In this document: one piece after another, positions 1 through 64,000 of the stretch | How the letters are laid out: each line of letters starts with the position of its first letter | Numbering within the stretch: position 1 is the stretch's first letter | Source of the DNA: Candidatus Zixiibacteriota bacterium | GTDB lineage: Bacteria; Zixibacteria; MSB-5A5; GN15; FEB-12 | Reading direction: 5' to 3' | NCBI GenBank assembly: GCA_029860345.1 | Contig: JAOUBJ010000008.1 | Coordinates: 1 to 64,000, forward strand | DNA: 64,000 nt | Program-made: the position numbers and the translations under genes | The notes under the pieces: model-generated | What the model was told of the DNA's origin: nothing | Seen by the model: the letters and a program-made list of their open reading frames with translations, nothing else | Databases searched by the model: none

Positions 1-323
1 TTCACCCTTCGACGCCGGCGAGGGTGAGGTGGGGGGGGCTCAGGGTTAGGGGGGGCGCTCAGGGTGAGGTTGCCAGAAATCTTAGGGGAGATTGGTGGAT
101 GCTCGCTGTAAAGGGAGATAGATTCCCGCCTACGCGGGAATGACAGGGGGGGCGCGCGTGGCGCGGGAATGACAGGGGGGACGCGCGTGGCGCGGGAATG
201 ACAGAGGGGACGCGCGTGGCGCGAGAAGGTGATTTATCACCCTTTGACTGCGCTCAGGATGTCAGGGGGAGCGCACATAGCGAAAAGGACAGGCTTGCCT
301 GCCGGCCCGCAGGCACAAATAAA
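1..323. repeat. Intergenic repeat cluster at the window edge
   Basis: This stretch has no convincing gene. It opens with a copy of the 'cttcgac...ctcagggtgag' repeat family, followed by G-rich partial copies. A hairpin 'gattcccgcc...gggaatgacag' lies at 121-146. Its right half is then tandemly repeated with a 29-bp period (starts 133, 162, 191, 220). Short open frames across it are composed of repeat sequence and I do not call them genes. Confidence 0.8.
133..230. repeat. 29-bp tandem repeat, about 3.3 copies
   Basis: The unit starts with cgcgggaatgacag and continues through a G-run and gcgcgtgg. Starts at 133, 162, 191 and 220 give an exact 29-bp period. The last copy is diverged. The array grows out of the right arm of the hairpin at 121-146. 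Confidence 0.85.
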
Positions 324-353
324 TTGACACAGCGGCTCACTGGAGTGTATATA
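324..353 (+). promoter_or_regulatory. Probable sigma-70-type promoter for the PKD lipoprotein gene
   Basis: A perfect TTGACA at 324-329 and a TATATA at 348-353 are separated by 18 bp. They lie about 30 bp upstream of the TTG start at 385, just beyond the last repeat. Assignment is from sequence match only. Confidence 0.55.
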
Positions 354-384
354 GACAGAAGAACATTATGGAAGGGAAATCTAC

Positions 385-1899
385 TTGATAAGCTTGCGTA
401 AGCTCCTGCCGCTGTTGGCACTGACAATCTGCCTGGGGGGTCTGTATCTGCCGGGCTGCGATACTCTGGTTACCGAAGTCAACAACTTTGAAATCGCCGG
501 GCACCCGACGGCCGAGTTTGGGATCGACTCTTTGAGCGTCGATTCCGGTTGTACGCCGTTGACGGTCGGTTTTGTCGATAAGTCGATCGGGCCGCGTCAG
601 AGTTGGCTTTGGAAATTCGGTGATGGTGATTCATCGCTGGACACCAACCCGGTCCACATCTACACCACCGCCGGGACTTACACTGTTTCGCTGACAATAC
701 TGGATTCCACCGTCGATGAGGAGCCGGGCGCCGACATAGAGATTAAGAACCGGTTTATCATAGTGGGGACGACTGCCGACAGTTTCTCTGTTGACGCCGC
801 CACAGGTTGTCCCGGTCAGGAGATCACTTTCACGCCCATCGACTATGGTGGTATTACCAGCTACAGTTGGAACTTCGGCGACGGCAGCAATGCAGTCGGC
901 GACTCCAACCCGACCCACATCTATGATTCGGTCGGTAGTTTCGCATGCACCCTGACCGTTACCGGTGGTTGCGGCACCAAGGTTGTCGGCTACGACAGTC
1001 TGATAACCATCGATGCATGCCCGGTGGCATTAATCGCCGCCAATAAGCTCGAGGGCTGCGCTCCTTGTACGGTCTTGTTCGCCGACACTTCAGATTACAG
1101 GGGCGCTGCCAAGGATAGCGCCTATTGGCAAATCGGAGAAGATAGCTCCAACCAGGAGTTCTTCGAGTGGGTGTTCGACACTGCCGGAATATACACAGTC
1201 AGTTTAAGCGTATGGAGCGAAGGCGGGGCCGACGACACCACTGAAGTTGATCTCATAAAAGTCTGGGGACCCCCGGAAGTTACGATTGTGGCCCTTGGCC
1301 AGACCGAGGGTTGTCTGGATGATAACTGGCTCTTCTATGTCCCGTTCGAAGCGACCATTCCGGCCCATGCTGATACCTCGGCCTACGACAGTCTTATTTG
1401 GGTGTTTGGCGACGGAAAACGAAGTAATCCCAACGATCCACTGCCGTTCAAAGTGAATCATGCTTATACCAATGCCGGTGTGTATTCGGTGACTATTGCG
1501 ACCTACGGCTCATGCTACGAAGACGGCAACGAGGCCCTGATAAATACGGTCGTTGATTATGTCTGCGTTTCGTGGCCATACGAATCCGACCTGGCCGGTT
1601 TCATTGTGGGACCGGATGCCGACACGGCGGCAGGTATTCAGGGGGATACCTCGGTGGTGTTCACTTTTACCGACACCACGCCGGGGAATATGCTGGGATG
1701 GAACTGGACTTTCGGTGATGGTCAATCCGCCCTCGGACAGGTGGTCACTCATCAGTATGCCGATAGCGGAACATACACCACTACCCTGGTAGTCGGCAAC
1801 TGCTGCCAATCAGATACCATTGAGCAGACTATTGTCATTGATACGATGGACACCGGGGGAGCATTTCGCCGACACCGAGACCCATCGGCCAACCGATGA
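385..1899 (+). CDS. PKD-domain lipoprotein
   Basis: The 504-residue product begins with a lipoprotein signal peptide whose lipobox ends in LPGC with the acylated Cys at about residue 25. It is therefore probably anchored in a membrane and faces outward. At least four PKD modules are recognisable from W-x-FGDG motifs near residues 75, 161, 338 and 440, each ending in a G-x-Y-T-V-type strand, and a weaker one lies near 262. PKD domains are Ig-like folds usually mediating adhesion or substrate binding, so a cell-surface role is inferred. The start is TTG, with gaaggga as a ribosome site 8 bp upstream and the signal peptide right after it. The last 15 residues (after IDTMDTGG) are Arg-rich and unlike the domain before them, so the gene's 3' end may have been disrupted where the downstream repeats begin. 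Confidence 0.85.
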   Translation: MISLRKLLPLLALTICLGGLYLPGCDTLVTEVNNFEIAGHPTAEFGIDSLSVDSGCTPLTVGFVDKSIGPRQSWLWKFGDGDSSLDTNPVHIYTTAGTYTVSLTILDSTVDEEPGADIEIKNRFIIVGTTADSFSVDAATGCPGQEITFTPIDYGGITSYSWNFGDGSNAVGDSNPTHIYDSVGSFACTLTVTGGCGTKVVGYDSLITIDACPVALIAANKLEGCAPCTVLFADTSDYRGAAKDSAYWQIGEDSSNQEFFEWVFDTAGIYTVSLSVWSEGGADDTTEVDLIKVWGPPEVTIVALGQTEGCLDDNWLFYVPFEATIPAHADTSAYDSLIWVFGDGKRSNPNDPLPFKVNHAYTNAGVYSVTIATYGSCYEDGNEALINTVVDYVCVSWPYESDLAGFIVGPDADTAAGIQGDTSVVFTFTDTTPGNMLGWNWTFGDGQSALGQVVTHQYADSGTYTTTLVVGNCCQSDTIEQTIVIDTMDTGGAFRRHRDPSANR

Positions 1900-1955
1900 C
1901 GTTTGCGTTCTGTTTCGCCCCAACCAGGTTTGAGGCGGCCACCCAACCCCACACT

Positions 1956-2061
1956 TGTCATTCCCGCGCCCCATTGTCATTCCCGCGCGCTTCTGTCATC
2001 CCCGCGCTCTTTTGTCATCCCCGCGCTCTTTTGTCATTCCCGCGCAGGCGGGAATCCATCC
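1956..2061. repeat. 19-bp tandem repeat ending in a complete hairpin
   Basis: Five units beginning tgtcat(t/c)cccgcgc start at 1956, 1975, 1994, 2013 and 2032, an exact 19-bp period. Only the last unit is completed by the right arm (aggcgggaatcc) to form a hairpin. Short frames through it encode 'VIPA'-type repetitive peptides and are not genes. Confidence 0.85.
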
Positions 2062-2278
2062 GTGGCGCACGAGGACGTACACCACGCCGTCAAATATTAT
2101 CTCACTCACACGCCTAGTCCGATCCACTTCATGCTGAGTGAAGTCGAAGTATGAACTTCGTATGATGGAACACCCTTCGACTCCGCTCAGGGTGAGGATG
2201 TGGGATACTCAGGGTGAGGTTATGGGATACTCAGGGTGAGCTTGTGTAGACTGTTCGTGGATCGCCCGCGCGGTATTG
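2062..2278. repeat. Repeat-derived spacer downstream of etfA
   Basis: The spacer between the convergent PKD gene and etfA holds a copy of the 'cttcgactccgctcagggtgag' family at about 2171-2197, followed by two 22-bp partial repeats ending in actcagg at 2198-2240. No coding signal is seen. Confidence 0.7.
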
Positions 2279-3235
2279 CTAATTCCCCAGCTCAGCCTTG
2301 AATTTGGCGGTCAGGGCCGGCACGATCTCCATTGCGTCCCCCACGATGCCATAGTTGGCAACGTTGAAGATGGGCGCGTCCTTGTCACGGTTGATAGCCA
2401 CGATTGTCTGCGAAGAACGCATCCCCACCAAATGCTGGATGGCTCCGGAGATGCCAACGGCGACGTAAAGTTTCGGATTCACGGTCTTACCCGTCTGGCC
2501 AACCTGCTGCGAATAGGGTGCCCAACCGGCATCGACAATGGCCCGTGAGGCGCCTACGGCACCTCCCATGGCGGCGGCCAGGTCGGCTACCAGCGGCAGG
2601 TTTTCCGGTCCTTTCATGCCACGTCCTCCGGCCACAATAATGTCGGCTTCGGTCAGGTTCACAGCGCCGGCCGACTCGACCTTGCGCTCGGTCACGGTCA
2701 TTTTAGCTTCAAAGGCGGCAGCGTCGACAGTTTCAGCCACAACTTCACCGGCGCCATCTTTGGCCTCAGCATACATCTTGCCGCGCACGGTGGCAAAAAA
2801 CGCGCCGCCTGTAGCAACCACCTGCGATATCACCGAACCGCCATAACTTGGTCGGGTGGCCGTCAACTTGTCGCCGTCCATAGCCAGGCCGGTGGCATCT
2901 GAGACCATCGCGCCACCGCACACGGCGGCCAAACGGCCCATCAACGATTTTCCGTAGAACGAGGCCGGACCCAGTATCACGTCGGGTGTATGTTTTTCGA
3001 TCAATGCCTTGAGCACTTTGCAGTAGACTTCGTCATTGAACAGTTTCAAACTTTCATGCGTCACCGTAAGCACCTGGCCGCCGCCGCGGGTGGCCAGGTC
3101 GGCCGCACCATTGTCGCTGTCGGAAAGAAAGGCGGTCATAATATCGCCACCGAGCGATTTGGCGGCTTCGATCAATTCGTATGAGGCCGGTATTGGTTGG
3201 CCCTCTTTTTGAAGTGCGATTGTCAGTATTTTCAT
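2279..3235 (-). CDS. etfA: Electron transfer flavoprotein alpha subunit
   Basis: The product has 318 residues, the usual EtfA length. It has the N-terminal alpha/beta domain and the C-terminal FAD-binding domain (about residues 195-318). The latter shows the family pattern [11 protein letters not shown], then [12 protein letters not shown], the QVGQTGKTV signature and GISGAIQH. EtfA pairs with EtfB to pass electrons from flavin dehydrogenases such as acyl-CoA dehydrogenases to the quinone pool or to bifurcating partners. No etfB is adjacent: the gene upstream on the same strand is ispG, and downstream are only repeats. The partner must lie elsewhere. The ATG start gives a complete N-terminal strand (MKILTIAL). 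Confidence 0.93.
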
Positions 3236-3389
3236 CGGTCTACCTTCAGTCTGTCGTTGTCATCCACGGTCACTTGGCGGGCAATATACACGGCTGGAAC
3301 CGGCCGGTCAAGCCGGCTTTTTTGCGCTACGCGCGTTATTCCTCAATCACTGCTTGAGATTGTCGCGTGATGCGAAGCGTAGAACCCAT

Positions 3390-4487
3390 TTATGGGTGCT
3401 CGATTTTCTCCCCGGTCATAGCTTCAATTTCGTTGAGCAGCCTGCTTTCAAGCTCGGACTCGGCAAAACTCGAGACCACCTCGCCCTTCTTGATAAGCTG
3501 CCCTCGTCCCGACCCGCCGGAAATTCCGACATCGGCCGCACGCGCCTCACCGGGTCCATTGACGGCACAACCCATGACTGCAACTTTCAAGGGCGTCTTG
3601 ATATGCCTCGTTTTCGCCTCGATCGATTCGGCCAGCGGGATCAGGTCGATCTGACACCGACCGCAGGTGGGGCATGAAATGACTTCTATTCCATCAGCTT
3701 TCAACTCGCACGATTTCAGAATCTGCTTGGCCACGCGGACCTCATTCACCGGGTCGGCTGTCAACGATACGCGCATGGTATCGCCGATCCCCTGGAGCAA
3801 GAGCGCCCCCAGCCCGACCGACGATTTGATGGTGCCGCTCTCAAGCGTCCCGGCTTCGGTGATGCCGATGTGAAGCGGATAGTCACACCGCTCAGCCAGC
3901 GCAGAGTAAGCTTGAAACGACTTGGCCGCACTCGAGGATTTGACCGAGATGACGATATCTTGAAACTCCATCTCCTCGAGCACCGCCGCCTCGCGCAACG
4001 CCGCGTTGACAAATGCGCGCGGGTCGTCATGACCATACTGCTTGAGCAAGTCTTCAGGCAGAGAACCTGAGTTGACGCCGATACGAATGGGAACGCCTGA
4101 GTCTTTGGCCGCCTTCGTAACCTCGCGTACTTTCCAGGTGTCGCCGATGTTGCCGGGGTTGATGCGTATCTTGTCAAGGCCGGCTTCGATTGCGGCCAGG
4201 GCCAGCTTGTAGTTAAAATGAATATCGGCCACCAGAGGTCGATCTATCTGTTTGCGAATCTCAGGCAGACAGGCTGCCGCCTGTTTGTTCAGCACTGAGA
4301 GCCGCACGATCTCACAACCGGCCTCAAAGAGCTGGTTGGCCTGGGCCACGGTAGCGCCTACATCGCGAGTGTCGCTGGTGGTCATCGATTGAATCGATAT
4401 CGGAAAGCCGCCGCCGATCAAAACTTCGCCGACTTTTACGGTGCGACTTTTTCGTCGTTTTGTAGAAAGTGTGTTGTCCATATCCAT
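3390..4487 (-). CDS. ispG: 4-hydroxy-3-methylbut-2-enyl diphosphate synthase (IspG/GcpE)
   Basis: This enzyme of the MEP isoprenoid pathway reductively opens MEcPP to HMBPP using a [4Fe-4S] cluster. The 365-residue protein has an N-terminal TIM barrel (RTVKVGEVLIGG, then SIQSMTTSDTRD). Its C-terminal cluster domain carries CPTC (Cys about 272 and 275), MGCAVNGPGE (Cys about 307) and the ligand Glu (about 314). It is the short bacterial form without the insert domain. It shows that the organism makes isoprenoids by the MEP route. It is transcribed toward etfA with a spacer of about 150 bp. Confidence 0.96.
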   Translation of the reverse strand: MDMDNTLSTKRRKSRTVKVGEVLIGGGFPISIQSMTTSDTRDVGATVAQANQLFEAGCEIVRLSVLNKQAAACLPEIRKQIDRPLVADIHFNYKLALAAIEAGLDKIRINPGNIGDTWKVREVTKAAKDSGVPIRIGVNSGSLPEDLLKQYGHDDPRAFVNAALREAAVLEEMEFQDIVISVKSSSAAKSFQAYSALAERCDYPLHIGITEAGTLESGTIKSSVGLGALLLQGIGDTMRVSLTADPVNEVRVAKQILKSCELKADGIEVISCPTCGRCQIDLIPLAESIEAKTRHIKTPLKVAVMGCAVNGPGEARAADVGISGGSGRGQLIKKGEVVSSFAESELESRLLNEIEAMTGEKIEHP

Positions 4488-4513
4488 ACTTGACCGACTG
4501 CACAGAGTGCTTT

Positions 4514-4542
4514 AGTTTAGGAGGTTCTACGCAGCTTGGCAA
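4514..4542 (-). promoter_or_regulatory. Possible promoter for ispG
   Basis: On the minus strand TTGCCA (4542-4537) and TAAACT (4519-4514) are spaced by 17 bp and lie about 27 bp upstream of the ispG ATG. The match is good but not proven. The same interval also holds the leader of the divergent small gene at 4560. Confidence 0.4.
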
Positions 4543-4559
4543 CAGGAAGTTGAACGAAA

Positions 4560-4907
4560 ATGATCTGGTTGAAACGAATTCTGCCGCTCGTGCTGATCGG
4601 CGCCGCGTGGTTTTCATATACCGAGTACACCGAAAACCGGATGGTCGAGAACGAACGGTTGGCACGCAAGTACGCCCTGGTGACGGCTCAAGTGTGGTTG
4701 GCCACGGCTGTCTATCGCAACGACAACTCAGGTTTTCTCAGGGTGCGAGATTCCCTTTGCCAGGCGTCCGGGTTCAGTTTGGACGAACTCAACAGCTATC
4801 TGCAAGAGCACAAAAAACGACCTGAGTTTTACACACCCTACGTGCGACTGGTAAAAACCTTTGTCGACTCACTCACGGAACCGGCCAGCGACAGCACCGG
4901 CGATTGA
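4560..4907 (+). CDS. Small membrane-anchored hypothetical protein
   Basis: A 115-residue protein with one N-terminal hydrophobic segment (about residues 5-20, ILPLVLIGAAWF) followed by a soluble, mostly helical tail rich in charged residues. I do not recognise a family. An aggaag ribosome site precedes the ATG. The gene is divergent from ispG and convergent with yraN, whose stop codon abuts its own. The tail pattern of helices with a conserved-looking Cys (DSLCQASGFS) is compatible with a small periplasmic helical domain. No function is proposed. Confidence 0.6.
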   Translation: MIWLKRILPLVLIGAAWFSYTEYTENRMVENERLARKYALVTAQVWLATAVYRNDNSGFLRVRDSLCQASGFSLDELNSYLQEHKKRPEFYTPYVRLVKTFVDSLTEPASDSTGD

Positions 4908-5288
4908 TCACTCCTGCGCCTCGAAGGCGTTTGGGAAGTGCTCTAATTGACCATCGATAAAGGTCACGACGTCAAAACGCAGGTCGCAGCCCGTCACTTC
5001 TTGTTCGGTGATAAACTGCTGCGCCGCGCGGGTGAGATTTATCGTCTTCTTGGCATCGATACGTTCAGCCGGGTGGCCGAATCGTTTCGATGCTGCCGAT
5101 TTGACTTCGACAAACACAATCAGATCTTCGCGCTTTACAATTAGATCGATCTCCAGCCTGCCGGCCCGCCAATTGCGGGCCAGTACTTCGTACCCTTGTT
5201 GTTCGAAAAAACGCGCGGCTAGTTTTTCAAAACCTCGCCAAGCCGGATCCGGTCGGCCGGAGGAACCGCCTTTGTCAGAAGAGGACAT
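4908..5288 (-). CDS. YraN-family (UPF0102) endonuclease-like protein
   Basis: A 126-residue protein of the YraN family. It carries the restriction-endonuclease-like core G-x-E-x-x-A-x-x-F at the N-terminus, then N-W-R-x-G-R-L-E-I-D-L-I and F-V-E-V-K-S, which supply the D...E-x-K active-site pattern. The start is ATG at 5288, giving MSSSDKGG. The open frame extends further upstream, but that part lies inside rnhB and is not conserved-looking. The start overlaps the 3' end of rnhB by 14 bp, so the two are probably translationally coupled. An rnhB-yraN order is common in bacteria. The biological role of the family is not settled. Confidence 0.88.
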   Translation of the reverse strand: MSSSDKGGSSGRPDPAWRGFEKLAARFFEQQGYEVLARNWRAGRLEIDLIVKREDLIVFVEVKSAASKRFGHPAERIDAKKTINLTRAAQQFITEQEVTGCDLRFDVVTFIDGQLEHFPNAFEAQE

Positions 5289-5937
5289 ATTCGCTGACCA
5301 AATCGGCCACCGGTTTGAAAGTGCGACGGTGAATCTCGGAGGGACCGTGTTGTTTGAGTTCGTTAAGATGCACAGGGGTTGGATAACCCTTGTGCTGGGC
5401 AAATGAAAACGATGGATACAGCACCTGGTATCGATCCATGATCCGATCACGTGTGACCTTGGCCACAATCGAGGCGGCGGCTATCGCCCGACATCGCCGA
5501 TCCCCGCCGATGATGGCGCACTGCGGCTGCGGAATGTTCGGTATGTCGAACTTGCCGTCGACCAGCACGAAATCGGGCGTTGGATTGATATCCATGATCG
5601 CTTTGCGCATGGCCATGAGCGAAGCTTGAAGGATATTGATACTGTCGATGCTCTCGCTGTCGATCACTCCCACCGCACAGGGCCAACCGCGCTCGACAAT
5701 CTGGTCGAAGAGTTCATCACGGCGATGAGCCGAGAGTCTTTTGGAGTCGTCAATCCCAGCGACGGCATCTCCGCACGGTATGATTACCGCCGCCGCCACC
5801 ACCGGGCCGGCCAACGGGCCGCGTCCAACTTCATCGACACCACAAATGGACTCGTATCCCTTTCCGACCAGCATCGATTCCATCTGAGTGAAATCGAAGT
5901 TGCCGTGCAAATCATCAAATGCGATCTTCATCTGCAT
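5275..5937 (-). CDS. rnhB: Ribonuclease HII
   Basis: RNase HII cuts the RNA strand of RNA-DNA hybrids and starts removal of single ribonucleotides misincorporated in DNA. The 220-residue protein shows the diagnostic GVDEVGRGPLAGPVVAAAV motif with catalytic Asp and Glu at about residues 35-36. Later carboxylates are in FVLVDGKFD and the A-A-A-S-I-V-A-K-V-T-R-D segment. Its length is normal. It is followed by the overlapping yraN gene. The first three residues (MQM) offer two possible ATG starts. Confidence 0.95.
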   Translation of the reverse strand: MQMKIAFDDLHGNFDFTQMESMLVGKGYESICGVDEVGRGPLAGPVVAAAVIIPCGDAVAGIDDSKRLSAHRRDELFDQIVERGWPCAVGVIDSESIDSINILQASLMAMRKAIMDINPTPDFVLVDGKFDIPNIPQPQCAIIGGDRRCRAIAAASIVAKVTRDRIMDRYQVLYPSFSFAQHKGYPTPVHLNELKQHGPSEIHRRTFKPVADLVSEYVLF

Positions 5938-6254
5938 AACCTAATGTTGGTCAATTTCAGGCTCGTGATCAATTAAATATTTCTATATTTGTTATCGGCG
6001 GTCAAGCCGTTTTATTACACTGTGTGATGCGAGACGACCGGTTCGTCATTGTGAGGTGTTGGCAGCGGCGGACACCGTGGCAATCTCGCTTGGTTGTACA
6101 GCGGTCATACCAAGCGGAGTCAATCTGTCATGCCGAGCGGAGTCGAGGTATGAGATTGCCGAGGTGGCCCACAGCTTGCTGTGGGATCGTCGGAATAATC
6201 TTGTAGTTGTCAGGAGGAGAAGCGTCCGGCCTGACCAACTGGTTTAGTGAGAAA
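5938..6254. repeat. Spacer between rnhB and the rsmD-like gene, with repeat fragments
   Basis: This 317-bp divergent spacer must hold promoters for both flanking genes but is largely repeat-derived. It contains a 'tcattgtgagg...ggcaatctc' fragment (about 6046-6087), two 'gcggagtc' units, and the hairpin gcccacagcttgctgtggg at about 6165-6184. The same hairpin recurs in the 122-bp repeats at 30437-30840. I do not see a clear promoter. Confidence 0.55.
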
Positions 6255-6839
6255 ATGAAAAAGAGAAGCAACGACAGATTTGAGTTTACGATCATCGCCG
6301 GAGAGTTGAAAGGCCGTCGCATCAACGCGCCCAACCTTGGGCATACCCGGCCGCCTTTGAGTAGGTTGCGTAAGTCCATCTTTGATTTCTTGAAACCGTA
6401 TTTACCGGGTGCGAGTTATCTCGATCTGTTCAGCGGCACCGGATCGTATCTATTTGAGGCCGTGTCTCGCGGTGTCACCTCGGCGCTGGGCGTGGAGAGT
6501 GAAACCAAGATGGTCGAGGCGATCATGCGTTGGGCTGATAAGTATGACGTGGCCGACCGATTGCAGTGCCGCGAGGAGGACGTGTTCGAGGCCATACCTA
6601 AGCTCGAAAGTTTCGGACGGCTGTTCGACATCGTGATGATCGCACCGCCTCAGTATCAGGGTATGGTTGACCGGACACTTGAGTGTTTGAAAGCGCATCC
6701 GATAGTAGCACCCTCAGGTTTGCTTTTATGTCAGCATGATACATTGGAGACGCGCGACATTGACTTTCTCGACTTCACGATTGAGCAGCAGCGCAAGTAC
6801 GGCAACACAACGTTTACAGTGTTGCGGCTGCAGCCCTAG
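6255..6839 (+). CDS. rsmD: RsmD-like rRNA (guanine-N2) methyltransferase, diverged
   Basis: A 194-residue Rossmann methyltransferase that best fits the RsmD family (16S rRNA m2G966). It has IIAGELKGRRI at the N-terminus, RPPLSRLRKSIFDFL in the RNA-binding position, and the SAM-binding loop YLDLFSGTGSYLFEAVSRG. The usual catalytic (D/N)PPY motif is replaced by APPQY in the strand IVMIAPPQYQG. That is a real departure, so activity or target may differ. The start is taken at ATG 6255 (MKKRSND), because upstream in-frame codons lie in repeat-like sequence. It stands alone, between repeat clusters. Confidence 0.75.
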   Translation: MKKRSNDRFEFTIIAGELKGRRINAPNLGHTRPPLSRLRKSIFDFLKPYLPGASYLDLFSGTGSYLFEAVSRGVTSALGVESETKMVEAIMRWADKYDVADRLQCREEDVFEAIPKLESFGRLFDIVMIAPPQYQGMVDRTLECLKAHPIVAPSGLLLCQHDTLETRDIDFLDFTIEQQRKYGNTTFTVLRLQP

Positions 6840-7114
6840 CTCCGTCATTGCGAGCGAGTCCGTGTTTCGCGGACGAGCGCGGCAATCTCACTCTTAACGT
6901 GCGCGGTGTACGTCCTCGTGCGCCGCGTCTGACCTGCAGTGGCCCGGACGTTCGTCCGTGTTTCTTTCTTCAATCTTCGTAGTGCGGGTCCGTCTTCGCC
7001 TGCGCGCCGCGGCGTGAACCCGCCTTTGTTGGCAAGCTTGTAAATAACTTAAGCCGTAGAATAACACACCCCTGAATCCCCTCTCAAGAGGGGACTTTGA
7101 AGAAGGTCTTCAAC

Positions 7115-7201
7115 CGTAGGTCGAAACCCCTGCGGTTTCGACATCACGCGCTTCGCGTGGTTCTCGTTTTGTACCCCACCTAAAGCGAAGCGACAGGTGG
7201 G
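7115..7201 (+). repeat. Composite hairpin element, copy 1
   Basis: Three successive hairpins: stem gtcgaaacc/ggtttcgac opened by cgtag and closed by gacatc, then cacgcgcttcgcgtg, then cccacc...ggtggg. The same order of parts appears at 17475-17579 with different but still complementary stem sequences. Confidence 0.65.
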
Positions 7202-7230
7202 TTCCTCTGTGTATGACAGGTTGGAAGCTT

Positions 7231-7299
7231 GATGTCGAAACCCGCCTGCGGCGGCCATAAATGGCATTTATGCCCTTCGGGCCAGGGTTTTCGACCTAC
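7231..7299 (-). repeat. Composite hairpin element, inverted partner of copy 1
   Basis: Read on the minus strand it begins gtaggtcgaaaacc and ends ggtttcgacatc. Smaller internal hairpins (gcccgaagggc; ccgccgcaggcgg) make a branched fold possible. It faces copy 1 about 30 bp away. Confidence 0.6.
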
Positions 7300-7748
7300 A
7301 AGAGAAGGTGGTTTCCTGCCTTCGCAGGAATGACAGTCGGGGCAGACGAAGGCGTCTGCCGCCCACAGAAACAAGGCGCAGGGTCTCATCCGCCCGGGCG
7401 GAAAGGACCCAGCGCAACGTGTTGGGTTCTTCCTCGGCGGAGACAAGCCCCACCGCTACGCGAGGAACTTGAGATTGCCGCGTCGTCCCCCGCTGGCAGC
7501 GGGGGACTCCTCGCAATGACGGTAACTGCGAACAGTTTAAGAAGCCCCTAACAAAAAAAGCGCTAAGTGCACAGCAGATGTCCACATCTGCCATGAAACC
7601 CGGACTGAAGTCCGGGCCACCGACCCGAGCCGTCAGGCGGGGTCGCCTGACAGCACCCGGAAGAGGTTTGAGATTGCCGCGTCGTCTCCGCCAAAGGCGG
7701 AGCCTCCTCGCAATGACGTGATCTGCGTATGCGTAAAGCAACCTCCAA

Positions 7749-7784
7749 CAAAAAAAGCGCCTCTGTATAATAACAGAGGCGCTT
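7749..7784 (-). terminator. Rho-independent terminator of the ffh-rplS operon
   Basis: On the minus strand a perfect 12-bp stem (aagcgcctctgt / acagaggcgctt, loop of 6) is followed by a run of T. It sits about 25 bp after the rplS stop codon. Confidence 0.92.
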
Positions 7785-7809
7785 GATTTTCAAACTGACG
7801 AACAGGATG

Positions 7810-8250
7810 TTACTCCGTAGCGGCTCCCTCGTCTGAAGCAGCAGCAGCCTTGGCGGCCGCCGCTTTGGCCTGTGCCTTGGTCCCGGTCTTGCCTTTCTTC
7901 GAGGCGCCGACAATCTGCTCTTTAATACGGGCCGACTTACCGGTCAGCTCACGCAGATAGTAGAGCTTCTTGCGACGGACCACGCCCGAACGGAGGTGCT
8001 CAATCTTGGCCAGGTTGGGCGATTGCAGCGGGAAAACACGCTCGACACCGATCCCTGAGGACACTTTGCGCACCGTGAACGAGGCACCGGTACCTGAACC
8101 TCGGCGACTTATGACATCACCCTGGAAAACCTGAATTCTCTCTTTGTCACCTTCTTTAATTCGAACATGCACACGCACGGTGTCGCCTGTTTTGAATTCG
8201 GGGTGGTCATCCCGAGTGTGTTTTTTTTCAATTTGGGCTATACGTTTCAT
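7810..8250 (-). CDS. rplS: Ribosomal protein bL19 with low-complexity tail
   Basis: bL19 binds 23S rRNA at the subunit interface. Residues 1-115 are a standard L19: [17 protein letters not shown], then [14 protein letters not shown], then [12 protein letters not shown] and [16 protein letters not shown]. About 30 extra residues follow, rich in Ala and Lys and ending in acidic residues. This tail is absent from typical 115-residue L19. It is the last gene of the operon and is followed by a strong terminator. The start ATG gives MKRIAQIE. Confidence 0.95.
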
Positions 8251-8321
8251 CCGGGTATCCTTTCTATCAACCCATCTCTTCTTTTCTTATCGTCATGTCT
8301 CCGGTTTATGTCACCGAAGAT

Positions 8322-9047
8322 TCACTCGTCTTCTTCTTCATCCTGGTCGCCGGCCTTTAACAAATCCGGCCTGACTTCTTTACTTTTTTCAATCGCCTGG
8401 CGTTGCCTGAACTGCTCGATTGCCTTGTGGTCGCCGGACAACAGCACCTCAGGCACCGCCAAACCTTCATACTCGGCCGGTCGCGTGTAACAGGGCGCGC
8501 CCAGCAATCCTTCCATGTGTGAATCGTCCATAGCCGATTCGAAGTTCCCCATGACGCCCGGAATCAAGCGTGCGATGGCATCGATCAACGACATGGCTAC
8601 CGGTTCGCCGCCCGATAGAATAAAGTCACCCAGCGATACTTCATCGATGTCGTACAGCTGGATCAACCTGTCGTCAACACCGAGATAGTGGCCACAGATG
8701 ATCGTCAGCCGCTCACCAAGCGAATACTCGATCGCCTTCGGCTGCCCGAAAGTCTCGCCGGCCGCCGAGGTAAGGACGATTCGTGACCCGTTATCGATAG
8801 GTCCGTCCGAACGTCTCGGGTAACCCAGCTTCTGTAAGCATCGATCAATCGGTTCGATCATCAGCACCATGCCGCCGCCGCCGCCGAACGGTCGATCGTC
8901 GACGGTGTGATGACGATCTTCGGCGAAAGCGCGAAGGTTAATGATTTCGATTTCAAAGAGCTTATTATCAATCGCCTTTCCCAACAACGACTGCCTAAGG
9001 GGCTGTGCGAAGTAGTCCGGGAATAGCGTTACAATCTCAAACTTCAT
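8322..9047 (-). CDS. trmD: tRNA (guanine-37-N1)-methyltransferase
   Basis: TrmD methylates G37 of tRNAs reading codons that start with C, which prevents +1 frameshifting. The 241-residue protein shows the SPOUT features of the family: MKFEIVTLFPDYF at the start, DDRPFGGGGGMVLM, and the trefoil-knot segment with ICGHYLGVDDR and LGDFILSGGEPVAMSLIDA. Length is normal. The C-terminus is acidic (GDQDEEEDE). It lies between rimM and rplS, the classic order. Confidence 0.96.
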   Translation of the reverse strand: MKFEIVTLFPDYFAQPLRQSLLGKAIDNKLFEIEIINLRAFAEDRHHTVDDRPFGGGGGMVLMIEPIDRCLQKLGYPRRSDGPIDNGSRIVLTSAAGETFGQPKAIEYSLGERLTIICGHYLGVDDRLIQLYDIDEVSLGDFILSGGEPVAMSLIDAIARLIPGVMGNFESAMDDSHMEGLLGAPCYTRPAEYEGLAVPEVLLSGDHKAIEQFRQRQAIEKSKEVRPDLLKAGDQDEEEDE

Positions 9048-9098
9048 CGTCGTGAACCCGACACCTGATCGGTCGAGTCCTCATCAATTCGTCGGCGG

Positions 9099-9617
9099 TC
9101 AATAATCCGCCAGACCGGATGTGTCGATCAAAATGCGCTTGGCGATCACATCGATTTCCTTAACAAACTCACCAACCGCCGGCACCTGCAACTGTTTGTC
9201 ATCGGCTGCCTGCACAATGTAAACATCGTTGGCCGGATACTTTTCGACATCAATCAGTTCTCCGATCTGTTGGCCGCTGGTTTGTTCAAACACATCGCAT
9301 CCTATCAACTCAAAAACAAAGTACTCGCCTTCCGGCAAAGTCACCAACTCATCCTTCGGTATGGCCAACTCGCGGTTGGTCATTCGGGCTGCTTCTTCCG
9401 GCGATCCGACGACTTCGAATCTGATGACCGGTCTCTGGCCGATCAAACCGGCGGAAACGATTTTCATTTTTTCCCAACCGTCTCTCGACCTGACGTGGAT
9501 CTCTTCCATGCCGTTGAACCTTTCGGGAAAGTCGGTGAGTGGCGTAATGTACATTTCGCCTTGCACCCCTCTCGGTCGGCCCAGTTTGCCGACGATGACG
9601 AGTTCATCCGATCCCAC
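9099..9617 (-). CDS. rimM: 16S rRNA processing protein RimM
   Basis: RimM helps mature the 3' domain of the 30S subunit and binds uS19. The 172-residue product has the N-terminal beta-barrel (VIVGKLGRPRGVQGEMYITPLTD), the middle FEVVGSPEEAARMTNRELAI, and the C-terminal PRC-barrel half with YFVFELIGCDVF and a PAVGEFVKEIDV segment. The start is GTG at 9617, only 3 bp after the stop of the KH-domain gene, with no independent ribosome site of note, so translational coupling is likely. Confidence 0.93.
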   Translation of the reverse strand: MGSDELVIVGKLGRPRGVQGEMYITPLTDFPERFNGMEEIHVRSRDGWEKMKIVSAGLIGQRPVIRFEVVGSPEEAARMTNRELAIPKDELVTLPEGEYFVFELIGCDVFEQTSGQQIGELIDVEKYPANDVYIVQAADDKQLQVPAVGEFVKEIDVIAKRILIDTSGLADY

Positions 9618-9620
9618 CGG

Positions 9621-9851
9621 TTATTCGAGAATTTCCAGGACCGCTCGCTTTCCTTGTCGAGCCGCCGCTGCCGCCAGTATGGTTCGGATGGATTTTGCCG
9701 TCTGGCCCTGTTTACCGATAACCTTGCCCAAATCACCCTGTGCTACACGCAATTCGTACACAGTAGTCCGGCTTCCGACAATTTCAGTCACATTGACCTG
9801 GTCGGGATTATCAACCAGATGTGTGACGATGTTTTCGACGAAATCCTTCAT
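9621..9851 (-). CDS. khpA: KH-domain RNA-binding protein (KhpA/YlqC family)
   Basis: A 76-residue single KH domain protein. The RNA-binding GxxG loop is seen in [20 protein letters not shown]. KhpA proteins bind RNA with KhpB and influence cell division and translation in Gram-positive bacteria; in other phyla the gene sits, as here, between rpsP and rimM. The ATG at 9851 has a good agaaagga ribosome site. An in-frame extension upstream (20 residues) lacks one and is not used. Confidence 0.92.
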
Positions 9852-9951
9852 GGCAAAGTTCCTTTCTGCTTTCCGGTTGCGATGTAGGAACTGTAACATT
9901 TCCATGTGCAATCATCCGACAAACCAGGGCGAGTGACTCAGGCGTCTTTGC

Positions 9952-10407
9952 TCACGACTCCTTGTCCGGCTCGGACGCTTCTTCCGCCTCGGCTGCCGGC
10001 TCTTCAGCCGACTTGGCAGCAGCTTCCGCTTTTGCATCAGCTTCAGCCTTTGCTGCCACGGCCGCCTTTTTCATCTTCCGCGTCTTCTTGGGGCGTTCCG
10101 TAATGGTTGTCTTAAGGGAAATCTCCGAGACATCCTCTCCCTTTTTGATTTTTTGGTACTTTACAGTGTATCCGATTTGCGTTAGTAGCGATCTAACGGT
10201 ATCGGTGGGGACGGCGCCCTGGTCCAACCAACGGGTCAGTCCTTCCTCCGAGACACTGATCTCTGCCGGTTTGGTGATGGGATTATAGGTGCCTAAGTTT
10301 TCAAGGTAGCTTCCACCCCGGGCCCGCCGCGAGTCGATTGCCACGATGCGGTAGAAAGCTCTTTTTTTGGCTCCCATTCTGCGAAGTCTAAGATGAACGG
10401 CCAACAA
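9952..10407 (-). CDS. rpsP: Ribosomal protein bS16 with long charged tail
   Basis: bS16 is an assembly protein of the 30S subunit. Residues 1-85 match the family (AVHLRLRRMGAKKRAFYRIV, SRRARGGSYLENLGTYNP, and a GAVPTDTVRSLL segment). The remaining 60-65 residues form a basic stretch followed by an Ala/Glu-rich acidic tail, making the protein 151 residues against about 80-90 in E. coli. The start is TTG at 10407, with a ggagg ribosome site 7 bp upstream. It follows ffh closely (14-bp gap). Confidence 0.94.
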   Translation of the reverse strand: MLAVHLRLRRMGAKKRAFYRIVAIDSRRARGGSYLENLGTYNPITKPAEISVSEEGLTRWLDQGAVPTDTVRSLLTQIGYTVKYQKIKKGEDVSEISLKTTITERPKKTRKMKKAAVAAKAEADAKAEAAAKSAEEPAAEAEEASEPDKES

Positions 10408-10421
10408 ATCCTCCGTTTCTA

Positions 10422-11756
10422 CTAATTGCCAAAGGCTCCGGGCATCAGCCCATCGGGAAGACCTTTGAACTTCTTTTTATTCATATTTTGAAACATCTTC
10501 TGCATGGCAAAAAACTGCTTGAGCAACTGATTGACCGCCTGCACCGAATTGCCGGACCCTAAAGCGATTCGTTTTTTCCGTGAGCCGTCAATAACGTTGG
10601 GGTGGCGGCGCTCTTCGATGGTCATCGACTTGATAATCGCCACCATTCGTTCCATTGCGCCCTCGTCTACTTTGACATTCTTGAGCGCCTTACCGACCCC
10701 GGGAATCATCCCCATTATTGATTCCAACGGTCCCATCTTCTTGAGCTGCTGCATCTGGTCCAGAAAATCTTCGAAGTCAAATTGGGCCTTGAGCAGTTTC
10801 TTCTGCATCTTCTCGGCTTTTTCGACATCGATAGTCTCTTCCGCTTTCTCGACCAGTGAGACAATATCCCCCATGCCGAGAATGCGCGAAGCCATTCGGT
10901 CGGGATGGAACGGTTCGAGATCAGAGACCTTCTCACCTATCGAAGCCAGCTTGATGGGACATCCGGTGACCGAGCGAATCGAAAGCGCAGCGCCACCACG
11001 AGCGTCACCGTCGAGCTTGGACAAAGCCACGCCGGTGATATCCAGACGACGATGGAACTCCTCGGCCACTTTGACGGCGTCTTGTCCGGTCATACTGTCG
11101 GCCACCAGGAGCAATTCGTCGGGATTGACTTGTGATTTGATCTCTTCCAACTCAGTCATCAGTTCATCATCAACATGCAACCGTCCGGCGGTGTCAAGAA
11201 TGACCAGATCGATGAAGTTCTTCTCGGCATACTTGACGGCCTCGCGGCAGATATGCTGCGGCTTCTTGCCCTCAAGATGAAAGTGCTCGACATTGATTTG
11301 GTCGGCCAGGACTTTGAGTTGCTGTACCGCGGCCGGCCGGTAGATATCTGCTGCCACCATCAGCGGTTTTTTGTTCTTACGCTTATTGGCCAGCGCCAGC
11401 TTGGCCACCAGGGTGGTTTTACCCGAACCCTGAAGCCCGCAAACCATATAGACGGTGGGTGATTTGTCGACCGGTGCGATCGGTTCATTCTTGCCGCCCA
11501 ACAGACCCACCAGTTCGTCGTGGACAATCTTGATGACTTGTTGACCGGGGTCGATAGATTTCAGGACTTCTGAGCCTATCGCTTTTTCTTCGACTGCTTT
11601 GATGAAATCGCGAGCGACCTTATAGTTGACGTCGGCCTCCAAAAGAGACCGCCGGACCTCGCGCATGGAGTCTTTGATATTCTTCTCGGACAGTTTTCCT
11701 GCACCGCGAAGTTTCTTAAAAACGACTTCAAGTTTGTCAGACAGCGACTCAAACAT
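10422..11756 (-). CDS. ffh: Signal recognition particle protein Ffh
   Basis: Ffh is the GTPase of the signal recognition particle, which delivers nascent membrane proteins to FtsY. The 444-residue protein has the N domain, the G domain with P-loop GLQGSGKTTLVAKLA (near residue 110), DTAGRLHVD and SKLDGDARGGAALSI, and a Met-rich M domain (about 300-440) with GMIPGVGK and the RNA-binding helices around RRHPNVIDGSRKKRIALGSG. It is the first gene of the translation operon. Confidence 0.97.
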   Translation of the reverse strand: MFESLSDKLEVVFKKLRGAGKLSEKNIKDSMREVRRSLLEADVNYKVARDFIKAVEEKAIGSEVLKSIDPGQQVIKIVHDELVGLLGGKNEPIAPVDKSPTVYMVCGLQGSGKTTLVAKLALANKRKNKKPLMVAADIYRPAAVQQLKVLADQINVEHFHLEGKKPQHICREAVKYAEKNFIDLVILDTAGRLHVDDELMTELEEIKSQVNPDELLLVADSMTGQDAVKVAEEFHRRLDITGVALSKLDGDARGGAALSIRSVTGCPIKLASIGEKVSDLEPFHPDRMASRILGMGDIVSLVEKAEETIDVEKAEKMQKKLLKAQFDFEDFLDQMQQLKKMGPLESIMGMIPGVGKALKNVKVDEGAMERMVAIIKSMTIEERRHPNVIDGSRKKRIALGSGNSVQAVNQLLKQFFAMQKMFQNMNKKKFKGLPDGLMPGAFGN

Positions 11757-11782
11757 ACAAACAGACTTACAACAACAGTTTT

Positions 11783-11799
11783 AGGCCGTACTACGGCCT
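11783..11799 (-). promoter_or_regulatory. Palindrome in the ffh leader
   Basis: A perfect 8-bp inverted repeat with one central base (aggccgta-g-tacggcct on the minus strand) lies about 27 bp upstream of the ffh start codon. No T-run follows. It could be an operator or a leader hairpin. Its role is unknown. Confidence 0.45.
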
Positions 11800-12087
11800 G
11801 TACTTTACCACTTCCGGCAGGACCGCTTATCTATAGAATCACACCAAAGGTCCCAACCGGGTGGAATCGAGCCACCTAATATATGAAAACTGAGACTTTA
11901 GGCAAGAAGTTTATAGGGGGAGCACGGGGGGCTGAGGCTTGTCGCCAAGGTCTCCTATTTGTCTCTATTGCAAGAGGTTAAGAGTAGGATAGGTTCGTCT
12001 TCGCCGGCCCGCTGCGGCGCGGTTCCGCCTTTGTTGGCACGACCGTCGACAGACCTGCCCGACCAGAAGTCGCGTTCCGGGTCCATT
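11800..12087. other. Spacer upstream of ffh and downstream of the PASTA gene
   Basis: This spacer contains the presumed promoter region of the ffh operon, not clearly resolved by eye. It also holds a partial gtccg/tcttcgcc...gcggcgcggttccgcc repeat fragment at about 11995-12033. No gene is seen. Confidence 0.5.
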
Positions 12088-12897
12088 CTACTCCAGCGTA
12101 CTCACCACCAAGTCGATCTCGGTGTTGATATCAAGTTCGGTGCCGGCTGTCTCCGACTGTTCCAGAACAGTTTCCGGCAGGAGGTCATCGGCAAATCGAC
12201 TGGTGACTACCCCGATCCGCAACTGCTTGGACTCAAGAATCGTTCGTGCTTCATCCAATGTCAATCCGGCCACCCTGGGTACGAAGGTAAAGTCTGCTCT
12301 CCGACCATGATTGACCATCAAAGTCACCTGCGATCCCAGCGCGATTTCGCTGCCGGCTGTCGGATAGGTGTGTACCACGAATTTCTCCGCGACGTCATCG
12401 GAAAAGGCCCAGGTGATCTCCCCCAATTCCAGACCGGCTGTTTCCAAATCCAAAAGAGCCTGGCGCACCGACAGTCCGGACAGGTCGGGGATACTCACCA
12501 TCTTCTGTCCCGCGGAGATGACAAACTTGATGATCCGCCCGGTTTTGACTTTGGTGCCGGCTACCGGGTACTGGCTCAGGATCACCCCCTGAGGAATCCC
12601 GGGCGAGAACTCTTCGGATGAGATTTCGAAACGGAGGTTCAGATTGTCCAGCTCGATTCGTGCTTCGATCAGGCGTTGATCGGCATAATCGGGCAGCGTG
12701 AACTCCGATCCATGGCGGGTGATATTGGGCATGACGATGTCGTCGATGACGACGTACAAAAGAGCCAATACCAAAAGCGGTGCAACTACCCACAGAACGA
12801 TCTTGCGCTTGAGCGTTCCGAAAGGCAACTGCTTGGCCAGAAAGCCAGAGCGTTGTTTTTTCAAGCGGTCGAGTCTGGTCGCGTGTAGCTGTGCCAT
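12088..12897 (-). CDS. Membrane-anchored triple PASTA-domain protein
   Basis: The 269-residue protein has a basic cytoplasmic N-terminus, one transmembrane helix (about residues 34-52, IVLWVVAPLLVLALLYVV) and three PASTA domains. The PASTA units run roughly 55-120, 121-190 and 191-267, each with the V-P-x-x-x-G-x-x-x-x-x-A-x-x-x-L pattern. PASTA domains bind peptidoglycan fragments and are normally attached to Ser/Thr kinases or penicillin-binding proteins. Here no catalytic domain is attached. The start is ATG 12897 (MAQLHATR); the longer open frame upstream runs through repeats. It is downstream of rsmB, separated by a repeat cluster. Confidence 0.9.
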   Translation of the reverse strand: MAQLHATRLDRLKKQRSGFLAKQLPFGTLKRKIVLWVVAPLLVLALLYVVIDDIVMPNITRHGSEFTLPDYADQRLIEARIELDNLNLRFEISSEEFSPGIPQGVILSQYPVAGTKVKTGRIIKFVISAGQKMVSIPDLSGLSVRQALLDLETAGLELGEITWAFSDDVAEKFVVHTYPTAGSEIALGSQVTLMVNHGRRADFTFVPRVAGLTLDEARTILESKQLRIGVVTSRFADDLLPETVLEQSETAGTELDINTEIDLVVSTLE

Positions 12898-13162
12898 GGT
12901 GTATTGATTATATAGGGGCAGCGCATCGGAATCAAGATTAAAACGTGGGGGTGGGTGGCCCGTCAGCTTGGGGATTCCGGTGAAGGCCGGAATCCAATTC
13001 TTGTAGGGTGGGTCCGTCTTCGGACACGCCGATACTGGCAGGTCTCTAAGAGTGGAGAGACCTGCCCTACTCTCAGCTTGATATCGAAGAAAAAGAACTG
13101 GATGCCGGATCAAGTCCGGCATGACAGAAGGGGCGCGCGAAGCGCAAAAAGGTGATTTATCG
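12898..13162. repeat. Repeat cluster between rsmB and the PASTA gene
   Basis: It contains two different hairpins: gattccggtgaaggccggaatcc at about 12971-12993 and gccggatcaagtccggcatgac at about 13100-13124. A 'gtgggtccgtcttcggacacgcc' fragment lies between them. No gene is seen. Confidence 0.65.
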
Positions 13163-14524
13163 CTACGCCCGGCGCTTCAGGCGGGCGCAGAAAGAACCAT
13201 CGAGCTTTTCATGCGTTGGATAGGTCTTGACAAATCCACGCTCGGTGACAATGGTATCATCGTAGAACTGAGCGGCCGAATCGACTTCGAAGTCGGGATG
13301 CTTCAATAACCACTCCTCAACAACCTGGTCGTTCTCGGTGCGGATAATCGTACAGGTGGAGTATACCAGAATACCGCCCGGCTTGACCAGCGTCGAGGCA
13401 TGATCCAGCATACGTTTCTGAATCCTGGCCAGGTGCGTGATGTCTTCTTCGGTTTTGGTCCAGCGCAAGTCGGAGTTCTTGCCGGCCGTACCCCATCCTG
13501 AACAGGGCGGGTCAAGCAATACTCGATCAAACTGCCCGGCTTTGAATTCGAGCATATCGGATGCAACGGGCGCGATGATCTTGATACCCAAACGATGCGC
13601 GTTTTCGACCAACGGCACCAGCCGCTGATGCGATTTGTCAACAGCCGTCACCCGTCCCCGGTTGCGCATGCGTATGGCAGCGTAGGTTGCCTTGCCGCCC
13701 GGCGCCGCAGTTAGGTCGACCACCGTAGTGTTGGGTCGGGGATTCAATAGACGCACGGCTAACCCGGCCGATTCGTCCTGTACGAACACTTTGCCGGTCC
13801 GGATCAACTCAGCCTCCATCGGCAGACCGCCCGATTCGACATGTATGAACTCAGGCAAATACTTGCCGAACGAAAAATCGATTTCGTTTTCCTGAAGAAG
13901 TCTGGCCACCTCGTCCGGCTTGGACTTGAGGTAGTTCACGCGATAGGTAACTTGCGGTGGACGGTTGTAACGTTCGAGCAATGTTTTGGTTTGCTCCAGG
14001 CCGAATTCCTCGTAGCAATACCCGACGAAGTGGTCCGGGTAGCTGTAAAAGTCTCCCAGAAACCTTACCGGCTCCTCCTCAAAGTCGACATACTGGACTT
14101 TATTCGGTTCACGGATACTGGCTCTCAGAACCGCGTTGACAAGATTGGCCCGGGACCGGTCAAGCATGTGGGCGGCCAGATTGACCGACTCGTTAACGGC
14201 GGCAGCATCGGGGATTCGGTCGGTGAAGCGCAGTTGATAGAGACCGAGGCGCAAAATGTTGGACAGCATCAGCGGTAAGTCTCGCGAAGGCCGGGAGAGG
14301 TAGAACTTGATCTCGTGGTCCAGCCGTCGCCGCATCTTGGTCACGCCATTGACCAGTTGCATGAGAAAGCGTCGATCAAGCGGCCGGAATTCCTTTTCGG
14401 CCATCACGCTACTGACGGCATAGTCGGTTTGGTCTCCCTGTTGGATCAGGACCAAGGCTTGCAGCGCCGCGGCGCGGACCGGATCGACTTTGTGCGATGC
14501 TGGACTTTTGGCCGTATCTGTCAT
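13163..14524 (-). CDS. rsmB: 16S rRNA (cytosine-967-C5)-methyltransferase
   Basis: RsmB makes m5C967 in 16S rRNA. The N-terminal NusB-like helical domain (about residues 1-150) is followed by the methyltransferase domain. The latter has SAM loop VVDLTAAPGGKATYAA, the motif IV Cys in LLDPPCSGWGT and the catalytic Cys of motif VI in VYSTCTI. The total of about 453 residues is normal. ATG at 14524 is chosen because ggag is suitably spaced upstream. A GTG at 14533 overlapping the preceding stop codon is the alternative. The gene overlaps or abuts the radical SAM gene, so the two form an operon. Confidence 0.93.
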   Translation of the reverse strand: MTDTAKSPASHKVDPVRAAALQALVLIQQGDQTDYAVSSVMAEKEFRPLDRRFLMQLVNGVTKMRRRLDHEIKFYLSRPSRDLPLMLSNILRLGLYQLRFTDRIPDAAAVNESVNLAAHMLDRSRANLVNAVLRASIREPNKVQYVDFEEEPVRFLGDFYSYPDHFVGYCYEEFGLEQTKTLLERYNRPPQVTYRVNYLKSKPDEVARLLQENEIDFSFGKYLPEFIHVESGGLPMEAELIRTGKVFVQDESAGLAVRLLNPRPNTTVVDLTAAPGGKATYAAIRMRNRGRVTAVDKSHQRLVPLVENAHRLGIKIIAPVASDMLEFKAGQFDRVLLDPPCSGWGTAGKNSDLRWTKTEEDITHLARIQKRMLDHASTLVKPGGILVYSTCTIIRTENDQVVEEWLLKHPDFEVDSAAQFYDDTIVTERGFVKTYPTHEKLDGSFCARLKRRA

Positions 14525-14529
14525 AGCTT

Positions 14530-17043
14530 TCACAACTCCATAGCCGGACGGATTGATCCGTCATCTTCCATCCGGTACATATCCTGCCGATGAAACGTGA
14601 AGGCCGGCACCATTTCACCCAGGTCGGGAAGCAACAGCCTGACCACTTCGGTCGGGCGCACGTAGACAGACTGGCCGACACCCAGCACCATTTCCAGCCG
14701 GTCGTTTTGATAGGTGAGATCATAGATTCCCGGACGGACATCGACAGTCTTGACTTCAGATTTAGTTTCACGTTCCACGTCGAGTCGTTCAGCCGTCATC
14801 AGAGCGCTTATCTGCCGGGCGATGGTGTCCTTGCCCATCGCGTTCAACCTCGCGTTCTCAGAGATTACGTAGACCACTCTGTTTAACGCCGCCGATAGAG
14901 ACTGGGGCTTACCATAGACAACCTTGGCATCCAGAATCTCCATACCATCCGGCATGGTTCGCTTCAGGTTTTGTATCATATCAGGCATAAGATTCTCTTC
15001 AAGAGTTATATCGACATATTCGGACCCGGAAGTGAATCCTAAAGGCAGAGGAGGTCCGAACGACAATCTCATCGAGGGATTGAATCCCTGGCTGTAGGCG
15101 ACCGGCACCGACGCCCTTCTGATGGCCCGTTCCAGAGCGCGCATGTTGTCAAGGTGCGACATGTATCTCAACCGCGTCGTTTTCCCCCAGCGCAGACGGA
15201 CTCGATTTCTGGTCGGCGCCGAGAGAGTGCTTCGTCCGGCTACTTTCTTCTTGGCCCGGCCGAAAGTCGGTGACGGTTCGCTCCGCGGTTGGGGGGCAGC
15301 ATTCGACGAAACCGGATCGTGCCTCTTTAACTGGTTGGAAGTGCGCTGCCGTTCCGCCTGCAGATGTTCAGCCGTCGGACCCTTGGCAATGTGCGCCCAG
15401 GGTAGGTCACTGCTGAAGGGAATCGGTTTTAGACAAGAGTCGAGGTCTATCCCATTCTCGTCCAAAACGGAAAACCAAAGCTGGTGATCGAAATCCTCGC
15501 TCCAGCCGTCGAAGCGCCCCCCCTTTTTGAATACCGTTTCGATGACATCGGCAAACCGTCGATCACCACGCCCGAGAACCGCCTGCAAAAGCGAAGACTC
15601 GACATTGTGGTGTTTGAAGTTGACCCCACGTACGCGGCAGTTGCGCTTGATAAACTGCAAACGGTTCAGTGTTTCGGCCACGGATAGTATCTCGTCCCAC
15701 TGCAGCGGCGTATGCGGCTTGGGCGCAAATGGAGACAGAGTTATATTGATCGTCTTCCGACCCGGATACTCACGTCCGATGCGATATATCTCCTGCAGGA
15801 TTGTGAGAATTCCGCGCAGGTCTTCTTCTGTCTCCGACGGCAGGCCGATCATGAAATAGAGCTTGATCGTAGTCCAGCCTTTTTCGTAGGCCAGCCGGAT
15901 AGTGTCATAGATGGCGGCGTCGGTAACATCTTTTCTCACGAATGCGCGCAGACGTTCCGTGCCCGCTTCGGGCGCCAGGGTCAGACCGGACTTGCGGACA
16001 CGGCTGGCTGCATCCAGCAGCGTGGCACTAATCGTGCCGGGCCGCAAGGCGGGCAGGGCTATTGAAACGCGCTGCGATTCGAGCCTGCGTGACACCGTGT
16101 TGGCCAACTGGTCGATCTGGGGATAATCGGATGACGATAGAGATACCAGTGAAACTTCGTCGTATCCGGTTGTGCTCATTTGGGTGGATATTTGCTGAAG
16201 GATGTCGTTCTGCGAACGTACCCGTACCGGTCGGTAGATGGGACCGGCCTGACAAAAACGACAACCCTGAGGACAACCGCGCATGATCTCCACAGCCAGA
16301 TGTGGATGCACCGTTTCGATGAGTGGGACTATCGGTTGGCTGGGGTAGTTGGTTGGTTTCAGGTCAGTCATCAGTCGAGCTTGGATCCTGGCCGGAGCGA
16401 AATCTACCGTGGGTCGACCCTGATCGTCATAAAAGCGCGGCACATAGACTGAGGTGACTTCTTGAACCAACCGGGTCAGTTTTTCCTCGCGTGTTGCCGT
16501 TCTCATATCATGAAGCACCGAGAGCATCTCGACCAAACCGTCTTCGGCGTCACCTATGAAGAAAAGATCAATGAACCCGGCCATCGGTTCCGGGTTGTAG
16601 GCGGCGGGACCACCGGCGAAAACCAGCGGATGGTCATCCAGACGGTCCTTGGCGCGCAGCGGTATCCCGGCCAGGTCAAGCATGGCCAGCACGTTGGTGG
16701 AAACGAGCTCGTAGGTCAGGGTGAAACCAATCGCATCGAAAGCTCCGGCCGGTCGTGTGGACTCGAGCGAAAACAGGGGGATGTTCTCACGTCGCATGAT
16801 TTCCTCGGCGTCACGATCGACGGCAAAGACGCGCTCAGCCAAAAAGCGGTCGTCTGAATTGACCAGGTGATAGAGAATCTGTAAACCGTAGTAGGATGAA
16901 CCGATCTCGTACTTGTCGGGAAAGGCTATCAGGTAGTTGACACGACCTGAGGGCTCTTTGACGATCTGCCCCGGCTCACCGCCGGCATATCGGCCCGGTT
17001 TGACCACATAGGGCAGCAGCTTTTCTTCGATTAGAGGTCGCAT
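14530..17043 (-). CDS. Fused B12-binding-type radical SAM protein with DUF2344 domain
   Basis: A protein of about 837 residues with two known modules. The N-terminal part (about 1-590) is a radical SAM protein of the TIGR03960 type. It has a preceding B12-binding-like region and the cluster motif CPQGCRFCQAG (Cx3Cx2C) near residue 255. The C-terminal 230 residues carry the DUF2344 (TIGR03936) domain: TTRLRYMSHLDNMRALERAI, then SQGFNPSMRLSFGPPLPLG. Many bacteria encode these together near rRNA/tRNA-modifying or ribosome genes. The reaction is unknown to me. ATG 17043 is preferred to an in-frame TTG at 17052. It is followed by rsmB with almost no gap. Confidence 0.88.
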   Translation of the reverse strand: MRPLIEEKLLPYVVKPGRYAGGEPGQIVKEPSGRVNYLIAFPDKYEIGSSYYGLQILYHLVNSDDRFLAERVFAVDRDAEEIMRRENIPLFSLESTRPAGAFDAIGFTLTYELVSTNVLAMLDLAGIPLRAKDRLDDHPLVFAGGPAAYNPEPMAGFIDLFFIGDAEDGLVEMLSVLHDMRTATREEKLTRLVQEVTSVYVPRFYDDQGRPTVDFAPARIQARLMTDLKPTNYPSQPIVPLIETVHPHLAVEIMRGCPQGCRFCQAGPIYRPVRVRSQNDILQQISTQMSTTGYDEVSLVSLSSSDYPQIDQLANTVSRRLESQRVSIALPALRPGTISATLLDAASRVRKSGLTLAPEAGTERLRAFVRKDVTDAAIYDTIRLAYEKGWTTIKLYFMIGLPSETEEDLRGILTILQEIYRIGREYPGRKTINITLSPFAPKPHTPLQWDEILSVAETLNRLQFIKRNCRVRGVNFKHHNVESSLLQAVLGRGDRRFADVIETVFKKGGRFDGWSEDFDHQLWFSVLDENGIDLDSCLKPIPFSSDLPWAHIAKGPTAEHLQAERQRTSNQLKRHDPVSSNAAPQPRSEPSPTFGRAKKKVAGRSTLSAPTRNRVRLRWGKTTRLRYMSHLDNMRALERAIRRASVPVAYSQGFNPSMRLSFGPPLPLGFTSGSEYVDITLEENLMPDMIQNLKRTMPDGMEILDAKVVYGKPQSLSAALNRVVYVISENARLNAMGKDTIARQISALMTAERLDVERETKSEVKTVDVRPGIYDLTYQNDRLEMVLGVGQSVYVRPTEVVRLLLPDLGEMVPAFTFHRQDMYRMEDDGSIRPAMEL

Positions 17044-17837
17044 ACCAGTCAATACGTGCTTCGTTCACAGTTCACTTGCTGTACGATACCAGAATCGCAA
17101 CGGGCGGGCAAGTGAGAACTTGGTTGCAGGCAAGCAGGCAAGCCTGCTTTTTCGCGCTATTCGCTCCTTAAGTCTGAAGCAGAGTGGCCGACAGATTGGG
17201 CCTTGCTGGAAATCCCCGGTGGCCGTCATTGCGAGCGATCCGCGCCGCAGGCGGGGCGGAGGAGCGCGGCAATCTCACGCCTCGACTGCGCTCGGCATGA
17301 CAGGTGTACAATGAATTGAGATTGCCACGGCACGCAAGGCGCTCTTCAAAATGACGATTCCGTGGGTTTGTCAACAGACCCCTTGCTGTGGGAAACAGAT
17401 TCTTCACTTCTTCGGCACCCCACCCAGAGGCTTTGCGGCGGGTGGAAACCTATCTGGTCAAAAGCCCGCACAGCCGTAGGTCAGGACCCCTTGTGGTCCT
17501 GACATCCCGCGCCCAAAAAGCCATTTATGGCCGCGGGATTCTTCACGGTACCCCACCCAGAGGCTTTGCGGCGGGTGGGATTCTATCTGTTCAAAGGGAA
17601 CCCACCTGTCGCTTCGCTGCAGTTGGAATACCAGGTGTCGGGCGGGATCGCCCAACACCACTCTAATCGTGTGTCGGGTCACCGTCACGCCTTCGGCGGG
17701 ATCAAGACCCAACACAACGGCGCGTTTTTTTTCAGTCCAATCAGGCTGACCTGCGTGAAATATTGAATATTCCGTCAACCCATACCGAAGAAATGAGTAC
17801 AAGGTCTTAGACGTTTAGGAAGCTGTTCGAGACTGGA
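17044..17837. repeat. Gene-free repeat mosaic upstream of the glycosyltransferases
   Basis: It holds a 'gtcattgcgagcgatccg...gcggcaatctca' unit (17224-17276), two direct copies of a 31-bp string ccccacccagaggctttgcg... (starting about 17419 and 17550), the composite hairpin element 17475-17579, and a 'tgtcgggcgggatcgcccaacac' hairpin (about 17636-17659). No gene is credible here. Confidence 0.75.
17475..17579 (+). repeat. Composite hairpin element, copy 2
   Basis: Same order of parts as 7115-7201: cgtaggtc opening, stem gtcaggacc/ggtcctgac, gacatc, a second hairpin (cccgcg...cgcggg with an inner ccatttatgg), gtacc, then cccaccc...gggtggg. The first stem differs from copy 1 at several positions on both arms, keeping the pairing. 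Confidence 0.65.
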
Positions 17838-19007
17838 ATGAAGCGAAATAACACAAAACCCAACCTGCTCCTGTCCTCACTGGCTTTGGGCGGCCCGGTG
17901 GATCATGGTACAAAGAGTGACGATTCCCCTCAGGTCTTGTTGGTAACCAACAAGCGGCCACGGTCGGCCGTCAGAGCAGTACGGTTCAGCCTGCTTGAAG
18001 GTCTCCTGGACGACCAGAATCGCCTACACAAGATCGATCACTCAGCCGATTCCAGCGCCAGGCATCGCCGTGGCGCCGGCGCCTTAGACCTCAGACGTTT
18101 TGTTCGCACAGTACCCTCCTGCGAAATCGTCCACTGCAACCTGGCCGAACCCGAAGCCTGGACAATGTTGGCCGTGGGTCAAACACTGGTTGCGCGTTTC
18201 TTTGGAAAAGCGGTCGTAGCCGACCTTGGTTTCAGTATCGACGAGGAGAGTTTTGAACATCCCCCATTGGCCCTCCGGCTGATTTTGGGTCTATGTACCG
18301 TGGCGGTCGTGACATCGGAACATGCGGCCACCATACTTGCCCGGCGCGGTGTCCACGTAGAACAGATTCCTGAGGCGTTGGCGCCTTCTGAGTTCACCGA
18401 CAGAAAGGTAAACTCGGTGCAACCGCAAGTCCTGACAGTTTATTCGCAGGCTGATCGGAGCGCTACAGAATGTGTGGTAAGAGCGTTCAACTCTGTGAAA
18501 GCAAAATACCCACGAGCCGAAATGACGGTGCTTGCCGATGACTCGGACGGTGACGCCGCTCGACAACTGACAGGCGACGGCGCACGATCGAGCATCACTG
18601 TCGCCGCCGCACTCACCGCCGAGCAGACATCTTCATATTATGCCGAAGCAGACATGTTTGTCAACTCCTCGGTCGTCGGGGGGCTGCGACCGATGAAAAA
18701 AGCCATGGCATCCGGGCTCCCGGTAGTGTCGGCCGCAGGATTCTATCGGGACGAGTTGATCGTTGACCGTAGAAACGGCCTGACCTACCGTGAGAACGAC
18801 CCGGGCGCGTTGGCCGACCGCATCATCGAGCTGGTCGAAACACCTCGATTGATCGGCGAACTCACCGAAAACGCCCGACTCTCTGTGGCCGATCATACCT
18901 GGTCCAGGATCGGCCGACGGTGGTCGAGTTGTTATCGAAGACTGCGCACGACACGTCGCACTGCCACTGCCGCTGCCGCCGGTCACCACTCGCACCAACA
19001 GACATAG
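17838..19007 (+). CDS. GT4-type glycosyltransferase
   Basis: A 389-residue GT-B fold protein. The donor-binding C-terminal half is recognisable: VNSSVVGGLRPMKKAMASG, then LPVVSAAGFYRDELIV, then NGLTYRENDPGALADRI. This is the pattern of family 4 enzymes that use nucleotide-sugars. The N-terminal half is poorly conserved and lacks an obvious G-G-x-x-x-x motif. The last 20 residues are Arg/Thr/Ala-rich. It precedes a family 2 glycosyltransferase on the same strand (142-bp gap), which suggests a role in a surface polysaccharide or glycolipid. Substrates cannot be inferred. Confidence 0.82.
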   Translation: MKRNNTKPNLLLSSLALGGPVDHGTKSDDSPQVLLVTNKRPRSAVRAVRFSLLEGLLDDQNRLHKIDHSADSSARHRRGAGALDLRRFVRTVPSCEIVHCNLAEPEAWTMLAVGQTLVARFFGKAVVADLGFSIDEESFEHPPLALRLILGLCTVAVVTSEHAATILARRGVHVEQIPEALAPSEFTDRKVNSVQPQVLTVYSQADRSATECVVRAFNSVKAKYPRAEMTVLADDSDGDAARQLTGDGARSSITVAAALTAEQTSSYYAEADMFVNSSVVGGLRPMKKAMASGLPVVSAAGFYRDELIVDRRNGLTYRENDPGALADRIIELVETPRLIGELTENARLSVADHTWSRIGRRWSSCYRRLRTTRRTATAAAAGHHSHQQT

Positions 19008-19149
19008 ACCGATACTGGCTTTTCACTCTTCCTGCGCTCCAGGTTTTTTTGTTGGACCTATCCGCTATCCAATGTACTATCGGCTGAGAGAAGTACGCTC
19101 GGTCCGGGACCGACGCTTAGTCGCTTGACCAAAGACGGACGTTGAGATT

Positions 19150-20172
19150 ATGACGACCGATGCTCATCAGTTTGATATCGCCGTGATCATGCCGGTACTG
19201 AATGAAGAGAAACATATCGGCACCACCCTGGACCAGATTTACATGCAGGACTATCCGATGGACCGAGTGCAGTTGATCGTTGCCGACGGCGGCTCGACCG
19301 ACAGGACCCGGGAAATCGTAAGTACTTTCAAGGATCGGTTCGGATCTTTGAAACTGCTGGATAATCCCAAACGGCTGTCATCGGCCGGCCGCAACGTGGG
19401 GGCTCGGAACTCGAATTCCCGGTTTATTCTGGTTTTGGACGGCCACACTCACCTGCCTTCCAAAACGCTCCTTAAAGACATGGTGGGTCTCTTTGAAAGC
19501 AGTGGCGCCGCCTGTCTGTGTCGCCCCCAACCGCTCACGCCGCCGGACATCAATGAATTTGAAAAATCCGTGGCTCTTTGTCGCGGTTCGGGGCTGGGCC
19601 ACAAGCCGGGCTCGGAGATATACTCAGATATTGAGGCCCAGGTCGATCCCACTTCGTCCGGCGCCATGTATGTGAGAGAAGTGTTTGAGAAGGTTGGTGC
19701 CTTCGATGAATCGTTCGACGCTTGCGAGGATGTCGACTTCAACTATCGGGTTCATCAGCACGGTCTCAAGGCGTGGACCTCGCCGAAGCTAACGGTGTGC
19801 TATTATCCGCGCTCATCGCTGGGCGGTCTGTGGCGTCAAATGGTGCGGTATGGACGCGGCCGGTTTCGATTGGCCGAAAAACACAAACTCTTTTCGCCGG
19901 TCATGTCGTTGGCCGCCTCCGGAGTGGCCGGGCTGGGTCTATTGTTGCTGGTCTCCCTGGTGTCATCGTGGGCTGCCTCATGGTTCAGGACGGCCATCGG
20001 TCTGTACCTGCTCCTGGTCGTTTTTTACTCGGCCTATCTGTCGCAGCGACATCGTCACGTAGGCTGCCTGCTCCATGGTCCTTTGGTTTTCCCCACCATT
20101 CATTTCGGCCTTGGTTTCGGCTTTCTCTATGAAATCGTCAGCAAGCTGCTCAACAAACAACGGCCCCGATAA
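19150..20172 (+). CDS. GT2-family glycosyltransferase with C-terminal membrane segments
   Basis: A 340-residue protein. The GT-A domain starts with VIMPVLNEEKHIGTTLDQI, has ADGGSTDRTREIV (the nucleotide-binding Asp), VLDGHTHLP (D-x-x-x-x) and CEDVDFNYRVHQHG, the ED acceptor/base motif. Two to three hydrophobic segments occupy about residues 255-320 and are likely membrane helices. Proteins of this build typically transfer sugars to lipid-linked acceptors at the inner membrane, for example succinoglycan-type ExoA enzymes. It is probably co-expressed with the GT4 gene upstream. Confidence 0.88.
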   Translation: MTTDAHQFDIAVIMPVLNEEKHIGTTLDQIYMQDYPMDRVQLIVADGGSTDRTREIVSTFKDRFGSLKLLDNPKRLSSAGRNVGARNSNSRFILVLDGHTHLPSKTLLKDMVGLFESSGAACLCRPQPLTPPDINEFEKSVALCRGSGLGHKPGSEIYSDIEAQVDPTSSGAMYVREVFEKVGAFDESFDACEDVDFNYRVHQHGLKAWTSPKLTVCYYPRSSLGGLWRQMVRYGRGRFRLAEKHKLFSPVMSLAASGVAGLGLLLLVSLVSSWAASWFRTAIGLYLLLVVFYSAYLSQRHRHVGCLLHGPLVFPTIHFGLGFGFLYEIVSKLLNKQRPR

Positions 20173-20237
20173 TTGATCCGTGGGAACCGTTCGCGATTGA
20201 CGTTGCGTATAAGAATTCGTCGCGCTATCTTGTGGCC

Positions 20238-21476
20238 ATGTTGACGACCTTCAGCCATTCAAGCCTTGGAAGTTTTCGCCGTTGTCCGAAACAGTTTCAA
20301 TTTAGATACGTCGACAAACTGAAAGTCCCCAGGGTTATCACGCCGGACACCTATCTCGGAACGGCGGTCCACCGAATCCTCAGAAAACTCTACAAGCTGG
20401 GCGCCGACCAGATAGTCATGCCTCTTGAAGAGGCTGTGGCCGAATACCAAACTGAGTGGAACAAAATCGATCTGGCCCATCTGCAGGTGCAGAGCGAGCA
20501 TTATACTGTCGACGACTATATTCGAATCGGCGAAGATATGCTGAGGCAGCACTATGAGAAATACCAGCCGTTCAACTTCGGGAAACTTCTGGGGACGGAG
20601 CTGTATCTCAGTTTTGAACTTCCCAACACGCCGTTCAAGGTTCGCGGTTACATCGACAAACTCTGGCGTCGCGTCGACGGAACAGTGGAGATTTGCGATT
20701 ACAAAACCGGGATGACGATTGCCAGGCCTCAAGACGAGGGTTACCGATGGCAGATGGGTATCTACGAACTGGCCGTGCGGGCGACCTGGCCACAGCATGA
20801 GACCATCGAAGTGGCACAGCACTTTCTGCGCCAGGATGAGATCGTGCGATATCGCATGACTATCGACGATCTTGATTTATTGACCGAGGATATCCGCAAT
20901 GTGGTCATGGAGATTCATCAGGCCGATCGCACCCAGAACTTCCCGGCTCAAGAAAGCCCGATGTGTCGCTACTGCGACTATCAGGCGTACTGCCCGGCCA
21001 AACGGCATGAGCGAATGTTGGCGAAACAACCCGACGATCATCCTCCCGACGGGACCAACGAGGCCGAGCGATTGGCCGATCTGGCTGATCGCTATCTTGC
21101 TCTGTACTCACAGAGCAACAAGGCCAAGGCAGAAATGGATGCACTCAAGGAGGAACTCCGCCAGGTAGTACGCGACGGTGGCCCCACCAAGATGGTCGGC
21201 AGCCTGGGCCACGTTGGTGTGAAACTGGGTACCGTGGAGAAATTCATAACCAAGACTCGCGACAGCGACGGTTTCGCCGCGCTGTCGGCTCTGGCGCGAG
21301 AGATGGGCTTCGATGAGTACTTTGACTTGAATGCCCGAGCGTTGTTTAAACAACTCTGCGCCACCAAGCGTCTAACCGACGAACAACGTAAGGCCCTGGC
21401 GCCTTTCGTGTGCAAAGAGGAAGAGTCACGAATAACCGCCAAACCTCTTCAACAGACGGACCCCGAAGATGAGTAG
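20238..21476 (+). CDS. PD-(D/E)XK nuclease with Fe-S cluster (Cas4/RecB-like)
   Basis: The approximately 412-residue protein carries the PDDEXK_1 nuclease core: LGTAVHRILRKLY, then F-x-V-R-G-Y-I-D-K-L (motif II Asp) and V-E-I-C-D-Y-K-T-G (motif III D-x-K). One Cys near the N-terminus (FRRCPKQFQFRY) and three near residue 250 (CRYCDYQAYC) make the four-Cys [4Fe-4S] arrangement of Cas4 and AddB nucleases. No cas genes or helicase are near, so a DNA repair role is more likely than CRISPR adaptation. An extra C-terminal region (about 280-412) has a helical segment of unknown role. ATG 20238 is preferred to GTG 20232. Its stop codon directly precedes the next open frame. Confidence 0.88.
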   Translation: MLTTFSHSSLGSFRRCPKQFQFRYVDKLKVPRVITPDTYLGTAVHRILRKLYKLGADQIVMPLEEAVAEYQTEWNKIDLAHLQVQSEHYTVDDYIRIGEDMLRQHYEKYQPFNFGKLLGTELYLSFELPNTPFKVRGYIDKLWRRVDGTVEICDYKTGMTIARPQDEGYRWQMGIYELAVRATWPQHETIEVAQHFLRQDEIVRYRMTIDDLDLLTEDIRNVVMEIHQADRTQNFPAQESPMCRYCDYQAYCPAKRHERMLAKQPDDHPPDGTNEAERLADLADRYLALYSQSNKAKAEMDALKEELRQVVRDGGPTKMVGSLGHVGVKLGTVEKFITKTRDSDGFAALSALAREMGFDEYFDLNARALFKQLCATKRLTDEQRKALAPFVCKEEESRITAKPLQQTDPEDE

Positions 21477-22481
21477 ATGCCCCTCCAGGAAAACGGACGC
21501 ATCAGACCGAAAGGCATCGATCGAGTGAAAAGACGCGAATTTATCAAGCGAGCTTCGCAAGCCACCGGTCTGGCAGCCGTGTGTGTCGGTGGCGGATGGT
21601 TCTTTCACGACCGGGAGTGGTTCAAGTATGAACCACCAATCGTGCACAAACCCGACTTCCAGATTGCTCCGGACAACGCCTATCCCCAGATATCACTCAG
21701 CCGCAACCAGGATCATGTCCTCGCCCTGAGAGATGCACTTGATGCTGTTGGCGGTATCGCGCGTTTTGTCCGGGCAGGTGAGCGGGTAACGGTCAAACCG
21801 AACGTCGGCTGGGACCGCACCGCCGCTCAGGCGGCCAACACCTCGCCAGTGCTGGTCGGCGAGATGGTCAGGCAATGTCTCGACGCGGGAGCGGCTGAAG
21901 TAATTGTTACCGACGTGACCTGCAACGAAGCCCGCCGGTGTTTCCTGCGCTCGGGAATCAAAGAAGCAGCCGAGAAAGCAGGCGCCAAGGTTATTCTTGC
22001 GGTCGAGGACGATTACCTGGTGATGGACCTTAAGGGCAGGCTGCTCACCAGTTGGCCGGTGCTGAGACATTTTGTAGAAACCGATCGGCTGATCAATATG
22101 CCGATCGTGAAGCATCATTCGCTGTCCATGTGCACCGTGGGCATGAAGAACCTGTACGGCATCCTCGGCGGTCGACGCAACCAGCTTCATCAGGAGATAG
22201 ACCAGTCTATAGTCGACCTGGCCATGTTCAGTCGTCCCACCTTGACGGTGGTCGACGCTACCCGTGTGTTGATGCGCGGGGGACCGCAGGGCGGATCGCT
22301 CGACGATGTCAACATCGAACATTCGGTGATCTGTGCCACCGATCAAGTTGCCGCCGATGCCCGAGCGGTTGAGTTTTTGGGGCTGGCGGCGGCTGATGTT
22401 GCGCACATCGTGCAGGCCGAAAAGGCCGGACTCGGCTTGATCGATTACCGTGCGGCCGGATACAAAGAGAACCTTGGATGA
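21477..22481 (+). CDS. DUF362-family protein with Tat signal
   Basis: A 334-residue DUF362 protein. The family is often linked to iron-sulfur and redox proteins but its reaction is not established. Core motifs seen are ERVTVKPNVGWD, then VTDVTCNEA, HHSLSMCTVGMKNLYGILGG and GGPQGGSLDDVN. The N-terminus has a Tat-type signal, RREFIKRASQATGLAAVCVGG. Two starts are possible: the ATG at 21477 touching the previous stop codon, or the GTG at 21525, which would put the twin arginines at residues 3-4. The latter looks natural. It overlaps the next gene by 4 bp, so the two are coupled. Confidence 0.88.
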   Translation: MPLQENGRIRPKGIDRVKRREFIKRASQATGLAAVCVGGGWFFHDREWFKYEPPIVHKPDFQIAPDNAYPQISLSRNQDHVLALRDALDAVGGIARFVRAGERVTVKPNVGWDRTAAQAANTSPVLVGEMVRQCLDAGAAEVIVTDVTCNEARRCFLRSGIKEAAEKAGAKVILAVEDDYLVMDLKGRLLTSWPVLRHFVETDRLINMPIVKHHSLSMCTVGMKNLYGILGGRRNQLHQEIDQSIVDLAMFSRPTLTVVDATRVLMRGGPQGGSLDDVNIEHSVICATDQVAADARAVEFLGLAAADVAHIVQAEKAGLGLIDYRAAGYKENLG

Positions 22482-24169
22482 CAGTCGGAACGGTCAGGAA
22501 CCTAAGACGTTTTTCGCAGGTTTCGTTTTTTGGCGTTTTCTGCTGGCTGGTACTTAAGACCAATTTTGAAGTAGCCATTAGTCCCGACACAGTGTCTGAG
22601 GTTTTTCTTCCCTATCCGGTATCTATCGCCCTGCAATTCGATCCCCTGGTCGCTTTGACCACTTTGCTGGCCAACGGTACTCTCTTCAAGGGATTGCTGT
22701 GGTCCCTGGCGGTCTTGATCCCCACTATCTTCCTTGGTCGGTTTTTTTGCGGTTGGGTCTGCCCTTTGGGAACGCTGAATCATTGGATATCCGAGATACG
22801 CTCGGAACGAATCAGCTTTCGCGGTAAGGGAAAAATCGAATCGAATCGCTACAAGAAGTACCAGCGCATCAAGTACTACATATTTCTGTTCATGATCGCT
22901 GCCGCCCTGTTCGGCACTCTGCAGTCCGGTCTGCTCGACCCGCTACCGTTGATGGCTCGTTCCATAGGTACCTTAGTGTTGCCGACAGCGCATGCCGCAG
23001 CCGATGGTGTGCTGGGCTGGGTGAAATCCTTCGGGTTCAAACCGCTGTCCGGTGCCGCCCAGTTTGTTTACGATATGTTCGCACCATTCCTGCTGAATTT
23101 CCGACAGGTACATTTTCACGGCATCGTCAGTATTGCGATTCTCTTCGGTGGCATCGTGGTTACCAACCGAGTGTTCACCAGGTTCTGGTGCCGAGGTCTT
23201 TGTCCGCTGGGTGCAATGTTAGGTATCTTTTCGCGATATGCGACTTTCGGACTGCAGAAGGATGAGAAGAGTTGCGACCATTGCAACCTCTGTCTCCAGA
23301 GTTGTCAGGGTGCTGACAATCCGGATGTGGGCACACGCTGGCGTCAGACGGAGTGTCATGTCTGTCTTAACTGTCAGGCGGCATGTCCGCAGGGTTCGCT
23401 CGACTTCAAGTTTTTCCCGACGCTTGAGGGCACCAGGACAAATCCACCCCCCAATCAACGAGTAGATATCACCAAAAGAAAGACCGTTGCCTCGCTGGCT
23501 GCCGGGGCTGCCCTCTTCCCTATGCTGCGCTCCGGCGATTCTTTTGAAATCAACGCCGACTCGCGTCTGATTCGCCCACCCGGCTCGGTGATCGAGGATG
23601 ATTTTCTCGCCCGCTGTATTCGCTGCGGCCAATGCATGCGTGTCTGTCCCAACAACGCCCTGCATCCCACCCTGCTGGAGTCCGGTCTGGAAGGTGTTTG
23701 GACACCTATCTTGATTCCAAAAGTTGGCTACTGCGAACCTTCATGTACACTTTGCGGGCAGGTCTGCCCCACCGGTGCTATCTTAGAACTCACTCTTCTG
23801 GAAAAAGTCGGTGACAAAGAGACGCCGGCGAACCGGATCGGCACCGCATTCTTCGATCGTGGTCGCTGCCTGCCGTGGGCGATGGCCACTCGCTGTATCG
23901 TGTGCGAAGAGTGGTGCCCGACCTCCCCCAAAGCCGTCTACCTAAAAGAGGAACTCGTAACCGACCGCCAAGGCAAGGAAGTGCGTGTCCAACGCCCCTA
24001 TATCGACCCCGATCTTTGCACCGGATGCGGCGCCTGCGAGTTCGCCTGTCCGGTGGTCGACCAACCGGCTGTCTACGTGACATCGGTGGGTGAATCGCGT
24101 TCGCCGGACAACCAGATTCTGTTAAGACGAAAAAAACCGACCACAATTCCACCGGGAGAAACGCCATGA
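22478..24169 (+). CDS. NapH-NapG-like fusion: membrane polyferredoxin
   Basis: A 563-residue protein joining two modules that are separate genes in nitrate and methylamine systems. Residues about 1-300 resemble NapH. There are four membrane segments, two inverted FCGWVCPLG / WCRGLCPLG motifs at membrane edges, then CDHCNLCLQSC and CHVCLNCQAACP ferredoxin motifs. Residues about 330-563 resemble NapG/MauM: a Tat-like hydrophobic stretch (KRKTVASLAAGAALF), then CIRCGQCMRVCP, CTLCGQVCPTGA, CIVCEEWCP and CTGCGACEFACP. It probably moves electrons between the quinone pool and an external acceptor. It lies within the DUF362-lipoprotein operon with 4-bp overlaps on both sides. Confidence 0.88.
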   Translation: MTVGTVRNLRRFSQVSFFGVFCWLVLKTNFEVAISPDTVSEVFLPYPVSIALQFDPLVALTTLLANGTLFKGLLWSLAVLIPTIFLGRFFCGWVCPLGTLNHWISEIRSERISFRGKGKIESNRYKKYQRIKYYIFLFMIAAALFGTLQSGLLDPLPLMARSIGTLVLPTAHAAADGVLGWVKSFGFKPLSGAAQFVYDMFAPFLLNFRQVHFHGIVSIAILFGGIVVTNRVFTRFWCRGLCPLGAMLGIFSRYATFGLQKDEKSCDHCNLCLQSCQGADNPDVGTRWRQTECHVCLNCQAACPQGSLDFKFFPTLEGTRTNPPPNQRVDITKRKTVASLAAGAALFPMLRSGDSFEINADSRLIRPPGSVIEDDFLARCIRCGQCMRVCPNNALHPTLLESGLEGVWTPILIPKVGYCEPSCTLCGQVCPTGAILELTLLEKVGDKETPANRIGTAFFDRGRCLPWAMATRCIVCEEWCPTSPKAVYLKEELVTDRQGKEVRVQRPYIDPDLCTGCGACEFACPVVDQPAVYVTSVGESRSPDNQILLRRKKPTTIPPGETP

Positions 24170-25065
24170 TACGTCCATGTCGAGTCATTCTTGTCGCCAT
24201 AGCCCTATTGGCCCTCACTCTTGCTTGCTCAGGTGAGCAGACTGAAGTCGACACGGCAACCGTTGACCACCTGGCTGAGGCCTACGCCACCGTCGGTATC
24301 GACCGGGCTGCCCCACCGCGTCTGTTCGTGGGACAGGACCTGTATGAGTATATCAATGGCGGCGCTGAGTTGTACCATCTATATGGTTTCCAGGAAGTGG
24401 CCACCGCCGACTACAAGAAAGGCGCGACCGAAATGGTCGTGGACCTCTATCGTTTCGACTCGCCGCTCAACGCCTTTGGACTCTACTCCATGCTGCGACC
24501 GGATGAAGCAGATTTGACCCGGCTGGGGGTGGAGGGATTCTTGGCGCCGTCAAAAATCGAGTTTGTCAAAGGGGATCTTCTGGTGCGCGTGATAGGCTAC
24601 GACGATTCGGACGAGACCGGGCTGGCCTTGATCAATCTCGCCGATGAGATCAACAAACAACTCCCCGGCGCAACCAAACTGCCGACCGCTTTTGAGTCGT
24701 TTCCATCGGCAGAGGTAGTCGACGGATCAGCCAAGTACTTCACCGAGGCGTATCTTGGCCAGAGTTTTCTGACCTCGGTGTATTGCCGTGACTACCAAAT
24801 GGACAGCTCGGTGGTGACTCTGTTCTTGTGTCAGGCAGACGGGGGCGCCAAGCTGCTGGAGTGGTCCCACCGGGCAGAAGAAGCGGGCAAGCTGGTTGAC
24901 GCCCCGGCTGATCTGACCTTTGACGATGGCAAAGCAATCGGTATCAACGACAGCTACTATGGCCAGATAGTAGCCGGTATTAAGGGCGGCCAAATGGTCG
25001 GCATGGTCGGTTTCTCCGTTGAACATCAGGCGTTCCTGGATGATTGGCTGGACGCAATCCAATAG
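24166..25065 (+). CDS. Lipoprotein, DUF6599-like
   Basis: A 299-residue protein with a lipoprotein signal peptide (VAIALLALTLACSGEQ; Cys at about residue 21). It then has the pattern LYEYINGGAELYHLYGFQEV, which I associate from memory with the DUF6599 family. The rest looks like one alpha/beta domain (VVDLYRFDSPLNAFGLYSML, then DLLVRVIGYDD). Function is unknown. It overlaps the NapH-NapG fusion gene by 4 bp, so it is probably an external partner of that redox protein. It is the last gene of the plus-strand operon and converges with the gene at 25102. Confidence 0.8.
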   Translation: MIRPCRVILVAIALLALTLACSGEQTEVDTATVDHLAEAYATVGIDRAAPPRLFVGQDLYEYINGGAELYHLYGFQEVATADYKKGATEMVVDLYRFDSPLNAFGLYSMLRPDEADLTRLGVEGFLAPSKIEFVKGDLLVRVIGYDDSDETGLALINLADEINKQLPGATKLPTAFESFPSAEVVDGSAKYFTEAYLGQSFLTSVYCRDYQMDSSVVTLFLCQADGGAKLLEWSHRAEEAGKLVDAPADLTFDDGKAIGINDSYYGQIVAGIKGGQMVGMVGFSVEHQAFLDDWLDAIQ

Positions 25066-25101
25066 GATATGACCGGATGACCGTTTGAGCATCCTTTCGG
25101 A

Positions 25102-27249
25102 TCAGTAGCTTCGTGCGGTGATAATCGCACCCACCAAGGCGACGGCCAAAATGAGTTCGAGAGTCACGAGCAGTCCTGTAACTCCCAACATCGGCAACAA
25201 AAGAGTGAGCGTCAGAAGCGCTCCGATAGCCGAGCCCAAGACCTCCACGGCATAGCCGATACCTCGGTTGCGCAGGGGACGATTCTCGTAGTAACGCCGG
25301 GTGGCGGCCACGAAAAGTGAACCGGTGGCCAGAGCCATGACGAACAGGAAAAGCAGATGGTATCCAATGGCCGTTGACGGTTCGATGCGATTCCATGTCA
25401 AACCGAAAATGGCGCCTGCTAATATCAGGACCACAAGCGCCGGATACTCCAGGTGTCTGCTTTTCAACTGCTGGGCGTAATACGTTCCGACGGCCAAACC
25501 AAGCATGAAGGAGCCGACCAGTGCGGCCAGTTCCGAATAGAGCGATCCGGCGGTGGTCTGAAAAACATAGAACGAAAGCAGTTCCAGAGAAATAGAGATA
25601 AGTCCGGCCACCAAGTACATAAACAGGCCAAATCGACGACGACGATCCCGACCGACAGATGCGTAGGTTAACAAGCCGAAGATAGGCACTAGTCCCAGCG
25701 TATATCCGTATGGCTGTTCAAGCCAGAACGACAAGATCAATCGATCCCTGTCGCCCGTCGAACGGTACAGCGCCTGCCGGTGCGGCAAAACCGGTCTGGC
25801 TGCGCTGTTGACATCGGAGTCCGATGACAATGCGGAGGTAAGCCGCTCCCGTTTGAATTCGTTGAGCCGATCACGAAGAAAGCTCTCGCTCAGGAAAGTC
25901 GGGTCGTACTCAAGCCTGTTCATGCGAACAACCAGACTGTCTGTACTTACTCCGAATAACGAAGCGTTCGACGCCATCAACAAAGTCTCCCCCCCCGGCC
26001 ATACCACGACCTGATCGAAAGACGCCGCTAAGCTGTTTCGAATAATCGAGAGCAAGGCCGCCACATCGTCGCTGACATATCGGTCGGTGTCGTATGCTGT
26101 GGGAATGACAAGCAACCCACTTTCCGTCAGGAGCCGCTGTGTTTGCCGAAAGAATTCCGGTGTCAGCAATCGATTGGTTTGGTAATTGTCCGGTTCACCG
26201 GCATCAATGATTATCACATCAAATCGCTCACGCCCGGCCCGCTCGTTAATGAACGAGAGTGGATCGTCGGTCAGGCGGGTCACTCCGCCCCCAAAAGATG
26301 TTGCATTTTCGGCCGGCCCATTCAGGCTTCGACGTGGGTCTACCGCGGTAAGGTGCAACGGCTCCAGGCGCAACGTCAACTGAGCCAGTCCGAATTCGCT
26401 GCGACCGAAGTAGAGGATTTCACGAGCCATTGGCTGGTAGAGCATGGCCGGCAACAGCAGGTTCTCCGCCGTCCGCACATCCGGGTGCACCGCCTCCACT
26501 TTGTTGTCGGTCAGAAGTACGATCATATTGTCACGAGAAAGCACGGTCTGCCGACCGTATGGGGTGTCGAACGACTGCACCACGTGGTAGGGCTGGTATT
26601 TTATGCCGTCGAGAGCACTATCAATCCGCCCTGCTATCCATACCGATCCGAACAGAAGGCCTGTCGTGATCAGTGTGAACAGCGCCGTGGCCGCAAGGGA
26701 CCTCTCCCTATGATTCAGCGTCAGGAAACCGACGGCGACCACAACAACCGCCAAAGCCAAAGCCATATTTGACAGGACACCTCGGCTGAACATTGCTATC
26801 AACACACCGCCCACGAAGGCTCCTGCGCCCTCCCACAGATAGACGGTTACGACGGCGCCCTCACTGCCCCATCCCTCCTTCGCAATGACCGAAAACAACC
26901 AGCCTGATATCAGGCCCGGCGGTAACATCACAAGTATAGCCATGGCTCCGGCGGTAGCGAACGGGATAACCTGTCCGGCCACCTCGCTGACAAACAGCGG
27001 CAATAATCTGACCGCCGGTATCAACACGCACAAGACTGCACACCCGGCTATGAACAAAGCAACGGCTCCGGGCTGATGGGTGTCACGTCCGCCCAAATAT
27101 GAACCAAGAGTTACCGCCAAAAGCCATCCAAACAAAGCCAGACCGATGAACAATTCATCGCCGTTGAACGATGAGACAAGTTCACGCAAGAGCAGCACCT
27201 GTCCTGCGACCGAAAAGAAGCCGAGCAGGAACGGTTTGCCCTTGGTCAT
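25102..27249 (-). CDS. Membrane-embedded spermidine-synthase-like protein
   Basis: A 715-residue protein. About seven hydrophobic segments lead (residues 1-215), a spermidine-synthase-like Rossmann domain is in the middle (about 220-420), and six or more further helices follow (about 505-715). The central domain has PYHVVQSFDTPYGRQTVLS and FDVIIIDAGEPDNYQTNRLLT, typical of aminopropyltransferase-like proteins. However, the glycine-rich SAM-binding loop is replaced by LYFGRSEFGLAQLTL. Such fusions occur widely and their substrate is generally unknown; polyamine synthesis is unlikely. The gene starts directly next to the AmrS-like stop codon. Confidence 0.83.
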   Translation of the reverse strand: MTKGKPFLLGFFSVAGQVLLLRELVSSFNGDELFIGLALFGWLLAVTLGSYLGGRDTHQPGAVALFIAGCAVLCVLIPAVRLLPLFVSEVAGQVIPFATAGAMAILVMLPPGLISGWLFSVIAKEGWGSEGAVVTVYLWEGAGAFVGGVLIAMFSRGVLSNMALALAVVVVAVGFLTLNHRERSLAATALFTLITTGLLFGSVWIAGRIDSALDGIKYQPYHVVQSFDTPYGRQTVLSRDNMIVLLTDNKVEAVHPDVRTAENLLLPAMLYQPMAREILYFGRSEFGLAQLTLRLEPLHLTAVDPRRSLNGPAENATSFGGGVTRLTDDPLSFINERAGRERFDVIIIDAGEPDNYQTNRLLTPEFFRQTQRLLTESGLLVIPTAYDTDRYVSDDVAALLSIIRNSLAASFDQVVVWPGGETLLMASNASLFGVSTDSLVVRMNRLEYDPTFLSESFLRDRLNEFKRERLTSALSSDSDVNSAARPVLPHRQALYRSTGDRDRLILSFWLEQPYGYTLGLVPIFGLLTYASVGRDRRRRFGLFMYLVAGLISISLELLSFYVFQTTAGSLYSELAALVGSFMLGLAVGTYYAQQLKSRHLEYPALVVLILAGAIFGLTWNRIEPSTAIGYHLLFLFVMALATGSLFVAATRRYYENRPLRNRGIGYAVEVLGSAIGALLTLTLLLPMLGVTGLLVTLELILAVALVGAIITARSY

Positions 27250-28389
27250 TTAGAAGACTCCGGGGAGCAGGCGCCGACAGTGTTGGCATCTGCCGACTTT
27301 TAGATCGTTCCTGACAATGCGATAGCCGCGTCGCTCTATCAGGACTCTGTCACATCCGGCACAGTAGGTCGATTCGGCCGCGTGACCGGGAACGTTTCCG
27401 AGATAGACGTAGTGCAAGCCTTCACTTTTGCAGATAGCGTGGGCGCGTTCAAGTGTTTCAAGCGGCGTCGACGGCAGGTGACGCAGCAAATACTGCGGAT
27501 GAAAACGGGAGAAGTGAATTGGAGTATCACAGCCGAGATTGCCTTTTATCCATCGTGCGAGATCGGTAAACTCCTGGTCGGAATCATTCAGCGTGGGTAC
27601 AACAAGGTAGACTATCTCCAACCACACTCCCGCCTTTTTGATTTGTATCAGAGCGTCCAATACCGGCCCGAGTTCACCGTTGACGATCTTTCGGTAGTAG
27701 TCCTCTCGAAACGACTTCAGGTCGACCTTGATCGCGTCCATTTGCAGGCACAATTCGGCCAGAGGTTCTTTGTCGATATACCCCCCGGTTATCATGACCG
27801 ATGATACACCCTGCTCATGAGCTCGTTGAGCGATGTCATACATGTACTCGTAGAAAATCACCGGCTCGGAATAAGTGTACGCTATCGTTGGGACGCTCCG
27901 CTCCTTACAAACCTTGACCAGCTCATTGGGCGGGAGATCCGCGCTGTCTATCTGCTCCGGACGCGCCTGGGATATCTCCCAGTTCTGACAAAACTTGCAG
28001 TTCACGTTGCATCCGGCCGTGGCCAACGAAAACGCTTTGGTCCCCGGACGGAAATGATACAGCGGCTTTTTCTCAATCGGATCGATATTCAGCGAACATG
28101 GTCGACCGTAGACAAGCGTGTAGTAGGTATCCTTTCGGTTTTCACGAACGCCGCAGTAGCCGCGCTCAAGATCGGTGATGCGACAGTGCCGAGGACAAAG
28201 CCGACACTCGATTCCACCCTCGTCGAGCTTCTTGTAGTGCCGTGCTTCCACCGACGACAGATTGTTGCCGTTGTTAAAAGCACAGACGTTCTGGACACCC
28301 CCGAGCAGCTCCGGCCAGAGTTCCGAGTGCGAAGCCGCAGCAACTGCCGAAGCAGACCCCATACACTTAAGAAATAGACGCCGCTCCAT
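27250..28389 (-). CDS. amrS: AmrS-type radical SAM protein with Tat-like N-terminus
   Basis: A 379-residue radical SAM enzyme of the AmmeMemoRadiSam AmrS family. An N-terminal four-Cys section (CRLCPRHCRITDLERGYCGV) precedes the SAM cluster motif CNVNCKFCQNW (Cx3Cx2C). Then come AYTYSEPVIFYEYM and a C-terminal Cys cluster (CAGCDRVLIER, CQHCRR) that may bind zinc. The N-terminus ERRLFLKCMGSASAVAAAS matches a twin-arginine signal and no Met suitable for a shorter start lies before the conserved region. The usual partners AMMECR1 and Memo are not in the window. The gene overlaps the upstream DUF362 gene by one base. Confidence 0.87.
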   Translation of the reverse strand: MERRLFLKCMGSASAVAAASHSELWPELLGGVQNVCAFNNGNNLSSVEARHYKKLDEGGIECRLCPRHCRITDLERGYCGVRENRKDTYYTLVYGRPCSLNIDPIEKKPLYHFRPGTKAFSLATAGCNVNCKFCQNWEISQARPEQIDSADLPPNELVKVCKERSVPTIAYTYSEPVIFYEYMYDIAQRAHEQGVSSVMITGGYIDKEPLAELCLQMDAIKVDLKSFREDYYRKIVNGELGPVLDALIQIKKAGVWLEIVYLVVPTLNDSDQEFTDLARWIKGNLGCDTPIHFSRFHPQYLLRHLPSTPLETLERAHAICKSEGLHYVYLGNVPGHAAESTYCAGCDRVLIERRGYRIVRNDLKVGRCQHCRRLLPGVF

Positions 28390-29309
28390 CAGAAGAGCTT
28401 CCCTTCCTGTATGCGACCCTTGTCGTTCACCACTTGCACCCGCAGGTCGATCTTCGATATGTCGGCCGTACCTAAACCATGAGCCTGCGCCGTCTGAAGA
28501 TACCTGGCCGGACGATTCGCTTTTTCAAGCGACGGCAAACCAGCCTCCCTGCGACAGTGCTCCACAATCTCAAGACCGACACGATCAACGGCCACAGGAT
28601 CGTCGGACAGCACGATGCCACCATAAGGAGCTATGAAGCCGGGATCATAACCGGGTCCGTTGCTGTACTGCACCTGCACGGCGTTGATGATAGTGAGGCG
28701 GTTCCGGGTGCGAATAGGAACCATAAGCGAAACATCGGCCACATGCGGATCACAATTGTTGCCATGAAACTTATTCGGATTGTTAATGGCTCCGAACATG
28801 TTTTTCATACCACCGGACAGACCGGCAATTGAATGGTCTTTCAGCACCGGCAGATTGATGTTGCCGGTCACAGCACTTTCCAGGATGCGACTGATCAAAC
28901 TTGAGGACTCCCCCGCGCTATGGAACTCATAACCGTAACCGACACCGTTGGCATCGGTACCCAGACACCGTCGGCCGAGATTCGAGGCGTTCAGCTCAAA
29001 TCCAGCCTGCTGCAACTCGCGGCTGGTGCGCTCCCACACCACGACATCGTTGGGCTGCCATCCGGCATTCTCAAGAATATCAGCCAAAGCACCAACCAAC
29101 GGAACCGGGGTCGAGTTGAACTTCCCGGTCAGGCAGTTCGTTTTCAGACCTACCGCACCCTTGGGTAGCAGTTTTTGAATAGCTGCGATCACCGACGTTT
29201 GATTAGTTAGAGTGGTCAGACCACTGGAGACCAGTTGCTTATATTGGGCGAGATTCAATCGGTCGCCTCGAATCCCTGCCTCATGCCTGACTACAACAAC
29301 TTGGCTCAT
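28389..29309 (-). CDS. DUF362-family protein without export signal
   Basis: A 306-residue DUF362 protein, starting at ATG 29309 (MSQVVVVRHEAG). The longer open frame upstream lacks a ribosome site. Family features are AVGLKTNCLTGKF, VVVWERTSRELQQAG, LPVLKDHSIAGLSGGMKNMFGAI and GYDPGFIAPYGGIVLSDD. It is a paralog in family, not in close sequence, of the Tat-tagged DUF362 protein at 21477. It heads the minus-strand operon DUF362, amrS and the spermidine-synthase-like gene, all overlapping or abutting. The Cys ligands seen in ferredoxin-fused DUF362 proteins are absent. Confidence 0.87.
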   Translation of the reverse strand: MSQVVVVRHEAGIRGDRLNLAQYKQLVSSGLTTLTNQTSVIAAIQKLLPKGAVGLKTNCLTGKFNSTPVPLVGALADILENAGWQPNDVVVWERTSRELQQAGFELNASNLGRRCLGTDANGVGYGYEFHSAGESSSLISRILESAVTGNINLPVLKDHSIAGLSGGMKNMFGAINNPNKFHGNNCDPHVADVSLMVPIRTRNRLTIINAVQVQYSNGPGYDPGFIAPYGGIVLSDDPVAVDRVGLEIVEHCRREAGLPSLEKANRPARYLQTAQAHGLGTADISKIDLRVQVVNDKGRIQEGKLF

Positions 29310-29629
29310 ACAGATTATAGTATGCAGGGGGCCATGCCTGTCAACCCCTTTTTGACTCGTAACAGTAGGCTGTTGATTGTCCCCGGGCGACATGCGAGAG
29401 TTGAAACAGTTCTATCCCGCGTCGTTGCGAACGAGTCCCCCGCCACCGGCGAGGGACGAGAGCGGCAATCTCATGTGGTGTCGCGACGAATCCGCCCGAC
29501 ACCTATAGTTCGCCATATTGCCGTCAGGCGAATCGCCTGACAGCACCTTCGCATCTTCCAGGGAGATTGCCGCGGCCACGCGAAGAGCGTGGCCTCGCAA
29601 TGACGCTTTGGGTGTTCTGGGGCAATCCG
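29310..29629. repeat. Repeat-containing spacer
   Basis: Between yebC and the DUF362 gene lie two 'cgttgcgaacgagtc...agcggcaatctca' type units (about 29403-29475 and 29564-29605). Between them is a gccgtcaggcgaatcgcctgacagc hairpin (about 29519-29543). The promoter of the DUF362 operon should also be here. I cannot place it. Confidence 0.65.
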
Positions 29630-30379
29630 TCAGGCCAGCTTTTCCAGAAGCTCCTCGGAGATATCGAAATTGGCATAGATCTTCTGAACGTCGTCAAGGT
29701 CCTCAAGCATCTCGTACAACTTCATCATCGAGTTGGCCTGCGACTCTTTTTCGAGCTTGACCGAGTCTTTGGGAATCATGGTTACTTCGGCCGAGACCAT
29801 CGGAATGCCCTTGGCCTCGATAGCCGAACGGACTGCGTCAACATCGGCCGGCTGCGTGATCACTTCGTAGGACCCTGACTCGCTCTTGATATCTTCGGCG
29901 CCGGCGTCCATGGCCACTTCCATGAGCGTGTCCTCATCGACCGCATCGAGGTCTATCGTGATCAGACCCTGCTTTTCGAACATCCAGGCCACGCATCCGC
30001 TGGCCCCGAGATTACCGCCGTACTTGGTGAGGGCATGACGCACCTCGCCGACGCAACGGTTCTTATTATCGGTAAACGCTTCCATGTAGAGGGCCACACC
30101 GCCGGGGCCATAGCCTTCGTAGTTGATCGACTCGTAGGTGACGCCCGGCAGTTCGCCGGTACCTTTCATGACTGCCCGTTTGATATTGTCGGCCGGCATG
30201 TTGGACCCTTTGGCCGCCGCGATGGCCGTGCGCAAGCGGGGATTGCCGTCGGGATCGCCGCCACCTTCACGGGCGGCAATGGTTATTTCTTTGATATGCC
30301 GGGTGAAGACTCTGCCGCGTTCGGCGTCGGCCTTCCCTTTTTTGCGTTTAATCGTCGCCCATTTTGAATGACCTGACAT
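29630..30379 (-). CDS. yebC: YebC/PmpR-family regulator
   Basis: The 249-residue protein is a full-length YebC-family member: [25 protein letters not shown], then [37 protein letters not shown] and the [10 protein letters not shown] segment. The family was annotated as transcriptional regulators; newer work also links members to easing ribosome stalling at proline runs. It is monocistronic here, with repeats on both sides. Confidence 0.96.
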
Positions 30380-30436
30380 CGGTTCAATCTCCCTTTATCT
30401 GAACATTCTCATATACTCAACACACTATACGTCACT

Positions 30437-30840
30437 CCCAGACCTTGTCATTCCCGCGCAGGCGGGGTGGCAAGCCACTCTTTTCTCTGTTGCGTCGGTT
30501 CTTGCGGCTGCGCTAGCAGGCGTGTGAACCGACGGCTCCCACAGCAAGCTGTGGGCCACCCAGACCTTGTCATTCCCGCGCAGGCGGGGTGGCAAGCCAC
30601 TCATTTCTCTGTTGCGTCGGTTCTTGCGGCTGCGCTAGCAGGCGTGTGAACCGACGGCTCCCACAGCAAGCTGTGGGCCACCCAGACCTTGTCATTCCCG
30701 AGCAGGCGGGGTGGCAAGCCACTCTTTTCTCTGTTGCGTCGGTTCTTGCGGCTGCGCTAGCAGGCGTGTGAACCGACGGCTCCCACAGCAAGCTGTGGGC
30801 CACCCAGACCTTGTCATTCCCGCGCAGGCGGGAATCCATC
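30437..30840. repeat. Three tandem 122-bp repeats plus a partial fourth
   Basis: Copies start at 30437, 30559 and 30681 with an exact 122-bp period, and the fourth (30803) ends as a complete cgcaggcgggaatcc hairpin. I see only isolated differences, for example ctctttt/ctcattt in copy 2 and cgcgc/cgagc in copy 3. Each unit carries three hairpin modules: the left half of a 'cattcccgcgcaggcggg' hairpin, cggttcttgcg...gcgtgtgaaccg, and cccacagcaagctgtggg. Frames through it encode identical repetitive peptides and are not genes. Confidence 0.93.
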
Positions 30841-31097
30841 TTATCTGTCATTCTGGCGAAGGCCAGGCGGCAAGCCACTCTTTCGCGCTTCGCGCGTGGC
30901 AGTCATAGGTAGGTCTGTCTTTAGACCTGCCAAGTCCACCAAGATGACAGATTCCAGCCATTCAGAATAACAAATCAGCCTTTACTTGGCAAGAGGGAGT
31001 TGGGGGGCTGCAGCAGCTGTTTCTGCTTGCCTAAACCGGTCTACTCTCTGTTTCTTTCCGTCTGACATTGTTATACACAGAATGAGGATTGTCCACC
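30841..31097. other. Spacer upstream of the HIT gene
   Basis: The left part contains degraded repeat remnants (gcgcttcgcgcg; gtaggtctgtctttagacctgcc at about 30909-30931). The right part is AT-richer and presumably holds the HIT promoter. I see no gene. Confidence 0.5.
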
Positions 31098-31430
31098 ATG
31101 CCCACTATATTCACGCAGATAATAAACCGCGAACTGCCCGCCAATGTATTCCATGAAACGGACGAAGTGATCGTAATTGCCGACCATCGTCCGCAAGCGC
31201 CGGTGCACTTGTTGATCATCCCCAAAACCGAATACAAGAACTTCTACGAGACACCGCCTGAAGCACTCGCCATGATGAACCAGACGGCCAAGATGATCGC
31301 CGAAAAGTTGGGTATCAGTGACCATTTTCAGATTCTGATCAATAACGGTCTGGGGCAGGAAGTGCCGCACGTGCATTTTCATTTCAAGTCCAACCGCGGC
31401 GCGGACAAGTTGACGTTCGTGCTGAGGTGA
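31098..31430 (+). CDS. HIT-family nucleotide-binding protein
   Basis: A 110-residue histidine triad protein of the HINT/PKCI type. It has FTQIINRELPANVFHETDEVIVIADH at the N-terminus, then HLLIIPK, and the triad V-P-H-V-H-F-H-F where the middle His attacks phosphoramidate substrates. Such proteins hydrolyse adenosine phosphoramidates or related nucleotidyl compounds. The start is ATG 31098 with a gagg site upstream; a TTG nine bases earlier is also open. It stands alone between repeats. Confidence 0.93.
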   Translation: MPTIFTQIINRELPANVFHETDEVIVIADHRPQAPVHLLIIPKTEYKNFYETPPEALAMMNQTAKMIAEKLGISDHFQILINNGLGQEVPHVHFHFKSNRGADKLTFVLR

Positions 31431-31820
31431 GGTTAGAAAGGGGGCTCAATGTCGAGACCCGCGCCACCGTGCTGCGCTCACCCCTCGACTCCGCTCGGGG
31501 TGACAAAACTGATTGGTTGAAACGAGTAGGGCAGAACCGCGTCTGGTTCTGCCGCCCTGGCCGCAGGGTCACACCCGCCTACGGCGTGCAGGACCCAGCG
31601 GAACCGGTGTGGCGGAACCGCTGAGAGGGTTCCGCCCTACTGTCTCAGCTACTCCCGCGCGATCTGAAGATTACGCGGGCACAAGAACGATCATGCTTCG
31701 ACTCCGCTCAGGGTGAGGTTGGGGGTGCTCAGGGTGAGGTTTGGCCAAATTCTACTACACGGTCTCTGAATAATCTGCTATCTTCCGGGTAAGCTTGGCA
31801 CGAATGACGAGGTACACAGC
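31431..31820. repeat. Repeat-rich spacer
   Basis: It contains two inverted-arm copies of the 'cctcgactccgctcggggtgac' family (31478-31505 and 31695-31719), a partial actcagggtgagg copy, and gtagggcagaaccgcg...cgcggttctg-like segments around 31528-31640. No gene is seen. Confidence 0.65.
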
Positions 31821-32207
31821 ATGTTCTGCCCCAACTGTCGTTACGAATACTTAGAGACTGTTACCGTCTGCCCCGACTGCAACGAACGACTTGTCAGTCA
31901 ACTTCGCGATAAGTCGAAAGAGTCTGATAGTTACGATGATTGGGTGCGACTGGCCCTATTGTCATCGATGCAACATTCCAAGGTAGTGGTGGAGGCGCTG
32001 CATTCCAACGACATCCCGGCAGTGCTACTATCCGACAACGGACCTTGCACACACAACTGTCAGATGGGGTCGGTATCGGAGGAGTTGACTAGTGATGGAT
32101 TCATGGTGCTAGTGCCGAGCGAGTTTGTGGGCGAGGCCGATCAAATCGCCGGTTCCGTCCTGGGCGAAGAGTGGGAACAGGCCAAGCTGTACGATGTAGA
32201 ACCTTGA
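31821..32207 (+). CDS. Zinc-ribbon protein with DUF2007-like domain
   Basis: A 128-residue protein. An N-terminal zinc ribbon (CPNCRYEYLETVTVCPDC, two CxxC pairs) is followed by a small alpha/beta domain. That domain has the pattern LALLSSMQHSKVVVEALHSN, then IPAVLLSDN, then VLVPSEFVGEADQI. This resembles the putative signal-transducing DUF2007 fold (GlnB-like) in which a 'go up-stream and pick the other subunit' helix follows the first strand. The function is unknown. It is 7 bp upstream of the NUDIX gene, so the two are likely one operon. Confidence 0.72.
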   Translation: MFCPNCRYEYLETVTVCPDCNERLVSQLRDKSKESDSYDDWVRLALLSSMQHSKVVVEALHSNDIPAVLLSDNGPCTHNCQMGSVSEELTSDGFMVLVPSEFVGEADQIAGSVLGEEWEQAKLYDVEP

Positions 32208-32214
32208 GTGGCGA

Positions 32215-32691
32215 GTGATTGAATCCGTGGCCCGCGCTCCATTCCAAGTATTGGTTCTCCCCTACCGGATCACCGACGAAGATGAGATTCTGTACGGGCT
32301 GCTAAAACGGGATGCGTCAACCGGTGGTTACTGGCAACCTGTCGCCGGTGGCGGCGAAGATGACGAAACTCCCGAACAAGCAGCCCGGCGCGAGGCGTTT
32401 GAAGAAGCAGGTATCCCGGTCGAATCGGAACTCACAAAACTGGAAAGTTTCTCGACACTTCCGGTCGATGCGGTGTGCGGCTTCTTGTGGGGTGATGACG
32501 TAGTAGTTCTTCCTCAGCACTGCTTTGCCGTTCGGCTCCAGAGTGCGAGTCTTACACTGTCCGAGGAACACACCGAGTATCGTTGGCTGTCTTATGACGC
32601 AGCAAGAGAACTGCTGAGTTGGGATGACAACCGCACTGCACTGTGGGAGCTGAACTACCGGTTGACACAACCCCATCAAAACAGCACTTAA
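32215..32691 (+). CDS. NUDIX hydrolase
   Basis: A 158-residue NUDIX protein. The NUDIX box is complete: GGGEDDETPEQAARREAFEE followed by AGI, with the REx2EE metal-binding core. The flanking pattern (QVLVLPYRITDEDEILYGLL and W-Q-P-V-A) resembles dihydroneopterin-triphosphate pyrophosphatase-like members, but the substrate cannot be fixed. A GTG at 32215 or at 32227 is the start. It follows the zinc-ribbon gene by 7 bp. Confidence 0.9.
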   Translation: MIESVARAPFQVLVLPYRITDEDEILYGLLKRDASTGGYWQPVAGGGEDDETPEQAARREAFEEAGIPVESELTKLESFSTLPVDAVCGFLWGDDVVVLPQHCFAVRLQSASLTLSEEHTEYRWLSYDAARELLSWDDNRTALWELNYRLTQPHQNST

Positions 32692-32765
32692 CGATGTTGG
32701 GTGGCCGCCCAAGACCTTGTACGGGGCGGGGAATCAATCGGAGGTGTATCACACCTAAAGAAAAC

Positions 32766-32840
32766 CGTAGGTCGACACCCCTGGTCCGTAGGACCGCCGC
32801 AGGCGGGTTTCGACATCCCGCGCGGCGCGGGATTCTTCGG
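32766..32840 (+). repeat. Composite hairpin element, copy 3
   Basis: Opens cgtaggtcgacaccc, closes gggtttcgacatc, with inner hairpins ggtccgtaggacc and gccgcaggc. It is then followed by cccgcgcggcgcggg and attcttcgg, as in copy 2. The third (cccacc/ggtggg) hairpin of copies 1 and 2 is missing. Confidence 0.6.
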
Positions 32841-32859
32841 TTCTGCATTGCGACAGAAA

Positions 32860-32911
32860 GACGTCGAAACCTCGCTTCGCGACACCTTCGGGTCAGGGGT
32901 TTCGACCTACC
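32860..32911 (-). repeat. Composite hairpin element, inverted partner of copy 3
   Basis: On the minus strand it reads gtaggtcgaaacccc ... ggtttcgacgtc with inner hairpins acccgaaggt and cgcgaagcg. It faces copy 3 across about 20 bp, the same inverted-pair arrangement as at 7115/7231. Confidence 0.55.
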
Positions 32912-32924
32912 AGATTGCATCACC

Positions 32925-35522
32925 CTACATAATAATCGCCAGCTTCCCCATCTGAACGGCGCCATCGGCACTCTCAACCGTCCAATAGTACAAACCCGAC
33001 ACGACCATCTGAGTGTTGCGTGTAATCAGGTTCCACTCCTCGTGAGTAGTACCGTCGTTGTGCGCAATCTCACGCACGAGGTCGCCATCGATCGTGAAAA
33101 CGCGGATAGTACAAATCGGTGGAACGTTGGCAAAGTGGATCGTGCGCGTTCGGTCGTGGGGGTGATCTGATTCCACCCTCCCCTCGTATCCGCGTCCCCG
33201 ATAGTCGCCATCAAGCAGATATGGGTTCGGATACACATACGCCTTAAGATTTTCGGATTGTATGTCGTTCCAGGAACTCTGAGCGTACACTTCCACAGCC
33301 CCAACCGTAACCGATGTTTCCAACGAGGCCAAACCGGACAGCGGCGAGCCATAATCAAAGGCGGTGACGTTGATCCAATATGACGCCGTCGGCAGCAGGT
33401 TCTCAATCTCAAAGACATACTCGAAGTACTTCAAACGACCGGCGGCTGTTAACTCATCCGACTGTGCCGAATCGGGGTTCAGGCTGGAGGGCGGTGGTTG
33501 CATCGGAAAGAGTTTACGGATGGGGGTGTCAACACCCAGGCGGCTCACGTTGTAGTCCTGCGGTTCGAAATAGAACACGGAGTCCGAAAACTCCGGATGC
33601 ACGTATGGTCGCGAGCGAGTGTAAGCCATAGGATCAAACAGAGTATCACCGCATGAGTCGGCATAGAGACAGCGAAGTTCGTCCAGCGAGAACGGAGTAT
33701 CCATCAGTCTGTACGCAGCCCGGGGGCGCACGGTGCGGTCGTAGAAAAACTTATTGTAATCCTCAATGTCGAACGATGCGATGATCTGATAACTGGGGGC
33801 GCGCTCATCACGTCCCAGATAGATACGGTATCCCTCGAAATCCAACTCGCGTGAAAAGGCGTCCCTGCTTGTTTCCGATCTGAGACCATTGAAGTGCACG
33901 GTTAAGGCACCTGGGCGCGTATCCACCCAAAACTCCGGCGCCGGTGGTGGCGCTGCACCGCGAAAGTCCGGCACGCCGTCGCCTTCATAGAAAATCGTAT
34001 CGCAGGCGGTGAAACTCCAGGTCGTGTCGACCTGAATCGGGTCCTCGTTTACCGTATCGAGCCTTATCGTGGAATCTTCGCAACAGATACGTATCTTCCC
34101 TGAGAAACCGTCGCCGTCGGTGTCCACCCCCGGGTTGTCATAGATCCACGACGCCCACATGGCGTTGAGAGCCAGGTCGGAAAAATCGAGATTCTGAATA
34201 TACAGATCAGGTCGATCCGGCAGGTTCTCCCTGTTGCCTACGTCTCGATGGAGATTCTCCCCGGCCAGATAGGCAAACGATATAGGTAACGTCTGCCCGG
34301 GGCGAATTTCGAAGGGTCCGAACGACAGCAGGTAGCGGGTGTCGAAACCGTCGGCAAAATCGGCTGCCTGTTCCGGATTGGGATGTAGCCAGAGCGTGTC
34401 ATTGGTCTGGATGGCTGCCGTGAAGACCTGGTTGTAATCGAACTCGCGGTTGCGCATTACGTAATACTTGTTCACATCCCCCTCAGGCGTTCCCAGGCCA
34501 CCGGTGCCGAAGTCGCGAAACGGTTCATCGAGACGACCGACATTTCCTTTTTCACGCGGGCCGAAGTCCAGGGCTGCATTCCCGTTGCCGATCCACCAGT
34601 TGAAACTGACGTCCAACTCCTCAGCCGGCGTTCTTACGATGCGCATTGCCACCACATCATCGGTTGGATGCTTGCCGCCATCGCTGTAGATCAAGTCGAG
34701 GTCACCGTCATCATCAGCCTGCCAGGCGATGTTCACCGTGTCCTCAAAGACACATGAGCCGTACTGGTTGGGATAGGTGTGCAAAAAGCCGCTGTGGTCA
34801 TCGGTGAAACCGGGCAGTAGCCCAAAGCAATCGAAGCATATCATACAGTCGTCGTAGATACCCATGTAGACATCACGCAATGTCCGGGTCCCTATGTTCT
34901 GAATCTGGTAATCAAAGAGAACGAAGTCCTCAGCGTAGGCATACGACCAGGCATAAGAGGACTGGGTCACTTCAATGTTCAGCGGTCGGTGCACTCGCCC
35001 GAAATAGTCATTTTGGATACCGTCGGTGAAAGTATCGGTGTAGACGGCAACAAAATCCTCCTCAGAGACGGCACCTTCAAAGTCCGGTCTGGATGGGTCT
35101 TTGATCGAACGATGCTTCATCCGGCCAAACGGCGCTTGATCGGGGAACATCTCATATAGTTGCTGCCAACCGTCGGCACCGACCGAGACAAGAGTGTCGC
35201 GCCCGACCACAGCTCCGATCCAAAAAGCGCCGCCGAACAGATAGTTGACCCGAGAACCCTTTGGATACTCGCATGAGAAACCGATTTCCTCACCGGTGTA
35301 CCAGTCAATGCTGGGCCCGGGCAGATATTCGCGGCCAAACGTCCCATTGTTGGCCACGGCCAGGGATATCTTACCTATCCGATGCGCCGCCAGTTGGTGT
35401 GCCGGCGCGGCCAATGCCAATGATCGTGGGAGATGGCGTCCACTGGGCGTGTCACTCACCGTTCGCGCGGTAGCGGTGGAGACCATCCCACAAATCAATA
35501 GATATAGAATCTGTCTGCACAT
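32925..35522 (-). CDS. Large secreted protein with FlgD/T9SS-like C-terminal domain (paralog A)
   Basis: The 865-residue protein starts with a signal peptide (MCRQILYLLICGMVSTATA; start ATG 35522, longer upstream frame ignored). The body has a beta-rich region with repeated W-S-Y-A-Y-A-E-D-F-V-L-F-type strands. A fibronectin-III-like part (FEGYRIYLGRDERAPSYQII) follows, and the end is YPNPY, ... TIRVFTIDGDLVREI ... VSGLYYWTVES ... GKLAIIM. That end matches the FlgD-like/type A sorting domain used for type IX secretion in the FCB group. It is a clear paralog of the protein at 40341 over its full length. Function is unknown; a surface or extracellular role is inferred. Confidence 0.85.
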   Translation of the reverse strand: MCRQILYLLICGMVSTATARTVSDTPSGRHLPRSLALAAPAHQLAAHRIGKISLAVANNGTFGREYLPGPSIDWYTGEEIGFSCEYPKGSRVNYLFGGAFWIGAVVGRDTLVSVGADGWQQLYEMFPDQAPFGRMKHRSIKDPSRPDFEGAVSEEDFVAVYTDTFTDGIQNDYFGRVHRPLNIEVTQSSYAWSYAYAEDFVLFDYQIQNIGTRTLRDVYMGIYDDCMICFDCFGLLPGFTDDHSGFLHTYPNQYGSCVFEDTVNIAWQADDDGDLDLIYSDGGKHPTDDVVAMRIVRTPAEELDVSFNWWIGNGNAALDFGPREKGNVGRLDEPFRDFGTGGLGTPEGDVNKYYVMRNREFDYNQVFTAAIQTNDTLWLHPNPEQAADFADGFDTRYLLSFGPFEIRPGQTLPISFAYLAGENLHRDVGNRENLPDRPDLYIQNLDFSDLALNAMWASWIYDNPGVDTDGDGFSGKIRICCEDSTIRLDTVNEDPIQVDTTWSFTACDTIFYEGDGVPDFRGAAPPPAPEFWVDTRPGALTVHFNGLRSETSRDAFSRELDFEGYRIYLGRDERAPSYQIIASFDIEDYNKFFYDRTVRPRAAYRLMDTPFSLDELRCLYADSCGDTLFDPMAYTRSRPYVHPEFSDSVFYFEPQDYNVSRLGVDTPIRKLFPMQPPPSSLNPDSAQSDELTAAGRLKYFEYVFEIENLLPTASYWINVTAFDYGSPLSGLASLETSVTVGAVEVYAQSSWNDIQSENLKAYVYPNPYLLDGDYRGRGYEGRVESDHPHDRTRTIHFANVPPICTIRVFTIDGDLVREIAHNDGTTHEEWNLITRNTQMVVSGLYYWTVESADGAVQMGKLAIIM

Positions 35523-35813
35523 CAGAGAACCATCAACTCTAAATGAAACTCTTCTTTCGCATGGCAATATAGCGATTGGGGAGCAACAAAGCTCTAATGA
35601 AATCCGGCCCTGCACCTTCAGAAAACGAGCAACCGGGGAACTATTGTTGGCGATTCCGGTTAATGGGTACGTATATCGAGTATATAAGCCCATTAACTAC
35701 TTCTAATTCTCAGGCGCAGCTGAGACAGAAGATGAATCAGTCGACCATCGAAATCGCGAAAAGATACGCAGTGCAATTCGAGGAACATATTACTTAACAG
35801 CAAGGAGTTCTAC
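35523..35813. other. Divergent promoter region between paralog A and the cupredoxin gene
   Basis: This 291-bp stretch is free of the hairpin repeats that fill most other gaps. It must hold the promoters of both flanking genes. aaggag (about 35801-35807) is the ribosome site of the cupredoxin gene. No -35/-10 pair is convincing by eye. Confidence 0.5.
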
Positions 35814-36254
35814 ATGCTCAGACTCTCGACAAAAACACTGGCTACCACCGCCGTTGTCCTAATGGCGGCAGTCTTAATGGCGCCAACATCGCAGGCCGCC
35901 ACGGTCGATGTGGACATTTCAGGGTTCACATTCGTGCCTGACACACTGGTAATCACAGCAGGTGATGAGGTCAAATGGACAAACCAGGACGTAGCACCCC
36001 ACACTAGTACTTCTGACGCCCCTTTGTGGGATTCGGGTACATTAAATCAGGGACAATTCTGGTCACGCACATTCAACACACCGGGTTCCTATCCGTATCA
36101 CTGTGCGATACACCCTTCGATGCAGGCCGTGATAATTGTCGAGGCGGCGCCCGTGCCGGGCCTGTCGGCATACGGCACCGCCCTGCTCATACTGCTGTTG
36201 GTGATAGCGGCGTACTTTGTCTATCGGCGCAAGCAAAGCGCCATACCTGCCTGA
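35814..36254 (+). CDS. Cupredoxin-domain protein with C-terminal membrane anchor
   Basis: A 146-residue protein. A signal peptide (about 1-24) is followed by a plastocyanin/azurin-like domain: DISGFTFVPDTLVITAGDEV, K-W-T-N-Q-D-V-A-P-H-T-S (first His ligand) and GSYPYHCAIHPSMQ (Cys, His and Met ligands). This is a complete type 1 copper site. The C-terminus VPGLSAYGTALLILLLVIAA + YFVYRRKQ is a hydrophobic anchor ending in basic residues that recalls IPTL-CTERM-type sorting tails. It is probably an electron carrier at the envelope. It has a good ribosome site and is followed by an intrinsic terminator. Confidence 0.92.
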   Translation: MLRLSTKTLATTAVVLMAAVLMAPTSQAATVDVDISGFTFVPDTLVITAGDEVKWTNQDVAPHTSTSDAPLWDSGTLNQGQFWSRTFNTPGSYPYHCAIHPSMQAVIIVEAAPVPGLSAYGTALLILLLVIAAYFVYRRKQSAIPA

Positions 36255-36285
36255 GACTGACCCTGTATTAACAGCGACAGTAAGA

Positions 36286-36324
36286 AAGCCGATCCGCTCT
36301 TCAGCGGGTCGGCTTCTGTTTTTC
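36286..36324 (+). terminator. Rho-independent terminator after the cupredoxin gene
   Basis: A 13-bp stem (aagccgatccgct / agcgggtcggctt, one G-T pair, 4-base loop) is followed by ctgttttt. It lies about 30 bp after the stop codon. Confidence 0.85.
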
Positions 36325-36340
36325 CCTCGACCTCGCCGGC

Positions 36341-38209
36341 TCAGTTGTACAAGTCGGCCAGCGTCAGAGTAAGTTTCTTTTTCTCGTCGCCGCGACTGAT
36401 GGCCACCGACAAGCTCGTGCCCGCCTGCTGCCGCAACAGCTTCTTGACACCCAGGACGCCACCGACTCCGGCCATATCAACATCGTCCACGGCCAACAGG
36501 ACATCGCCGACATTGAATCCCGCCTGAGCAGCCGGTGTGTTGTCGGCCACGAAGATTATTCTGACCTGGTTGGACTCACTGTTTTCCAGTTGCATTCCGC
36601 TATTGTCACGGGGGAAAACGTGCGCGAAGTTGTCACCTTTTTCAACTATCACCTGCTCACGCTTGTAGTCGAGATACAGGACAAAGTGACGCAGCAGCGT
36701 GTTACCGATATTGCCGGTTAGGTCGGTGTGGCCAAAGCCGCCCTGCCCCTTCACCAAGGGCGTCCCCACTATGGGATTAGCAATTGTGTGACCGGCGAAC
36801 TCGATAGTTTCAAATTGCAGGCTGCGTTTTGGTTGGGAACCACCGGCGCCGTGGCCGAGGCCGTCGACTCCCGACATTGTGAGTATGCCGTTCTGCTCTG
36901 CGTAGGGATAGTGGAAACTCATGCCGCCGGCGCCAAGGTCGAGCATCCACTTGCCGCCGTGCTTACCGTCGACTGACACCGGCAGTTCGAAGAAATTGGA
37001 TTGTGAAATAGGCGATTCGAGGATGGTACCGTCACCATGATAAGTGAAGCTGTCCGGATGATAAAATGACAGTGTCTCATTGGCATAGTCGACTCTGGTC
37101 ACCAAGCGCGAAAGGAAATCGTAGCCGAGAATGCCGACAACTTCCATGCCCAACCAACGATCGAACAAACTCGCGACCTCGATCGAAGCCGCCCGCTGTT
37201 CGTCGAATTCAAGCCCGGCCAATTCAAACGGTGGCAGCCTGGTGAACGAAACATCGACCAGGTTGCCCGCCCCTTGTCCTTTGATCTGTCCTTCCAGGGT
37301 GAGCCCCAGCTCCAACGCATAGGCTTTATCAATGACGGTCACACTGGCACCGGTATCCAGTACCCACAGTCGTTTCTTGCCGCCAATCGTGACCGGCAGG
37401 TAGATATGGTTCTCGATGAACTCAAATGGAATGCTCAAGGCATCACGGCCGTTAGTGAAACGGAAGTCCTCGACATCGGAGACGGGTGGCTCAAAAATCG
37501 ACGCCTCAACCGGCAGGTTGATTTCCAACTTTGTGACGATAACGATTTGTTTCATGCCGTCGGGCAGTGTGATCGACTCTTGCTTGAACGAGTTTATTAT
37601 GCCGTCGACCTCGCGGTAATCCAGAAACCAGGTGTGGCTCTCACCCTGCGGTGAAACGGCGACAGTCTTCAGCAGCATGAAAGTGGTTTTATCGTAATGC
37701 TGCCTGGACACATCTTCGTTAAGACTATTGGTGATTTGCACAACGTAGCAATCGACACCGGCCGCTGTGTCGGAACCTTCCAGCGTTACCTTGAATGTCT
37801 GCGAATTGGGTTCGAGTTGATCAAATTCAGCCATTAGGGCCTGCAGTTTTCTCTGCTTCTCGGTATCCTCATCGCGCCTGATTTGCAGCTTGCCGTTCGA
37901 GTCGACATTCCATGCATACTCACCGTTGTCGCCACTCTTTTGAGTAAGAACCTTCAGGTCAACATCCTGACGACTGCGGATCGGCGGTGCAGACCACTGA
38001 TGGAGTGTTCCCTTGAGCCCGGTACCCACGAGATCGATAGTCGCCTCCATGTACGAGCTTTTCTGGGCCTTTAGTTTCTCCAGACCTCCCATTGCCTCAT
38101 AGTGACGATTGAGAATCTCATAGGGATCGGAGAGCTGGCCTTGCACCGTCGGGACCGACAGAGCGAATGCTACCAAAACCGACAATGACATTGCAAGTGA
38201 GCGATTCAT
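36341..38209 (-). CDS. Secreted aspartyl protease-like protein with PDZ domain
   Basis: A 622-residue protein with signal peptide (MNRSLAMSLSVLVAFALS). The start is ATG 38209, because gaggaagg lies 7 bp upstream; an ATG 24 bases earlier lacks one. Residues about 30-250 look like a LolA/outer-membrane-lipoprotein-carrier-type fold. Two retropepsin-like repeats follow. The first is intact (LWVLDTGASVTVID). The second has DLGAGGMS in place of D-T-G. A PDZ domain closes the protein (about 540-622: PAAQAGFNVGDVLLAVDDVD). The odd second active site suggests either a single-site enzyme or a non-proteolytic role. It is likely periplasmic. Confidence 0.86.
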   Translation of the reverse strand: MNRSLAMSLSVLVAFALSVPTVQGQLSDPYEILNRHYEAMGGLEKLKAQKSSYMEATIDLVGTGLKGTLHQWSAPPIRSRQDVDLKVLTQKSGDNGEYAWNVDSNGKLQIRRDEDTEKQRKLQALMAEFDQLEPNSQTFKVTLEGSDTAAGVDCYVVQITNSLNEDVSRQHYDKTTFMLLKTVAVSPQGESHTWFLDYREVDGIINSFKQESITLPDGMKQIVIVTKLEINLPVEASIFEPPVSDVEDFRFTNGRDALSIPFEFIENHIYLPVTIGGKKRLWVLDTGASVTVIDKAYALELGLTLEGQIKGQGAGNLVDVSFTRLPPFELAGLEFDEQRAASIEVASLFDRWLGMEVVGILGYDFLSRLVTRVDYANETLSFYHPDSFTYHGDGTILESPISQSNFFELPVSVDGKHGGKWMLDLGAGGMSFHYPYAEQNGILTMSGVDGLGHGAGGSQPKRSLQFETIEFAGHTIANPIVGTPLVKGQGGFGHTDLTGNIGNTLLRHFVLYLDYKREQVIVEKGDNFAHVFPRDNSGMQLENSESNQVRIIFVADNTPAAQAGFNVGDVLLAVDDVDMAGVGGVLGVKKLLRQQAGTSLSVAISRGDEKKKLTLTLADLYN

Positions 38210-38355
38210 GAAAAACCTTCCTCTGTTATTCATAGTTTATGAGAGTGACTACGAGACATCCACCGCCGGGTTGCGATGGATTGTCAGCTTCGAGACTCGA
38301 AAATGCGAGCCGACACCGATCATTCACGATGGATCAGCGCCACGAGAATTCTCAC

Positions 38356-39000
38356 TCATGGCATATCGTAGCTCAGCAGTTCCCACCGCTGAATCCGTTT
38401 GGACGGCTGCGCCATTGATTGCTCAAATTCAAACCTATACCACACGATGCCGACATTCGGGACCAGCCAGACATCTGTTTGTTCACTTTCTTCCAGGCCC
38501 GCCCAGCGTCGCTCAATCCAAAAGGTGTTCGGGTAACTGTGACCCCGCACCGATACATTGACCGGTCCGGAAACAGTGGTGGTGTCGGTAAGGCTGTCAC
38601 CTGAGACCCAGGTGAGGCTGGTGTCTATCGGCCATAGGATGGACACCATTGTTCCAAACAGGGATTCGATGTCCCACTCAAGCTTTATAGTGTCCACGGC
38701 CATGGCAACAATGTGAGTGTCCGGCACGGCCTGGTGACCATAGCGAAAAACCCAGATCGTGGCGGAATCACCGGTAGCCAGTAAGGTATCACCAACCACA
38801 ACGACATCAACCGAGTCTGAGACAACCGTAGTATCGATTCCGTTTATCTCGGTCTTCTCGTAGTCATAGGTCCAAATGGTGCCGACCCGGTGTGGAAATG
38901 TGACTGTCGGCTGGCCGTTGCCGGTGGACACACCGTCATCCCCGCAACCTGCAAGGGCCATTAGCATAACGGTGACTATCAGTAAGCACATGTTCTTCAT
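38356..39000 (-). CDS. Lipoprotein of unknown function
   Basis: A 214-residue protein starting at ATG 39000 with a lipoprotein signal (CLLIVTVMLMALAGCGDDG; lipobox ALAGC). The mature part is beta-rich (TIWTYDYEKTEINGIDTTVV, DTLLATGDSATIWVFRYGHQ, YPNTFWIERRWAGLE), similar to small extracellular lipoproteins that report as hypothetical in FCB genomes. The start has a ggatcc-containing leader with aggat as a weak ribosome site. Function is unknown. Confidence 0.75.
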   Translation of the reverse strand: MKNMCLLIVTVMLMALAGCGDDGVSTGNGQPTVTFPHRVGTIWTYDYEKTEINGIDTTVVSDSVDVVVVGDTLLATGDSATIWVFRYGHQAVPDTHIVAMAVDTIKLEWDIESLFGTMVSILWPIDTSLTWVSGDSLTDTTTVSGPVNVSVRGHSYPNTFWIERRWAGLEESEQTDVWLVPNVGIVWYRFEFEQSMAQPSKRIQRWELLSYDMP

Positions 39001-39163
39001 CACTGGATCCTCCGTGTTGTCTGATCTCAAGACTCTGTGTCCTCGCCGGAGCACCTCCCCGGGCTACAGGACTACAATACGGTTTTCGCCCAGCTAAGTC
39101 AAAAGAATCTCAGGTAAAACAAACCGGTTCCTCCCTGGTCCCACGCGGGACCAAGACCCGGCA

Positions 39164-39320
39164 GGCAAGTTCCTCCGGTTCCTGCGTTCGCCGAAGGGGA
39201 GCGTGTGAACCGGAGGTCTCAAAGGCTGCTCTTAGACAACGCTTTAGTGATAATCGCAGGGTCACAACCACGCCTAGGGCGTGGTCAGGAACCTGCGAAA
39301 CCACATTATCACACAGCCTG
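39164..39320. repeat. Direct repeat of about 157 bp, copy 1
   Basis: It begins caagttcctccggttcctgcg and ends cacagcctg. Copy 2 is at 40093-40247 with about ten differences. It contains the long hairpin cctccggttc...gaaccggagg and a second hairpin, caccacgcctagggcgtgg-like. No frame through it is conserved between copies. Confidence 0.9.
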
Positions 39321-39335
39321 GGGTCGAGGGGTGTA

Positions 39336-39608
39336 TCAGAACAGGTACGTTGCAGGATGTGTCGAGATTGTTGAATCAGCCTCTGTCTTTATGCAGAACG
39401 CATAGGTCGGTCTGATCAAAGCCAGGAATAATATCCCGAACAGCCACCAGATGTTCACCGTTACAAGCAGTGAAACCAGGTTCACGGCAATCAGGGCGAA
39501 CAGCATGGCGGCTACCTGAATCAGCTTCAGGTCGAGGATGCTGAGCTTTTTCAGACGACCGTTGAAGTACTGAACCATCCGCATCACCATCACATCCCAG
39601 GGAAGCAT
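39336..39608 (-). CDS. Small two-helix membrane protein
   Basis: A 90-residue protein with two adjacent hydrophobic segments (about residues 28-47 and 50-68: VAAMLFALIAVNLVSLLVTV and WWLFGILFLALI). It has a basic/hydrophobic N-terminus. It is 33 bp downstream of the winged-helix gene on the same strand, so they are probably co-transcribed. I do not recognise a family. The exact start is uncertain, because several ATG codons cluster at the 5' end (39608, 39587, 39581). Confidence 0.6.
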   Translation of the reverse strand: MLPWDVMVMRMVQYFNGRLKKLSILDLKLIQVAAMLFALIAVNLVSLLVTVNIWWLFGILFLALIRPTYAFCIKTEADSTISTHPATYLF

Positions 39609-39640
39609 GTTGATTTGCGCAGATTATTCAGTAGTGAGAA

Positions 39641-39838
39641 TCAGGGTAGTGACACGTATGTCCCGTTGCCCTTACATGAATACTTGATCTTGCCCTCACG
39701 GGCCAGCCAGCCCAGAGCCTGATAGGTGATCACCAGTTTCTCGCTAACGATATTGGGAACGCGAGAGATGCTCACTTCGCCTCGTTCGGCCAGAGCTTCC
39801 CAGATCTTGCCGGCGGTTTCTCCGACTTTTGTTTGCAT
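39641..39838 (-). CDS. DUF2582-type winged-helix protein
   Basis: The 65-residue product (MQTKVGETAGKIWEALAERG..., later LVITYQALGWLAREGKI) matches the small DUF2582 winged helix-turn-helix family. The ATG at 39838 has a strong aaggaggg ribosome site, so the longer upstream frame, which runs through the 155-bp repeat, is rejected. DNA binding is expected from the fold. Targets are unknown; the neighbouring membrane gene is a candidate partner. Confidence 0.85.
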   Translation of the reverse strand: MQTKVGETAGKIWEALAERGEVSISRVPNIVSEKLVITYQALGWLAREGKIKYSCKGNGTYVSLP

Positions 39839-40340
39839 ATCTCCCTCCTTGCCAGAGAGTTCTTTATTCTCTTGTGCTACTTCGAACCACGACACGATTG
39901 TCTTTATTATGTCGGTTGGTACTGCAGATTTCATAAGTATGAATAGCGCCCGAGGCCTTGCCGGGTGGCACCCATCAAACGGGTCTCGCGCGTTTCTGGG
40001 TGGCATCCTCAAAGTCGCTTTGGGGGTGGTTCTTACTCGGATGGATTCCCGCTCCACACAAGGTTTGCGATAGCCACCCGAGGCGGCAGATGCAAGTTCC
40101 TCCGGTTCCTGCGTTCGCCGAAAGGGAGCGTGTGAACCGGAGGTTTCAAAGGCTGCTCTTACACAACGCATTAGTGATAATCGCAGGGTCACAACCACGC
40201 CTAGGGCGTGGTCAGGACCCTGCGAAACCACATTGTGACACAGCCTGTAGGTTTGAGCCGGACACCCGAGGCGGCAGATGTGGACATTTGCCGGGCACGA
40301 AACTTGACGTAACGGGACCAATAAAGCCGGGTTTTACAAA
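39839..40340. repeat. Repeat-bearing spacer
   Basis: It contains the second 155-bp direct repeat. On either side are short identical strings (cccgaggcggcagatg at about 40077-40092 and 40264-40279) that bracket it as if it had been duplicated or inserted. A promoter for the winged-helix gene is expected at the left edge. No gene is seen. Confidence 0.6.
40093..40247. repeat. Direct repeat of about 155 bp, copy 2
   Basis: Same orientation and hairpins as copy 1 (39164-39320). It is flanked by cccgaggcggcagatg on both sides. Confidence 0.9.
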
Positions 40341-42992
40341 CTACAACAGAATGGCCAGCTTGCCGATCTGGACACGACCGTCGGGTGACTCCACCGTCCA
40401 GTAATACCATCCACTCACTGCCAACTGATGATTCTGTGTCACCAGATGCCAATCATGGTCGCGCGCGACCGGGTCGGCAGGATCGAAATCATGACGAATC
40501 TCACGCACCAGATCACCGTCGGGAGTATGGATTCTTATGATGCACTTGGGCGGCAGGTTGGTGAAGTGAATCGTATGTACGCGGTACTTGGGAAGGTCCG
40601 AGCGCGTCCGCAGTTCATAGCCCTTGTCTCGAAAGCCCGCATCGCCACGATACGGATTCGGATAGACATAGACATTGCCAAACTCGCCGGACGCTTCGGC
40701 TTCGGAGTTGATAGGGTACGCTTCGACCATAACATCGGTGATAACTGTTTCAAGAGCGTCAACCCCACCGGTGGGCGAGCCGAAATCGAAAGCCGTGACG
40801 CTCACCCAATAGGGTACCGTTGGCAGAAGATTCTCGATAGTATACTCATACTCAAAGAACTTCAGGCTACTATCCTCAGTGTAGTAATCGTCGGTCAGTT
40901 CGTCGACAGGTATCCCTCTGGGGTCCGGGGCTTGCGGGAAGCGTTTTCGAATTGGCATGTCTTCCGGGTATTGAGTCGTATTGAAATCGTGCGGGACGAA
41001 GTAAAACACTGAGTCACCGAACTCCCGGTGGAAGAAGGGTCGGCTGTGGGGGTAATGGAGAGGGTGGAAGCTTGAATCGTCGCACGGATTAGAACCGCCG
41101 CCGTATAAACAACGCAACTCACGGAGCGTGAATGGAACATCCATCAGAACAAAACCGGGTTCCGGGAAACCGATTTCGTCCACACGTTCGTTGTCCCAGG
41201 TGTAGCGGTCGTAGTTTTCACGGTCGTACGATGCCACCACAGAGAAGCTTGCTTTACGATTGTCGCGTCCGATATAGATACGATAACCTTCGAAGTCGGC
41301 AATGCCCGAAAAGACATCCTTCTCGGTTTCGGATCGCTGGCCGTTAATCCGGACGTGTAACCCGCGAACAGTCGGCGTGACCCAGAACTCCGGGGCCGGT
41401 GGGGGCGACGCACCTCGAAAATCCGGAACGCCGTCGCCCCGATACCAAAAAGTGTCGGCTTCGGTCAGGAGCCATCCACTGTCAGACAGCGTCGATTCCA
41501 CACCACACACTCTGAACTCACCCCGATAACCGTCATTGTCGGTGTCATAGCCGGGGTTATCATATATCCAGCGCGCCCACCTGGCATTGAGCGCCAAATC
41601 AGAGAAGTCGACATTGGAGTAGTACTCGTAAGGGCGGTCAGGCAAATTGTCGGCATTGAAAAGGTCGGAGTGGAAGTTTTCGCCCAGCACAGTCGCAAAG
41701 GAAAGCGGAAGCGAAGCGTATGGACCCACCTGGAAGGGACCATACGACAACAAGTACTGCATTCCTCCCCCTTGCGCCACCCCGTCGGCAATTTCCGGGC
41801 CCGGATACGGCCATGTTTGATGGCCCGGTGCGATACGTCCGGTGCGCACCTGATCATAGTCGAACTCTTCATTGGACATGACGAAGTACTTTTCTGCATC
41901 CGTGTATGGTACTCCTGTGCCACCGCTTTCAAATCTCCTGTAGTGGTCGCGTGACTGAGGGCCAAAGTCAGTCCCGCCCCAACCCCATGTCCACCAGTTG
42001 TACGAGAGGTCCCAGTCGGCGGAGGGTGACCGCAGGATTTCAGTACCGGCGACGCTAAAGATCGACCGACTCAGCAACCATGTAGCCCCCCCGTACCACA
42101 GCCGTTCGGCTCGATATAACCACCTCCTCGGTGGGACATACTCATACCAATCTCCATCGGCGTCGGCCGCCCAGGCCAGGTTAAGTGTATCATCAAATTC
42201 GCAACCCCGGTGCGATGGGAAGGTGCGCAGAAAACCACAAATGTCGTCACCGTACCCCCCTGCGAAGCCTACGGAGGAAGTCACAAATAGTCCAATGTAT
42301 ACATCCTTTAGCGGTCGGTAATCCATGTTTTCGATCTTGAGGTCGTACAGCACAAAGTCCTCTGCGTATTGGTAAGACCAGGCATACGATTTTTGAGTAA
42401 CCTTGATGCCTATCGGTTTGGGACGCCGTGAGCCCCACGCCCATCGGTGAAGAGACTCCAGGGTGTCATAGTAAACGGCGATAATATCTTGCTCAGAGTG
42501 AGCTCCTTCATATTCGGGTGACTCGGGGTCCAGAATCGAACGGCGCTCCATCTGTCCGGATGGCGCAAAATCCGGTGCAAACTCACTTCGCCCCCACCAG
42601 TCATCTTCACCGCTTGTCACCAGAGTATCAATTCCCACAATCGCGCCCACCCACAGGGCAGCACTATGGAGATGTTCAAGCCCCGTTTGTTTCGGATACT
42701 CGCAGACCCATTGAGGAGCATCCCAGTTGATTATTTCAAAACAACCCCCATACCCATCCCCATACCTTTCTTTCATCACAAATCCGCCTGGACGGCCGAC
42801 ATTTGATACGGCCAGCTTCAGTTTGCCGACATTGTGGAATGTGTTGCAGTAAGCCGGTTCATCGACCAGACTCATCCCGCTGGAAGGGGGGTTGTCCCCG
42901 GCCGGAGAGCGAGCAGATACGGTGGTGACCGTCAGCAAAAAACAGCATACGACCGCTCGGCAAAGAGCCGGAAATCGGGATTGACTCAACAC
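40341..42992 (-). CDS. Large secreted protein with FlgD/T9SS-like C-terminal domain (paralog B)
   Basis: The 883-residue protein shares with paralog A (32925) the motifs SYAWSYQYAEDFVLYDL, DFSDLALNARWARWIYDNPG, DGVPDFRGASPPPAPEFW, FEGYRIYIGRD and the end ... IRIHTPDGDLVREI ... VSGWYYWTVESPDGRVQIG. The start is GTG 42992, because aggagg lies just upstream; it gives VLSQSRFPALCRAVVCCFLL, a signal peptide. It is probably exported and processed at the C-terminus. The two paralogs enclose a 4.8-kb block with different envelope proteins. Confidence 0.86.
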   Translation of the reverse strand: MLSQSRFPALCRAVVCCFLLTVTTVSARSPAGDNPPSSGMSLVDEPAYCNTFHNVGKLKLAVSNVGRPGGFVMKERYGDGYGGCFEIINWDAPQWVCEYPKQTGLEHLHSAALWVGAIVGIDTLVTSGEDDWWGRSEFAPDFAPSGQMERRSILDPESPEYEGAHSEQDIIAVYYDTLESLHRWAWGSRRPKPIGIKVTQKSYAWSYQYAEDFVLYDLKIENMDYRPLKDVYIGLFVTSSVGFAGGYGDDICGFLRTFPSHRGCEFDDTLNLAWAADADGDWYEYVPPRRWLYRAERLWYGGATWLLSRSIFSVAGTEILRSPSADWDLSYNWWTWGWGGTDFGPQSRDHYRRFESGGTGVPYTDAEKYFVMSNEEFDYDQVRTGRIAPGHQTWPYPGPEIADGVAQGGGMQYLLSYGPFQVGPYASLPLSFATVLGENFHSDLFNADNLPDRPYEYYSNVDFSDLALNARWARWIYDNPGYDTDNDGYRGEFRVCGVESTLSDSGWLLTEADTFWYRGDGVPDFRGASPPPAPEFWVTPTVRGLHVRINGQRSETEKDVFSGIADFEGYRIYIGRDNRKASFSVVASYDRENYDRYTWDNERVDEIGFPEPGFVLMDVPFTLRELRCLYGGGSNPCDDSSFHPLHYPHSRPFFHREFGDSVFYFVPHDFNTTQYPEDMPIRKRFPQAPDPRGIPVDELTDDYYTEDSSLKFFEYEYTIENLLPTVPYWVSVTAFDFGSPTGGVDALETVITDVMVEAYPINSEAEASGEFGNVYVYPNPYRGDAGFRDKGYELRTRSDLPKYRVHTIHFTNLPPKCIIRIHTPDGDLVREIRHDFDPADPVARDHDWHLVTQNHQLAVSGWYYWTVESPDGRVQIGKLAILL

Positions 42993-43270
42993 GCAGGACC
43001 TCCTCTGTCTAAGTACAGCGCTCGGGTCAGTGAGGCAGGAGGTGGAACTTGCCACAGTCAGAGTCTGTAGCAACGCATGCTCAAGCTAAGGCTATAACCA
43101 CGCTTCAACAAGGGATTTGTGGAGGAGTTTGTTGATTATGCAGAAGCACAATTGTGCAAACTTCCGCAATCGACTTCACGGCTGCGCCATCGCAAGGGAG
43201 AGTATTCTACTGTCTCACATAAAGATACGCAAGTCGTCTAAAGGGGCACACTAATTGCATTGTGGAAGGC
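42993..43270. other. Divergent spacer between paralog B and the holA operon
   Basis: There are no hairpin repeats here. The interval must contain the promoters for the gene of paralog B and for the hypothetical/holA operon. I cannot assign boxes with confidence. aaaggggc (about 43238) precedes the plus-strand gene by about 20-30 bp. Confidence 0.45.
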
Positions 43271-43651
43271 ATGGAGTGCTTCTTCGGTTCGTATGAGCTA
43301 CCGTCCGATAACCAGCTGGCCAAGAGCGCGGTGGTGACTTTTATCATCCCGGATATCGGGATATCGTTTAAGGCGCCGTTTTCCGGAGCCAATTCGGACC
43401 ATTCCGACTTTGCCTCGCTACTGGCTTTGCTCGAATTCATCGACAGTAATCAGAAGTACTTTTCCAACCACACCTACCAGATATTTGGAAACAACCACCA
43501 CGTCATCAACGCCGTGAACCGTGTCGAACATCCGCCCGGTGAATTCGCCAACCTTTTGGAAAGAGCGTTGGACTACCGTTCCAAATATCGCTTCTCTCTC
43601 GACTGGGTCGCCGCCCGCGACAATCCGATCTTCGATCAGCTTTTTGATTGA
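43271..43651 (+). CDS. Hypothetical protein upstream of holA
   Basis: A 126-residue protein (ATG 43271; a GTG nine bases earlier is also open). The sequence alternates beta strands and helices: VVTFIIPDIGISFKAPFSG, then LLALLEFIDSN, YQIFGNNHHVINAVN, and ends with SLDWVAARDNPIFDQLFD. The pattern of a strand, an acidic turn and the closing V-A-A-R-D-N-P-I-F-D is reminiscent of RNase H-like folds in which cell-wide 'reverse transcriptase-like' proteins end. I would not rest weight on it. It is 31 bp upstream of holA and probably in its operon. Confidence 0.65.
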   Translation: MECFFGSYELPSDNQLAKSAVVTFIIPDIGISFKAPFSGANSDHSDFASLLALLEFIDSNQKYFSNHTYQIFGNNHHVINAVNRVEHPPGEFANLLERALDYRSKYRFSLDWVAARDNPIFDQLFD

Positions 43652-43682
43652 CGCCATCATCCTGCCGGGAGTATAATCATAT

Positions 43683-44663
43683 ATGATAACTCCCCGGACA
43701 CTGAGGACCGAGGTATCCGCCGGTAAATTTCATCCCGCCTACTATTTTTTCGGCGCCGACGACTACCGCATTGTCGAGGCACAGAAATTTCTGGTCCACA
43801 GTTTCATGCCGGACATGCTGAAACTGACCAATTGCCGCAAGATGGATGCTCGTAAAGCTTCATGCACCGAAGTACTCACCGAGCTGGCCACCCTGCCAAT
43901 GCTTGGTGAAAAACAGGCCGTGATTGTCTCGAACTTTCAAAGCTACAAACCGACCGAAGTCGACAGAATCCTGAAGATGCTCACACCAGCCGACCCCAAC
44001 CGTCTGGTCATCCTGTCCTCTCCGGTGGCCAAGGCGCCCAAGAGCAAGTCCGCTTTCATCAAAAAGATGAACAGTCTGGTGCAGGTAGTCGAATTCAAGA
44101 AGATTGCCCAGGAGGACGTGAAGAAAACGATTCGCAGTCGGCTGCAAAAAGTCGAAATAGGGATTGAGCCCCAGGCTTTGACCTTGCTCTCGGCGTTAGT
44201 GGCTGGTAATCTCGGGCCGATGGAGGCTGAGATTAACAAGCTGATCAACTACAAGCAAGCCGGCGAAACGGTGACCGAGGAAGATATCTCATCGGTCTGC
44301 TCCGGTTATGCCGACTACAGCATATTCGCGTTGGCCGATGAGATCGTGGCCGGGCGAACACAGACGGTGCTCAAGATGATCGACGGGTTGATTGCCGACG
44401 GAAACGCCCCCTTTGTCATCGCCTCACTGTTGCAGGCCCATTTTATCAGCCTCTACCTTGTCAAGAGCGGCAAAAAGCCGTTGGGCAATCGGAGTTTCCT
44501 GGTTGCTAAGTTTCGTCAGCAAGCCGCCCTGTATGACCAGAGTCGCCTGGAACGGATTATTATCGAAATCGCCGCCACCGATGCCGAGTTTAGAAAACAA
44601 GCCCTAAGACCTGAGGCGGCGCTTGAGATTCTGGCCCTGAAAGTGATCGGCGGCAAGTTTTAG
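43683..44663 (+). CDS. holA: DNA polymerase III delta subunit
   Basis: The delta subunit opens the beta clamp in the clamp loader. The 326-residue protein has the N-terminal pattern PAYYFFGADDYRIVEAQKFL, the walker-less AAA+ fold (VIVSNFQSYKP, RLVILSSPVAK) and the C-terminal collar with EINKLINYKQAG, DISSVCSGYADYSIFALADEI and helices from about 210 on. Length is usual. The next gene, for an ECF sigma factor, begins at the very next base after its stop codon. Confidence 0.9.
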   Translation: MITPRTLRTEVSAGKFHPAYYFFGADDYRIVEAQKFLVHSFMPDMLKLTNCRKMDARKASCTEVLTELATLPMLGEKQAVIVSNFQSYKPTEVDRILKMLTPADPNRLVILSSPVAKAPKSKSAFIKKMNSLVQVVEFKKIAQEDVKKTIRSRLQKVEIGIEPQALTLLSALVAGNLGPMEAEINKLINYKQAGETVTEEDISSVCSGYADYSIFALADEIVAGRTQTVLKMIDGLIADGNAPFVIASLLQAHFISLYLVKSGKKPLGNRSFLVAKFRQQAALYDQSRLERIIIEIAATDAEFRKQALRPEAALEILALKVIGGKF

Positions 44664-45266
44664 ATGGATGAAACTTCTCCGGAAGAAAAGGCCGGATCGC
44701 CGGTAAACAAAAGTGAGGCCGCCACCAGCGAGCGCAGCCTGATTGAGGCCGCACAAAACGGCGACCAGAGAGCTTATGGCCTGCTGATTCGCAGCCACCA
44801 GAAGCGGCTGTTTCGATTTGTTTACGGTTTGTTGGGTTCATTTGATGCAACCGAGGATATTGTGCAGGAAGCATTTGTCAAAGCGTATCAGGCCATCGAC
44901 CGGTTTGACCTGAACCACAGTTTCTACCCCTGGCTGGCCACCATTGCCCGCAACACTGCCTTCAACCTGTTGGAACGGGAGCAGAAAAAAGAATCGCTGG
45001 AACAACTGCAGGAAAAAGGCTTTGAGCCTGAGTCAACTCAATTGGGCCCTCTGGAGAATCTCTTGAACGATGAGACGCAAAAGAGGTTCTATCAAGCGGT
45101 TAAGGCATTGCCCGACAAGTTTCGCGCAGTGTTTGTGATGCGTCATTTTGAGGACCAAAGCTACACCGAGATTGCCACCTTGCTCAAAATACCGCCCGGA
45201 ACGGTCGACTCGCGATTGTATCGCGCCCGCAAGATGCTCGTAGACAGTCTGAAGGACCTGTTGTAA
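44664..45266 (+). CDS. ECF-type RNA polymerase sigma factor
   Basis: A 200-residue sigma factor of the RpoE type with region 2 (about 25-100: FVYGLLGSFDATEDIVQEAF, YPWLATIARNTAFNLLEREQ) and region 4 (about 135-200: LPDKFRAVFVMRHFEDQSYT, EIATLLKIPPGTVDSRLYRA). It starts immediately after holA with no gap and ends 1 bp before the anti-sigma gene. So its expression is tied to holA transcription, unless an internal promoter exists. The paired membrane protein downstream implies regulation by an envelope signal. Confidence 0.93.
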   Translation: MDETSPEEKAGSPVNKSEAATSERSLIEAAQNGDQRAYGLLIRSHQKRLFRFVYGLLGSFDATEDIVQEAFVKAYQAIDRFDLNHSFYPWLATIARNTAFNLLEREQKKESLEQLQEKGFEPESTQLGPLENLLNDETQKRFYQAVKALPDKFRAVFVMRHFEDQSYTEIATLLKIPPGTVDSRLYRARKMLVDSLKDLL

Positions 45267-45267
45267 A

Positions 45268-46647
45268 ATGAACCACGGATACTATCAGGATAGACTCTCG
45301 GCCTACTTCGATCAGGCTCTCACCGGTGAAGAGATGCAGATGATCAAAGAGCATCTCACGTCTTGCGCCGAGTGTCGAGCCCGGCTGGATGATCTGGCCC
45401 GGTTAGACAGCCTGATCGAGGACAAGGCCGGACTGGGTGAGTCCGATTATTGGGAAACTGCTGCCCGCAAGATCGAAGACCGACTCACTGTAGCTGAGGA
45501 ATCCAAAGTAACCGTTGTTCGTTCAGGATGGTTCGGATTGGGGTGGAAACTGGCCGCGGCGGCGGCTTCGATTGCGGCCTTGACCTTTGTCGCCCTGCAT
45601 GAAGGAGAAATCCGGGATACCGCAATCAAGTCCGATGAATCCTCAGGGATCGGGAAGACAAGTCCACGCACTATCATGGCCCCACCGACACCCGACACCG
45701 GGCTCCTTGAGGCGCGAGATGAGATCGACGCCGTCGGCATGACCGACGAGTCAGAAGTAACGCCCGAGTCTGCGGCTGAGCCGGATGCGCGTAAAGCGGC
45801 ACCGTCCGACGAACCGGCGGCTCCCCCGCCCGTTGATGTTTCGGCGGAGAGTGATGTGATAACAGAACTCAAGGATGCAGAGGCCGCCGGGCGAGGTGTC
45901 GACAAAAAACAGAAAGCCCCGTCCAAATCTGAGGATGTGACGTCAGCACTCGAAGCGGATGAACAGCCGGCTGAGTCGGTCGATGAGCTACTGGAATCAG
46001 GAGCTGGTGTGGTTACCGATGCCGATGGTGATGTTTTCATCCGAGGCGGCCGGGCTGGAGAGGTCGTGTATATCGTTGACTCTGCACCTCCAGACTCAGC
46101 CAGGAAGGAGGTAGCTGATACCTATCTGACCACCTCTGCCACCGATTCGCTTCGCTACACTCTGGACCTGGGTCTATCCCGGGACGTGGATGGGCCGTTG
46201 GACTTCCCCGGTTCAAAAGAGGCCTACCAAAACTACCCCACAGGCAGTATCGATCTATCGGACATAGCCGTAATCCCCCCGGAAGCCGAAGCAAAACCGG
46301 ATACGACTAAGAGCCTGGACGACTGGCGAGCGGTGCGAGATTCACTGCAACCGTATTTCGCGGATAAGCAGTTGGTATATGGCCTGAGGGCACAAAAGTC
46401 TATAGAAGCCACGGACGGGTCGGCATCGCCACCGGCTTCCCCTGCCCCCGTAGTCGACACCGTGGTGTCACCCAGGCAACTGGAACGATACCTGGAAGCA
46501 TGTTACAAGATTGCCGAATTGACCGACCGAGAAAGTGAGTACGACAGCGCCTTGGTCGTTATAGAGAAACACGCCAGAGACAGATACTCACCGGCACGGC
46601 ATCGGGCCCGTCATTACCTCGACCTGATCGATGAGCTTCAAGAGTAG
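45268..46647 (+). CDS. Anti-sigma factor with zinc-finger domain and TonB-plug-like segment
   Basis: A 459-residue protein. Residues 1-60 are a zf-HC2 anti-sigma domain (YFDQALTGEEMQMIKEHLTS + CAECRARL, with His and two Cys zinc ligands). One membrane helix follows (about 92-110, LAAAAASIAALTFVALHEGE). After a long acidic, Ser/Ala/Pro-rich linker (about 130-245) come SVDELLESGAGVVTDADGDV and FIRGGRAGEVVYIVDSAPP. This string looks like the start of a TonB-dependent receptor plug domain. A helical C-terminal tail ends it. It should hold the sigma factor at the membrane and sense an outer signal. Confidence 0.88.
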   Translation: MNHGYYQDRLSAYFDQALTGEEMQMIKEHLTSCAECRARLDDLARLDSLIEDKAGLGESDYWETAARKIEDRLTVAEESKVTVVRSGWFGLGWKLAAAAASIAALTFVALHEGEIRDTAIKSDESSGIGKTSPRTIMAPPTPDTGLLEARDEIDAVGMTDESEVTPESAAEPDARKAAPSDEPAAPPPVDVSAESDVITELKDAEAAGRGVDKKQKAPSKSEDVTSALEADEQPAESVDELLESGAGVVTDADGDVFIRGGRAGEVVYIVDSAPPDSARKEVADTYLTTSATDSLRYTLDLGLSRDVDGPLDFPGSKEAYQNYPTGSIDLSDIAVIPPEAEAKPDTTKSLDDWRAVRDSLQPYFADKQLVYGLRAQKSIEATDGSASPPASPAPVVDTVVSPRQLERYLEACYKIAELTDRESEYDSALVVIEKHARDRYSPARHRARHYLDLIDELQE

Positions 46648-46667
46648 TAGCCTGACGGTACTGGAAA

Positions 46668-46693
46668 CCCTCTGAGTCTGAAGACTCAGAGGG
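46668..46693. repeat. Hairpin after the anti-sigma gene
   Basis: A perfect 11-bp stem, ccctctgagtc/gactcagaggg with a 4-base loop, 20 bp after the stop codon. No T-run follows, so it is not a standard terminator. It could stabilise the transcript or be another mobile hairpin repeat. Confidence 0.6.
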
Positions 46694-46770
46694 CACAAGG
46701 AACTACGCACCGGACTCCACCTCATGGTGAGCGGAGTCGAACCATGAACGCTTGGTAAGATTCACCCTTC

Positions 46771-46862
46771 GACTCCGCTCAGGGTGAGGTGGGTACTCCG
46801 CTCAGGGTGAGGTGGGTACTCCGCTCAGGGTGAGGTGGGTACTCCGCTCAGGGTGAGGTGGG
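46771..46862. repeat. 23-bp tandem repeat, four copies
   Basis: The unit tgggtactccgctcagggtgagg recurs at a 23-bp period. It is a tandem expansion of the right half of the family 'cttcgactccgctcagggtgag'. No gene crosses it. Confidence 0.88.
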
Positions 46863-47134
46863 TACTGTCTGTTCACGTTCGTCGGTGGTGTTGGGCGACC
46901 TCGCCCGACACCGGTAAGGCGACAAGTCGCTTCCTTGGGCTTGGCGCGTCGTCACTTTCTGCCAAGCCGTTGCCGGGAAGTCCTCGGGTCTTGTATTAGT
47001 GCTGTCAGGCCAGTCGCCCGACAGCCATAATAATCTCATGCTGATTCCCGCCTGTAAAACGGTTGAACTTCCTCAGTTAATCCACGTACCTTATAACCAG
47101 AGACAGGCTTACCTTATCTTCAGGAGCTGTTGCT

Positions 47135-47587
47135 ATGGAAAAACGTTTGTACCGGTCGGAAACCAACAAAGTCATCTCCGGGGTTTGTGGCGGATTGGGG
47201 GAGTACTTCGAAGTCGACCCGGTCCTTGTCCGGGTAGTGACCGTGATTCTGACCTTAGCCACCGGCGTGGCGATTTTTGCCTATATCGCCGCCTGGATTA
47301 TCGTCCCGTCGCGTGAGGGGCAAGCCGAATCGGAAACTCCAGTCGCCTCAGAACCGAAATCGGATACATCGTGGCGCAAGTATCTCCCCGGGCTGGTGTT
47401 GATAGGTATCGGGGCGGTGCTTTTGATTCGTGAGAGTTTCTACTGGTTTGATTGGTCGGAGTTCTGGCCGGTGTTGATGATTCTGGCCGGGTTAGCTCTC
47501 ATTTTCAGACGGGGCAGAAAGAGTGACACACAACCTGCTGCTAACAACGGCAGTGCTCAACCGTCTAACGGAGGGCCGATCACATGA
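47135..47587 (+). CDS. PspC-domain membrane protein
   Basis: A 150-residue protein. Residues 3-62 are a PspC domain: RLYRSETNKVISGVCGGLGE, then YFEVDPVLVRVV, with a membrane helix (TVILTLATGVAIFAYIAAWI). Two further helices follow (about 85-102 and 110-125). PspC proteins take part in envelope stress responses. It has caggagc as ribosome site and overlaps the next gene by 4 bp (ATGA). A linker of polar residues ends the protein. Confidence 0.93.
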   Translation: MEKRLYRSETNKVISGVCGGLGEYFEVDPVLVRVVTVILTLATGVAIFAYIAAWIIVPSREGQAESETPVASEPKSDTSWRKYLPGLVLIGIGAVLLIRESFYWFDWSEFWPVLMILAGLALIFRRGRKSDTQPAANNGSAQPSNGGPIT

Positions 47588-48483
47588 CGCCGGCGCGATT
47601 ACGTTGGGGTACCCTGCTGGTTACGGTCGGCCTGCTGTTACTGTTGCGCAACATGGGTGTTTTCAACGATGACATCTGGATTGCGCTGCTGGTTTACTCG
47701 CCGCTGGTGTTGATCGCTATTGGCTTAGAGAAGATATTCACCCGCACCCGCGTCCAGATTGTTTCATATCTGACCTCGGCCTTTCTGCTCTTCGGCGGAC
47801 TGGGTATAGCCTTCTATTCCGGGTCGGGAGGTTACCAAAGCAGCTTCTTCACCGAAAGCAGTCACACCACCCGCTACGAACCGGGGCTTAGAACCCTTCA
47901 AGCCGAGATCGCATTGGACGGTACCAACCTGACTATCAGGGATTCAGGCGATGATCTCGTGTACGCCGAGTTTGACCGCTTTACCCGAAAAGCGGTAATC
48001 ACGGAACTCTTCGAGGGTAACACGGCCAAGATAGCCCTTGAGAGCAAACCGCTGGCCTTCTTCGGCGGCGCCTTAAAGATGGATATCGAAGAGGACCTGG
48101 ATTGGCGGGTCTGGTTCAATGAGAAGACGCCATTGGACCTGGTTCTAACCGGCAGCGAATCCGACATGCACCTGAACCTGTCGACCACGCCGCTCAAACA
48201 TTTGAACCTGAATACCGATGACGCTACTATTTATCTGAAGATTGGCGAGCTTGAGCCGTTTGTACGTATCGTCGTGGACGGCAGGGACTCCAGGTTCAAG
48301 TTGCGCATTCCCCAGTCGGTCGGTCTGAGGGTCCGTGGCTCCGAGTATCGCAGTTATCTTGAACGACTGGGCTTGATCGGCGATGATGACACCTTCCAAA
48401 GCGATGGCTATGACAGCATGAAAACCCAGATCGAGGTTGATCTGGACGAGCGGCTGTCATCTCTCTCGATAGATTATTTCTAA
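47584..48483 (+). CDS. LiaF/toastrack-like membrane protein
   Basis: A 299-residue protein: N-terminal hydrophobic hairpins (about 5-90, LLVTVGLLLLLRNMGVF, LLVYSPLVLIAIGLEKIF, YLTSAFLLFGGLGIAFY), then a beta-helix-like domain (about 105-299) of repeated LNLNTDDATIYLKI-type strands. This is the LiaF/DUF4097 'toastrack' arrangement, often paired with PspC. Translation is coupled to the PspC gene. Together they likely sense or buffer envelope stress. The operon ends with an intrinsic terminator. Confidence 0.85.
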   Translation: MTPARLRWGTLLVTVGLLLLLRNMGVFNDDIWIALLVYSPLVLIAIGLEKIFTRTRVQIVSYLTSAFLLFGGLGIAFYSGSGGYQSSFFTESSHTTRYEPGLRTLQAEIALDGTNLTIRDSGDDLVYAEFDRFTRKAVITELFEGNTAKIALESKPLAFFGGALKMDIEEDLDWRVWFNEKTPLDLVLTGSESDMHLNLSTTPLKHLNLNTDDATIYLKIGELEPFVRIVVDGRDSRFKLRIPQSVGLRVRGSEYRSYLERLGLIGDDDTFQSDGYDSMKTQIEVDLDERLSSLSIDYF

Positions 48484-48510
48484 GCCTGCAAAGGCATAGT
48501 ACGCTCCTGT

Positions 48511-48538
48511 AGGGGACACTCCGGTGTCCCCTTTTTTT
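48511..48538 (+). terminator. Rho-independent terminator of the PspC operon
   Basis: A 9-bp stem aggggacac/gtgtcccct with a tccg loop is followed by seven T. It lies 28 bp after the stop codon. Confidence 0.9.
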
Positions 48539-48747
48539 ATGTGCTGGAAGCAGGGCGGGTCCGTCCTCGCCCGCGTGCCGCGGCGTGAACCCGCCAAACC
48601 GTCAGGCTGGACGCAGAGTGGGTGTCGGGCGGAGTCGCCCAACACCACCCGGCAATATCCGCAGGCGTTGTGCCGGCCGAGTCTTCAGACTCGGCTGTAG
48701 CACTTCCGCAGCAAAAAAATGTGACCCTCTCCCCCGGCTCTGGACGT
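48539..48747. repeat. Hairpin repeats upstream of nrdJ
   Basis: Three different hairpins in a row: ggcgggtccg...gaacccgcc (48554-48595), ggtgtcgggcggagtcgcccaacacc (about 48620-48646) and gccgagtcttcagactcggc (48676-48695). There is no gene here, and no B12 box is seen. Confidence 0.75.
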
Positions 48748-48753
48748 TATAAT
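48748..48753 (+). promoter_or_regulatory. Possible -10 box for nrdJ
   Basis: A perfect TATAAT about 50 bp upstream of the ATG. No good -35 element is present at 16-18 bp spacing, so an activator or extended -10 recognition would be needed if it is used. Confidence 0.35.
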
Positions 48754-48801
48754 AGATAGAGACCATCGGACCGATATAGTCAAGGACGACGGAGTCATAA
48801 T

Positions 48802-51039
48802 ATGTGGTCGAAAAAAGAAATCAAACTCTCAGAAAACGCGCTGACCGTGCTCAAGCGTCGTTACCTCGGCAAGGATAAACAAGGACGCCCGGTCGAGACA
48901 CCGCGCGAGATGTTCATACGAGTGGCCCGTCACATTGCCGAGGCCGACCGCAATTACTCAGGTGACGACACCCAGGTCGACAGCACAGCAGCCAGTTTCT
49001 TCGAGATTATGGCGGACCTGGATTTCCTGCCGAACTCCCCTACTCTCATGAACGCGGGGCGAGCGCTGGGCCAGCTCTCAGCTTGTTTCGTTCTGCCGGT
49101 TGGTGATTCGATGGAAGAGATATTCGAGACCAATAAGCAGGCCGCACTGATACATCAGTCTGGCGGCGGCACCGGCTTTTCGTTTTCGCGCCTGCGTCCG
49201 CGCGGTTCCATCGTTGCTTCGACGCACGGCGTGGCATCCGGCCCGGTGTCATTCATGAAAGTATACAACGCGGCCACCGAAGCGGTCAAACAGGGAGGCA
49301 CTCGGCGTGGCGCCAATATGGGTGTACTGAGAGTCGATCATCCGGACATTGTCGAGTTTATTACCTGCAAAGATGACCTGGCTCAGATTACCAATTTCAA
49401 CATCTCAGTCGGTATCACCGACGCTTTCATGAAAGCGCTGGCCGACGGTGGGAGCTATCCGCTGTACAACCCGCACACCGACTCCACCCACAGCGTGGAC
49501 GGTCGCGAACAGACTCTTGATGCCGCGGATGTCTTTGGCCTGATTGTCGACCGCGCCTGGCGCACCGGTGAACCGGGAGTCATTTTTCTGGACCGTATGA
49601 ATCGGGCCAACCCAACCTATCCCTTCGAGTCAATCGAAGCCACCAATCCCTGCGGCGAGCAACCGTTGCCGCCGTATGACTCCTGCAACCTCGGTTCGAT
49701 AAATCTGTCACACTTTGTCAAAGACTCGTTGCCCTCCAATTACTCGAATGGGCAACCGCATGAAGGTATCGACTGGGAGCGGCTGGCTTCGGTAATCCGC
49801 ACCGCGGTACACTTTTTGGACAACGTCATCGATCAGAACCGCTATCCCCTGGAGTCAATCAGACAACAGACGCTCAAAAATCGCCGGGTTGGCCTGGGCG
49901 TTATGGGTTGGGCCGATATGTTGGTGCAATTGGGACTACCGTACAACAGCGATGAGGCCCTGAACTTAGCCGAGCGAACGATGGCCTTTCTCCAGACAGA
50001 GGCACGCAACCACTCATCGGAGTTGGCCAAGCAACGCGGCAAATTCCCCAACTGGGAAGACTCATCATTTGCGCAAGAAAACTTAATCATGCGCAATTGC
50101 ACCGTGAGCACAATCGCACCGACCGGGACACTATCGATAATTGCCGGTTGCTCGTCAGGGATCGAACCATTCTTCGCCATCGCCTACCAACGAAACGTAC
50201 TCGACGGCACCCGCCTTACCGAGGTCAATCCACTTTTCAGGCAGGCGGCGCAGCAAGGAGGTTTTTACTCCGACGAGCTTATCAGCCAGGTTTCGCGGGA
50301 GGGTTCCCTTGAGAGCATTGATGGCGTCCCCGATGAAATAAAGGCGGTTTTCCTCACGGCAGCGGATATCTCGCCGGAGGACCATACTCGAATGCAGGCG
50401 GTCTTTCAAAACCACTGCGACTCGTCGGTTTCCAAGACGATCAATCTCGCCCAATCAGCCGACCGTGATGAAGTCAGGCATGCTTTTGAATTGGCTTTCA
50501 ACTTAAGCTGCAAAGGAGTGACTATCTACCGCGACGGCTCTCGACCTGAGCAGGTGCTATCCACTACCGGCCCGGCCGAACAGGTGTCTCAGTCGACATC
50601 GAAAGTCGAGAAACGACCTGAAGTACTGAGCGGTTTCACTCAGAAAATCAGAACCGGTTACGGCAACCTGTATGTCACCGTGAACACCCGAAATTCACAG
50701 CCGTTCGAACTATTCGCCCATATCGGCAAGTCCGGCTACACCACCATGGCTGATACCGAGGCCATCTGTCGGCTGGTTTCGCTTGCCTTGCGCGCCCATG
50801 TGCCGGTGGATCGGATTATTGGTCAACTCCGGGGCATCGGCGGGTCCAGCCCGGTTTTCTCCGGCGGGTCAAAAGTGTCGTCGATTCCGGATGCTATCGC
50901 CCAGGTGCTTGCCGCCCATTTCGGGTCTTCTACAGGACAGCCCGTCGCACCGGATGAAATCTGCCCGGAGTGTTCGGGCGCCATGGTTTTCGATTCGGGC
51001 TGCTTCACGTGTCGCGCCTGCGGTTATTCCAACTGCTAA
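48802..51039 (+). CDS. nrdJ: Adenosylcobalamin-dependent (class II) ribonucleotide reductase
   Basis: NrdJ reduces ribonucleotides to deoxyribonucleotides with a B12-generated thiyl radical, with or without oxygen. The 745-residue protein shows LSACFVLPVGDSMEEIFET, the radical-site region NPCGEQPLPPYDSCNLGSIN, APTGTLSIIAGCSSGIEP and a helical barrel. The C-terminus has a zinc ribbon (CPECSGAMVFDSGCFTCRAC) rather than the simple Cys pair. No class I genes are in the window. There is a ggag ribosome site. It means the cell needs cobalamin. No B12 riboswitch is visible upstream. Confidence 0.96.
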   Translation: MWSKKEIKLSENALTVLKRRYLGKDKQGRPVETPREMFIRVARHIAEADRNYSGDDTQVDSTAASFFEIMADLDFLPNSPTLMNAGRALGQLSACFVLPVGDSMEEIFETNKQAALIHQSGGGTGFSFSRLRPRGSIVASTHGVASGPVSFMKVYNAATEAVKQGGTRRGANMGVLRVDHPDIVEFITCKDDLAQITNFNISVGITDAFMKALADGGSYPLYNPHTDSTHSVDGREQTLDAADVFGLIVDRAWRTGEPGVIFLDRMNRANPTYPFESIEATNPCGEQPLPPYDSCNLGSINLSHFVKDSLPSNYSNGQPHEGIDWERLASVIRTAVHFLDNVIDQNRYPLESIRQQTLKNRRVGLGVMGWADMLVQLGLPYNSDEALNLAERTMAFLQTEARNHSSELAKQRGKFPNWEDSSFAQENLIMRNCTVSTIAPTGTLSIIAGCSSGIEPFFAIAYQRNVLDGTRLTEVNPLFRQAAQQGGFYSDELISQVSREGSLESIDGVPDEIKAVFLTAADISPEDHTRMQAVFQNHCDSSVSKTINLAQSADRDEVRHAFELAFNLSCKGVTIYRDGSRPEQVLSTTGPAEQVSQSTSKVEKRPEVLSGFTQKIRTGYGNLYVTVNTRNSQPFELFAHIGKSGYTTMADTEAICRLVSLALRAHVPVDRIIGQLRGIGGSSPVFSGGSKVSSIPDAIAQVLAAHFGSSTGQPVAPDEICPECSGAMVFDSGCFTCRACGYSNC

Positions 51040-51088
51040 AACTGCCGATACTAAAGCGTAGCACGGTATCAACCAATGTGCGCTTATT

Positions 51089-51787
51089 ATGATGGTTGAA
51101 AGATACATACCCGCAGGCAGAACCTCTCTGGTAAAGACAGGCGCCACCCCTCTGCAATTGCAGACCGAGTACGCCTACCACCCCTACCCTCGTATCACGA
51201 CCACCATCCAATCTTCCGGGCAGGTGCTGCACAAAGTTGAAAAGCGTCTGGAAAAAGAGATAGGCTCCATCGAAGAGCAGCAACTGATGGAAGATATCAT
51301 GAAGCGGCAACACGCCGAAGTAGAAGCAATCGTTCGCCGCCGGCCCGACCAACTGCAAACCGAAACAACCGAACGCCCGGAGGAACCACCCGGGGCTGAA
51401 ACTCCGGACCCGGCTGAGACTGCAAAATCGGTCAAGGATATATTGCGCGAGGTGCCGGGCGTCGAACATATCTTCCGCCTTGAAAACTCAGGACTCTTCC
51501 ATAGCCAGGCCGTTAGTGATCAGTTCAGGAAATCATTCGCTCAGGTGTTCAAAGGTCTGCAGGAGTTGCTAATGCTCTTTGATGAACTGCCCGGTCCCGG
51601 ACCAAGGCGTCGTCGTGGAATCTACGAGGTGCAACGCGACCGCCTGTATCTGATCTCGGTCGGCAACGAATGCCTGTTCGTTACCGTAAACCGGGTCGAT
51701 CATCAAACCGACTATGAGCAGGCGCTCAAGGAAGCTGCCTTCGGCAAATGGGGACCGGATTTCGTCCACCACGATCAAACCAACTAG
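51089..51787 (+). CDS. Hypothetical protein downstream of nrdJ
   Basis: A 232-residue soluble protein (two ATG codons in tandem, 51089 and 51092). A first beta-rich section is followed by a helix likely to form a coiled coil (about 50-90: VEKRLEKEIGSIEEQQLMED), a Pro/Glu-rich linker (about 90-115), and a globular C-terminal part (about 120-225: VPGVEHIFRLENSGLFHSQA, IYEVQRDRLYLISVGNECLF). The C-terminal part has the strand-helix rhythm of Roadblock/LC7 proteins, but I am unsure of this. It follows nrdJ by 49 bp. Confidence 0.7.
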   Translation: MMVERYIPAGRTSLVKTGATPLQLQTEYAYHPYPRITTTIQSSGQVLHKVEKRLEKEIGSIEEQQLMEDIMKRQHAEVEAIVRRRPDQLQTETTERPEEPPGAETPDPAETAKSVKDILREVPGVEHIFRLENSGLFHSQAVSDQFRKSFAQVFKGLQELLMLFDELPGPGPRRRRGIYEVQRDRLYLISVGNECLFVTVNRVDHQTDYEQALKEAAFGKWGPDFVHHDQTN

Positions 51788-52038
51788 GGCAGGAGCATTG
51801 CGCTGCTGACATTGGCGGGTTCACGCCACGGCGCGCAGGCGAAGACGGACCCGCCCTACACCCTGATCCAGCATCCAGTCTTCGAGTCGAGTACTGGATT
51901 CCGGGTCAAAGCCCGGATTGACAAGCAATAACGGCGGGTTCACGCCGCGGCGCGCAGGCGAAGACGGACCCGCCTCTGTCTGCCGGGTGGCCCGGACTTC
52001 AGTCCGGGTTTCATGGAGGAAGTCGTTACTGAGTGGTC
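51788..52038. repeat. Two inverted-orientation gaaccc hairpins
   Basis: Two almost identical 42-bp hairpins, ggcgggttcacgcc...ggacccgcc at 51814-51855 and 51933-51974, differ at one base. A ccgggtcaaagcccgg hairpin lies between them (about 51900-51916). These are reverse-oriented members of the family at 6984 and 48554. No gene is seen. Confidence 0.85.
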
Positions 52039-52458
52039 TTACTCGGTCTTGAGGGCTGTCTGGAGATTGGTCTTGTCTTTGGTAAGACCGAGCTTGCGAC
52101 GAATGCTCTTGCGTTGGTTGCGCACGGTTCCTTCTGAAGTGTTCAGAGTGGCCGCCACCTCTTTGGAGGACAAACCGTTTTTTATCATATTGCAGATTTC
52201 AAGCTCGCGCGGAGAAAGGGCGGAGTAACTGTACTTTAGCTTCCCGGTAAACGGCGTTGAAATCTCTTTGAGACCGGCCCGAATCCGTGCAATCAGTTCG
52301 GCCCGGTGCGGTTCGGTACTGCCGGCAAGTTGGTCCAACATCGGGAGTATGACACGGTCGATTTTGGCCTGAATCTGGAGAGCGATCTGACGCTCGGCCC
52401 CATGCTTGTCTTCGGTAGGCGGTTTTCGAAGCTCTAAAGTCGATTTCTTCGCTGTCAT
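52039..52458 (-). CDS. LuxR-type DNA-binding protein without a recognisable sensor domain
   Basis: A 139-residue protein with a C-terminal LuxR helix-turn-helix (about residues 78-135: LSPRELEICNMIKNGLSSKE, VAATLNTSEGTVRNQRKSIR). The N-terminal 75 residues are helical (ALQIQAKIDRVILPMLDQLA) and match the stand-alone PAS-less proteins in which a coiled helix precedes the HTH. It has no receiver domain. Regulated genes are unknown. It is followed by repeats and lies on the same strand as the heptose genes upstream of it. Confidence 0.88.
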   Translation of the reverse strand: MTAKKSTLELRKPPTEDKHGAERQIALQIQAKIDRVILPMLDQLAGSTEPHRAELIARIRAGLKEISTPFTGKLKYSYSALSPRELEICNMIKNGLSSKEVAATLNTSEGTVRNQRKSIRRKLGLTKDKTNLQTALKTE

Positions 52459-52570
52459 GTTTTCTTTATCGGCAGCTATGTGCAGAAACTGAACAGGGGG
52501 GGATAAAAGGTAGGTGATTCAGACGCATCAACCCCCGTGGAACCTGATAAGGCAGGAGACCGCCTAAAAA

Positions 52571-53044
52571 CTACCGAACAACCCGCTTCACCAAACCGCT
52601 GGTCGAACGGCCTCTGGTCAACCGGACGCGGCGGACACGACCGCCATAAGAGCGCACAAAATCGGCGCCGACGATTTCGGAAATCTTGTAGTCGGCCCCT
52701 TTGACCAAAACGTCCGGCTTGATCTGACCGATCAGTTTGTCGGGTGTGTCTTCGCCAAAGATAACGACATAGTCGACAGATTCAAGAGCCAACAGGATCA
52801 CCGCTCGGTCGGTCTGTTTCTGCAGGGGTCGGGTTGGTCCCTTGATTCTACGCACTGAAGCATCGCTGTTGAGCCCAAGGATCAGGACATCGCCGAACGA
52901 CCTGGCTTTGGACAGATACTCGACATGCCCACGATGCAGGATGTCAAAAACGCCGTTGGTGAAAACGATCCGCTGGCCGCTTCGTCTCAAACGATTCGAC
53001 AGCGCTGTGATTTTGGTTCGGGGTATCAGGTTCTTGACCGGCAT
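52571..53044 (-). CDS. rfaE2: Heptose 1-phosphate adenylyltransferase (HldE C-terminal type)
   Basis: The enzyme activates D-glycero-beta-D-manno-heptose 1-phosphate with ATP for lipopolysaccharide core synthesis. The cytidylyltransferase-like fold shows IVFTNGVFDILHRGHVEYL (HxGH) and GLNSDASVRRIKG. The length of about 157 residues suits the single-domain form. The start is taken at ATG 53044 (MPVKNLIP), 11 bp after the kinase stop; an ATG at 53098 overlapping the kinase gene is the alternative. E. coli has kinase and transferase fused as HldE; here they are separate and in order. Confidence 0.93.
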   Translation of the reverse strand: MPVKNLIPRTKITALSNRLRRSGQRIVFTNGVFDILHRGHVEYLSKARSFGDVLILGLNSDASVRRIKGPTRPLQKQTDRAVILLALESVDYVVIFGEDTPDKLIGQIKPDVLVKGADYKISEIVGADFVRSYGGRVRRVRLTRGRSTSGLVKRVVR

Positions 53045-53054
53045 GCTCTGAACA

Positions 53055-54080
53055 TCACCCGCCGGAACCGGCCGTGATGAGATTGCCGTTTTTGACATTG
53101 AGCAGTAGTTCGTGCCTCAGTTGCGCCGGTGTGACACTGGCCGTGCCAATCTCACCGATAGTGCGCCCGGCTGCGGCGTTGGCTACGACAGCCGCCTCGA
53201 CCAGATCGGCCCCGGCGGCGACGGCAGCCACGAAAGTGGCGATAACGGTATCACCGGCGCCGGTAACATCGTACACCTTGCGCGCAAACGTAGGAATGTG
53301 GGTCGGTTCGGCGCCGTCCTGAAACAACGACATACCATCCTGACCGCGCGTGATCAATATCGAACGGGCTTCGAGTTTCTTGAGCAACCCGGCCCCTACT
53401 TCCATAAGGTCGGCCTCGGTCCGAATCCGACGCCCGTAGGCAAAGCCCGCTTCGTGATGGTTGGGCGTAATCAGCGACACCTGGCGATAATTGAAGAAAT
53501 GTGTTTCCTTGGGGTCAACCGCGATGAAGATATCCTTGTCCAGGCATATTCGGATTACTTTCTCAAGCAGACTGGCCGTGATGACACCTTTACCATAATC
53601 CGAGATGATCACCGCCCGGATGTCGTCGGCCCAGGAGGCGAATTTACTTAGAACGCGCTGCTCGGTCTCAGGCGACAACTCGTGACGGTCTTCCCGGTCG
53701 GCCCGCACCACCTGTTGGCCGTGAGCTATCACCCGGGTTTTTATAGTGGTGTGCCTGGTTTCATCGGAGATTATAGCGTCGGCGGTGATGTCCTTCTGTT
53801 TGAGCAACCCGTTCAGCTTGGACGATGCTTCATCCGGCCCAACCACGCCCAACAGAATCGGCTGCTCGCTGAGAGTGCGGATGTTGGCTGCCACGTTGGC
53901 CGCTCCGCCCAAAAGCTGCTTGCTGGAGGTGATTTCGACCACCGGCACCGGTGCTTCGGGTGAGATCCGGTCGACAACGCCAAGCAAGTATTCATCAAGC
54001 ATGATGTCGCCCAGGATGAGTATCTTGGAGCGACCGAGATTCCCGATGATTTGTTCGATTCTTTCGTTAGTCAACGGCAT
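53055..54080 (-). CDS. rfaE1: D-glycero-beta-D-manno-heptose-7-phosphate kinase
   Basis: A 341-residue PfkB-family kinase: ILGDIMLDEYLLGVVDRISP at the N-terminus (family signature), GGAANVAANIRTL, and the catalytic VTGAGDTVIATFVAAVAAG (anion hole and Asp base). Together with the downstream adenylyltransferase it makes ADP-heptose precursors for lipopolysaccharide, supporting a Gram-negative outer membrane. aaggtgag is the ribosome site. It diverges from the DUF3467 gene. Confidence 0.94.
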   Translation of the reverse strand: MPLTNERIEQIIGNLGRSKILILGDIMLDEYLLGVVDRISPEAPVPVVEITSSKQLLGGAANVAANIRTLSEQPILLGVVGPDEASSKLNGLLKQKDITADAIISDETRHTTIKTRVIAHGQQVVRADREDRHELSPETEQRVLSKFASWADDIRAVIISDYGKGVITASLLEKVIRICLDKDIFIAVDPKETHFFNYRQVSLITPNHHEAGFAYGRRIRTEADLMEVGAGLLKKLEARSILITRGQDGMSLFQDGAEPTHIPTFARKVYDVTGAGDTVIATFVAAVAAGADLVEAAVVANAAAGRTIGEIGTASVTPAQLRHELLLNVKNGNLITAGSGG

Positions 54081-54139
54081 TTTCTCACCTTTTTGGCTGC
54101 CTGTGTCATCCCTGCGAGGCCATTTAGCCTGATTTAAGG

Positions 54140-54167
54140 TTGACTTAGCAAAGGAATATATTAGAAT
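54140..54167 (+). promoter_or_regulatory. Probable promoter for the DUF3467-glucan branching operon
   Basis: TTGACT (54140-54145) and TAGAAT (54162-54167) with a 16-bp spacer, about 55 bp upstream of the ATG at 54226. Confidence 0.5.
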
Positions 54168-54225
54168 GCGATGTTTTGTACAAGCTAAGAAATCCTATCA
54201 TTTGAAAAAAAGGAACGATGATAAA

Positions 54226-54558
54226 ATGCAGCAACACCCGCAGCAACAGATTAAAGTGGAGTTGGGTGACACCGAGGCCGAGGGTATTTACTCCAACATG
54301 TGTATGATCATGCACTCACCAACGGAGATAGTATTGGACTATGCGCGCGTCATGCCCCGCTCACAAAAAGCCCGCGTCCTGGCACGAATAATCATGACGC
54401 CGATGCATGCGAAGATGATGTTGCAGACGTTGGATGACAACCTGAAGAAATTTGAAAAGCAGTTCGGTGAGATCAAGATCCACCGGGGTAAAGAAAAAAG
54501 CTCCAATCCAATCGGCTTTGAGTCCGATCACTCAGGCAACAACGAGGAGAACAAGTGA
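54226..54558 (+). CDS. DUF3467-family protein
   Basis: A 110-residue protein (ATG 54226, MQQHPQQQIKVEL). The pattern EGIYSNMCMIMHSPTEIVLD, then YARVMPRSQKARVLARIIMTP and HAKMMLQTLDDNLKKFE, is that of the small DUF3467 family found across bacteria and archaea. The family is structurally a small beta-sheet protein of unknown role. It overlaps the following GH57 gene by 4 bp (GTGA). The upstream in-frame extension to 54166 has no ribosome site. Confidence 0.88.
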   Translation: MQQHPQQQIKVELGDTEAEGIYSNMCMIMHSPTEIVLDYARVMPRSQKARVLARIIMTPMHAKMMLQTLDDNLKKFEKQFGEIKIHRGKEKSSNPIGFESDHSGNNEENK

Positions 54559-56309
54559 GCCAAGGCTACTTTGCATTTGTCCTGCACAGTCATCTCCCCT
54601 ACGTTCTTTCGCACGGGCGCTGGCCTCATGGTACCGATTGGCTAACCGAGGCGGCGGCCGAGACCTATCTGCCGATTATTCGGATCATGAACGAACTGGT
54701 AGGTGAAGGCGGTCATCCCAAACTGACCATCGGACTGTCGCCGGTGCTGTGCGAACAGCTGGCCGACAATTCGTTCAAAGATGAATTCGTTTACTATCTT
54801 AACCACAAGATCAAGGCAGCCGAATACGACTCAGAGGAGTTCTACCGATTCGGCGACAACACCATGCTGGCCACGTCTCAGTATTGGGAGACGTTCTATC
54901 GCGATACCCTGGAGCACTTCGCCGGTATCGGCCAGGATATTCTGTTTGAGTTCAGAAAACTTCAGGATGCCGGCTATCTGGAAATCATCACCTGCGGCGC
55001 AACACACGGCTACTACCCGCTTCTGGCCCGCGACGAGTCGCTGCAGGTTCAGACCAAGATGGCCGTGCGCAATTACCAACGACACTTCGGGCGCGACCCC
55101 AAAGGTATCTGGCTCCCGGAGTGCGCCTATAGACCGCGTTACGATTGGCAACGCCCGCTCGGCAGCGGGGTAGCTACCGAGCCGTATCCGCGTAAAGGAG
55201 CAGATGAATTCCTGACGGAGAACGGCCTGGATTTCTTCATCATTGATTCGGCCTTGCTGAAGGGGGGGAAATCGGTCGGCGTTTATATTGATCGGTTCGA
55301 CGCCCTGAAGACCTTGTGGGGTCAGTTCGAAAGTCAGTACCAGCCACGTAGTGAAGCTGTGGACAGGACGCCGCGTGAAATCTATCTGGTAAACTCAGCC
55401 CCGGAAGGCAAAAAGCCGACCGCAGTGTTTACGCGCGATCCGGAAACCGGGTTGTTGGTATGGTCAGGCGAACACGGATACCCCGGCGACGGTGCCTATC
55501 TTGACTTTCATAAGAAGAGACATCCCGGTGGACACCGCTACTGGTCGGTCACCTCGGCCGAGGCCGACCTGGCCGACAAGAAACCATACTATCGCGAAAA
55601 AGCGCTTCAGCGCATACCTGAGAACGCCGACCACTTTGCCGGCAAAGTGACTGAGATTCTGACCGACTACACTGATAGCGGTGGTGAGGACGGCATCCTG
55701 GTGGCGCCGTATGATGCCGAGCTTTTCGGACATTGGTGGTTTGAAGGCCCTCAGTTCCTCAAGCGGGTGCTGCGCCATATTGACCACAGCGCCGATGTCG
55801 AGTCTACTTTTCTGCACGAACACCTGGCCCGACGGAAACCGACCAGTGTGGTATCCATCCCGGAAGGCAGTTGGGGACAAGGGAACCATCACTATATCTG
55901 GCTCAACAAACATACCGAATGGACCTGGAAACATATCTACGAAGCGGAAGACACGATGTGCGAGCTGGCCCGTCGCTGGGCGTCCGGGACCGAAAGGCAG
56001 GACGCCGAATTGGAGGCTGTCCTGAAACAGGCTGCACGTGAACTCATGTTATTGTCATCCTCGGATTGGCAATTTTTGATCTCGACCTGGTCGGCGCGGG
56101 ATTACGGTGAACTCAGAATCAGCGAACACTTTAACGACTTTACGCGACTGGCGGCCATGGCCGAGAAAAAGCTCGCAGGTTCTCCGCTGGACACCGGTGA
56201 CACCGAGTTCTTCAAAGAATGCTCAGCCCGAGACTGCTTATTTGATGACATCGACCTGGAATGGTTCGCCACCGTGGAGTATCCTGCGGCACCCTTAGTG
56301 CGGAGTTGA
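54555..56309 (+). CDS. GH57-family 1,4-alpha-glucan branching enzyme
   Basis: A 584-residue glycoside hydrolase family 57 protein (DUF1957 C-terminal region). Motifs: FVLHSHLPYVLSHGRWPHG at the N-terminus, the nucleophile Glu in GIWLPECAYRP (about residue 189), the acid/base Asp in YDAELFGHWWFEGP (about 386) and WGQGNHHYIWLNKHTEWTWK near 440-460. It should introduce alpha-1,6 branches in a glycogen-like polymer. The start is GTG 54555, coupled to the DUF3467 stop codon. No glgA or glgC is nearby. Confidence 0.92.
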   Translation: MSQGYFAFVLHSHLPYVLSHGRWPHGTDWLTEAAAETYLPIIRIMNELVGEGGHPKLTIGLSPVLCEQLADNSFKDEFVYYLNHKIKAAEYDSEEFYRFGDNTMLATSQYWETFYRDTLEHFAGIGQDILFEFRKLQDAGYLEIITCGATHGYYPLLARDESLQVQTKMAVRNYQRHFGRDPKGIWLPECAYRPRYDWQRPLGSGVATEPYPRKGADEFLTENGLDFFIIDSALLKGGKSVGVYIDRFDALKTLWGQFESQYQPRSEAVDRTPREIYLVNSAPEGKKPTAVFTRDPETGLLVWSGEHGYPGDGAYLDFHKKRHPGGHRYWSVTSAEADLADKKPYYREKALQRIPENADHFAGKVTEILTDYTDSGGEDGILVAPYDAELFGHWWFEGPQFLKRVLRHIDHSADVESTFLHEHLARRKPTSVVSIPEGSWGQGNHHYIWLNKHTEWTWKHIYEAEDTMCELARRWASGTERQDAELEAVLKQAARELMLLSSSDWQFLISTWSARDYGELRISEHFNDFTRLAAMAEKKLAGSPLDTGDTEFFKECSARDCLFDDIDLEWFATVEYPAAPLVRS

Positions 56310-56498
56310 ACGGTCTGTCACATGTATTGAGAGACCTGGGCTTGTTGTGTGGGAATGCCGCGCTCCCTTTAGTCGTTCGCAGTGACGACGAGAAGTAATA
56401 CTTCAACAAACCTCCACGTTATTCACAAGGTATCCTCAGGTTTTCCGGTCAGCTTGTTTTTGGTTGATTTCCAGAGTTGATTCCATCATGGTGCTCTC

Positions 56499-56726
56499 AT
56501 GTCAGTAGTCAAGCAACTTCAGAAGTGCCCCTTCTGCCTTGAGCCGATTATGGCTGGAGCAACCCGCTGCAAACATTGTCAGGCGGATATGGTCGCCCGA
56601 AAGAATCAGAAGAAGTCGCGGCTGGCCAGGTATCAGACATTCAGGATGGGTTTTCTGGTCGGAATGTTGTTCAGCCTTACCGTGGCCCTTTTGGCGTGGG
56701 CTCACGTTTTCTGGGGAGAAGGCTAA
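56499..56726 (+). CDS. Zinc-ribbon protein with one membrane helix
   Basis: A 75-residue protein: an N-terminal zinc ribbon (CPFCLEPIMAGATRCKHC, two CxxC pairs), a basic linker and one membrane helix (about 49-70, MGFLVGMLFSLTVALLAWAH). This class of small 'zinc ribbon plus helix' proteins is frequent in FCB genomes but uncharacterised. Start ATG 56499. Confidence 0.75.
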   Translation: MSVVKQLQKCPFCLEPIMAGATRCKHCQADMVARKNQKKSRLARYQTFRMGFLVGMLFSLTVALLAWAHVFWGEG

Positions 56727-56949
56727 AGCCGGGGCTTGTAGTCAAAACCTCATCACTGCACTATGCAGGTGGTGTTGGGCGATCCCGCCCGACACACTCC
56801 TGCCTTTTCACAGGCTGTCAGGCGAGTCGCCTTACAGCACCGATTCAGCAGGATGCCTGGTATTGCTGGTCACGGCCACAGAATTCGCCGTTGAGGTGTT
56901 AAGGTTCGCCCTAATGTTCCGATTAGAAGAATAGTGTGTCATACGGCGC
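56727..56949. repeat. Spacer with hairpin repeats
   Basis: It contains ggtgttgggcgatcccgcccgacac (about 56771-56795) and ggctgtcaggcgagtcgccttacagc (about 56812-56837), members of families also present at 17636 and 29519. There is a possible TATAAT at 56950-56955 in front of the response regulator gene. No gene is seen. Confidence 0.65.
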
Positions 56950-56998
56950 TATAATACGTCGCATGATGTGATTGAGTCGTGATTTTCAGGAGCTATGA

Positions 56999-57421
56999 AT
57001 GCATCCGCAGGCATCTGTATTAGTCGTTGATGACGAGAGTTTCATTCGACAAATCCTGTCCCGAATTGTGAGCCGCGAAGGGTACCAGGTTCACCAGGCC
57101 TCCGACGGCAAGGACGCCCTGAAATCTCTGGCCGAAACGCCCTGCCAGATAGTAATCTCAGACATTAAAATGCCGAACATGGATGGTATTGAGCTGCTTT
57201 CCGAGATCAAAGCCAACTACGCCCATGTCAGTGTGATTTTGATTACTGCCTACGCCGGGGAGTACTCCGTCCAGGACGCACTGTCGGCAGGGGCCGATGC
57301 CTTTATCACCAAGCCCTTCAAAAATGTCGAAATCGCCGAGACGCTGCGCAATGTATTGGTCAAGAACCTACAGCGTCAACAGAAAGCAGCGCAGACTCCA
57401 GAATCTACAAGTCCCAAGTAA
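56999..57421 (+). CDS. Single-domain response regulator
   Basis: A 140-residue receiver domain: VLVVDDESFIRQIL (acidic pocket), VISDIKMPNMDGIELL (phosphoacceptor Asp in the DIKMP turn), ILITAYAG (Thr) and FITKPFKN (Lys). There is no output domain, so it likely signals to another protein, for example the kinase downstream. The last 20 residues are polar and Gln/Ser-rich. An aggag ribosome site precedes ATG 56999. It is 216 bp upstream of the histidine kinase gene on the same strand. Confidence 0.93.
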   Translation: MHPQASVLVVDDESFIRQILSRIVSREGYQVHQASDGKDALKSLAETPCQIVISDIKMPNMDGIELLSEIKANYAHVSVILITAYAGEYSVQDALSAGADAFITKPFKNVEIAETLRNVLVKNLQRQQKAAQTPESTSPK

Positions 57422-57637
57422 GCACAGCCATCAGTCTGACCTGCCGACCAACACCGTTTCTCAACAACCCAGAGCCGCCTGACACCGCCCCCAGACCGGG
57501 TTTGGGGCATCTGCCGCCAGCCTAAGCAAATCCCTAAGGTTGCCGACAATAGCAAACAGGGAATCAAAGGTGGGTGACGCCAAGGCTTCCCTCTTGGCAA
57601 AAGTTCGCATCGAAAGAAGTCGAAGGATAGATCTGAC

Positions 57638-60600
57638 GTGCTGAAAAGACGGGCTAATTCCAACTCCGACAGAGAGAACCTACGTGGCCGAATTCTCCTG
57701 CCTTTGGGTGTGGGGCTGGGCGTACTGGTGGCCACTTGTGTCTTCAGCCTGGTACAGGTTAAAGAAGGCCAGATTCATGACGCCATTGAAGACCATCTGG
57801 TTGGTGTGGCCGATCTGTTCAAACTCGAGGTAGCCGAGGAAGCGGAATTGATGGGCCAGCTAATCGATGTAATTGCTGCCGACGCCAAGGTGCAAGAAGC
57901 ATGGCTGGCAAGGGACCGGGGATGGTTGGCCGAGGCATCGCAATCGCATCTTGTCAAATTCCAACGGGATTACCGCGTCACCAATTTCTCTTTCGTGGAA
58001 CCATCTCAATGCTGCTTTCTCTGCGTTCATGAAATGGAATGCCCCGGCGATACAGTCGCCCATTTCGTGGTGAATAGGGCGGCGCAATCGCTATCCCCTG
58101 CTTTCGGCTTGGAAATCGGAGAGTCCGGCACTTTAACAGTCCATGTCGTCAAGCCCTGGTACCTTGGCGGACAACTTGTGGGGTTTATAGAATTGGGCCA
58201 GGACACCGGACCCATTACGCGCGAGTTAAACCAGGCACTCGGCGTCCAGCTTTTGATAACCGTGCAGAAAGAATTCATGGATTCGACAACCTGGACGAAC
58301 GGCCGTGTAACAACCGGGCCTGCAAATGCCTGGAACCGTTTCCGCCGGTTTGTGATAGTAGAAAGTACTCTGGCCAGGTTACCGGACAATCTTGAAAACT
58401 ACATGGTTGCGAACCACCGGGAACATCAACATGTGACTTTTGAGATGGAGCAGGGTGGCCGTCCCTATATCGCACGACCGTTGGCTCTTATCGATGCCGG
58501 CGGCACCGACATCGGCGACATTCTGGTAATCAAGGACGTTTCCGCTGAAAGAGCTGCCCTGTGGACTCTCAGTTTTATTACCGTCGTTTCGGGTATCGTG
58601 GTTGGAGCGCTTCTTTTCGGCTTGTTTTATATCATCCTGGGGCGCATCGAAGATAAGCTTGCGCGAACTCGCGACGACTGGAATTCCGAGATCGCAGAGC
58701 GAAAGCGCGTAATGGAGGAGTTGGCCCGCCGCAACGATTTCATGAAGAACGTATTCGAGTCACTGACTCATCCCTTCTATGTCATCGACGCCAAAACCCA
58801 CCGTATCCTGATGGGCAACTCCACGACCGGTTTGGTTGGACAGCCGACCGGTATCACGTGCCACCAGTTGACGCATCATAGTCCCACCCCCTGTCATGAT
58901 CCAAAGAATGTCTGCCCGCTGGTCGAGGCACGCCGCACCAAAGAGCCGGTCACGGTAGAGCACGTCCACTACGACGACGCCGGCAAGGAGCGTCTTGTCG
59001 AGGTGCACGGTTATCCGATTCTGGATAATAGCGGTGAGGTGGTTCAACTTATCGAGTACACGCTTGATATCACCGAGCGCAAGCAGATCGAAAAGGAGCT
59101 AAGAGACAGCCGTACACACAGCCGCATGATCATCGAAACGGCCAGCGACGCATATATCGCTATTAATGCTCAAGGCATCGTTACGGACTGGAATCGGAAA
59201 GCGGAGAAGATGTTTGGGTGGCTCAGCAAAGAAGCGGTTGGCAAGCCGCTCACAGAATTGATCATTGACTCGGGTCTGGGCAAGATACATAACGAAGCCC
59301 TGTCGCGCTGTGTACGAACCGGACATGGACCCATATTGAACAAGCGAGTCGAGGTCACGGCCCTTCATCGTTCCGGCCGACCCTTCCCGGTGGAATTGAC
59401 CGTTTGGACGACCGGCAGAAGCCCCAACCTTCAGTTCAACGCCTTCATCGCGGAAATAACGGAACGTAAAGTGGCTGAAGAAGAGATCAGGAAATTCAAA
59501 ACGATCGCTGATCACGCCAGCTACGGTGTGGCCATAGCCGGGTTGGACACCAAGTATATATACACCAATGCCAGTTATGCTCGGATGCACGGCCGTGAAC
59601 CTGAGTGGTTTGTCGGGAAACGGGTGCTGACCACGCTAACTAAGTCCTCACGGAAGAAGGGGGCTCGTACTATTCGAAAACTGGTGCAGGAGCAAAAGGT
59701 CCAACCGGAAGAATTCTGGTATCTGCACAAGGATGGCCACGAATTCCCCGGCTTGATAAGTCCCGTAATGATACCGGACGCAAAAGGTAAACCGGCCTTT
59801 GTGGCGGCGGTCTTGGTAGATATCTCAGAACAAAAAAGAGCCGAGGAACAGCTAAGAGAAAGTGAGAAGCAGTTCCGTAACTTGTTCGAGCATTCCAACG
59901 ACGCGATTTTCGTTCATACTGTAGAAGGTCACATTATTGAAGCCAACCAACGAAGTTCCGAGATGCTTGGCTATGACCGCCAAAAGCTGGTAACTCTGCC
60001 CATCCGTGCCCTGCACCCGGACAGCGAAAGCGAGGTTGTCGAGAAGGCCTTTGCCACGGTTGTGGAAGAGGGGTCGGCACAATTCCAATCGAGGTTCCGA
60101 AGAGTGGACGGCTCTACCATTGACGTGGAGATATCTTCACGTATACTGGATGAGGAGCAAGGTATCATTCAAGGGGTCGTGCGCGACATATCGGAACGTG
60201 TACGACAGGTGAGCGAATTGCGCAAGTTGTCGGCGGCCGTGAGCCAGTCGGCCAACCTGATTTGCATCTCCAACGCCCAGGGCACCATCGAGTATGTCAA
60301 CCCGGAGTTTTGCCGAACCACCGGTTACAGTTCGGACGAGGCGGTTGGTCAACGATGGAACCTGCTCGAACCCGAGCGTTCCGAGGAAAACCTCTACGAT
60401 GATATATGGGCCCAGGTATCCGACGGGCACACCTGGTCGGGAAACCTACGCAATCGGCACAAGAACAACGAACTGTTCTGGGCGCGTATGACAATCACAC
60501 CGATCTTCAATGACAACGGGCAAATCGTAAACCACCTGGCCGTTATCGAGGACATCACAAATGAGATTGTAGCCCAGCAGGGTCTTGCCGAAGCGGACAA

Positions 60601-61684
60601 ACTGTCTGCTATCGGCACTCTGGCGGCCGGGGTGGCACATGAATTCAAAAACTATCTGGCCGGCATTCTGGGAAATGCATCATACGCCCTATCCGGTCTG
60701 GACGATAACGACGGGATCGATCTGGCTCGTGAGAGCCTGGGCCAGATTGTGGAACTGGGCGAGCGAGCCAACGGCGTGGCAATGTCGTTGCTCACCTACT
60801 CAAAGGCAAAACCGGATGAAATTGCATTTGAGGATATCAGGGCTATTATCGAGAATTCGATTAGGATGGTCGAGAAGGAAATACGCAATCAATCAATTGA
60901 AATACTGACACACTTTGAAAACCTGCCGCCATTAAGAGTTTCGGCCAGCAAGATCCAGCAGGTACTATTGAACCTGATAATAAACGCCCGACATGCAATC
61001 GACTCAGATGGTGTCATCACGGTCGGTCTGGTGCGCCAGGACGATAAGGCTGTCATCAAGGTATCCGACACCGGTAAGGGTATCCCTGCAACTAATTGCT
61101 CAAGGATATTTGACCCATTCTACTCCACCAAAGGAGTATGGGGTAAGGATGCGGTAACCGGTACCGGCATGGGGCTTTCAATCTGTCGCAATATCGCTCG
61201 TGAGCACAACGGTGATCTCACCGTGGAGTCTGCGGTTGGTGTCGGAAGCACTTTTATCTTCAGCCTACCGCTCCACAGCGCCGAGGATCGTTCGGCGGCA
61301 TCCTCGGCCCATGACTCTGAGCAGGCGAAACTACTGTTGTTCTCTGCAGACCAGAGTTTGATTGCAGATTACCGGAGTCAAGCAGACTCCGCCGGATTTG
61401 TTCTTCAGGTCGTCGACGATGTGGACTTGATCGGGGATGATCTCAATAATGTCGCCGCTGCGGTTATCTGTGATGCCGGGATAGTGGCCCGTGGGAAGTT
61501 GTTTAGGATGCACGAGGTCTGCCACAAGTTCGACGTCCCATTCGTGACCGTGAACTGTGGTGATGCCGACTGTCGTGAATCGGCTTTGGGAAACAACGCT
61601 TCTTCAGTGCACGAGGGAAGACCGACCCTGGATGTCATTTCGGAATCGTTGAGATCGATATCTACCCACAAGCTCAGCATTTGA
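57638..61684 (+). CDS. Multi-PAS hybrid sensor histidine kinase
   Basis: A 1348-residue protein. TM1 at about 20-43; an outer Cache-like domain (about 44-300) with a Cys cluster FVEPSQCCFLCVHEMECPGD; TM2 at about 308-332; then PAS modules. The first (about 370-480) is Cys-rich (CHQLTHHSPTPCHDPKNVCP). Three to four ordinary PAS follow (about 490-970). HisKA has phospho-His in GTLAAGVAHEFKNYLAGIL. HATPase has DTGKGIP, FDPFYSTKG and GTGMGLSIC. A C-terminal receiver-like domain (about 1225-1348) keeps an Asp (VICDAGI) but is otherwise diverged. Start GTG 57638. The response regulator upstream is the likely partner. Confidence 0.92.
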   Translation: MLKRRANSNSDRENLRGRILLPLGVGLGVLVATCVFSLVQVKEGQIHDAIEDHLVGVADLFKLEVAEEAELMGQLIDVIAADAKVQEAWLARDRGWLAEASQSHLVKFQRDYRVTNFSFVEPSQCCFLCVHEMECPGDTVAHFVVNRAAQSLSPAFGLEIGESGTLTVHVVKPWYLGGQLVGFIELGQDTGPITRELNQALGVQLLITVQKEFMDSTTWTNGRVTTGPANAWNRFRRFVIVESTLARLPDNLENYMVANHREHQHVTFEMEQGGRPYIARPLALIDAGGTDIGDILVIKDVSAERAALWTLSFITVVSGIVVGALLFGLFYIILGRIEDKLARTRDDWNSEIAERKRVMEELARRNDFMKNVFESLTHPFYVIDAKTHRILMGNSTTGLVGQPTGITCHQLTHHSPTPCHDPKNVCPLVEARRTKEPVTVEHVHYDDAGKERLVEVHGYPILDNSGEVVQLIEYTLDITERKQIEKELRDSRTHSRMIIETASDAYIAINAQGIVTDWNRKAEKMFGWLSKEAVGKPLTELIIDSGLGKIHNEALSRCVRTGHGPILNKRVEVTALHRSGRPFPVELTVWTTGRSPNLQFNAFIAEITERKVAEEEIRKFKTIADHASYGVAIAGLDTKYIYTNASYARMHGREPEWFVGKRVLTTLTKSSRKKGARTIRKLVQEQKVQPEEFWYLHKDGHEFPGLISPVMIPDAKGKPAFVAAVLVDISEQKRAEEQLRESEKQFRNLFEHSNDAIFVHTVEGHIIEANQRSSEMLGYDRQKLVTLPIRALHPDSESEVVEKAFATVVEEGSAQFQSRFRRVDGSTIDVEISSRILDEEQGIIQGVVRDISERVRQVSELRKLSAAVSQSANLICISNAQGTIEYVNPEFCRTTGYSSDEAVGQRWNLLEPERSEENLYDDIWAQVSDGHTWSGNLRNRHKNNELFWARMTITPIFNDNGQIVNHLAVIEDITNEIVAQQGLAEADKLSAIGTLAAGVAHEFKNYLAGILGNASYALSGLDDNDGIDLARESLGQIVELGERANGVAMSLLTYSKAKPDEIAFEDIRAIIENSIRMVEKEIRNQSIEILTHFENLPPLRVSASKIQQVLLNLIINARHAIDSDGVITVGLVRQDDKAVIKVSDTGKGIPATNCSRIFDPFYSTKGVWGKDAVTGTGMGLSICRNIAREHNGDLTVESAVGVGSTFIFSLPLHSAEDRSAASSAHDSEQAKLLLFSADQSLIADYRSQADSAGFVLQVVDDVDLIGDDLNNVAAAVICDAGIVARGKLFRMHEVCHKFDVPFVTVNCGDADCRESALGNNASSVHEGRPTLDVISESLRSISTHKLSI

Positions 61685-61690
61685 AGCGGT

Positions 61691-62950
61691 TTAACGCTTG
61701 ACCGTCACCGACAGGATACGCTGCCCTTCAATCCGTTCCAGTTCGAACTCTATTTGATGCCAGCGTACCTTCTGCCCCTCACTGGGGACCGATCCGACCA
61801 GGTCATAGATCAGGCCACCAACGGTGTCGTAATCTCCCTGTGGATAGTCGGTATCAAGATAGACCTGTAGTTTTTCCACCATCAGTGAGGCGCTGACACG
61901 AAAGCGGCCATCGGGTAGCTTGTAATACTCAGCTTCCTCGGCATCGTGCTCATCCTGAATCTCGCCGAATATTTCTTCGAGAATGTCCTCAAGCGTCACC
62001 AGTCCGGCCACGCCGCCGTACTCATCGACCACGATGGCAATGTGCAGCCGCTTGGATTTGAACTCCTGCAACAGCTCACCGATAATTTTCGTCTCCGGAA
62101 CGAAGTATGGATCACGCAGGTAGTTTTCAATCACAAATTTCTCACCCGGCTCGGGCATATTGGAGAACAGATCCTTCACGTAGACCAAGCCTACAATCTT
62201 GTCGATGGTATTGTCATAGACTGGATAGCGCGAGTGGCCGTCCTTGAGGACCAGCTGGCGAATACTTTTGAAACTCATGCCCCGCTCGATCCCGGTGATG
62301 TCGATTCGTGGGATCAGAATTTCTCGCACAACCGTTTGATCCAGCAGAAAAATCTGACCTATCATCTGCTTTTCGTCGTCCTCGACAATAGACTCCCCAA
62401 TGCCGGCTTCCTCGGCCAGTGTTTCAATGGCCCGCTCGACAATCTCCTCTTTCTCTTCCTCAGACACCGGTTGACTCTCCTGCGCCCGGCCCAGAGCGCT
62501 GCGATATACCAACAGTACCGGATAGCACAGATAGTATATGGATGCTATGATCCAGACATGGCGCAACATACGTGGACTTACGGCGCGGCGTGAAGCGCGT
62601 CGAGTCGAGTATTCAACCACCATCACGTAAGAGAGCCATATCCAAGCAAGACCCGGAACGACCAACAGATAAGGCGCTAGTTCCAGTTTGGCGGCCAGCC
62701 CGACCAACAGTAAGGTCGTGAGGACAGATACCACTATCAGCGCCGCCGTTTTATAGACCACTGCAACTTGAACGAAGGTGCGCGGATCATCGGCCAACCG
62801 CATAAGAAACCTCGTTTGCCCGGCGGCCTGCCCCGGGTCGATCTCCTCGACTTCATCCGGATCGATGTAAACAGCGCGCGAATACAGTGAAATCAGATAC
62901 GCCGTGAAATAGCATATTACTATCACCAGTATGCCGACCAGCTCCATCAT
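61691..62950 (-). CDS. CorC/HlyC-family transporter protein with CBS pair
   Basis: A 419-residue protein of the CNNM/CorC type, diverged in its N-terminal membrane part. Helices occur at about 3-22, 62-85, 95-115 and 130-152. Then come a pair of CBS domains (about 200-330: ILIPRIDITGIERGMSFKSI, HSRYPVYDNTIDKIVGLVYV, and ...HIAIVVDEYGGVAGLVTLED) and the CorC_HlyC end domain (about 335-419). Family members are linked to magnesium or cobalt export. It overlaps ybeY by 4 bp (ATGA), forming the common pgpH-ybeY-corC order. Confidence 0.93.
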   Translation of the reverse strand: MMELVGILVIVICYFTAYLISLYSRAVYIDPDEVEEIDPGQAAGQTRFLMRLADDPRTFVQVAVVYKTAALIVVSVLTTLLLVGLAAKLELAPYLLVVPGLAWIWLSYVMVVEYSTRRASRRAVSPRMLRHVWIIASIYYLCYPVLLVYRSALGRAQESQPVSEEEKEEIVERAIETLAEEAGIGESIVEDDEKQMIGQIFLLDQTVVREILIPRIDITGIERGMSFKSIRQLVLKDGHSRYPVYDNTIDKIVGLVYVKDLFSNMPEPGEKFVIENYLRDPYFVPETKIIGELLQEFKSKRLHIAIVVDEYGGVAGLVTLEDILEEIFGEIQDEHDAEEAEYYKLPDGRFRVSASLMVEKLQVYLDTDYPQGDYDTVGGLIYDLVGSVPSEGQKVRWHQIEFELERIEGQRILSVTVKR

Positions 62951-63384
62951 CTCTTGTTCGCCTCTCTCACAGCAGTCAGGTATTTATCCTCGCGCGTCTG
63001 CATTCGCTTTTGTTCGGCCTGCTTTTCGTGATCATACCCGAATAGATGCAGCAAGCCGTGGCAGGTCAGGCGCAAGTACTCCTGGTACCGGCTGTGTCCG
63101 TACTGCTCAGCCTGACGATGAGCCCTGGTGACGCTGATATAGACTTCACCGAAAGTCTCCCCGTCGTGGTCGGGTTCATCAAGGTTGAAGGACAGGACAT
63201 CGGTGGTTTTATCTAGATTACGATACTGTCGATTCAGCCGACGCATTCCGGCGTCGGTTGTAAATACCAGATTGACCTCGCCGGATTGCCTTGGCGCCTC
63301 GGTCCGGGACACTATTTCAAACAGTTGCCGTAGACGTGCGGCCGGAACACGAGCCGTTGTTTCCTTAAAGATCGACAACTTCAC
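62947..63384 (-). CDS. ybeY: Endoribonuclease YbeY
   Basis: A 145-residue YbeY: the zinc site H-G-L-L-H-L-F-G-Y-D-H (Hx3Hx5H) is intact, preceded by the motif V-L-S-F-N-L-D-E-P. YbeY matures the 3' end of 16S rRNA and takes part in ribosome quality control. The start is GTG 63384, one base after the stop of the upstream HD-domain gene, so translation is coupled. The order HD-domain protein, ybeY, corC-like is conserved widely. Confidence 0.95.
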   Translation of the reverse strand: MKLSIFKETTARVPAARLRQLFEIVSRTEAPRQSGEVNLVFTTDAGMRRLNRQYRNLDKTTDVLSFNLDEPDHDGETFGEVYISVTRAHRQAEQYGHSRYQEYLRLTCHGLLHLFGYDHEKQAEQKRMQTREDKYLTAVREANKR

Positions 63385-63385
63385 T

Positions 63386-64000
63386 TTACACCCCTTCCGC
63401 CTCTGCCGGCGAGGACGGATAGACTACGCGATGATGGAAAGATGCAATCAGCACCTGGGCGAAGGCTCTTCTGATTCTGGCCAGGTCCTTCAGAGTAAGG
63501 GGGCATTGATCGAGTTCGCCGGAACCGAAACGGTCATTGATAATACGCTGGATCAGGTTTTCTATGCGGGCCGGCTTGGGATCATCAAGAGTGCGACTGG
63601 CCGCCTCGACGGCATCGGCCAACATGGCGATGGCGGTCTCTCTAATCTGCGGCTTGGGACCAGGGTAGCGATATTTGTCGATAACCGATTCGTCCTCGCC
63701 CAGTTCCAGAGCCCGGTTGTAGAAGAACGATTGCACCATTGTGCCGTGATGCTCTTCTATGAAATTGAGCACGTCGTCGGGGATTTCGGCATCTTCACCC
63801 AGTTGCCTTCCGCGTTTGACATGCGACGAAAGAATCAAAGATGACATCGACGGAGACAAGGCATCGTGTTTGGATTTGACACTGAGTTGGTTTTCGACAA
63901 AGTATTCCGGTACGTCAATCTTACCGATGTCGTGATAGTAGGCGCCCACGCGAGCCAGCAACGAGTTGGCGCCGATAGCCTTGGCCGCGGCTTCCGACAG
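63386..64000 (-). CDS. PgpH-like HD-domain protein, C-terminal part (cut by window edge)
   Basis: The reading frame runs past position 64000 with no start, so only the last 204 residues are seen. They are the HD phosphohydrolase domain of a 7TM-HD (PgpH, c-di-AMP phosphodiesterase) protein: AIGANSLLARVGAYYHDIGK (HD), then L-I-L-S-S-H-V-K-R-G, EEHHGTMVQSFFYN and AIAMLADAVEAASRTLDDP. The membrane segments must lie outside. Adjacency to ybeY supports the call. Confidence 0.9.
   Translation of the reverse strand: MSEAAAKAIGANSLLARVGAYYHDIGKIDVPEYFVENQLSVKSKHDALSPSMSSLILSSHVKRGRQLGEDAEIPDDVLNFIEEHHGTMVQSFFYNRALELGEDESVIDKYRYPGPKPQIRETAIAMLADAVEAASRTLDDPKPARIENLIQRIINDRFGSGELDQCPLTLKDLARIRRAFAQVLIASFHHRVVYPSSPAEAEGV

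Follow-up and report, generated by a model that had tools for sequence, protein, structure and literature searches.

Radical SAM enzymes are regarded as intracellular, since SAM and strong reductants are. One of them, AmrS, belongs to the AmmeMemoRadiSam system, which is represented by three curated models (TIGR04337, TIGR04336 and TIGR04335), and the Memo/AMMECR1 family of its other proteins includes human MEMO1 and AMMECR1. In the literature searched we found neither a biochemical activity of AmmeMemoRadiSam nor a paper describing an exported form of it, and searches on DUF362 with radical SAM, on exported or periplasmic radical SAM and on DUF6599 returned nothing relevant. For the individual protein families more is available. 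Iron in MEMO1 is bound by H49, H81 and C244 (PMC11081632), DUF362 proteins share a Pfam clan with LarA nickel-pincer racemases (PMC11770544), and the four-cluster half of dual Sec/Tat polyferredoxins reaches the outside by means of an internal twin arginine (PMC5449189).

The locus considered here lies in a window of 64,000 nucleotides (G000:C8:1-64000), which is the whole stretch of DNA analysed, from a Zixibacteria genome of 4.76 Mb that is 99% complete. Our main reading, to which we give a probability of about 0.6, is that this locus encodes most of an exported AmmeMemoRadiSam system, that is, a variant of the known one, with a NapH-NapG electron wire, a carrier and a Memo-AMMECR1 partner. 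Its features are as follows.

20238..21476, plus strand: PD-(D/E)XK nuclease-like gene (PF12705, 118 bits), abutting the plus-strand operon
21525..22481, plus strand: DUF362a with Tat signal VKRREFIK (PF04015, 152 bits; RR motif in relatives)
22478..24169, plus strand: NapH-NapG fusion polyferredoxin with internal Tat motif, KR in the window (profile scores; PMC5449189)
24166..25065, plus strand: DUF6599 lipoprotein with lipobox near Cys 21 (PF20244, 138 bits)
25102..27249, minus strand: membrane protein, predicted as 14-TM and MFS-like, with a spermidine-synthase-like domain between TM7 and TM8 (AF2 pLDDT 89.4; Foldseek; positive-inside rule)
27250..28389, minus strand: AmrS, the Tat-tagged AmmeMemoRadiSam radical SAM enzyme (TIGR04337, 387 bits; CxxxCxxC)
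28279..28389, minus strand: AmrS Tat signal (MERRLFLK...VCA|F); conserved cleavage site of A-x-A type around residue 37
28389..29309, minus strand: DUF362b with predicted LarA-like fold and without signal peptide (PF04015, 69 bits against a cut-off of 24; AF2)
29317..29344, minus strand: promoter-like element directly before the DUF362b start codon (consensus scan)

The two operons converge tail to tail, their ends at 25065 and 25102 being separated by 36 bp, and not head to tail as was stated in the sequence-only reading. Other parts of that reading survived: profile matches supported the families assigned to the plus-strand operon (DUF362 with Tat signal, NapH-NapG-like fusion and lipoprotein) as well as the composition of the minus-strand one (DUF362, AmrS with a Tat-like N-terminus and a membrane spermidine-synthase-like protein), and genes inside each operon indeed abut or share 1–4 bases. 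This arrangement is not a matter of chance, as its gene pairs are found again in other genomes of the phylum and in further phyla. The range 20238-29309, taken originally as two redox operons, holds for six genes, while the first (20238-21476) is nuclease-like and probably a bystander outside the system. Its membership was rejected, as it stands near the cluster elsewhere only once, the sole hint being a homologue of 27% identity next to DUF362b in locus L129. The Tat-bearing start of DUF362a is probably GTG at 21525, and DUF362b starts with ATG at 29309, just behind a TTGACA/TATAAT-like element that is weakly supported, the scan total being not above that of shuffled sequences. Given this element adjoining the start codon, the DUF362b mRNA is possibly leaderless. 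Two further features of the window were registered. A second radical SAM protein, a Radical_SAM_N2 / radical SAM / DUF2344 fusion, is encoded at 14530-17052 on the minus strand, about 8 kb from the operons. A tandem direct repeat with a period of 122 nt, three copies of about 99% identity and partial copies occupies positions 30437-30883 upstream of a yebC-like gene and contains a REP-like core (TGTCATTCCCGCGCAGGCGGGG).

The radical SAM enzyme of the window scored 387 bits on TIGR04337, for which the cut-off is 220. N-termini were compared in 112 AmrS proteins, 91 of exported type and 21 others, some loci in this set being duplicates of one genome. A twin arginine in the context RR-x-[FLMC] was found in all 91 exported-type proteins, a set spanning about ten phyla, and in only 1 of the 21 others, a divergent Armatimonadota paralogue (L196_7). 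The stricter pattern RR-x-F-x-[KR] fits 71 of the 91, an A-x-A type cleavage site is present in 85, and the radical SAM motif CxxxCxxC is kept in every one of them. In a tree of 95 AmrS proteins built without the signal region, exported and other types split at one branch (SH-aLRT 97), and a single change of type was observed versus 19.2 for shuffled labels. Thus, the Tat-like N-terminus that had been noticed in the window is conserved in homologs of the exported type. A wrongly assigned start codon as its source was rejected because the signal is found in 91/91 proteins and the AmrS start overlaps the DUF362b stop. TatC is encoded in the genome. Taken together, sequence features make export of AmrS outside the inner membrane a well supported prediction. 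The Armatimonadetes locus L196, which includes the only twin-arginine AmrS beyond the exported score range, combines three AmrS paralogues with two DUF362b genes.

Memo and AMMECR1 are absent from the 64,000 nucleotides of the window, and their counterpart was found elsewhere in the genome, as an exported Memo-AMMECR1 fusion on G000:C2 (MHKNILTIALVLITLTVYSQALG...) that exceeds the cut-offs of both TIGR04336 (247 bits) and TIGR04335 (180 bits). It is this protein that allows the whole to be identified as an exported AmmeMemoRadiSam system. A search of 132 genomes of the phylum, followed by reading of the neighbourhoods, revealed such a fusion divergent from the DUF362b-AmrS-SpdSyn operon in 15 of 16 Zixibacteria loci of relatives; in the exception (L124) no Memo-AMMECR1 was found within the stretch read. 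These divergent fusions start with signal peptides. A hydrophobic segment precedes the mature start in all 37 Memo proteins linked to the AmrS/DUF362b cluster, with a loose lipobox match in 10, while unlinked Memo genes of the same phylum are mostly devoid of a hydrophobic signal. The copy of this genome bears a Sec signal and those of some relatives a lipoprotein signal. Equivalents of H49, H81 and C244 are invariant in 38/38 exported Memo proteins, this genome's copy included, which together with the CxxxCxxC motif intact in 91/91 AmrS argues that the exported set has not decayed. A separate, signal-less set is also present in the genome, with Memo-AMMECR1 on contig C7 and AmrS on C9.

The first gene of the minus-strand operon encodes DUF362b. 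Candidate relatives of it numbered more than 543; of the 80 best, drawn from about ten phyla, 61 have AmrS within 250 bp behind them on the same strand. The model of DUF362b (AF2 pLDDT 96.9) was matched by Foldseek to LarA/malate racemases (E 3e-6, TM 0.5), while a search of solved structures gave no sequence relative and no match to any solved LarA. In most cases DUF362b carries its own Tat signal in KSB1, Acidobacteriota, Eisenbacteria, Armatimonadota and Planctomycetota, whereas it is signal-less in Zixibacteria and in the majority of Aminicenantes. Heterodimers in which one partner bears the signal can be exported by Tat (PMC10924467), and on this basis we hypothesize that signal-less DUF362b may hitchhike on AmrS through Tat. 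The genome has a gene for LarC, a protein of the nickel-pincer cofactor (G000:C2:263290-264420). Tat-tagged homologues of DUF362b also occur in Scalindua and a related planctomycete (L184, L189, L193, L195, L200, L206 and L215), where the stretch read contains no AmrS and sugar-nucleotide (rfbB/rfbC-like) genes adjoin them.

The spermidine-synthase-like protein comprises 715 residues, which the AlphaFold2 model (pLDDT 89.4) arranges as two sets of seven helices with a soluble domain of about 290 residues between them; the helix number is that of the model, a simple hydropathy count ranging from 9 to 14. The membrane part gave weak Foldseek matches to the MFS transporters POT, NorC and SV2A (E about 2e-4 to 3e-3, 8–12% identity). 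Short loops contain on average 14.3 lysines and arginines on the N-terminal side versus 2.6 on the opposite one, and the direction of this bias is the same in 40/40 sequences, so that by the positive-inside rule the soluble domain should lie outside. We infer, therefore, an MFS-like carrier of 14 TM helices that displays its soluble domain on the outer face. It was suggested earlier that this protein handles a SAM-related or aminopropyl-like product, which can be taken as transfer of an aminopropyl group or something similar from a SAM derivative. This reading can appeal to the soluble domain, which Foldseek matches to SpeE-type aminopropyltransferases, to the GGGxGG SAM motif kept in Aminicenantes and some other Zixibacteria, and to the presence of a gene for SAM decarboxylase in this genome. 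Within the clade of the window, however, the glycine motif is degenerate (GRxEFG, GRSEFG in the window) and the DxxDP-type acidic catalytic motif is altered; the polyamine aminopropyltransferase model scored 42.8 bits against a cut-off of 472, all other curated polyamine models were far below their cut-offs too, and one half of the protein resembles an MFS carrier. On this balance we consider aminopropyl transfer very improbable, and an ordinary polyamine enzyme was rejected on the low model scores and degenerate motifs. A carrier or binding role fits the protein better. In several distant Zixibacteria families the carrier gene is followed by an S41/PDZ processing-protease gene (L128, L129, L130, L133-L138, L151, L152, L154, L158, L159 and L173).

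An alternative is that AmrS does not leave the cytoplasm at all. Its twin-arginine N-terminus might serve only as a tether that holds it at the inner membrane face, with the chemistry remaining cytoplasmic, as would suit the cytoplasmic location of SAM and low-potential donors and a DUF362b that has no signal here. Such a tether would hardly account for a cleavage site conserved in 85/91 proteins, for Sec or lipoprotein signals on the Memo partner, for DUF362b with a Tat signal of its own in several other phyla and for a carrier domain predicted to face outward. Retention of AmrS inside thus seems to us quite improbable.

The plus-strand operon encodes the polyferredoxin, in which a NapH half, a Tat motif before the last helix and a NapG half with 16 Cys follow each other. 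Among 16 compared sequences the internal motif reads RR in 15, and in the window it reads KR; the scores on the curated NapG (103.8 vs a cut-off of 269) and NapH (67.7 vs 234) models fall short. The proposal that this membrane ferredoxin is an electron wire is plausible and fits the dual Sec/Tat family (PMC5449189). Its association with exported AmrS was estimated in two phyla. In Zixibacteria 71 genomes have both, 8 only exported AmrS, 11 only NapH-NapG and 42 neither (p 2.6e-16), the respective numbers for near-complete genomes being 50, 4, 2 and 27. In Acidobacteriota, where exported-type AmrS was assigned by score, they are 29, 9, 7 and 74 (p 1.5e-13). Because the genomes counted are related, both p values overstate independence and are not probabilities of independent events. 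Beyond these phyla a NapH-NapG homologue is present in 35 of 39 genomes bearing DUF362b. Physical linkage to exported AmrS was found from coordinates in 24 Zixibacteria genomes, plus locus L207, and again in the Acidobacteriota loci L214 and L216. DUF6599 borders the DUF362b-AmrS-SpdSyn operon in Aminicenantes and adjoins the same operon in Terriglobales.

A different view of these data would be that AmrS and Memo work alone, while NapH-NapG, DUF362a and DUF6599 form a general electron module that became their neighbour by chance in one clade. NapH-NapG is certainly a broad known family (PMC5449189), it is unlinked from AmrS, together with DUF362a, in family f4 as well as in more distant families of Zixibacteria, and it occurs without exported AmrS in 11 Zixibacteria genomes, many of them fragmented MAGs, and in 7 Acidobacteriota ones. 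Nevertheless, chance proximity in one clade does not explain strong co-occurrence with concerted absence in two phyla, recurrence of the linkage in Acidobacteriota or the 35/39 homologues elsewhere, and we regard two independent modules as an unlikely though not negligible explanation. Co-occurrence and linkage in two phyla thus indicate that the two operons belong together, in agreement with the original suggestion that they serve one process.

If the exported AmmeMemoRadiSam system operates as its composition suggests, AmrS would acquire its iron-sulfur cluster in the cytoplasm and be exported folded via Tat, possibly carrying along DUF362b, which has no signal of its own. NapH-NapG would receive its electrons from quinol or on the inner side, and its outer four-cluster domain would hand them to AmrS. 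SAM would have to arrive on the outer side, the carrier being the leading candidate for transport of SAM or of a product derived from it, and Memo-AMMECR1 may then use its iron site to act on the radical product. An envelope-borne substrate of AmrS is a guess. Alone, quinol or menaquinol is not a strong enough reductant for a radical SAM cluster, and therefore the system needs a ferredoxin-level donor or some energy coupling. HdrC/HdrB-like and 2-oxoacid:ferredoxin oxidoreductase genes stand directly behind the exported AmrS operon in up to 12 loci of Aminicenantes (including L166, L168, L177, L179, L185, L191, L197 and L221). They are suggestive of a low-potential donor, plain synteny within one lineage being the alternative. 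That the membrane protein carries SAM is likewise deduced from its architecture, and the degenerate SAM motif of the outer domain in the window's lineage counts against this scheme. We put forward only tentatively the full picture of radical SAM catalysis outside the cytoplasmic membrane in about ten phyla, supplied by the NapH-NapG wire and by SAM delivered through an MFS-type carrier with an outer spermidine-synthase-like domain. Because a radical SAM system with export tags is conserved across about ten phyla alongside an electron wire and a candidate carrier, extracytoplasmic SAM chemistry can be tested directly, and the exported system offers a fresh approach to what Memo/AMMECR1 proteins do.

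Compared with known systems, the components of the locus combine familiar and divergent traits. DUF362b shares with LarA nickel-pincer racemases its predicted fold, and LarC is encoded in the genome, while a sequence match to solved LarA is lacking and the comparison is one of fold alone. The soluble domain of the membrane protein resembles polyamine aminopropyltransferases and membrane SpdSyn-like proteins in its SpeE-like fold and departs from them in being set, with degenerate SAM and catalytic motifs, into a 14-TM MFS-like body that is predicted to expose it outside. The polyferredoxin has the same NapH half, internal twin-arginine helix and 16-Cys NapG half as the NapH-NapG fusion of MLMS-1 (Q1NSB0), a dual Sec/Tat polyferredoxin (PMC5449189), differing by KR in place of RR in the window and by its genetic partner, which is exported AmrS and not nitrate reductase. 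AmmeMemoRadiSam is matched in all three of its proteins, which score above curated cut-offs here and have intact catalytic motifs. What distinguishes the variant described are the export signals on AmrS and Memo-AMMECR1, the location of the latter on another contig in this genome, and the addition of DUF362b, the MFS-SpdSyn carrier and NapH-NapG.
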